Positions 1-21,424 of a DNA stretch of 21,424 nucleotides are shown here, piece by piece; the first letter of the stretch is position 1; each line of letters opens with the position of its first letter. The stretch is from a virus. The notes beneath the pieces are model-generated. The model did no database searches. It worked only from the letters and a program-made list of their open reading frames with translations, and was not told where the DNA came from. The stretch lies in IMG/VR virus record IMGVR_UViG_3300044977_000110, positions 1 to 21,424 of that record; one strand, written 5' to 3'. The position numbers and the translations under genes are program-made.

Positions 1-353
1 AGGGCGAAACGGAGATCCCCGTTCGCAAAGTGAATCGCACCGTGGCCAGCTACCTGGTGCGCAAAGGATTCGCCTATCGCATCTCGAAAGCGCTCATCAA
101 GATGCGCGAACAGGCCGAAGAAGCCACGCACGCCCTAATCTCCTACGTCATCGACGGCCCGCTCGGAGTAGGCAACTTACTTCCCTTCTCAAAACCGCGC
201 TGCTACGGCGACAAATTGCACTACGAGACCGCGATGGCCGGCGACGGCAACTGGATCGATGGCTACACCCCGCGGCGCAGGATTTACGTCTCATCGAGGA
301 GTTTGTTCTCGAACCAGGTGCTGCCGGCGGCGCGGATCGAGGCGCGAGTGTGA
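1..353 (+). CDS. Hypothetical protein, 5' end outside the window
   Basis: The frame is open from base 3 and stops at 351-353, so the gene begins upstream of the window. A GTG at 30 could serve as an internal start but nothing favours it over a truncated upstream start. The visible part is about 116 residues and mixed in charge, with a basic, helix-prone first half followed by a stretch rich in glycine and tyrosine. I see no catalytic motif, membrane segment or metal-binding cluster and do not recognise the family. Its TGA overlaps the GTG of the next gene (GTGTGA at 350-355), which suggests translational coupling with the HTH protein. Confidence 0.5.
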   Translation, partial: GETEIPVRKVNRTVASYLVRKGFAYRISKALIKMREQAEEATHALISYVIDGPLGVGNLLPFSKPRCYGDKLHYETAMAGDGNWIDGYTPRRRIYVSSRSLFSNQVLPAARIEARV

Positions 354-667
354 GCACCTCCCGATATTTTTCACTCTCCTCGACAGACATGGAGATCGCA
401 GACCCGTTGATGCACGGCCACGGTCCCACCGCGATCGCGGAGCTGACAGACCTCAGCGTCAACTACGTGAAGAACCGCCTTGGCGACCTTTACCGGCGTT
501 TTGAAATCCCAGAAGAATGCGATGCTCGGGTGAGCCTGGCCGTATACATCCATTCCCATCGCCGCCAGGTTGGGCTGACTTGTCTTCGCTGTGACGGCTC
601 ACGCAAGGCGCACACCGACGGTGGGCCGGGACCCGGACTGGTCTCGCTCGGAGCCACTGCGTCGTAG
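350..667 (+). CDS. LuxR/GerE-type helix-turn-helix protein
   Basis: This is a 105-residue protein whose residues 7-52 match the LuxR/GerE C-terminal DNA-binding domain. It shows the leading 'SLSSTDMEIA' (family: LT.rE.eVl), the recognition region 'ELTDLSVNYVKNRLGDLYRR' and a following 'FEI' in place of the usual 'LGV'. There is no receiver or autoinducer domain, so it is a stand-alone HTH protein. The tail after residue 75 contains one CxxC (residues 78-81) and is glycine-rich and probably disordered. The GTG start overlaps the upstream stop by four bases. A regulator just before the recombinase and the late-gene control region could act on phage transcription, but that role is inferred from position only. 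Confidence 0.6.
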   Translation: MSTSRYFSLSSTDMEIADPLMHGHGPTAIAELTDLSVNYVKNRLGDLYRRFEIPEECDARVSLAVYIHSHRRQVGLTCLRCDGSRKAHTDGGPGPGLVSLGATAS

Positions 668-701
668 ATAGAAAAGATTTTGAGCTTCGCCTTCGGACCA
701 C

Positions 702-1004
702 ATGCCCGAACCCGAGATCCAGACCCCGCCCGATTTTCAGTTTTATGTGCAGCAGCATGGAGTGCGCGTTATACGTGAATTCGAGCGAGGATCCATCCAG
801 GGCCTGCAGAAGTCACTTAGCAAAGCGCACGACAACCTCCAGAAACAGGTGGGAATCAACACCAGGCTATACGTGCAGTTGACGAAGGCCCAGCGCACCG
901 GAGAACGCTGCAGCACCCGGATCTGGATCCTTGGTGGATGCGTCATCGCGCAATTCGCCATCATCGGATGGCTCGCACAGGAGCTGCTCGCAAGACTGAA
1001 ATGA
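702..1004 (+). CDS. Small membrane-anchored coiled-coil protein
   Basis: The 100-residue product has a polar N-terminus, a helical charged region (about residues 22-70) compatible with a short coiled coil, and one hydrophobic segment at about 75-97 ('IWILGGCVIAQFAIIGWL') followed by a short basic tail. This suggests a single-pass inner-membrane protein with most of its mass on one side. No strong Shine-Dalgarno sequence precedes ATG 702. The stop overlaps the next start as ATGA (1001-1004), so the two genes are probably translated together. The shape recalls holin-associated or spanin-like proteins, but there is no specific signature and I do not assign a lysis role. Confidence 0.5.
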   Translation: MPEPEIQTPPDFQFYVQQHGVRVIREFERGSIQGLQKSLSKAHDNLQKQVGINTRLYVQLTKAQRTGERCSTRIWILGGCVIAQFAIIGWLAQELLARLK

Positions 1005-1228
1005 CCAGGACTCAGTATGAACGCGAGCAGCGTCTGCGCCAGGCACGCGCTCGCGAGGCCGAAATCGACCGACTGCGCCGCGCCTCGGCGACCAGCGACC
1101 CGAACTACGTCAGCGATGTGGTTGATTTTCTTTGGTTCCGGCTGCTTCGCCGTAAGCTTCAAGCCAAAGAATCACTCCCTCCGATCGAACGCGCGCGGCT
1201 CGAAACTCTCAGCTCGCTCTACGCATGA
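1001..1228 (+). CDS. Small charged helical protein
   Basis: I chose the ATG at 1001, which overlaps the preceding stop (ATGA), over an in-frame ATG at 938 deep inside the upstream gene. The 75-residue product has a strongly charged N-terminal helix rich in Arg, Glu and Gln (residues 3-30), then a short region with aromatic residues (VVDFLWFRLLRRK) and an acidic/basic C-terminus. No family is recognised. It overlaps the next gene by four bases (ATGA at 1225-1228), so 702-1497 looks like one co-translated run of three small genes. Confidence 0.5.
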   Translation: MTRTQYEREQRLRQARAREAEIDRLRRASATSDPNYVSDVVDFLWFRLLRRKLQAKESLPPIERARLETLSSLYA

Positions 1229-1497
1229 ACATCTTCCGTCGAATGTGGCGCGATCATGTTGCGTTCTGCGCCAGGACCGGCATAACTCCGTGTCCTTTCG
1301 CACGATGGCTCGAGCGGCAGATCGTATACCTGCAGGCAACAGCTGAACCACTGAAATCGCCTAACCGTACCCAGTGCGAACGCAAAGTGAGTCGAGCCGT
1401 TCAGCAGCGCCCGACTTTCATCCCCGCGACGAGCACACCGGGCTTTATGGGTACGGGACCCATCCCACGGCCCTCGCTCGAAGCCTCTGCTCTGTAG
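1225..1497 (+). CDS. Hypothetical small basic protein
   Basis: This 90-residue protein starts at an ATG overlapping the previous stop. It begins with a basic amphipathic stretch (MNIFRRMWRDHVAFCARTG) containing two cysteines, then 'PFARWLERQIVYLQA', and ends in a proline- and serine-rich tail of low complexity. There is no recognisable domain. The tight coupling with the two genes upstream is the main support for its being expressed. The C-terminal third is compositionally poor and could be a frame continuing past an eroded end. Confidence 0.4.
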   Translation: MNIFRRMWRDHVAFCARTGITPCPFARWLERQIVYLQATAEPLKSPNRTQCERKVSRAVQQRPTFIPATSTPGFMGTGPIPRPSLEASAL

Positions 1498-1500
1498 ACA

Positions 1501-1653
1501 ATGAACGTCGCCCTCTACGCCCGCGTCTCCAGATCCACCCCGGTCTCGCATCAGGAGCCGCGCCATTGTTCCACTGTAGGACGGAAAGACTCCCAGGATC
1601 CCGTGCTTCGCAGCGAAGCGGTCGAGGATGACGACCAGGACCGGGGGCAGTAA
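1501..1653 (+). pseudogene. Truncated copy of a serine recombinase N-terminus
   Basis: The 50-codon frame begins 'MNVALYARVS', the standard start of the resolvase/invertase catalytic domain with the nucleophilic serine at residue 10. It then runs into unrelated sequence and stops at 1651-1653. The same opening occurs 163 bases downstream in the intact recombinase (MNLALYARVS). At DNA level 17 bases (1513-1529 and 1676-1692) are identical, and most differences before them are synonymous. It is therefore most simply the remnant of a second recombinase gene, or of a partial duplication of the start of the downstream one. It cannot make an active enzyme. Confidence 0.5.
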
Positions 1654-1663
1654 ACTTCGATCC

Positions 1664-2242
1664 ATGAATCTCGCTCTCTACGCCCGCGTCTCAAAGAATT
1701 GCGTGAAATGTGGCAAGGCTCCCGACCAACACAAACTCGCGAGCCATCTCTACGAGGGGCAGAATCCCGAGGTGCAGCTCCGCGAGCTGAGGGAATGGGC
1801 CCGGCGCCACGGTCACAAGATCGTATTCGAGTACGTCGATCGCCTGAGCGGAAAAGATACCAAGCGCCCCGAGCTGCAGCGGTTGATGCGGGATGCCACA
1901 AAGGGCTTGCGCGACTTCGATGCGGTAGTGGTGTGGAAGCTCGATCGCTTCGGCCGTTCGCAGCGGGATCTCCTCAACCTGGTCGAGGAGTTGAAATGCG
2001 CCAAGGTTGCCTTCATCAGCTTCAGCGAGAATTTCGACCTGACCACAACGATGGGGAAAATGATGTTCGGACTACTGGCCGGATTCGCCGAGATGGAGCG
2101 CAACAATATCAGCGAGCGCACCAAGGCCGGCCTGGCTCTCGCGCGATCGGAAGGCCGCTTACCAGGACCGAAGATTGACCCAAAGAAAGGCCCGAGCCGC
2201 TGGACCATCAATCGGCGCCGGAAACGTGCGGAAGTAGCCTAG
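1664..2242 (+). CDS. Serine recombinase (resolvase/invertase family)
   Basis: This enzyme of 192 residues belongs to the small serine recombinases, which cut and rejoin DNA through a serine-DNA intermediate. Visible signatures are 'YARVS' with Ser10 as nucleophile and Arg8, 'NPEVQLRELREWA' (34-46), 'DRLSGKDTKRPEL' (59-71), 'VVWKLDRFGRS' (89-99) and 'FAEMERNNISERTKAGL' (141-157), which starts the dimer helix. Two things are odd. About 20 extra residues sit between YARVS and the usual QNPE, with C13, C16, H23 and H28 spaced like a small zinc site. The C-terminal HTH normally used for site recognition is missing, leaving only a basic tail. I chose ATG 1664 over the in-frame ATG 1628 because the family starts exactly at MNLALYARVS. 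It could resolve, invert or integrate; no attachment site is identifiable. Confidence 0.85.
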   Translation: MNLALYARVSKNCVKCGKAPDQHKLASHLYEGQNPEVQLRELREWARRHGHKIVFEYVDRLSGKDTKRPELQRLMRDATKGLRDFDAVVVWKLDRFGRSQRDLLNLVEELKCAKVAFISFSENFDLTTTMGKMMFGLLAGFAEMERNNISERTKAGLALARSEGRLPGPKIDPKKGPSRWTINRRRKRAEVA

Positions 2243-2379
2243 TTGCGCGTGGTGCAATTCGGTCGATATGCACTTTCAACAACTTACGAGCAATTTTAGG
2301 TAGTTTTGGCCTTGAAAACCTGCAAACAATCAATCGGAAATCAATCGATTTCCCTGCAAATCAATGTTTTTTAAGCAGT

Positions 2380-2402
2380 TAATTCAAAGTGATTTCAATC
2401 GA
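2380..2402. repeat. Left arm of a long inverted repeat
   Basis: The reverse complement of 2380-2402 matches 2479-2500. Twelve bases (TCGATTGAAATC) and nine bases (TTTGAATTA) are identical, separated by AC in one arm and G in the other. The arms lie about 76 bases apart, so they could be paired operators for one DNA-binding protein or form a large stem. The AATTCAAA half recurs a third time at 2509-2516. Confidence 0.7.
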
Positions 2403-2478
2403 GAAGTCCAATCGTGGGGCCTGTAACTCATTGCAAATACGTGGCCTCGAGCGCCGCGGCGTTTGAAAAGGCATCATT

Positions 2479-2500
2479 TCGATTGAAATCGTTTGAATTA
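2479..2500. repeat. Right arm of a long inverted repeat
   Basis: This is the partner of 2380-2402. Its last nine bases (TTTGAATTA) also pair with AATTCAAA at 2509-2516 across a nine-base spacer that includes a TATA-like sequence. The right arm can therefore take part in two alternative dyads next to the TerS start. Confidence 0.7.
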
Positions 2501-2517
2501 TATAGACGAATTCAAAG

Positions 2518-3102
2518 GTGAAGCCGGCCAAAAAATGCTCGAAGTGCGGCGCGGCTCGCCATGGGGCGATCTGCCCGAAGTGCAAGCACGAACACAAACG
2601 TGGGGGGCGGCGCGCGAGGACAGGTCCGAAGAAGCGCGAGGCGCCGGTCGAGATCATCGATGGCCGCACCATCACCGGCAAAGATCATGCGCAGACCCTC
2701 ATCGATGAGCTGAACGCAATCGATCCGCAGATCATGCGGGACCGGGAGCTGCTGGTCAGCCCGGATCCCATCGAGATCCCGGCGGACGCGACCAGGGAAA
2801 ATCGGAAGGAGTTAGAGAAGCTCGAGGCGAGGCGAAAAGCGACCCTCGAGGTAAAAAACTCGGCCGATGCCAAGTTCAGCGAACTCCGCTACGAAGTGCA
2901 GGGTTGGGCGCTGCTCTGGTTCGGATCCCGGACCGCTCTCGAGACTCGCAAATATCTCTACGACCGCGCCAAAGGCAAAGCCGTGATCACCGTGAACCAC
3001 CTGCACGACAAGCCCATGCAGCACGAAGTGACGTTGAACCTGTCCGAGCGCTTCCGCATCGCCATGGAGAAAGCCCAGAAACGTGTCAGCGACCTCCGCT
3101 AA
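2518..3102 (+). CDS. terS: Probable small terminase subunit with N-terminal zinc ribbon
   Basis: The 194-residue protein directly precedes and overlaps the large terminase, the usual place for the small subunit that selects phage DNA for packaging. Cys7, Cys10, Cys19 and Cys22 form a CxxC...CxxC zinc ribbon, followed by a very basic segment (residues 27-40). The middle is a charged helix-rich region, and the C-terminal part carries 'YLYDRAKGKAV', which resembles the 'yDRayGKp' stretch found near the C-terminus of many TerS proteins. An in-frame stop at 2503-2505 leaves GTG 2518 as the natural start; only AAAGG directly abuts it, so initiation is unusual. The nearby TATAGA at 2501-2506 would make the transcript almost leaderless. 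The function is inferred from position and the C-terminal motif. Confidence 0.65.
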   Translation: MKPAKKCSKCGAARHGAICPKCKHEHKRGGRRARTGPKKREAPVEIIDGRTITGKDHAQTLIDELNAIDPQIMRDRELLVSPDPIEIPADATRENRKELEKLEARRKATLEVKNSADAKFSELRYEVQGWALLWFGSRTALETRKYLYDRAKGKAVITVNHLHDKPMQHEVTLNLSERFRIAMEKAQKRVSDLR

Positions 3103-4618
3103 TTACGTGGATTACGAACAGCAGTTGGTAGAAACACTCTACAGCTTCCGCCACGACCCGCTGGGCTGCGTCCTGTATTCATTTCCCTGGAACGAGGACG
3201 AGCTCGCCGGCGAGCCTGGTCCACGACAGTTCCAGCGCGCCTTTCTCGCCGAACTCGGCGAACACCTGCAGGATCCCACCACCCGATTCAAACCCTTCCG
3301 AAAAGCCGTCTCCTCCGGCCACGGTATCGGCAAATCCGCTCTCATCGGCCAGATCGTGCACTGGGCGAAGTCCACTTGCCTTGACTGCAAGGTGCTGATC
3401 ACCGCGGACACCGGCGACCAGTTGAAGACCAAGACGCAGCCGGAGATCGCGAAGTGGTTCCGCTGCTGCATCAACAAAGACTGGTTCGACGTGCACGTGA
3501 CCTCGATCAAAGTCAACGATGCCGAACACGAGGCGACCTGGCGCACCGACTTCAACACCTGGTCCGAAGACAATCCGCAGGCCTTCGCCGGCGCCCACAA
3601 CAAAGGCAAGCGGCTCCTGATCATCTTCGATGAGGCCAGTGAAATCTCCGACGCCATCTACAAAACGGTCGAGGGCGCGCTCACCGACAAAGACACCGAA
3701 ATCATCTGGCTGCTCTTCAGTCAGTCGACTCGAGCCGAGGGCGCATTTTATGAAGCGGTGCACGGCGACCAGCGGCATCGATGGCGCCCGGAGATCATCG
3801 ACTCGCGCGATGTGGAGGGAATCAACGTCGAGGAGATCAACGAATCGATCGCCATCTACGGCGAGAACTCCGACCAGGTGCGCGTCCGCTACCTTGGCCT
3901 GTTCCCTCTCGCCGGCGGCGGCAAGTTCATCGATCTGGACCTGGTGCAGCAGGCGCGGCTTGCCCCGGGCATCGCATTGACCACGGATCCGCTGGTTGCC
4001 GGCGTGGATTTTGCCTGGGGTGGATCTGATGACAACGTCATTCGCTTCCGCAGAGGCCTCGACGGCCGCTCGATCCCTCCGATCAAAGTGAAAGGGCAGT
4101 TCACCCGCGACGCCGCGGTGATGGTGGGCAAGATCTCAGATGTTCTGAATCGCACCTACGACGGCGAGAAAGTGGCAATGGTGTTCTTCGATTCCGCCGG
4201 CATCGCGTCTTCTGTCTACTCCGGCGTGCGTGCGCTCGGCTACGAAGACCGGATCATGCTCGTGAACTTCGGCGCCGACTCGCCCAAAAGCCACTGCGCG
4301 TACTGGCGCGATTTCATGTGGGACGAGATGAAGAAGTGGATGTTGCGCGGCGGCGCGATCGATAAAGACCACGACCTGGGCGCCGACCTGCAGAAGCCGG
4401 TTCTGGTTTATGACCGCCTGCAGCGCGTGAAGCTCGAATCGAAAGAAGACATGAAGCGGCGGCTCACGAAAATGGGGCTCGATTCTTCGTCGCCGGATGA
4501 CGGAGACGCCCTGGCTTTAACCTTTGCCGCGCCGGTGGGGAAACGAGCAGCGCTTTCGGTCGACACCCGCCCGATCGGCACCAGCCTACGCACCGGCGAC
4601 GGCGGGTGGATGGGTTAA
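3083..4618 (+). CDS. terL: Terminase large subunit (packaging ATPase-nuclease)
   Basis: This 511-residue protein is the motor that drives DNA into the procapsid and cuts it. The ATPase domain shows an adenine-binding region around 'PGPRQFQRAFL' (45-55), Walker A 'SGHGIGKS' (78-85), Walker B 'LLIIFDEA' (178-185, Asp183/Glu184) and the coupling motif 'FSQSTRAEG' (212-220). The RNase H-like nuclease has acidic residues at Asp309 ('AGVDFAWGG'), Asp370 ('VFFDSAG') and Asp472/Asp475 ('PDDGDALAL'). All key residues are present, so it should be active. GTG 3083 overlaps TerS by 20 bases and follows GGAGAA (3066-3071) at a suitable distance; GTG 3107 is an alternative. Confidence 0.95.
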   Translation: MSATSANYVDYEQQLVETLYSFRHDPLGCVLYSFPWNEDELAGEPGPRQFQRAFLAELGEHLQDPTTRFKPFRKAVSSGHGIGKSALIGQIVHWAKSTCLDCKVLITADTGDQLKTKTQPEIAKWFRCCINKDWFDVHVTSIKVNDAEHEATWRTDFNTWSEDNPQAFAGAHNKGKRLLIIFDEASEISDAIYKTVEGALTDKDTEIIWLLFSQSTRAEGAFYEAVHGDQRHRWRPEIIDSRDVEGINVEEINESIAIYGENSDQVRVRYLGLFPLAGGGKFIDLDLVQQARLAPGIALTTDPLVAGVDFAWGGSDDNVIRFRRGLDGRSIPPIKVKGQFTRDAAVMVGKISDVLNRTYDGEKVAMVFFDSAGIASSVYSGVRALGYEDRIMLVNFGADSPKSHCAYWRDFMWDEMKKWMLRGGAIDKDHDLGADLQKPVLVYDRLQRVKLESKEDMKRRLTKMGLDSSSPDDGDALALTFAAPVGKRAALSVDTRPIGTSLRTGDGGWMG

Positions 4619-4620
4619 CT

Positions 4621-4905
4621 ATGGGACCCCTAGAGCCACTGACCAGACAGATCTACTACAAAGGCGACGGCGACGTGACCGAACCTATGGTCGTAAAGCC
4701 CGCGCACTGGACTCGCCGGCAGTGGCGCGAGGCGGTCAGAAAAGGAAAGCGCATCACGAAGCAGCAGGCGAAAGCCGAAGCCCGCAAGCCGGAATCTGTG
4801 AAGCTCGATGAACGCCTTCACGCCGCGGGCTTAATCTCTCCGCGTGACGTAGCAGCCGTTCGCCCCGTACATTTCGACACCGAAATCATCAGACCAGGAG
4901 CATAA
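4621..4905 (+). CDS. Hypothetical basic protein downstream of TerL
   Basis: The 94-residue product has no recognised domain. It has a lysine/arginine-rich helical centre ('RKGKRITKQQAKAEARK') and a hydrophobic-polar C-terminus with 'LISPRDVAAVRP'. I chose ATG 4621, seven bases after GGATGGG (4607-4613) and clear of TerL. ATG 4606 in the same frame would overlap TerL by 13 bases and add five residues. The stop lies four bases before the next ATG, so it belongs to the terminase transcript. It could be a minor packaging or head component. Confidence 0.6.
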   Translation: MGPLEPLTRQIYYKGDGDVTEPMVVKPAHWTRRQWREAVRKGKRITKQQAKAEARKPESVKLDERLHAAGLISPRDVAAVRPVHFDTEIIRPGA

Positions 4906-4909
4906 GACC

Positions 4910-5188
4910 ATGCCAGGAATCGCAGTCGCAGAATCACCCCGCAAGTCCCGTCCCAAAGTTCTCGCCCACATTGAGATCCATCCCGTGATGGGCGGCGGCC
5001 ACATCGTGAAGCACGTCTATACCAGCTACGAACACGAGCCGAAAGAAGTGAAGTTCAACGATGAAGGCAAGTCCCAGGGTGGGGAGCACATCATGTCCCA
5101 CCTGGTGAAGCATGCCGGCCTCGCGCCCATGGAAGGCGCAGAAGGCGAAGGCGACGAAACCGCCAACGAAGAAGAAGCGGCAGAATAA
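4910..5188 (+). CDS. Hypothetical protein with acidic C-terminus
   Basis: This protein of 92 residues has a good AGGAG (4896-4900) nine bases before its ATG. A folded-looking part (residues 15-73) includes 'KVLAHIEIHPVMGGGHIVKH' and 'HIMSHLVKHAG', rich in histidine. It is followed by a low-complexity acidic tail of Glu, Gly and Ala. The histidine content could reflect metal binding, but no defined site is visible. It is the last gene before a strong terminator, so the terminase operon seems to end here. Confidence 0.65.
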   Translation: MPGIAVAESPRKSRPKVLAHIEIHPVMGGGHIVKHVYTSYEHEPKEVKFNDEGKSQGGEHIMSHLVKHAGLAPMEGAEGEGDETANEEEAAE

Positions 5189-5207
5189 AGTCTGTCCGCA
5201 ACGGGCT

Positions 5208-5250
5208 GGGGCGGCACAAGGAGCTCGACTCTCGACGCCGCCCCGTTTTT
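5208..5250 (+). terminator. Rho-independent terminator
   Basis: GGGGCGGC at 5208-5215 pairs perfectly with GCCGCCCC at 5237-5244 across a 21-base loop. One G and five T (5245-5250) follow. It lies 20 bases after the stop of the 4910 gene and would end or attenuate the terminase transcript before the small accessory genes. Confidence 0.75.
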
Positions 5251-5298
5251 CATCACCCCAGTTTTCATCCGCAATCTGCAGCCGAAAGGATCACGATC

Positions 5299-5499
5299 AT
5301 GACCACCCGCATCTCTTACGGAAAAGGCATCAGCAAACCGCACAAGGCCGAGAAACCCACGCCGGGAGTCGGCAGCAACCTGGCCAACGCGAAGTCGATC
5401 GACACCCAGAAGCCAGCCAACAAGAAAATCGGTTCGGGCGGACTGCCGTCGACCTACTACGGCAATTCCCGCGCCTGCGGAACCGAAGGCGAGAAGTAG
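5299..5499 (+). CDS. Hypothetical small basic glycine-rich protein
   Basis: This protein of 66 residues is polar and basic, rich in Gly, Lys, Ser and Pro with few hydrophobic residues, so it is probably largely disordered unless bound. No family is recognised. AAAGG at 5284-5288 lies ten bases before the ATG. It sits alone between the terminator and the long inverted repeat, so it needs its own promoter or readthrough. Confidence 0.5.
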   Translation: MTTRISYGKGISKPHKAEKPTPGVGSNLANAKSIDTQKPANKKIGSGGLPSTYYGNSRACGTEGEK

Positions 5500-5505
5500 C
5501 TTCGA

Positions 5506-5606
5506 GCGCTGCAGGGACACAGAGACACAGAGAAGATTTCGGTTCCATGCTTTCGGGGGAGGGTGGGGAATCTGGTTTTCTCTGTGACTCGGTGCCTCTG
5601 CAGCGC
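5506..5606. repeat. Long intergenic inverted repeat of the CACAGAGACACAGAG type
   Basis: The left arm 5506-5534 and the reverse complement of the right arm 5578-5606 agree at 25 of 29 positions, separated by 43 bases. Each arm contains GCGCTGCAG and CACAGAGAA. An RNA copy would form a long stem. Repeats with CACAGAGACACAGAG cores are scattered through intergenic regions of some environmental bacteria, so it may be host-derived. The rest of 5500-5723 shows no gene. Confidence 0.7.
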
Positions 5607-5723
5607 TGGTGAGAATTAGAAGTTTTGCCCCACGTTGCGCTCCCGAAACTGGGACGCGCCATGGGCTGAGAGGGGAGCCGGGGCCACGCATCTGTCCCGG
5701 AAAATCTCGGCCCAATAATTTTC

Positions 5724-5918
5724 ATGGCAGAGCGAGCCGAAGCCGACAAGTTGTCACACACCGATGTGGGTTATGAGCGCAGCTCGACCCACGGCGGCCA
5801 GAACTGCGACAACTGCATCCACGTCATCCTGGCTTTCGGCGGGGCGCGGTGCGAGTCAGTGAAGCCTCCGATCTATTTGAACGGCTGGTGCAAGCGGTGG
5901 AAGAAGGAAGTGAAGTAG
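5724..5918 (+). CDS. HiPIP-like small four-cysteine protein
   Basis: The 64-residue protein has Cys28, Cys31, Cys43 and Cys56 in the pattern C-x2-C-x11-C-x12-C, ending 'IYLNGWCKRW'. The order C-N-C, a later single Cys, then P-I-x3-GWC matches the core of high-potential iron-sulfur proteins, which bind one [4Fe-4S] cluster, and of small HiPIP-like proteins seen in some phages. No signal peptide is present, so it would be cytoplasmic, unlike most true HiPIPs. It could equally bind one zinc ion. There is no clear Shine-Dalgarno before ATG 5724. The next gene begins one base after its stop. Confidence 0.6.
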   Translation: MAERAEADKLSHTDVGYERSSTHGGQNCDNCIHVILAFGGARCESVKPPIYLNGWCKRWKKEVK

Positions 5919-5919
5919 C

Positions 5920-6135
5920 GTGTGTTTCAGCGTCGAGCCAATTTATCCTGCCGGAGCTACGCACTTCGCCGGACCTCACGGTCGAGTGCTGATTGTTCCT
6001 GAGTCTTATGAGTGGGTGGATTGTCCACGGGAGCCGGGCGTGGAGATGGCGCTACTCTGTTTGCGTGAAAAAGACCCGGTGACTGGTGGAGATTTATTTG
6101 TAGCGATCAAGCGGCACAAGGCCACGGTGAACTAG
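5920..6135 (+). CDS. Hypothetical protein
   Basis: The product is 71 residues, starting at a GTG one base after the preceding stop, with AAGGAAG-like sequence just upstream. It has short alternating hydrophobic stretches ('GRVLIVPESYEWVDC', 'VEMALLCLREKD', 'GDLFVAIKRHK') consistent with a small beta-rich fold, and three cysteines (residues 2, 35 and 47). No family is recognised. The close packing with the genes on both sides supports one transcript from 5724 to about 7327. Confidence 0.55.
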   Translation: MCFSVEPIYPAGATHFAGPHGRVLIVPESYEWVDCPREPGVEMALLCLREKDPVTGGDLFVAIKRHKATVN

Positions 6136-6136
6136 C

Positions 6137-6346
6137 GTGCCGGAATTCCTCGAAGCCAAACTGAAGACGCAGGCCGCGAAGAGGGGCTTCTCCGGCAAGA
6201 AGGCCGCTCGCTACGTGTACGGTGCGCTGAACAACATGGGCGCGATGCGCGGCTCGAAGGAAACCGCGAAGGGCAAGCGGATGCAGAAGAAGCACGACGC
6301 GAAGGTCCACGGTGCACACACCAGAAAGTTGAGTGATCTGCGATGA
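6137..6346 (+). CDS. Small basic phage protein with RYVYG motif
   Basis: This protein of 69 residues is strongly basic. It opens with 'PEFLEAKLKTQAAKRG' and 'GKKAARYVYGALNNMGAMRG'. The pattern A-x-K-x-G followed by R-Y-V-Y-G-x-[LM] is one I associate with small conserved phage proteins of unknown role. It ends 'RKLSDLR', nearly the same as the end of the next gene. GTG 6137 starts one base after the previous stop, and its TGA overlaps the next ATG. A nucleic-acid-binding role is possible from charge alone. Confidence 0.6.
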   Translation: MPEFLEAKLKTQAAKRGFSGKKAARYVYGALNNMGAMRGSKETAKGKRMQKKHDAKVHGAHTRKLSDLR

Positions 6347-6588
6347 TTCTCAGCGAAGCGGCAAAGAAGAAAGTCCCGGCATCGAAGCGCGGCGTCCCCG
6401 CCAAGAGCGGCACGGGTTCCTATCCGATGCCGGACAAAGCTCACGCGAAAGCCGCCGTTGGACTCGCCGCCATGCACCACGGAAAGAACTCCTCCTTCAC
6501 CAAAAAGATTCGAGCGAAGGCGAAATCGCTGGGATACTTGAAGGCATCAGGGGATGGGAAGATGCGGAAGTTGAGTGAGTTGGCATAG
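6343..6588 (+). CDS. Small basic phage protein with SYPMPDKAHA motif
   Basis: This protein of 81 residues carries 'GTGSYPMPDKAHAKAAVGLA', the [SF]-[YF]-P-[IM]-P-[DN]-K-x-H-A stretch seen in small phage proteins of unknown function, followed by a lysine-rich helix and 'SLGYLK'. It ends 'RKLSELA', matching the C-terminus of the gene before. The start overlaps the upstream stop as ATGA (6343-6346), and its TAG overlaps the next GTG. The two neighbours are probably made together and may share a partner through the common C-terminal tail. Confidence 0.6.
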   Translation: MILSEAAKKKVPASKRGVPAKSGTGSYPMPDKAHAKAAVGLAAMHHGKNSSFTKKIRAKAKSLGYLKASGDGKMRKLSELA

Positions 6589-6788
6589 TGGAAGCGGCTT
6601 CTGAGCGCGTCCACTGGCTGAGTGAAGGGCAGGCGTTTCGCATGGGCGAGAAAGCGCGGAGTGCTAACGGCTTTCGGGTAGTTCCCTTCTACGGAGACAT
6701 GCGTTTCAGCGCAAACGACGATCCTGCGCATACCGCCGCACTGGATCAAGCATTCTTTCGCGGCTATGACAAAGAGGAGATTTCCTGA
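6588..6788 (+). CDS. Hypothetical small protein
   Basis: This 66-residue protein begins at a GTG overlapping the previous TAG by one base and ends with a TGA overlapping the next ATG. It contains 'HWLSEGQAFRMGEKARS', 'FRVVPFYGDMRFSAND' and an acidic C-terminus. No family is recognised. Its place in an unbroken chain of overlapping genes leading to the co-chaperonin supports its being real. Confidence 0.55.
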   Translation: MEAASERVHWLSEGQAFRMGEKARSANGFRVVPFYGDMRFSANDDPAHTAALDQAFFRGYDKEEIS

Positions 6789-7327
6789 TGCCCCAGACCC
6801 GCGAAGCCATCAAGCACGCCCCCGTCTCAAACGAAGTCTGGCGCAATAACCGGACGCAAGTCGGAGGGCTCTGGTTCGACCCGCTGAAGATCCAGCCGCT
6901 GGGAGATCACATTCTCGTGCAGCTCGACGAGGAGAAGCCCCTGAGTGAACTCATCGAAGCCCCGGACATCGCCAAGAATCAGGAGATCGCCCAGCGTTTC
7001 GGAGTCGTCATCGCCGTCGGCCCCGGCAAGTGGTATCAGAAACAATCCGCGCTCGAGAAGTCGAGCAAGACGCAGATCAGTTGGATTCTGAATAAGCTGA
7101 TCTTCAAGCCGACGACACTGAAGCCGGGAGATCGAGTCGCAATCGGCCATTTCTCAGACTGGGAATCGTGGTCTGCAGATTTTGAAGGGCGCGGAAGGAA
7201 CGTAGTGCTGTGTCAGGAAGCGGATGTCAGAGTTGTGTTTGATTCGAGGCCGATCAGCTCGCGGAAGCGCAAAGCTGCAGACTCGCGGCGCAACCAATCT
7301 TCGACGGCTCCAGCGATGGCCTCTTGA
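6788..7327 (+). CDS. GroES-like co-chaperonin
   Basis: The core (about residues 34-152) follows the Cpn10 fold: 'IQPLGDHILVQLDEE' (first strands), a loop 'KPLSELIEAPDI' in the place of the GroEL-binding mobile loop, 'FGVVIAVGPGKWY' (71-83), 'LKPGDRVAIGHF' (111-122) and a final strand 'ADVRVVF'. About 28 extra residues lie between the GPGK and LKPGDRV motifs, and a further basic C-terminal tail follows, giving 179 aa against about 95 for bacterial GroES. Phage co-chaperonins such as T4 gp31 replace GroES so that the host GroEL can fold large coat proteins; the same role is likely here. No GroEL is in the window. The last 28 residues overlap a possible gene on the other strand. Confidence 0.8.
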   Translation: MPQTREAIKHAPVSNEVWRNNRTQVGGLWFDPLKIQPLGDHILVQLDEEKPLSELIEAPDIAKNQEIAQRFGVVIAVGPGKWYQKQSALEKSSKTQISWILNKLIFKPTTLKPGDRVAIGHFSDWESWSADFEGRGRNVVLCQEADVRVVFDSRPISSRKRKAADSRRNQSSTAPAMAS

Positions 7328-7491
7328 CCCCGACCATAGCGAGTCTCGATCCCTGCGATTTGAAAAACATGAGTCCGACCCCATTCATAGTCTTTGATCC
7401 AGAGCGGCAGTAAATCTTCCTTTATTTCCGTGAAAACGTTCCGACGCTCCGGCAATTTTCCGCTCACATAAGCATCGTGTAACTCGCTCAT
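7213..7491 (-). CDS. Possible antisense gene between co-chaperonin and portal
   Basis: The minus strand encodes 92 residues from an ATG (7491-7489) that shares bases with the portal ATG on the other strand. It fills the otherwise empty 7328-7489 and overlaps the 3' end of the co-chaperonin gene by 115 bases. Its composition looks protein-like ('RRNVFTEIKEDLLPLWIKDY', 'GRGQEAIAGAVEDWLRRE'), more so than the antiparallel C-terminal tail of the co-chaperonin. No family is recognised and no Shine-Dalgarno is evident. It may be a late-acquired accessory gene or a chance frame. Confidence 0.35.
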   Translation of the reverse strand: MSELHDAYVSGKLPERRNVFTEIKEDLLPLWIKDYEWGRTHVFQIAGIETRYGRGQEAIAGAVEDWLRRESAALRFRELIGLESNTTLTSAS

Positions 7492-9676
7492 GCCCGTAAT
7501 TCTCGGCTCAAAATCTAAGAAACGCAACAAGAAGCTCGAAGCGAGCGAGGAGTTGATTGCCACCTCGCTCAAACGCTTCAAGATCACCGCCGAGTCTGAG
7601 TCGGAATCCCGCGCTAAGGCTCTCGAAGATTTGCGCTTCTCGATCGGCACCGGCCAGTGGGACGAATCGGTCAAAGCCAACCGGGAGATCGAAGGCAAAC
7701 CGTGTTTAACGATCAACCGAGCGCCAGCGTTCCTGCGTCAGTATACGGGAGAGGAGCGCCAGCACCGCCCCGCCATGCTGGTGAGCCCTGTGGGGAACGG
7801 CGCGGACAAGGAAGCCGCGAAGATTCACCAGGGCGTTCTCCGTCACATCGAAGTCGTGAGCGTAGCGGACGTAACCTACGACAACTCCTACGACATGATG
7901 ATGCGGATCGGCTGGTGTCCGTGGCGCGTGAACACAGAATTCGTCAGGGAGCGCAGCTTCGACCAGGAGCCGCGCATACAGTCGATCGAGAATCCCTTCG
8001 CAGTCTATCTCTCGCCAGTGCGCAGGCCGGATGGCACCGACCCGCTCTGGGGCCATGTCATCCGCGATTATTCAAAAGAAGAGTACGAGGCGGAATTCGG
8101 CAGTCAAGCCGAGATGGTGAAGTTAAATTTCCCCACCCAGCAAGGCGCTTCAGAGCCGGATTGGGTGACAAAGAACGGCTGCCGCGTGGCGGAATACTGG
8201 TGGATCGAGCTGCAGCCGAAAATCCTCTGCTTACTCGATGACGGCCAGACCAAACTCGAAGAAGAAGTGATCGACGACCTCACGAAAGCGCGGGTGATCG
8301 ACAAGCGCGACACTATCGTCCGCAAGGTGCACTGCGTCAAACACGACGCCATCTCGATCATCAAGAAATACGATTGGCTGGGCCGCTATCTTCCCTTCCC
8401 TGAAGTGAACGGCGTGCGGTTGAATGTGAACGGCAAGATTTACCGCTCAGGCATGGTGCGGGATTATCGCGACGCCCAGAGAATCTACGACTTCATGGTC
8501 ACCAGGCAGGTCGAGCAAGTTGACTTAGTAAGTAAAGACCCGCTCTGGGTGCCGAAACAGAATGCGCAGTATGAGAACGACTACCGGCAGATGAACCGGA
8601 AGAACTTCTCACACCTCTACTTCGAAACCCATGATGATCAAGGTCGGGAGTTGCCTCCTCCCACTCGCGCCGGCCGCGAAGCCCCAATTCAGGCCATGTC
8701 GGAGGTCATCAAACAGGCCGACTACGACATGAAGGCCGTGATCGGTATCTACGGGCCATCTTTGGGTGAGGAGTCTGGCAACGCCGATGAGTCCGGCTTT
8801 GCGATCCTCAGCCGCCAGGAACAATCGGACACTGGCTCCATCACCTGGCACGACAACCTGAACCGGGCAATCATGTGGCAGGGCACAATCCTCCTCGATC
8901 TCTGGCCGAAGCTGATCAATTCCGCCCGCGTGCAGCGCATCATCGACCCGGACGACAGCGTTCGCCATGCGGTGATTTACAACTCGCAGAATCAGACGGA
9001 CCAGGCAGACGCCGAGAAACTTTTCAACGCCGCACAAGGCCTGAAGAAGGCCTACGACGTGGGAGTCGGTGATTACGATCTTGTGCTCTCAACCGGCCCG
9101 ATGTACAAAACCGCGCGGCAAGAAGCATTCCGCGCGCTCACTGCGGTGATCAACGAAAATCCGCAGATGATGCTTCCGGTGGTAGGCGACATTTGGGCAA
9201 AGAACGCTGACTTCCCGGACGCAGATGTGCTGGCCGAGCGTTTCAAGAAGATGCTGCCGGCGAACCTGCAGGATAGTGACTCCGACGACCTGATGTCGAG
9301 GTACCAACAATTACTGGCGCAATATCAGCAGCTCACCGACCAGCACAACGTCATGCTGCAGGAACTCTCGCGCGCCGACGACACCATCCGCACGAAGCGG
9401 CTTGACCTCGAAAGCCGTGAGCGTGTCGCGCTGATGAACAATTTCACCCAGATCATGGTGCAGCGGCTGAAGTCGCACGATGCCGCAGCACAGGCCGCGA
9501 TGGACGCCCAGCTCGACGCTATTGCCGCGCGCCTGCAGTTGCTCCACGAAGGGCAGCCGGTTGCGGCAGATGCTGGCGATCCACCAAATACACCGGAGCT
9601 ATCACCCCAGGTAGAGCCGAAAGTGCAGCCGATCATCCCAGCAAGCCCGACGCCGCGGCCGCAACCGATTCAGTAA
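7490..9676 (+). CDS. Portal protein, P22 gp1 type
   Basis: This 728-residue protein is close to the 725 of P22 gp1, the dodecameric ring through which DNA enters and leaves the head. It has the family's opening: 'RAKALEDLRFSIGTGQW' (41-57), 'GKPCLTINRAPAFLRQYTGE' (69-88), 'RQHRPAMLVSP' (90-100), then 'NPFAVYLSP' (168-176). The middle contains the 'DESGFAILSRQEQSDTG' segment common in this family. The C-terminus from about residue 600 is a long Gln/Leu/Ala coiled coil ending in a proline- and glutamine-rich tail, comparable to the P22 barrel region. No strong Shine-Dalgarno precedes ATG 7490. Two short non-coding gaps separate it from its neighbours. Confidence 0.92.
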   Translation: MPVILGSKSKKRNKKLEASEELIATSLKRFKITAESESESRAKALEDLRFSIGTGQWDESVKANREIEGKPCLTINRAPAFLRQYTGEERQHRPAMLVSPVGNGADKEAAKIHQGVLRHIEVVSVADVTYDNSYDMMMRIGWCPWRVNTEFVRERSFDQEPRIQSIENPFAVYLSPVRRPDGTDPLWGHVIRDYSKEEYEAEFGSQAEMVKLNFPTQQGASEPDWVTKNGCRVAEYWWIELQPKILCLLDDGQTKLEEEVIDDLTKARVIDKRDTIVRKVHCVKHDAISIIKKYDWLGRYLPFPEVNGVRLNVNGKIYRSGMVRDYRDAQRIYDFMVTRQVEQVDLVSKDPLWVPKQNAQYENDYRQMNRKNFSHLYFETHDDQGRELPPPTRAGREAPIQAMSEVIKQADYDMKAVIGIYGPSLGEESGNADESGFAILSRQEQSDTGSITWHDNLNRAIMWQGTILLDLWPKLINSARVQRIIDPDDSVRHAVIYNSQNQTDQADAEKLFNAAQGLKKAYDVGVGDYDLVLSTGPMYKTARQEAFRALTAVINENPQMMLPVVGDIWAKNADFPDADVLAERFKKMLPANLQDSDSDDLMSRYQQLLAQYQQLTDQHNVMLQELSRADDTIRTKRLDLESRERVALMNNFTQIMVQRLKSHDAAAQAAMDAQLDAIAARLQLLHEGQPVAADAGDPPNTPELSPQVEPKVQPIIPASPTPRPQPIQ

Positions 9677-9734
9677 AGACGAATTTCGACCAAATCAGCC
9701 GATCCACAAACCCTACACAACCTAGGAGGAAGTG

Positions 9735-10805
9735 ATGCCGACAGGAATCATCATGCAATCGAGTTCGCACGGAGCCACCCAGGAAGCCATTGAGAAAGTC
9801 CTGGCCGAAAACGGCTACGAAACATCGAAGCCCGAGCCAGAAGCGCCCGTAGAGCCCAAGCGCGAGGATTTTCAATCGCAGGAGGAGTACGCGAAAGCTC
9901 ACGACGAGTTCAAAGCCAAGCAGGAGCCCACGGAACCGGCGGAGCTGACCGAGCCGAAGCGCGACGACTTCAAAACGGATGAGGAGTTCACCGCCGCCCA
10001 GGAAGAATTTGAAGCCGCGCAGGAAGAGGCTGAAGAAAAGCTCGCGCAAGAGGAAGAGAAAAAGCGCCTCGCCGCCCTGCCCAAGAAAACCCGCCGGCAG
10101 AAGGCTATCGAGAAGGCCACGAAGCCACTGCAGACCGAGCTCGAAAAACTGCGTCAGGAAGTGGCCGCGCTGCAGGGCAAGAAAACACCGACGGAAGCCG
10201 CGGCCGCGGAACCAAAGATCGAAACCCCCAAAGCTCCCAAGCGCGAAGACTTCAAGAGCGACGCTGAGTACGACGACGCACTGTTTGATTACCGCTACCA
10301 GCTTCGCCGCTCGAAAGAGCAGCAGGAAGACGCCAAAAAGCGCCACGAAGAGGCCGAGAAAGCCTACAAGGCGCAGCTCGAACAGAATTACAAGAATTAC
10401 CTCGACCAAGTCGCTGCCTTCAAGGAAGAGCACGACGACTGGGACGACGTTGTCAATCAATCCATTCCCATCCACGAGAGCGTGTACCTGGCGGTCCAGG
10501 AGCAGGAGAACGGAGCCCAAGTGACTTATTACCTTGGGAAACACCCTGACTACGCGCGCCGCCTCGCGGAGATGAGTCCCTTGTCCGCCGTCATGGAAAT
10601 TGGCCGGCTCGCTGAAAAGCTGAAGCCCGGCGCGGCCGAACCAGCCGCCAGCGGCAGACCCGAAAAGAAAACCCCGCCGAAATCCATTCCGGAGCCGGTT
10701 CGCCCGGTCTCGACTTCGGCCACATCTTCTACGCTCACCTCGCGCGAAGCCGCCAAGAACCGCGACTTCAAAGCTTTCAAGGCCGCCCAGCGCAAAGGCG
10801 CGTAG
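9735..10805 (+). CDS. Scaffolding protein
   Basis: The position between portal and coat protein and the composition identify this as the internal scaffold that guides procapsid assembly. It has 356 residues, almost all charged or polar and helical, with a long Glu/Lys coiled coil at about 85-150 and another at 185-240. A 12-residue motif PKR-[ED]-DF-x-[ST]-x-x-E-[YF] occurs three times (41-52, 74-85 and 168-179). The C-terminus 'SREAAKNRDFKAFKAAQRKG' is a basic helix, as expected for the coat-binding end of P22-type scaffolds. ATG 9735 lies five bases after GGAGG; GTG 9732 is too close. Confidence 0.85.
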   Translation: MPTGIIMQSSSHGATQEAIEKVLAENGYETSKPEPEAPVEPKREDFQSQEEYAKAHDEFKAKQEPTEPAELTEPKRDDFKTDEEFTAAQEEFEAAQEEAEEKLAQEEEKKRLAALPKKTRRQKAIEKATKPLQTELEKLRQEVAALQGKKTPTEAAAAEPKIETPKAPKREDFKSDAEYDDALFDYRYQLRRSKEQQEDAKKRHEEAEKAYKAQLEQNYKNYLDQVAAFKEEHDDWDDVVNQSIPIHESVYLAVQEQENGAQVTYYLGKHPDYARRLAEMSPLSAVMEIGRLAEKLKPGAAEPAASGRPEKKTPPKSIPEPVRPVSTSATSSTLTSREAAKNRDFKAFKAAQRKGA

Positions 10806-10823
10806 CCCACAGGAGATTTCACC

Positions 10824-12092
10824 TTGGCCAACGTAATCCTTACCAACCAGGAGATTAGTTACAAGAACCTGATGGTGCTTGAGAACTCGATCTCGTTCAC
10901 CAAAAAGGTCGTCCGCCGCTACGACGACAAATTCGGGCGCGCGGGCGCAAAGATCGGCTACATCCTGAACATCCGCAAACCCGCCCGCTCCGTCTCAACC
11001 GCTGGGCAAGGCATCCAGCTTCAGGACTACATCGAGCGCTCGGTGCCCCTGGTGCTCAACAAGCAGTACCAGCAGGCCTGCGCCTTCACCTCCAGCGATC
11101 TTTCGCTCTCACTCGACGATTTCACCAACCGGGTGACGAAGCCGAAGATCGTGCAACTTGCCAACGACATCGACTACGACGGCCTGCAGCAGTTCATCAA
11201 CGTGCCGGCAGAAGTGGGGACGCCCGGAACGGTACCATCCTCCGCAGACACGTATCTGAACGTCCTGCAGGTGTTGGCCGATGAAGCCTTCCCGGTCGAC
11301 GATGAGGAAGGATTGTCCCTGCATATTTCACCGCGTATGCAGCGCAGCATTTTCCCGGCACTTCAAGGTCTCGTAGCAACCGGCTCCGGCACCGCGAGTT
11401 TCGCATTCCTGCGGAACCTGGCGAAGGGCGAGGGCGGCGGCGAGGACTTCTATAAAGGCCTGGTCGCAAAGGGCCTCGGCTTTGACTGGTTCATGACCCA
11501 GAACGCGCCGACGTTCACCACCGGCACTCAGGGCGGAACCCCGGTAGTCGACGGCGGAAGCCAGACCGGCAGCTCCATCCTGTCGAGTGGCTGGACGGCT
11601 TCGACGAACGTATTGAACCAGGGCGACATCATCACTTTCGCCGGAGTTCACAGAATCAACCCGCTGACCCGCCAGTCCACAGGTGACCTGCGACCCTTCG
11701 TGGTGACCGCGTCAGTGACCTCGAACGGCTCGGGAGTTGCCACGATCCCGATTGCCTGCGTCGACGGAGACGGCATCACCCTGGCCGGTCCTTACCAGAC
11801 GGTCGATGCTTCCCCGGCAGGGAACGCAGCCATCACCGTTTCTGGTGCCAGTGCTGTGACCAGCTACCGCGGCGTCGGATTCCATCCGGAAGCCTTCACC
11901 TTCGGCTGCGCGGATCTCGAAATGTATGAGAACCAGCACATGATGGAGATGGCGGCCGATAAAGAACTCGGCCTCGCGATCCGCATGTGGGCCCAGCCGG
12001 ACATCAATACCGACCGGCTCCTGATGCGTCTCGACGTGCTCGGCGGCTGGCTGACCATGTATCCGCAGGCGGCTGTCCGCATCGCAAGCTAA
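10824..12092 (+). CDS. Major capsid protein, P22 coat type
   Basis: This 422-residue protein is close to the 430 of P22 gp5 and starts at a TTG eight bases after AGGAG (10811-10815). The N-terminal part 'LTNQEISYKNLMVLENSI', then 'GAKIGYILNIRKPAR' (41-55) and 'DLSLSLDDFTNRVTKPKI' are typical of this branch of HK97-fold coat proteins. Residues about 225-345 are a beta-rich insertion with many Gly, Thr and Ser, in the place of the P22 telokin-like I-domain. The C-terminus returns to the core. A perfect hairpin follows the stop. High expression is likely. Confidence 0.92.
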   Translation: MANVILTNQEISYKNLMVLENSISFTKKVVRRYDDKFGRAGAKIGYILNIRKPARSVSTAGQGIQLQDYIERSVPLVLNKQYQQACAFTSSDLSLSLDDFTNRVTKPKIVQLANDIDYDGLQQFINVPAEVGTPGTVPSSADTYLNVLQVLADEAFPVDDEEGLSLHISPRMQRSIFPALQGLVATGSGTASFAFLRNLAKGEGGGEDFYKGLVAKGLGFDWFMTQNAPTFTTGTQGGTPVVDGGSQTGSSILSSGWTASTNVLNQGDIITFAGVHRINPLTRQSTGDLRPFVVTASVTSNGSGVATIPIACVDGDGITLAGPYQTVDASPAGNAAITVSGASAVTSYRGVGFHPEAFTFGCADLEMYENQHMMEMAADKELGLAIRMWAQPDINTDRLLMRLDVLGGWLTMYPQAAVRIAS

Positions 12093-12097
12093 GACCG

Positions 12098-12121
12098 GGG
12101 TGTGACTTAAAAGTCACACCC
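12098..12121 (+). other. Perfect intercistronic hairpin after the coat gene
   Basis: GGGTGTGACTT and AAGTCACACCC are exact reverse complements with two A between them, giving ten stable pairs around a TAAA loop. It begins six bases after the coat stop. No T-run follows, so it is more likely an mRNA-stabilising or attenuating hairpin that sets coat expression above downstream genes than a full terminator. Confidence 0.75.
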
Positions 12122-12158
12122 TCCAAATTCCAACACAGAAAAGGAAACACACATCACC

Positions 12159-13013
12159 ATGACCATCAGAAAAGCTGTATCGCTCTTTCTTCTTCTGGCG
12201 GGTTTGGCTGTACTGGCGGAAGGCCAGCAGGGTCAGAACGCTTTAACCGCAACCAACCTCTCAAGCTCGATTTCGAGCGGAACCACGCAATTCTGCCTGT
12301 CTTCGGTCACGGGCATTAACGCCCCAGGACCGTCGGCAACGCCGGTGAGCTGGATCTACGTGGATCGTGAAGCCATTGCGATCATGAGCGTCAACACCAG
12401 CACTAGTTGCGTGGGAGTCCGGCGCGGGGATCTCGGGACGCGAGCCGGTGCTCACCTCGCGGGCCAGGTAGTCCTGATCTCACAGGCCTACCAGACGCAG
12501 TTGGGGCTTGGGGGCAATCCCACGAACAACGGATTCGACGATCACGATCCATCGGTTGGCTCATTGTGCTATTCAACGAGCTCGCCGCTGGTGAGTCTGC
12601 CGCCGGCGTACCCGCTGCTCAATGTGCTGACCGGAGCACAATGGCTGTGCTCGACACTCACGAACGAATGGGTGCCGGGCTTCCAGAACCCTCTGGCGCC
12701 AGCTATCGCTTCCCCGACCACGGCGGTTGCTTCAGCCGCTTCGATCACACCGAGTGGACCGTTGTTTCACATCACCGGAACCACGCAAATTACCCTCATC
12801 AACGTCCCTGTGGGCTTTGCCGCGAATGGCACCACGGCGAACGTTGGAGGGGGGCAGTTTTGCGTGATCCCCGATGCCGCCTACACCACAGCGACGGGCG
12901 GGACCGCCACCGCCACGGCTGTGCCTTTGAAGAAAGCCAGCACCGCGGTAGCGGGGCAGACCATGTGCTTCACCTATGACCCGGTGAACAAACTGTTCGA
13001 CGCCTCGTACTAA
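12159..13013 (+). CDS. Exported beta-rich protein with Sec signal peptide
   Basis: Residues 1-22 form a clear Sec signal: basic start (RK), hydrophobic core 'AVSLFLLLAGLAVLA', and a cleavage site AEG|QQ. The mature part (about 262 residues) is rich in Ser, Thr, Ala and Gly. It holds cysteines at about 46, 64, 117, 144, 216 and 249 that could form disulfides outside the cytoplasm. The C-terminal 85 residues ('GTTQITLINVPVGFAANGT', a glycine turn, then 'FTYDPVNKLFDASY') resemble the beta modules of phage head fibres and decoration proteins. The gene follows the coat gene, where decoration proteins are often encoded, yet a signal peptide is unexpected there. AAGGAAA lies about a dozen bases before the ATG. 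Confidence 0.65.
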   Translation: MTIRKAVSLFLLLAGLAVLAEGQQGQNALTATNLSSSISSGTTQFCLSSVTGINAPGPSATPVSWIYVDREAIAIMSVNTSTSCVGVRRGDLGTRAGAHLAGQVVLISQAYQTQLGLGGNPTNNGFDDHDPSVGSLCYSTSSPLVSLPPAYPLLNVLTGAQWLCSTLTNEWVPGFQNPLAPAIASPTTAVASAASITPSGPLFHITGTTQITLINVPVGFAANGTTANVGGGQFCVIPDAAYTTATGGTATATAVPLKKASTAVAGQTMCFTYDPVNKLFDASY

Positions 13014-13017
13014 GACC

Positions 13018-13057
13018 GCGTGATTCACGCTTCGGGCGTTGAGCGCCATCAGCGCCC
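13018..13057 (+). other. Paired hairpins after the exported-protein gene
   Basis: GCGTGA/TCACGC (13018-13030) is followed by a nine-pair stem with one G-U, GGGCGTTGA (13034-13042) and TCAGCGCCC (13049-13057). The stop context TAAGACCG is the same as at the end of the coat gene, where another hairpin follows. No T-run is present, so a role in mRNA processing or stability is more likely than termination. Confidence 0.5.
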
Positions 13058-13086
13058 ACCAAATTCTCTTGAAAAGGAATATTCCA

Positions 13087-13371
13087 ATGGCTTACGAAAC
13101 GCAGGAACAGAAACTCGACGGAAAAACACCCGTCAAACCCACACCTTTCGACGCACATGAGCAAGCCACGCGCGGCACCCACATTCCCACTAAAGCCGGC
13201 GACAAAGAGCCGCACCCGGGCCAAGGCGCACAGTACCCGAAAGTCGTCGAACACCGGGAAGGCTCCGAGAAAGGCCAGCTCGACGCGGCGGTGATCGTCA
13301 ACTCGAAGGAAGAGGAAGACGCTTATCTGGCGAAGAAAGCGAAAGAAGAGAAGGCCGAGAAGAGCGCCTAG
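13087..13371 (+). CDS. Hypothetical highly charged small protein
   Basis: ATG 13087 follows AAAAGGAA at 13071-13078 with a good spacing, so I prefer it to the in-frame upstream start at 13039, which lies in the hairpins. The 94 residues are hydrophilic, with many Lys, Glu, Pro and His, and end in a short charged helix ('EEEDAYLAKKAKEEKAEKSA'). It is probably flexible. No family is recognised. Similar small charged proteins are common next to coat genes. Its TAG abuts the stop of the convergent minus-strand gene. Confidence 0.6.
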   Translation: MAYETQEQKLDGKTPVKPTPFDAHEQATRGTHIPTKAGDKEPHPGQGAQYPKVVEHREGSEKGQLDAAVIVNSKEEEDAYLAKKAKEEKAEKSA

Positions 13372-13545
13372 CTACTTCGGCAGTTTGTCGCCAATCGAAC
13401 GATCGTGCAGGAAGTCGAGGCCGTCTCGCATCTCAAAGCCCGCGAGGCGGCAGCCTTTCTTGTTGCAGTACCACGTTCCGTTTGTGCCGGAGAACTCTAG
13501 CGGTTGACCGCAGCGGACGCAACGTGGCTTTTTCAGTTTCTTCAC
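13372..13545 (-). CDS. Small zinc-ribbon protein on the minus strand
   Basis: This 57-residue gene fills the gap between two plus-strand genes. From GTG (13545-13543) it encodes a basic start 'MKKLKKPRCVRCGQPLEF', then 'GTWYCNKKGCRLAG', placing cysteines at 9, 12, 27 and 32 in a CxxC-x14-CxxxxC zinc ribbon with the usual aromatic and glycine turns. It ends with a short acidic-basic tail. The stop codon is directly next to the stop of the plus gene (TAGCTA at 13369-13374). The coherent zinc-ribbon pattern and exact fit into the gap argue that it is real. It could bind DNA or a protein partner. Confidence 0.65.
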   Translation of the reverse strand: MKKLKKPRCVRCGQPLEFSGTNGTWYCNKKGCRLAGFEMRDGLDFLHDRSIGDKLPK

Positions 13546-13567
13546 AGACCCATTCTAGGAGAGTCTC

Positions 13568-13879
13568 ATGGCAACAGAAAACTACAATCTCGAAGACCCC
13601 GCGGCACAGGAGCAGATTCGCCGCGGCCACCACGAATACCTACCCACCGCCGGCAAACATGGCCGCTACCAGAAAACCCAGTGGATTCGCGGTCCCCAGA
13701 ACGACTATCCGAAGATGATGGGGAAAGCCCCGGCTCCGAAGATGGCCGATTTCAAAGGCAAGCCCGACGCGCAGCAACTCTTCGATCAGGCGATGAAGGA
13801 GTGGGACACGTACATGACCTCGACCATCGTCCGCAATAAAGCGGAAGAGCAGGCCTGGCTCAAGGCGAACGCCGCCTAG
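13568..13879 (+). CDS. Hypothetical charged protein
   Basis: This protein of 103 residues has AGGAG (13557-13561) six bases before the ATG. It is polar, with 'EEQAWLKANAA' at the C-terminus and a central proline-, glycine- and lysine-rich stretch. Charge and length resemble the 13087 gene, and both end in a Glu/Ala/Lys helix, so they may be distant relatives or similar head-associated proteins. Its TAG and the TAG of the minus-strand gene share two bases in a CTAG palindrome at 13876-13879. Confidence 0.6.
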   Translation: MATENYNLEDPAAQEQIRRGHHEYLPTAGKHGRYQKTQWIRGPQNDYPKMMGKAPAPKMADFKGKPDAQQLFDQAMKEWDTYMTSTIVRNKAEEQAWLKANAA

Positions 13880-14130
13880 GGTCGCTTCGGTGAAGGCTGG
13901 GACGCTCTTGCTGGCGTCATTAGACTCCCGTCCTTCATCACGGCGCGGACGAAGCCAACACACTCCGCGCACAGCATCCAGTCGAGCACCCGGTCCCAGC
14001 CTTTCGGTGTCGGGTAGAGCCATGCGGGATCGGCGCTCTTGCGAATCTCGGCCTCTGCGGGAATTCCCAGAGTTGTGACCTGAACCTCTGGACTCTCTTT
14101 ACGGCAACGGTCGCACCGGACGATGAACAT
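13876..14130 (-). CDS. Small CxxC...CxxC zinc-binding protein on the minus strand
   Basis: The 84-residue protein has Cys6/Cys9 ('RCDRCRKE') and Cys54/Cys57 ('MLCAECVGF'), consistent with one structural zinc, with the intervening region containing 'WLYPTPKGWDRVLDW'. This layout is common in small phage and host proteins written as 'C..C....P.gW......lC..C'. It is convergent with the 13568 gene and divergent from the 14147 microprotein, with 16 bases between the divergent starts. No strong Shine-Dalgarno is visible. Function unknown. Confidence 0.6.
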   Translation of the reverse strand: MFIVRCDRCRKESPEVQVTTLGIPAEAEIRKSADPAWLYPTPKGWDRVLDWMLCAECVGFVRAVMKDGSLMTPARASQPSPKRP

Positions 14131-14146
14131 GTTCGGATTCTAACCC

Positions 14147-14239
14147 ATGACCAACCGCGATTTCACGATGATGCTGATCGGGGTCGGGATCACTCTTGTG
14201 TTCATGGGCTCCGCCATGTGGCTGCTGGGGTATTTCTGA
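14147..14239 (+). CDS. 30-residue membrane microprotein
   Basis: ATG 14147 to TGA 14239 encodes 30 residues: a polar MTNRDF followed by a single hydrophobic span to 'WLLGYF'. It lies between the minus-strand zinc protein and the next plus gene, whose TTG start begins one base after its TGA, suggesting coupled translation. A lone transmembrane peptide in a virion cluster may be a membrane accessory factor. Because of its size it could also be only a leader for the next gene. Confidence 0.45.
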   Translation: MTNRDFTMMLIGVGITLVFMGSAMWLLGYF

Positions 14240-14240
14240 A

Positions 14241-14534
14241 TTGGGAACGCTTCTCAACTTCAAGCAGTACACCCTCACGGCGGGAACCTGGACGCCCTGC
14301 TACTTGTCCGGGTTGGTCTCAAAGGCTTGGCTGACTTTTCCAGCCGACATCCTGATCGGCAGCTCAGAGACGGATGCCACGCAGCAGAAGTATCTCTCGG
14401 TCGCGGACAACGGAAACGAGTACATGATTCCGCTGCCGGGAAACACGGACATGGGAAAGCAGACCCTGGTCTGCTATTTGACGGCGGCCAGCGGCACGGT
14501 CGAAGTGATGCTTGAAAGCGTGGGTTCCGCATGA
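14241..14534 (+). CDS. Small beta-rich structural-type protein
   Basis: From TTG 14241, immediately after the microprotein stop and ten bases after GGGG, the product is 97 residues. It shows alternating strands with Thr, Ser and Gly ('FKQYTLTAGTWTPCYLSG', 'YLSVADNGNEYMIPLPGN', 'GTVEVMLESV'). The upstream in-frame ATG at 14196 lies inside the microprotein gene and would add a non-matching segment. The composition fits a head decoration or fibre-type protein but no family is named. Unlike its two downstream neighbours it has no signal peptide. Its stop is ten bases before the next ATG. Confidence 0.6.
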   Translation: MGTLLNFKQYTLTAGTWTPCYLSGLVSKAWLTFPADILIGSSETDATQQKYLSVADNGNEYMIPLPGNTDMGKQTLVCYLTAASGTVEVMLESVGSA

Positions 14535-14544
14535 GGGAATCTCT

Positions 14545-15168
14545 ATGAGCCAAACACAAAAGAACTGGGCCGCCATGGCCTTCGTCTTCATCGCGCTTTT
14601 TTTTCTCGCGGTGAGCGGGGGCGTCTACGCCCAACAGCAGTTCTCGGGCGGGCAGGCAGTGACGATCACCTCCGGCACGACTACGGTCACGCAGGCGACC
14701 GGGAGCAATTTGCATGTTGCAGTCGACTCCGCCCCGACGACTGCCGTGACTGGAACTTTCTGGCAGACCACTCAGCCAGTGAGCCTCGCGACGGCTCCAG
14801 CTCTGGTCGCAGGGACGGCGCTGATCGGTGAAACCTACCCTTATACCGGATGCGGAACAACGCGAGTGGAAAGCGGCTCTCCGGCGGGAGCTGCGGCGCT
14901 CTCGGCCTCAACCGTTACGGTCGAATCGACCACCACCTGTGTGCTCAGCTTCATCGTCAGCAACACCGGATCGGCTTCCTTCACCTACTACGTCACCGAC
15001 AATGCGGCCACGCCCATCCCGGTCTGGGGCAGCTCCTCGAACCCGATCACGATTCTTCCCGGCGAGCGCGACGAGTACACATTCCAGAATGGGGTGAAGT
15101 TCAACGCCGGATTGAAGCTGACCGCGAGCGCAACGACCGGATCGTACTACCTTTTGGGAATTCAGTGA
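14545..15168 (+). CDS. Exported beta-rich protein with Sec signal peptide (AQQQ)
   Basis: ATG 14545 follows GAGGGAA at a good distance and encodes 207 residues. The N-terminus is a signal peptide: polar/basic start to K6, hydrophobic core (residues 9-25) and cleavage site VYA|QQQ. The mature part is almost entirely Thr, Ser, Ala, Gly and Val in short strands, with two cysteines about 30 residues apart that could form a disulfide. The end 'YTFQNGVKFNAGLKLTAS' looks like the final strands of a jelly-roll or Ig-like domain. It is coupled to the next gene, whose GTG directly follows its TGA. Possible roles are a periplasmic or surface protein, or a virion protein that passes the membrane. Confidence 0.6.
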   Translation: MSQTQKNWAAMAFVFIALFFLAVSGGVYAQQQFSGGQAVTITSGTTTVTQATGSNLHVAVDSAPTTAVTGTFWQTTQPVSLATAPALVAGTALIGETYPYTGCGTTRVESGSPAGAAALSASTVTVESTTTCVLSFIVSNTGSASFTYYVTDNAATPIPVWGSSSNPITILPGERDEYTFQNGVKFNAGLKLTASATTGSYYLLGIQ

Positions 15169-15735
15169 GTGAGACGCTTTTATCTAGTCGTGGGATTTCT
15201 GCTGTTTGCCTCATCCCTTTGGGCGCAGCAGCAGGTTGTTCTCCCGACGACCACCACCAAAGGGACACAGGGCGCGACGGCGCTCACCACGCAGGACCTC
15301 AAGGACTCGGGACGAAACCGGATCACGTTCACCGCCGATCGCTTGACTCCGGCCGCGAGCGACACGCTGGTCACCTTCGTTCTGAACAAGGGCGGCACGG
15401 CGACCACGGCCCAGACCACTTACAGCGTCAGCAGCGGGAAAACATTTCGAGTTCAATCGGTCTACCTCGGAGTGGCCGATTCGACGACAACCGCCGTCTC
15501 TGTGCGTGTGGCCTTACGGGAAAACACCGGGGGAACATGCGCGGCGACCTCCGCGGCGGCAGTCGTGCTGAACGCGGCGACTCCCTCCGCGGTTGCAGCA
15601 GAAGGCAGCGCGGGCGCGGAGCTATCCGTTCCGGATGGCCTCGAATTTCCGGCGTCGGACAGCATGTGTATTTCGGCCATCGCGAGCACGGCCACGGGAA
15701 CCATGACGATCACAGTCGTCGGCTACGAATACTGA
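15169..15735 (+). CDS. Exported beta-rich protein with Sec signal peptide (AQQQ)
   Basis: This 188-residue protein starts at GTG 15169, directly after the previous stop. The N-terminus has basic RR at 2-3, a hydrophobic core 'FYLVVGFLLFASS' and a cleavage site LWA|QQQ, so the mature protein begins with the same three glutamines as the preceding gene. The mature part is Thr/Ser/Ala-rich with strands such as 'GKTFRVQSVYLGVAD' and 'TGTMTITVVGYEY', and two cysteines at about 124 and 164. The two neighbours may be diverged copies or partners in one complex. No enzyme motif is seen. Confidence 0.6.
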   Translation: MRRFYLVVGFLLFASSLWAQQQVVLPTTTTKGTQGATALTTQDLKDSGRNRITFTADRLTPAASDTLVTFVLNKGGTATTAQTTYSVSSGKTFRVQSVYLGVADSTTTAVSVRVALRENTGGTCAATSAAAVVLNAATPSAVAAEGSAGAELSVPDGLEFPASDSMCISAIASTATGTMTITVVGYEY

Positions 15736-15750
15736 GCGCCTAAAACCTTT

Positions 15751-16563
15751 ATGCCAGTCCTCCCTCCATCGAATCCCCTAGCTCTCTCTGCGCAGGACTT
15801 CATCAAGTCCGCACTGCGCCTGGTGGGAGCGCTACGTTCTGGGTTGAATCTCACCAAGGATGAGTTGAATGACTCGCTATTGGTCCTCAACTCGATGCTC
15901 GATGCCTTCTCAATCGAGCGCACGCAGATTCCCGCGGTCAGCATCGTCTCAACCAACACTGCGCAGGTTCCGCTGACGCTCGTCGCCAATCAAGCGTCCT
16001 ACAAACTGGGGAATGTGCTCGGCACGGAAGATTTCCTGTTACCCCGTCCCTCGCGTCTGGAGCGCGTTTCCATTATGTACTCGGCCTCGCAATCCACCCC
16101 GGTCGAGTTGCCGATGGAGATGCTGAACAACCAGCAGTGGCAGGGGATCACCAACAAGTCGACGACTTCCCTTCTCCCGCAAGTTTGCTTCGTGGATAAA
16201 TCGGAGACGGTTTTCCCGGACATGCTGCTGTACTTCTGGCCGATCCCGACGCAGGCGAACCCGGTGATTCTCTACCTGTGGCAGCTACTCCAGCAGTTCA
16301 CGAGTCTCACCGCGCAGTTCTTGTTCCCGCCGGGCTACGCGGAGATGCTGCGCTACCAGTTGGCGGTGAGGCTGGCGGCGGAATTTCCCTGCGACCTGCA
16401 GAAATTCCAGATCGTGCAGAAGTCGGCGGCGGATGCGAAAGATCGAATCTCCAGCCAGAATGTGGAAGCGCAAGTCGCAGTCTGCGATGAAGCCATCGTG
16501 GGATCGAACGGGAAGATGGGGAACATCTTTACGGGGACGGCGAACCGGTCACTCAGGTACTAG
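15751..16563 (+). CDS. Tail accessory factor, P22 gp4 type
   Basis: The 270-residue protein lies where P22 gp4 does, between the coat region and the gp10-like gene. Its N-terminus has the family's helical opening 'AQDFIKSALRLVGAL' and 'LNDSLLVLNSMLDAFSIERT' (short helix, L-x-x-L-N-x-M-L-x-x-[FW]). A central beta part follows, with 'PVILYLW' in place of the usual F-x-[LF]-[YW]-P-x-P stretch, then a C-terminal helix 'MLRYQLAVRLAAEFPCD'. gp4 binds under the portal ring to close the filled head and hold the tail. The protein is longer than P22 gp4 (166 aa), as in many relatives. Its 3' end overlaps the minus-strand gene by 11 bases. Confidence 0.75.
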   Translation: MPVLPPSNPLALSAQDFIKSALRLVGALRSGLNLTKDELNDSLLVLNSMLDAFSIERTQIPAVSIVSTNTAQVPLTLVANQASYKLGNVLGTEDFLLPRPSRLERVSIMYSASQSTPVELPMEMLNNQQWQGITNKSTTSLLPQVCFVDKSETVFPDMLLYFWPIPTQANPVILYLWQLLQQFTSLTAQFLFPPGYAEMLRYQLAVRLAAEFPCDLQKFQIVQKSAADAKDRISSQNVEAQVAVCDEAIVGSNGKMGNIFTGTANRSLRY

Positions 16564-16888
16564 GGATGGAGTTCCGCATTGTGGGGCGATACGCTCGCAA
16601 CGCTCTATGGATGTCGAGCGAGCTTTCGCTGTAGTACTCGGCGTAAGAGCCGATTTTGACCTGAACCAGCTCCTGGTCGAATTTGCGTGACGCTACTTCG
16701 ATAAATCTGAATTTCTCCTTCAAGAGTGCCAGTGATTCCATCGTGATCCATTCAAGCGTGCCATCGAAGCGACAGGGGATGACCAGTTTTTTGGGAAAGC
16801 TCCATACCCGATTGAACGGGATCGCTTCACCGAGCGTGACGCCAATCGCACCCATGCCGAGTAATTTGATAAATCGCCGCCGATCCAT
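16553..16888 (-). CDS. Small protein with Tat-like signal, minus strand
   Basis: The 111-residue protein begins 'MDRRRFIKLLGMGAIGVTLG', a good twin-arginine motif (RRxF-[IL]-K) followed by a hydrophobic h-region of glycine and leucine. No AxA site is obvious, so it might stay anchored. The rest ('WSFPKKLVIPCRFDG', then mixed charge and 'AEYYSESSLDIHRALRAYRP') matches no cofactor-binding family I know, which is odd because Tat substrates usually carry one. It occupies the whole space between two tail genes and its ATG lies 16 bases from the divergent start of the 16905 gene. It is probably expressed separately from the late operon. Confidence 0.65.
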   Translation of the reverse strand: MDRRRFIKLLGMGAIGVTLGEAIPFNRVWSFPKKLVIPCRFDGTLEWITMESLALLKEKFRFIEVASRKFDQELVQVKIGSYAEYYSESSLDIHRALRAYRPTMRNSIPST

Positions 16889-16904
16889 GGAGACAGTCTA
16901 GCAA

Positions 16905-18719
16905 ATGAGATTCGGGTTCGTCGGCCCCGCGTATCTTTTCGCCAGCCCTTTGGTCGCGGCGGAGCAGTTGATCAACTGGCGTCCGATCAAAGCGGAATCA
17001 CCCAATGCGCGCACGGCCTTCGCCCTACTCCCCACTTCGGGCCTGAGCCTGTTCGCGAACCTCGCTGCCGAGATCAGCGGCGGACTACCGTCGGTGCGCG
17101 GCGAGTGGACGGGAAACGGGCGAGCCTTCTGCGTCTCGGGAACGCATCTATTTGAAGTGAACGCCCTGGGCGGGGTGACGGACTACGGGGACAACAGCGT
17201 CGCCAATAACAATATCGAAGATGACGGATTACCGGCGACGCTGGTAGCGGGTGGAACCGTCGGTGGAGTGATTCTCGGCAACGCCCAGAAGATTCTCGGC
17301 GCAATCATCTCCAGTCCCACGACGGCGGCCATCACGGTAGCCTCGGGCGCGGGATTCGCTGCAAATGCCAATGCCGTCCTCGCAGGCATCACCAACCCGC
17401 TTTTTGCGCAGCTCAATGGCACGTGGCAAGTCGCTTCCATCGTGGGAAATGTCGTCAATCTCACCACTTCCGGGCTCACGGTCGAACCACAAACGGCACT
17501 GACCGCGGGAACTGCGACGCCGAGCAGCGTCGGCGCTGGGGCCTATCCATCACAATTGCTCATCTGCTCGGGCGGAAATCTGACCGTTTTCTCACTCTCC
17601 TCGAATGCCTTCCAGCCGCTGACAACTCCGCCGGCCGACAATTTGATGGTCGATTTCCTCGACGGCTACTTCATCGCCCTGCAGGCAAATAACACCTTCA
17701 GCATCTCGAATCCCGAAGATGCGACGACCTGGCCCGGCTTATCTCTCTCCCAGGTGCAGGTTTTCTCCGATCAGCTTTTGGCGATCATCGCAGCCAATCG
17801 CCTGCTTTGCGTCTTTGGCTCGAAACGCGCGGTCTTTTACTACACCTCGGGCGCGCCGATTTTCCCCTTGGACGTGGTCAGCGGCGGATTCATGGAAGTC
17901 GGCATCGTTGCGCAATTCTCCGCGGCGCGCATCGCTACGCGGCAGGGTACAACCATTCTGTGGCTCGGGGGTGATGAACGCGGCCAGGGCGTGGTTTACG
18001 CCGCAAACGGTTTCGTGCCGCAACGGGTGTCGGATTCCGCGTTTGAGTACTGGATGTCGCAGCAGACGACGATTTCTGATGCCGTGGGGATGGCGCGGCA
18101 GGAAGAGGGCCAGAACTTCTACGATCTCTGGTTCCCTTCCGCGAATGCGACCTGGACGCTCGATATTGATCTCGGCTGGTGGCACCGGCGCTCATCCCTG
18201 GTGAACGGAGTCGAAGCGGCCCACCTGCAGCGCTCCCATATGAATGCCTTCGGTTTTCACCTGATCGGAGACCGGACCAGCGGCAACGTCTACAAGCTGA
18301 GCGCGAACTTCCCGACGGACAATGGCACGCCCATTCTGCGTACTCGAGTGGGACCGACGATCGAGAACGAAGGTGGTCAGATCACGGTCCCCATCAACGA
18401 ATTTCAGGTGGATTTTGAAACCGGACTCGGGCCAATCCCGCCCCTGACGGACGGCTTCGGCAATCCCCGCGATCCCTACGCGATGTTTTCCTACTCGGAA
18501 GATTACGGAAAGACCTGGACGCCGGAAAGACAGATCGCGTGCGGTCAGGCGGGAAACTCGAAAGTCGTCGCCATTGACCGGCGGCTCGGGAGCTGGCGGA
18601 GCTGGACGCCTCGAGTCAGAGTCTCCGACCCGATCCAGTGGCGCATCGCCGATGCCTACACGAATTCGACGCAAGATCAGAAGAAGCGGCTGGCGAAGAG
18701 CCTGGCGGAGATCAGCTAA
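16905..18719 (+). CDS. DNA-stabilisation tail protein, P22 gp10 type
   Basis: This is 604 residues of a beta-propeller-like protein. The N-terminus 'GPAYLFASPLVAAEQLINWR' and 'ALLPTSGLSL' is the family's opening. Later motifs include 'DFLDGYFIALQANNTFSISN' (about 250-269), a conserved 'PVWPGLS'-type strand, 'RLLCVFGSKRAVFYYTSG', and 'VVSGGFMEVGIVAQFSAAR', which match the gp10 signature of G-S-x-x-[AE] and P-x-[DE]-V-x-x-G-G. gp10 binds beneath gp4 and holds DNA in the head. An insertion of about 85 residues (128-213), Thr/Ala/Gly-rich with 'LNGTWQVASIVGNVVNL', makes it longer than P22 gp10 (472 aa). It ends in a lysine-rich tail. Confidence 0.8.
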   Translation: MRFGFVGPAYLFASPLVAAEQLINWRPIKAESPNARTAFALLPTSGLSLFANLAAEISGGLPSVRGEWTGNGRAFCVSGTHLFEVNALGGVTDYGDNSVANNNIEDDGLPATLVAGGTVGGVILGNAQKILGAIISSPTTAAITVASGAGFAANANAVLAGITNPLFAQLNGTWQVASIVGNVVNLTTSGLTVEPQTALTAGTATPSSVGAGAYPSQLLICSGGNLTVFSLSSNAFQPLTTPPADNLMVDFLDGYFIALQANNTFSISNPEDATTWPGLSLSQVQVFSDQLLAIIAANRLLCVFGSKRAVFYYTSGAPIFPLDVVSGGFMEVGIVAQFSAARIATRQGTTILWLGGDERGQGVVYAANGFVPQRVSDSAFEYWMSQQTTISDAVGMARQEEGQNFYDLWFPSANATWTLDIDLGWWHRRSSLVNGVEAAHLQRSHMNAFGFHLIGDRTSGNVYKLSANFPTDNGTPILRTRVGPTIENEGGQITVPINEFQVDFETGLGPIPPLTDGFGNPRDPYAMFSYSEDYGKTWTPERQIACGQAGNSKVVAIDRRLGSWRSWTPRVRVSDPIQWRIADAYTNSTQDQKKRLAKSLAEIS

Positions 18720-18733
18720 TGGTAGTTCTTTAG

Positions 18734-19297
18734 ATGACCCAGCAGCCCACGCGCGAATTACTGGACACGATTGTCCCGCAGGACTGGGATAGCCAGAAAC
18801 CCGGCGCGAACACAGGTTTCTCGCGCACGCGCTGGTTGCAGGGAGTCAGTGACCTGGTCAAGCGGCCGGTGGTGAATCGCGGAACAGCCTCGACCTCCGC
18901 CACCGCAGTAGTGCCGGACGGTGCGATCGTCTCCAGCGGAGTCGGGACGCCCAACCCGCTCACGCCGAAACGCTATGCGGAGTTCACGGTCAAAGCGCGT
19001 GTCACCTATTCCGTCAATACCCCGTCGGATGTGTACGTCTACGTTCATCGCACCGCAGGCGCAATCCCCGCCAATGGCTCACCACCAAACGCAGACGACG
19101 TGATCGTGGGAGGCGACGCCTTCGCCGGCGGCCATGTTTCTGCAGCGGGCGTGAATGAGATCGGGACACTCTCTTTTCTCGATACGAACCTCAGCGTGAA
19201 CGGAAAATATAACTATTACCTGTCGGTGAAAGCGCCAAGCGGCGCCACAGTGAACCTGACAAATTCTTCGCAGTTGCTGGTCATGGAGCGCAGCTAG
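18734..19297 (+). CDS. Beta-rich tail-region structural protein
   Basis: The 187-residue protein starts at ATG 18734 without a clear Shine-Dalgarno. The first 50 residues are polar, with 'DWDSQKPGANTGFSRTRWLQ'. The rest is a beta domain with strands 'RYAEFTVKARVTYSVNT', 'DVYVYVHRTAG' and 'KYNYYLSVKAPSGATVNLT', as in Ig-like or carbohydrate-binding modules. No signal peptide. The place after gp10 fits a minor tail component. Its TAG overlaps the GTG of the sulfotransferase-like gene by one base. Confidence 0.6.
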   Translation: MTQQPTRELLDTIVPQDWDSQKPGANTGFSRTRWLQGVSDLVKRPVVNRGTASTSATAVVPDGAIVSSGVGTPNPLTPKRYAEFTVKARVTYSVNTPSDVYVYVHRTAGAIPANGSPPNADDVIVGGDAFAGGHVSAAGVNEIGTLSFLDTNLSVNGKYNYYLSVKAPSGATVNLTNSSQLLVMERS

Positions 19298-19875
19298 TGA
19301 TCACGATCGTCTCAGGGCTGCCACGCTCCGGCACTTCGATGATGATGCAGATGCTCACTGCCGGCGGGATGAAGATTCACGCCGAGAACGAGCACACCGC
19401 CGACACCTACAACCCCCGCGGATATTTTGAGTGGTTGCGAGTCAAGGAACTGCAGGAGAATCCGGAGCTGATCGCGGAGGCCGAAGACAAGGCGGTGAAG
19501 GTGTTCTCGCCCTTTCTGCCATTTCTCTCACCCGAACACGACTACCAGGTCCTGTTGATGCAGCGGCCGCTCGCGGAAGTTCTGAGATCGCAGGCCGAGA
19601 TCCTGCGCGGCGACAACAAGAAGCAGGAACCCAAAGCAGACCCGAAAGCCGTCCAGCAGGCATTTCAGTGGCACCTCACCAACGTCGATGAATGGCAGGA
19701 GAGCCGGCCGAATATGCGTTTTCTGCGCGTGGACTACCATTCCGTCCTCCGTGAGCCGGAAGTGATCGCCAGAGAGATCGCTGTTTTTCTGAACCGGCCG
19801 CTGAAGATCGAAGCCATGGCCGAACAAGTGGATCCGAAACTCTACCGCGTTCGACTGGAATTGGCGCATGCCTGA
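19297..19875 (+). CDS. Sulfotransferase-like protein
   Basis: This protein of 192 residues opens 'MITIVSGLPRSGTSMMMQML', the PAPS-binding P-loop ('G-[LF]-P-R-S-G-T') of the sulfotransferase family, which transfers sulfate from PAPS to a hydroxyl or amine. It also has 'NPRGYFE' (39-45), 'KAVKVFSPFLPFL' (65-77) and 'LLMQRPLAEVLRSQ' (86-99), whose Arg90 and Ser98 correspond to the 3'-phosphate-binding pair. It is short for a bacterial sulfotransferase, which is often 250-300 residues. The tight overlap with genes on both sides means it is expressed with the tail operon. It may modify a virion protein, capsular sugar or lipopolysaccharide; the substrate is unknown. Confidence 0.8.
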   Translation: MITIVSGLPRSGTSMMMQMLTAGGMKIHAENEHTADTYNPRGYFEWLRVKELQENPELIAEAEDKAVKVFSPFLPFLSPEHDYQVLLMQRPLAEVLRSQAEILRGDNKKQEPKADPKAVQQAFQWHLTNVDEWQESRPNMRFLRVDYHSVLREPEVIAREIAVFLNRPLKIEAMAEQVDPKLYRVRLELAHA

Positions 19876-20107
19876 TCTTGCCCCAGCCGAAGCGCTCGAG
19901 ATCGAGCAGAGTCCAGTGGATCCTGCACAAGAGCAGTTCACGCAGTTGATGCAGCGCCAGGTTGGCTTCGAATTGTTTCTCGATCACGCGCGCGGGATCC
20001 CGGAGAAAACCTACGTCGCCATCTCCGGGCGATACGTGCTTCTGGGCTTCACGGAACAAGGCGAAGCCGATGAGTTTTTCAAGACGGCGATAGCTCGAAC
20101 CTTGTAG
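19868..20107 (+). CDS. Hypothetical acidic small protein
   Basis: The ATG at 19868 overlaps the sulfotransferase-like gene by eight bases. The 79-residue product has an acidic polar N-terminus, then 'QLMQRQVGFELFLDHARG' and a strand 'TYVAISGRYVLLGFTEQGEA', as in a small alpha/beta protein. No family recognised. The last five codons and the stop form the first half of a 14-base tandem repeat (20091-20118). Confidence 0.55.
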   Translation: MPDLAPAEALEIEQSPVDPAQEQFTQLMQRQVGFELFLDHARGIPEKTYVAISGRYVLLGFTEQGEADEFFKTAIARTL

Positions 20108-20118
20108 CTCGAACATTG
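20091..20118 (+). repeat. Tandem 14-base repeat across a stop codon
   Basis: TAGCTCGAACCTTG (20091-20104) is followed directly by TAGCTCGAACATTG (20105-20118), 13 of 14 bases alike. The second copy begins with the TAG that ends the 19868 gene. This looks like a recent short duplication. The next AGGA (20120-20123) can pair with TCCT (20128-20131) just before ATG 20132, but the stem is only four pairs. Confidence 0.7.
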
Positions 20119-20131
20119 TAGGAAAAATCCT

Positions 20132-21334
20132 ATGCCTTTACTGATCGCGGGCGGCATTGCAGCGGGGACTTCCCTCCTGGGGGGATTGTTCGGCGCCAGT
20201 GCGTCGTCAAAGGCCGCACAAGAGCAGGAAGCGGCCGAGCAGAAAGGGATCAACCTTCTCCAGGGCGACCAGACCACCGGCGAGGCTAATTACCAGCCCT
20301 ATCTCACGGCGGGAAGCACAGCGACGGGAACGCTCGCTAGTCTTCTTGGCACGCCTGGCTCTGGGCTCCTCACTCCCTGGACGCAACAATTTACATTGCC
20401 GACGGCCGCGCAGGCCGCCGCGACTCCCGGTTATCAGTTTCAACTCCAGGAAGGGGAACAGGCGGCGCAAAACTCGGCCGCCGGCCAAGGATCCCTGCTT
20501 TCCGGCCGCACGCTCGCGAGCCTCAACAATTACGCCCAGGGCGCGGCTTCAACCAACTACCAGAACACAGTCGGCAATGAACTAACCCAGTACCAGTCGG
20601 CCTACAACACCTTCCTGAACAACCAGAACAACGCCTACGCCCGCTTGATGGGTCTGTCCAGCCAGGGATTGCAGGCTGCAGGCGGGGCGGGAAGCCTGCT
20701 CGCGAACCTCGGCGGAGATACAGCCACCTTGCTGTCCGGCCAAGGCGCGGCCGCCGCAGCGGGAACCGTCGGCTCCGCGAACGCCATCAGTGGAGGCCTC
20801 ACCGGTGCCGGCAATGCACTCTCTGGCGACCTGACACTCTCGGCGCTCCTTGGCAATGGTGGAATGTCCGGTCCCTATGGAAACATCACGGGTACGCCGG
20901 TCTCAGGCGGATCGCTCCCACCTGGCTATAGCGGAACCCCAACCGCTCCCTATAGTCCATTTAATCTGCCTCCCGGCTCGTCAGGCGTCGCTCCCACGCT
21001 TCCCGGCTATGCGGCGGGCACGGATTTCGCTCCCGGCGGTCCCAGCATTGTCGGCGAGGGGGGGCCGGAAGTGGTCAACTTGCCGCGTGGATCTCAGGTT
21101 ATTCCGAACGGAGCGCCGCCGCGCGCCATTGATCCGGGCTTTGGCACCGGGCCGCAAGCGCCAGGCTCGCCAATAGCCCGGCCGATCGGCGCCCCACCTT
21201 ACCAGCCTCAGCCCTTACCGATCGGAGGTCCCGCGCGGCCGGTTAGTGGTTCTCCCTTTAATAATCCCGCTTACCCCTCGCCTTACCCCGTCTGGGGCGG
21301 CGGCGGCATGATGCCGATGAGAGCACTGGCCTAA
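20132..21334 (+). CDS. DNA ejection protein, gp7-like, with tape-measure-like C-terminal motif
   Basis: This 400-residue protein begins with a glycine-rich membrane-like segment 'LLIAGGIAAGTSLLGGLFG', typical of ejection proteins that enter the host envelope. The block 99-185 ('PGYQFQLQEGEQAAQ', 'RTLASLNNYAQGAASTNYQN', 'YNTFLNNQNNAYARLMGLS') matches the family's conserved 'PGY.F.l..G..a....aa..G..sG' and Asn/Gln-rich helices. Residues 187-240 are Ala/Gly repeats. At 296-326 it carries 'GTDFAPGGPSIVGEGGPE' and 'NLPRGSQVIPN', a motif best known from the C-terminus of tape-measure proteins. The remainder is a proline- and glycine-rich tail. It would be packaged in the head and injected to form a channel. 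Confidence 0.75.
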   Translation: MPLLIAGGIAAGTSLLGGLFGASASSKAAQEQEAAEQKGINLLQGDQTTGEANYQPYLTAGSTATGTLASLLGTPGSGLLTPWTQQFTLPTAAQAAATPGYQFQLQEGEQAAQNSAAGQGSLLSGRTLASLNNYAQGAASTNYQNTVGNELTQYQSAYNTFLNNQNNAYARLMGLSSQGLQAAGGAGSLLANLGGDTATLLSGQGAAAAAGTVGSANAISGGLTGAGNALSGDLTLSALLGNGGMSGPYGNITGTPVSGGSLPPGYSGTPTAPYSPFNLPPGSSGVAPTLPGYAAGTDFAPGGPSIVGEGGPEVVNLPRGSQVIPNGAPPRAIDPGFGTGPQAPGSPIARPIGAPPYQPQPLPIGGPARPVSGSPFNNPAYPSPYPVWGGGGMMPMRALA

Positions 21335-21338
21335 ATCT

Positions 21339-21424
21339 ATGCCTGTCATGATTCCGCCAACGCCGAACTATAACGTCGCCCCGGTCCAGTCGCCGAACCC
21401 GCTGGAGCAGTACGGGAAGATGCT
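21339..21424 (+). CDS. Probable second ejection or tail protein, 3' end outside the window
   Basis: A frame opens at ATG 21339, four bases after the previous stop, and remains open to the end of the window. The 28 visible residues contain 'NPLEQYGKM', a start common in phage DNA-ejection proteins that follow gp7-like genes. With so little sequence the assignment rests mainly on position. P22 has further ejection genes at this point (gp20 and gp16). Confidence 0.5.
   Translation, partial: MPVMIPPTPNYNVAPVQSPNPLEQYGKM

Follow-up and report, generated by a model that had tools for sequence, protein, structure and literature searches.

Between the coat and adaptor genes of a P22-like podovirus are three genes whose products, here SP1, SP2 and SP3, have predicted Sec signals and paired cysteines, and the reading that we favour, at a probability of roughly 0.57, is that they are external virion parts which would be exported by Sec, oxidised in the periplasm and docked on the particle at or after lysis. 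In this soil phage and its relatives, signals and cysteine pairs were found on outer, adhesin-type proteins and not on inner ones, suggesting maturation of the outer parts outside the cytoplasm and their attachment to the particle when the cell bursts. Tailed phage assembly is taught as purely cytoplasmic, all the tailed phage structural assembly known to us is cytoplasmic, and we know of no tailed phage in which outer parts are exported and then joined at lysis. If the proposal is right, a new assembly principle would be involved, one that would explain the access of soil phages to disulfide-hardened adhesins, and the periplasm would be full of free phage adhesins before the cell lyses, which would bear on superinfection and receptor masking. 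As far as searches show, the protein families are of known kinds, and the novelty lies in their export and in the way it goes together with cysteine pairs.

The window, i.e., the whole stretch of 21,424 nucleotides that was analysed, is an IMG/VR record (IMGVR_UViG_3300044977_000110) of a P22-like podovirus, in which P22-type portal and coat, adaptor, head-closure and ejection genes form a single cluster; the host is probably one of the Acidobacteriota (Bryobacterales). It stops 5′ of the tailspike genes, as in relatives tailspike-type genes come after the ejection genes. The original prediction had placed three signal-bearing proteins among the virion genes, and their open reading frames were found starting at 12159 (ATG), 14545 (ATG) and 15169 (GTG), flanked by the P22 coat gene (PF11651) and the SU10-type adaptor gene (PF24175), with the P22 portal (PF16510) in the cluster. 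The paired cysteines that it saw in all three are also present, their mature parts having 6, 2 and 2, respectively.

7490..9676, + strand: P22-like portal, no signal (PF16510, 2.4e-118)
10824..12092, + strand: P22-like major coat protein, no signal (PF11651, 7.7e-26)
12159..13013, + strand: SP1, 284 aa, exported-type core protein beside the coat gene, 6 mature Cys (beside coat in nearly all relatives)
12159..12224, + strand: predicted Sec signal of SP1 from its N-terminal sequence, MTIRKAVSLFLLLAGLAVLAEG, with QQ after the putative cleavage site
14196..14534, + strand: small signal-less beta-type ORF heading the accessory cassette (similarity by eye)
14545..15168, + strand: SP2, accessory exported fibre-type protein, 207 aa, GTFWQTTQPVS repeat module, C-terminal beta region with 2 Cys
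14545..14631, + strand: predicted Sec signal of SP2, MSQTQKNWAAMAFVFIALFFLAVSGGVYA, ending LAVSGGVYA, with QQQ after the putative cleavage site
15169..15735, + strand: SP3, accessory exported fibre-tip protein, 188 aa, TNF/C1q-like jelly roll, 2 Cys (predicted structure)
15169..15225, + strand: predicted Sec signal of SP3, MRRFYLVVGFLLFASSLWA, GTG start read as M, with QQQ after the putative cleavage site
15751..16563, + strand: SU10-type head-tail adaptor, no signal (PF24175, 1.7e-7)
16905..18719, + strand: head-closure Hc3 protein (phrog_578, 3.7e-68)
20132..21334, + strand: first DNA-ejection protein (phrog_598, 1.7e-24)

How real are the signals? They were called by a single rule for all groups, a basic n-region, a hydrophobic core and small residues at -3/-1, together with judgement by eye, and by that rule the N-termini of the products of all three genes have the sequence features of Sec and signal peptidase I substrates. 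In the SP1 family 45 of 48 proteins were called signal-bearing; the same rule called none of 178 terminase, portal, scaffold, coat and adaptor proteins, and none of 44 ejection proteins. This contrast with the core genes rules out a chance hydrophobic N-terminus, and a misread start codon was rejected because dozens of relatives share the signal, the reading frame and, upstream, an AG-rich stretch resembling a ribosome site. In essentially every relative the coat-adjacent gene has a signal of this kind. A call on the Hc3 protein, MRFGFVGPAYLFASPLVAAEQ, which arose for the window and its closest relative only, was judged false. Export of SP1, SP2 and SP3 is well supported, both it and the cleavage being predicted from sequence. 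That the proteins instead stay in the cytoplasm and are incorporated into virions there, the hydrophobic N-terminus serving as an anchor or leader and the disulfides forming only after lysis, seems improbable: P22 gp7, with its cleaved leader, is a parallel, known tailed phage structural assembly is all cytoplasmic and the signal calls are all rule-based, but full Sec anatomy, small -3/-1 residues and a +1 Gln, which is also seen in the presumed host order, speak against it.

That +1 Gln, present in 41 of the 45 signal calls of the SP1 family, is enriched in Bryobacterales genomes (25-44%, in small samples), and the habit largely explains the glutamine-rich mature start of SP1-SP3. In Bacteroidetes it is the Q-rule (PMC5837995), with secreted proteins that follow it also described in PMC10653852, and Porphyromonas phages have exported Q-rule proteins of unknown role (PMC10367356). 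Common to the Bacteroidetes proteins and those of this phage is a signal peptidase site and then Gln, and common to the Porphyromonas phages and this one are phage genes with host-adapted signals. However, the presumed host here belongs to the Acidobacteriota and the proteins are candidate virion-cluster appendages. Glutaminyl cyclase of type PF05096, the one cyclase type looked for, is in 2 of 5 genomes.

The cysteines of SP1 move between sites only as pairs. Among the 52 aligned members with a Sec signal their number in the mature part is even in 51, the single exception being a protein cut off by a contig end, and the cysteine columns co-occur pairwise (13/13, 15/15, 3/3, 52/52, 12/12 and 2/2); under column shuffles the even count had a mean of 26 and a maximum of 39, and 0 of 20,000 shuffles reached 51. 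In the SP1 of this phage, by its own numbering, the predicted pairs are C46-C84, C137-C164 and C235-C270. Each of the six signal-less SP1 homologues has 0 Cys, and therefore export and disulfides evolve together. Were oxidation just a consequence of lysis, signal-less members would meet the same outside world, yet cysteine pairs are confined to signal-bearing ones, a further point against retention in the cytoplasm. Per 100 aa there are 2.15 Cys in SP1 and 2.47 and 2.22 in two tailspike types of relatives, compared with 0.00-0.03 in ejection proteins and 0.08 in scaffold. The disulfide-type signature, i.e., even and pairwise covarying cysteines in exported members only, was found for SP1, tailspike type A and the SP3 family (small numbers). 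GTFWQxTQPVS proteins were considered as main evidence and set aside because their cysteine contrast is weak, 0.66 versus 0.33 per 100 aa.

What sort of protein is SP1? An N-domain is followed by a conserved middle domain with two cysteines and, at the C-terminus, by a beta domain. The first of these is a module known from the tail-tip and tail-fibre proteins of phages; it matches a minor tail protein (8vjh_A, E 1.4e-5), and against tail and tail-fibre PHROGs 44 of 58 family members matched phrog_1101. A fold name from the PDB search was dropped, as the matches, many to phage virion proteins, were mostly partial with low TM-scores. At the protein level SP1, SP2 and the signal-less SP1 homologue of L183 had no match in cultured phages, and eight cultured phages that have the head-binding domain described below gave no member of the SP1 family in a search that had no positive control. 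The best explanation for this core gene next to coat is that it encodes an accessory or decoration protein, a decoration gene being expected at that position. GP4 gp1, the Pam1 cement protein and phage L Dec are likewise small beta proteins with genes beside coat, and the best structural matches of SP1 include virion-protein folds, as expected of cement or decoration proteins. Unlike those of GP4, Pam1 and L, however, it has a signal, three cysteine pairs and extra domains, and no sequence homology to them was seen.

The three genes had been taken as a set to be sought at the same place in related phages. All three exist with signals, but their unity was overstated: the gene at 12159 is core and recurs there in nearly all relatives, and those at 14545 and 15169 are an accessory insert, patchily distributed and missing in the closest relative, L083. 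For SP2 and SP3 the best explanation is an accessory fibre cassette, comprising a shaft protein with repeats and a jelly-roll tip of trimer type, respectively. Relatives of SP2 in L002 (full-length, 66%) and L014 (weaker, 33%) both have signals, and each is preceded by an ORF that, judged by eye, is similar to 14196..14534. The jelly roll in the SP3 structure model (pLDDT 81.9) resembles fibre tips, with a cyanophage A4 portal-tail chain as best match (E 2e-4); the SP3 profile had no match among PDB sequences. Could all three be lysogenic-conversion or moron-type factors, secreted in the service of the bacterium or prophage for adhesion or biofilm, and in the late cluster by chance? The patchiness of the accessory SP2 and SP3 fits, as do family matches on contigs of Bryobacterales genomes, but SP1 is a conserved core gene directly after coat and co-oriented with the virion genes, and the phage group has shown neither a lysogeny gene nor an integration site; this we regard as very improbable indeed.

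Docking is addressed by proteins of relatives with longer contigs, where tailspike-type genes come right after the cysteine-free ejection protein genes. Their N-domain matches a solved head-binding domain (9VYG, E 7e-13; 7EEQ, E 1.1e-12), a homology found in the relatives' proteins and not carried by SP1, SP2 or SP3. Signals are on 15 of 16, and complete signal-bearing ones have an even cysteine number in 13 of 13, though in one tailspike-type family only 7 of 10 are even. The N-terminal domain is shared with Pam1-type tailspikes (7EEQ; also 9VYG/9VYH), and the position of the genes, after internal or ejection genes, with PBR31. What sets the relatives apart is a Sec signal with +1 Gln before the domain, and cysteines that the domain has gained, unlike that of Pam1-type tailspikes. 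The annotated tailspikes of the cultured phages Pam1, PBR31 and X14 have no signal, no genuine one was found among 66 head-binding-domain proteins of other phages, and all these start directly with the domain. In the literature searched there was no precedent for Sec-exported tailspikes and, as the original prediction had it, no P22-like phage for which a set like this has been described; apart from the Porphyromonas case, the papers retrieved on exported decoration proteins or tail fibres dealt only with phage display, lysis or annotation.

The main rival, unlikely in our estimate but to be taken seriously, is that the proteins are exported but are not virion parts, and that with their fibre and adhesin modules they cover receptors or the host envelope from outside, blocking superinfection or loss of progeny on debris; late co-transcription with structural genes would make the shield coincide with the release of virions. 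What was found on export and disulfides is equally compatible with this, and adhesin-type folds such as the TNF/C1q-like tip could bind host surfaces. Periplasmic or membrane exclusion proteins include SieA of P22 and the lipoproteins Llp and Cor. SP1-SP3 are similarly phage-encoded and probably extracytoplasmic, but show no lipobox or membrane anchor in the mature part, belong to a late virion cluster and have adhesin folds; Pfam and PHROGs gave no homology to known exclusion proteins, and nothing specific was found for surface display or superinfection exclusion as earlier suggested. The exported Q-rule proteins of Porphyromonas phages, whose role is unknown, lend this rival some support (PMC10367356). 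Against it, the signal-bearing tailspike-type proteins of relatives contain a virion docking domain, their genes are at the PBR31 tailspike position, directly after internal proteins, the contigs examined yielded no tailspike that has this domain and lacks a signal, and SP1 adjoins the coat gene whether or not the lineage has the signal.

Virion parts added at lysis, also among the earlier suggestions, is the best fit to the covariation of cysteine pairs, the cysteine loss in signal-less homologues and the docking domain directly after the predicted signal in relatives, all features legible in the sequences. With such docking, the core particle of portal, scaffold, coat, adaptor and ejection proteins would be built in the cytoplasm late in infection, and the outer parts would be made with signal peptides, cleaved to expose the +1 Gln and disulfide-folded in the periplasm. 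Lysis by holin and endolysin would then mix the two compartments, allowing the outer parts to dock on finished particles, and the lineage's tailspike-type proteins would take the same Sec route as SP1-SP3. For a whole lineage with two-compartment assembly, cytoplasmic for capsid and injection machinery and with Sec-exported, disulfide-bonded receptor-binding and outer parts mounted at lysis, we see the chances as evenly balanced. A conserved signal-less gene at 18734-19297 could encode a cytoplasmic tail part, and counts against the favoured reading. Some phages are mosaic, G275 having an SP1 homologue without a signal and a fibre with one, and therefore the signal is a trait of the individual protein and not all or nothing.

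The original prediction described three signal-type ORFs in the window, and their coordinates and description are borne out there. The rule used for calling signals was applied to metagenomic contigs, here and below.

12159..13013 (+), SP1, core gene after the coat gene
14196..14534 (+), small ORF heading the accessory cassette
14545..15168 (+), SP2
15169..15735 (+), SP3

By Pfam and PHROGs, the window, a 21,424-base IMG/VR virus record, encodes in this order a P22-type portal, a coat protein, an adaptor, a head-closure protein and the first ejection protein. Upstream of the terminase genes is a serine-recombinase-like ORF (1628-2242, MNLALYARVSKN...VVWKLDRFGRS). Immediately 5′ of the first ejection gene is a sulfotransferase-like ORF (19297-19875, MITIVSGLPRSGTSMMMQML), also present in L083, L087 and L107, and replaced in some other relatives by an acetyltransferase-like ORF. 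The product of 18734-19297, a signal-less, cysteine-poor 187-aa protein conserved in most relatives and with no match of note in PDB, is a possible cytoplasmic tail part.

Do the three genes recur in the same place, one of the checks proposed for them? Among 49 relatives gathered by coat-protein search, SP1 does, being directly 3′ of the coat gene in practically all that reach that far, but SP2 and SP3 are accessory and the closest relative, L083, has neither. SP1 identity is ~40–96% (30% for the short signal-less L095), and its relatives have a Sec-type N-terminus with a small residue at its end, then usually Gln. In L002 a full-length SP2 relative (66%) precedes another gene with a signal, and L014 has a similar pair (33%), preceded by a small ORF like that of the window. 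The SP3 domain family comprises fibre-type proteins from 35 loci. In the L189 phage the SP1 homologues are signal-less, yet a signal-bearing four-cysteine protein (L189:6928-7347) is immediately 5′ of the adaptor gene, SP3's place in the window.

The one rule which called signals in 45/48 SP1 proteins called none in terminase (0/12), portal (0/30), scaffold (0/48), coat (0/51), adaptor (0/37) or ejection proteins (0/44); two marginal calls in the head-closure protein Hc3 (window, L083) were judged false. Cysteines number 2.15 per 100 aa in SP1, with ejection and scaffold proteins near zero. Parity of mature cysteines served as an independent test of export, and in coat (23/48) and portal (18/30) even numbers are near random. 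The SP1 family was enlarged by profile search, giving alignment A2 of 58 sequences: 52 have a signal and 51 of these an even number, the exception, L114, being cut off by a contig end. Sites differ among subgroups, but columns always shift in twos, with co-occurrence of 95/149 (13/13), 99/148 (15/15), 93/151 (3/3), 217/247 (52/52), 333/373 (12/12) and 48/59 (2/2); at the main other C-terminal sites, 316 or 375 is paired with 330/331 (37/38). Independent column shuffles (n=20,000), a test inflated by kinship among the sequences, averaged 26 even sequences and never exceeded 39, versus the 51 observed; at 80% identity 43/44 family representatives are even. All six signal-less members (L095, L176, L183, L184, L188, L189) have zero cysteines, and in L095, L176, L184 and L188 the coat gene is immediately 5′. 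The L095 coat is 86% identical to that of the window, yet signal, middle domain and cysteines are all missing from the L095 homologue of SP1.

The window stops short of tailspike genes, and the tailspike-type genes described here come from relatives' contigs reaching past the ejection genes, one of them 39 kb and within a Bryobacterales MAG. Directly 3′ of the cysteine-free ejection genes are at least two large genes. Type A products have first a signal (15/16 distinct proteins), then a domain matching a solved tailspike head-binding domain (7EEQ, 9VYG; E ~1e-12), and every complete one with a signal has an even number of cysteines (13/13, range 8–16); the single signal-less one, L288, belongs to a phage that likewise has a signal-less SP1 homologue. 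Type B products all have signals (10/10), and their cysteine counts are even in 7/10; one, of 767 residues, is beta-helix-like in sequence by eye and weakly matches a K1-lyase C-terminal domain. A mosaic phage (L285:7801-9951 with L184:5695-6411) combines a signal-bearing fibre of 16 cysteines with a signal-less coat-adjacent protein. A genuine signal is absent from all 66 head-binding-domain proteins of other phages, two rule hits having been rejected as the domain's own start. The corresponding annotated genes of the cultured phages PBR31, X14 and Pam1 begin at the head-binding domain, whereas in type A the signal comes first. In several relatives the portal–scaffold gap is filled by long, signal-bearing, cysteine-rich proteins, reaching 1149 aa and 28 Cys:

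L103:294-3740, long signal-bearing, cysteine-rich protein
L104:6419-8467, the same
L110:6522-8633, the same
L122:763-1707, the same

At the level of sequence, then, predicted signals, covarying cysteine pairs, the joint absence of both and a docking domain behind signals are established. The outer proteins would leave the cytoplasm via Sec, have their signal peptides cleaved off and their cysteines oxidized in the periplasm, and dock onto particles once lysis mixes the compartments. Such late docking is plausible because, in older literature, P22 tailspikes reportedly add to finished heads in vitro. As the recognised docking domain is only in the tailspike types, virion attachment is less certain for SP1, SP2 and SP3, and the chief rival is that these three are secreted shields or exclusion factors. 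Predicted folds of SP1 and SP3 would suit external, trimer-type virion parts. The SP1 model (pLDDT 81) is all-beta except for the signal, and by profile its N-domain matches minor tail proteins (8vjh_A, E 1.4e-5); that of SP3 (pLDDT 82) has a TNF/C1q-type jelly-roll fold, with a cyanophage portal–tail chain its best PDB match and TNF-family ligands and C1q heads next. A search of open-licence literature turned up no account of tailspikes or decoration proteins exported via Sec; Porphyromonas phages have Q-rule proteins, of function unknown there (PMC10367356). Export of fibre-type proteins may be broader than the window's lineage. Proteins with GTFWQxTQPVS repeats occur in unrelated phages (L007, L017, L019, L021, L036, L053, L055, L059, L066, L067, L073); most of these lack a Sec signal, but some have a clear one.

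In the order to which the Bryobacterales MAG belongs, 19/257 genomes have family hits, and three of these hits, the MAG itself not counted, are strong and nearly full length; the hits may lie in prophages or in co-binned viruses. In sampled Bryobacterales DNA, Gln is at +1 in 25–44% of predicted signal peptides (small numbers), a share exceeding that at neighbouring positions and resembling the Bacteroidetes Q-rule (PMC5837995).

Follow-up and report, generated by a model that had tools for sequence, protein, structure and literature searches.

The Tab protein of the Pseudomonas prophage JBD26 is encoded on the minus strand under its own promoter, is expressed constitutively from the prophage and blocks the virion assembly of invading phages (PMC10884400). 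Tai systems (PMC11364771) are likewise carried by mobile elements and block virion assembly, with tail assembly as their target. SaPI CpmA and CpmB (PMC5644958) and the PLE protein TcaP (PMC10945586) are mobile-element proteins that act on the capsid assembly of another phage, redirecting capsid size for the satellite as a scaffold or external cage.

Here we describe a phage gene that invites comparison with these systems. It was found in a 21,424-nucleotide stretch of virus DNA, called the window below (IMG/VR record IMGVR_UViG_3300044977_000110), and we are highly confident that it belongs to an apparently undescribed family in which a constant Tat-type head of about 38 residues is joined to exchangeable tails. 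Neither this family nor any other phage proteins that join a constant head to variable tails made of virion-protein fragments were found described in the libraries and open-access papers searched, a scope that leaves subscription papers and preprints outside. Like tab, the gene is small, lies on the minus strand among the late genes of an apparently temperate phage and has its own promoter, here predicted. An assembly-blocking role, here proposed, would also be common to both; the likeness is one of layout and working, and no sequence relation is claimed. Tab differs in its target, the tape measure protein, and no signal head or virion-fragment tail has been described for it; its fixed place between terminase genes and its known anti-Tab partner also set it apart from the new family. 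Tai systems are not described as captured virion fragments, and CpmA, CpmB and TcaP have no Tat-type head and are not hypervariable chimeras, although action on the capsid assembly of another phage is what we propose here as well.

The features of the window on which the argument draws are the following.

1,628–2,242, plus strand: short serine recombinase (PF00239, E = 4.2e-42), a sign of a temperate life style.
10,824–12,092, plus strand: the phage's own P22-type coat protein (phrog_283, E = 1.7e-56).
15,751–16,563, plus strand: SU10-type adaptor (gp4-like) neighbour, tail to tail with the gene (PF24175, E = 1.7e-7; phrog_12985, E = 8.6e-33).
16,553–16,888, minus strand: the gene itself, with a constant Tat-type head and a coat-like tail (111 aa; 54 distinct relatives).
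16,553–16,774, minus strand: variable tail, residues 39–111 plus stop; the close relative L019 has an unrelated tail at the same place.
16,664–16,759, minus strand: segment like the coat N-arm, residues 44–75 (the EWITMESLALLKEKFRFIEVASRKFDQELVQV region), matching coat profile positions 7–38 (i-E = 4e-5) inside a predicted helix at residues 50–78.
16,775–16,888, minus strand: constant head, residues 1–38, with MDRRRFIK, a hydrophobic stretch and AIPFNRVWSFPKKLVIP (supported by alignments, dN/dS of 0.24 and 15.5 bits against TIGR01409; predicted helix at residues 3–22).
16,895–16,900, minus strand: TAGACT, a −10-like box of the extended type, which one base separates from an upstream TG and 6 nt from the ATG.
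16,905–18,719, plus strand: head-closure Hc3-like (gp10-like) neighbour, head to head with the gene (phrog_578, E = 3.7e-68).

The 111-residue product begins MDRRRFIKLLGMGAIGVTLGEAIPFNRVWSFPKKLVIP. The 3′ ends of its reading frame and of the adaptor gene overlap by 11 nt, while 16 nt separate the divergent start codons of the frame and the Hc3 gene. An earlier note, made from the sequence alone, had placed a minus-strand gene of this length between the gp4-like and gp10-like genes, and both the coordinates and the 54 homologues confirm it; these homologues and the dN/dS of the head rule out a chance open reading frame. No Pfam domain or PHROG family scored above its cut-off with the window protein, and the AF2 model, which consists of isolated helices (pTM 0.28), was too uncertain for a fold search. 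Elsewhere in the window, a second possible antisense frame (13,876–14,130, minus strand; 84 aa) with two CxxC pairs lies inside the virion module, and a P-loop, sulfotransferase-like protein (MITIVSGLPRSGTSMMMQML...; 19,297–19,875, plus strand) that is conserved in L019 and L016 is encoded amid the virion genes.

A scan of IMG/VR with the window protein returned 16 relatives, and scans for RVWSFP codons added many more, for a total of 54 distinct members once one unrelated frame had been removed; an independent scan yielded two members beyond these. Because the RVWSFP motif had itself served as a seed, the scan was repeated with the upstream stretch GIALEQAIP. Of the 23 members recovered in this way, 21 carry RVWSFP, one RAWSFP and one RIWSFP, and the conservation of the motif is therefore not an artefact of seeding. 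Among GenBank phages and plasmids there was no relative of the window gene. One member (L087/L186) resides in a betaproteobacterial MAG contig, which is probably a phage contig because it carries the same Hc3 neighbour. Two members, L040 and L019, are short, one having only about 49 residues and the other 67. Two RVWSFP genes whose coat-like tails differ are present in each of four contigs (L011, L033, L052 and L069), in direct tandem in L033 and L069, and the start of another contig (L012:1-168) resembles the tail of a second gene copy.

The head shared by complete members follows the pattern MxRRxFLxLLGxGVAGIALEQAIP[FL][NG]RVWSFPKxIVI, that is, a Tat-type signal followed by the near-invariant RVWSFP motif. 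R3, R4 and F6 are invariant across 44 aligned members, in keeping with the twin-arginine form RRxF[LIMFV], and the median dN/dS of the head (0.24 over 682 pairs) indicates that it is under purifying selection. The homologues thus exist, and the complete ones keep both the twin arginine and the hydrophobic segment that the earlier note had emphasized. Its interpretation of the head as a strong Tat signal is only partly supported. With E ≤ 1 as the limit, the NCBIfam TAT model TIGR01409 recognizes 28 of 44 members, but the copy in the window falls just under the cut-off of this model (15.5 versus 16.7 bits) and well under that of the Pfam TAT_signal model PF10518 (13.1 versus 22.7 bits). Moreover, the uncharged stretch spans only 11–12 residues, and inspection by eye revealed no clear AxA-like signal-peptidase site after the hydrophobic stretch. 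Uncleaved Tat anchors do exist. Compared with Tat-signal proteins as modelled by TIGR01409 and PF10518, the family is alike in its MxRRxFLK head and hydrophobic stretch and differs by the RVWSFP block, the lack of a clear cleavage site and the coat-like tails.

Beyond the head, the sequences of the members look unrelated to one another. Using 1,466 proteins predicted from the phages of the family, we made a profile of each protein family that had four or more members (36 in total) and compared these profiles with 53 tails, with 1,113 tails that had been shuffled or reversed, and with 265 translations of the tail DNA in other frames. The profile of the P22-type coat protein matched 24 of the 53 tails at i-E < 0.01 but did not match a single shuffled or reversed tail or any translation in another frame (Fisher p = 1e-21 for tails versus other frames). 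Coat is strongly over-represented among the 36 families; the other matches are few (adaptor 2, Hc3 1, ejection protein 1, portal 1 and the small protein family F14 1), the remaining profiled families match no tail, and fewer than half of all tails show a significant match to a virion protein. Because the coat matches occur in the sense frame only, the tails are not antisense by-products of a neighbouring gene; where other families match in other frames, genuine overlapping genes seem to be the cause.

Several further comparisons bear on the resemblance. When two held-out members were compared with the coat profile, L262 matched (i-E = 9e-6) and L265 did not, and a search of the same profile against 25,498 six-frame open reading frames returned, besides coats and coat ends, mostly genes of the RVWSFP family. 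The adaptor matches receive independent support from PF24175, which matches two tails (best E = 4e-4). The tail of L022 is 47% identical over 45 residues to the capsid protein of its own phage, which is of a different type (E = 1.2e-7), and DFEWDDYEAAVKAERS is common to the tail of L070 and a coat. When single tails were scanned against PHROG, matches were few, the best being phrog_1357, major head, for the L022/L008 tail (E = 0.005); the L021/L006 tail matched phrog_283 with E = 0.033. Some tails may be mosaics: one in L033 (L033_5225) combines coat 95–152 with a weak portal match (0.02), that of L053 combines ejection (1e-4) and portal (0.007) matches, and that of L035 holds two coat pieces out of order, although the second, weaker pieces are no more than suggestive. 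The terminase-like motif found in 7 tails and in 0 of 1,113 controls is a lead only, as its pattern was written after the tails had been viewed, and the TerL profile matched none of the 53 tails below 0.01. Small proteins that lack the RVWSFP head and end like a coat C terminus (IRAWDPVFGGYILRFDSVF and similar) occur at L215:11408-11920, L248:3150-3584 and L255:13326-13709, and fragment capture may extend more widely than this family.

The coat-like segments, of 17–60 residues, correspond to N-arm, P-domain, insertion-domain or C-terminal parts of the P22-type coat (phrog_283); the tails differ from it in being fragments, sometimes out of order, and never a whole HK97-fold coat. Nineteen of 25 coat segments lie within coat positions 1–60 or 369–411, a quarter of the coat length (p = 1.3e-7), with segments ending just beyond position 60 assigned by midpoint. 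The others lie at 82–152 and 238–268, and none at 153–237 or 269–368. This clustering does not reflect a conservation bias of the profile, since test windows taken from coats with under 45% identity to the training set were detected with a power of 0.71–1.0 everywhere along the coat; the clustering could stem either from function or from recombination close to the ends of genes. The N-arm (D14, E15, E18) and R101 of P22 touch the scaffolding protein (PMC9965877), and the family coat is compared with P22 gp5 here by region rather than by aligned residue. In the window, where the tail resembles the coat N-arm, the phage's own coat ranks only 25th of 32, those of other phages being more alike, and the tail is therefore not a copy of its own coat. 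Likewise, only 3 of 20 members (L029, L047 and L171) match their own coat best, yet this coat is not avoided (mean rank fraction 0.33).

The tail behaves as an exchanged cassette, as judged from phages with nearly identical flanks. Specifically, the DNA of L164 and L180 shows 94.0% identity over the 667 bp ending at codon 36 and 93.7% over 1,502 bp beyond the tail, whereas the tails between these flanks (103 versus 228 bp) are completely different. The window and L019 show the same arrangement at greater distance, with flanks 77% and 81% identical in DNA and unrelated tails, while the end of the window tail has 56 bp in common with the tail of L174 at 79% identity. The earlier note had correctly recognized a real antisense gene with a twin-arginine head, which proves to be conserved in many phages, but had missed its coat-like, hypervariable and swapped tail.

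Orientation against the late genes, also noted earlier, holds throughout: the gene is antisense to them in all 48 members with recognisable late genes (six were not scorable). Its exact place is only partly fixed, as 11 members lie between the adaptor and Hc3 genes as in the window and the remainder elsewhere among the late genes, always antisense. Upstream of the start codon, TAnnnT occurs at a distance of 4–10 nt in 32 of 51 members (in 30 cases at 6 or 7 nt), compared with 5.1 ± 2.0 in shuffles and 6 of 314 control genes; Shine-Dalgarno motifs were not enriched among the members examined. The window copy reads TGcTAGACT, 6 nt, then ATG, and a generic scan of this region, which demands a −35 box, found no promoter. 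A leaderless signature with this −10 placement has been described for a set including Acidobacteria (PMC3160421), and the gene is predicted usually to have its own promoter of the leaderless type.

Most phages of the family look temperate, since a recombinase is encoded in 21 of the 24 records examined (a tyrosine integrase in 15 and a serine recombinase in 6). The two kinds never occur together among these 24 related records, as if mutually replacing. Transcription during lysogeny fits the promoter and recombinase evidence. A search of prophage hosts in Acidobacteriota found the gene in 0 of 396, a weak test with limited candidates scored per genome and no positive control. In about nine members, a small late-strand protein, F14, is encoded head to head with the RVWSFP gene (L164:261-545, L180:10302-10586, L246:4760-5056, L235:5991-6410); it is not beside the gene in the window. 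F14 and some tails have a segment like coat 98–121 in common, and by analogy with anti-Tab, F14 is a candidate counter-protein for the phage's own lytic cycle.

We propose, with a probability of about 0.35, that the gene encodes a virion-protein mimic expressed from the prophage, which blocks the capsid assembly of competing phages and is laid out like Tab. The gene would be on in the prophage, and the head would carry the protein to the inner membrane. The tail would imitate an assembly interface (for the window, the N-arm of the coat, to which scaffold binds in P22) and would attach to the coat or scaffold of a superinfecting phage, whose capsid assembly would thereby be blocked. On induction, the gene would be shut down by strong transcription of the late genes opposite it. 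The tails would change fast because the virion proteins of rivals differ. We favour interference with assembly because the tails imitate virion parts and the layout is Tab-like. It is consistent with coat matches in 24 of 53 tails, in the sense frame only and grouped at coat termini, with the tail swap, the antisense position in 48 of 48, the predicted promoter and recombinases in 21 of 24 records.

Several observations run against blocked assembly, and some lend themselves to other explanations. If the head drives Tat export, the tail ends outside the cytoplasm, where no capsids assemble. Such export would suit an ordinary lysogenic conversion protein (moron) with a fast-evolving exported domain, as the earlier note had suggested: every complete member has the twin-arginine head, TIGR01409 matches 28 of 44, and an own promoter and antisense position are found in morons. 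The short uncharged stretch, the lack of a clear cleavage site and the coat-like, swapped tails, which it does not explain, make this quite improbable. More than half of the tails lack a significant virion match, and coat-terminus clustering could also arise by recombination near gene ends. Both points touch on the suggestion that only the constant head works, as a small membrane-active or Tat-interacting peptide, for instance in superinfection exclusion at the envelope, with tails as filler from illegitimate recombination near late-gene ends. The head is conserved under purifying selection whereas the tails are not, and the two short members (L040 and L019) also agree with it. Filler, however, would be expected in any frame or orientation, whereas coat matches are sense only (24 of 53 versus 0 of 265) and coat is strongly over-represented among the 36 families; we consider this explanation unlikely.

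That no lysogen carrying the gene was found (0 of 396 in the Acidobacteriota search) also counts against assembly blocking, weak as that test is, and so does the fact that the own coat is not avoided, which implies that self-inhibition would need late shut-off or a counter-protein. Tails could instead be decoys for host immunity, imitating virion proteins sensed by anti-phage systems (capsid by CapRel, terminase or portal by Avs) and titrating the sensor. Capsid protein is a known trigger (PMC9712102), and coat is what the tails imitate most often. A decoy, however, should resemble the phage's own coat, which is the best match in only 3 of 20 members and ranks 25th of 32 in the window; short fragments might trigger rather than block, and a promoter outside the late programme would not be needed. 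We judge this a shade less probable than the conversion protein. Finally, a membrane-bound coat-like piece could nucleate or chaperone the phage's own procapsid, as the resemblance of tails to coat parts touching scaffold and the best matches to the own coat in L029, L047 and L171 might suggest. Antisense orientation in 48 of 48 means that the protein is not made with the late genes, tails swap between near-identical phages, and most members match another coat better than their own, all of which make such a helper very improbable.

A wider form of the assembly-blocking proposal, which we advance tentatively and with considerable doubt, is that these genes form a heritable anti-rival system at the protein level, in which temperate phages capture and exchange pieces of the virion proteins of other phages behind a constant membrane-targeting head, the tail thereby recording rivals and at the same time giving the interference its specificity. 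The signature RRxF ... RVWSFP, antisense to late genes, marks a hidden class of genes otherwise annotated, if at all, as Tat-signal proteins. If the tails do block assembly, nature would have made swappable inhibitors out of virion-protein fragments, the importance of coat surfaces for assembly would become testable, and the record left by competition among phages would let one read which of them had been rivals.
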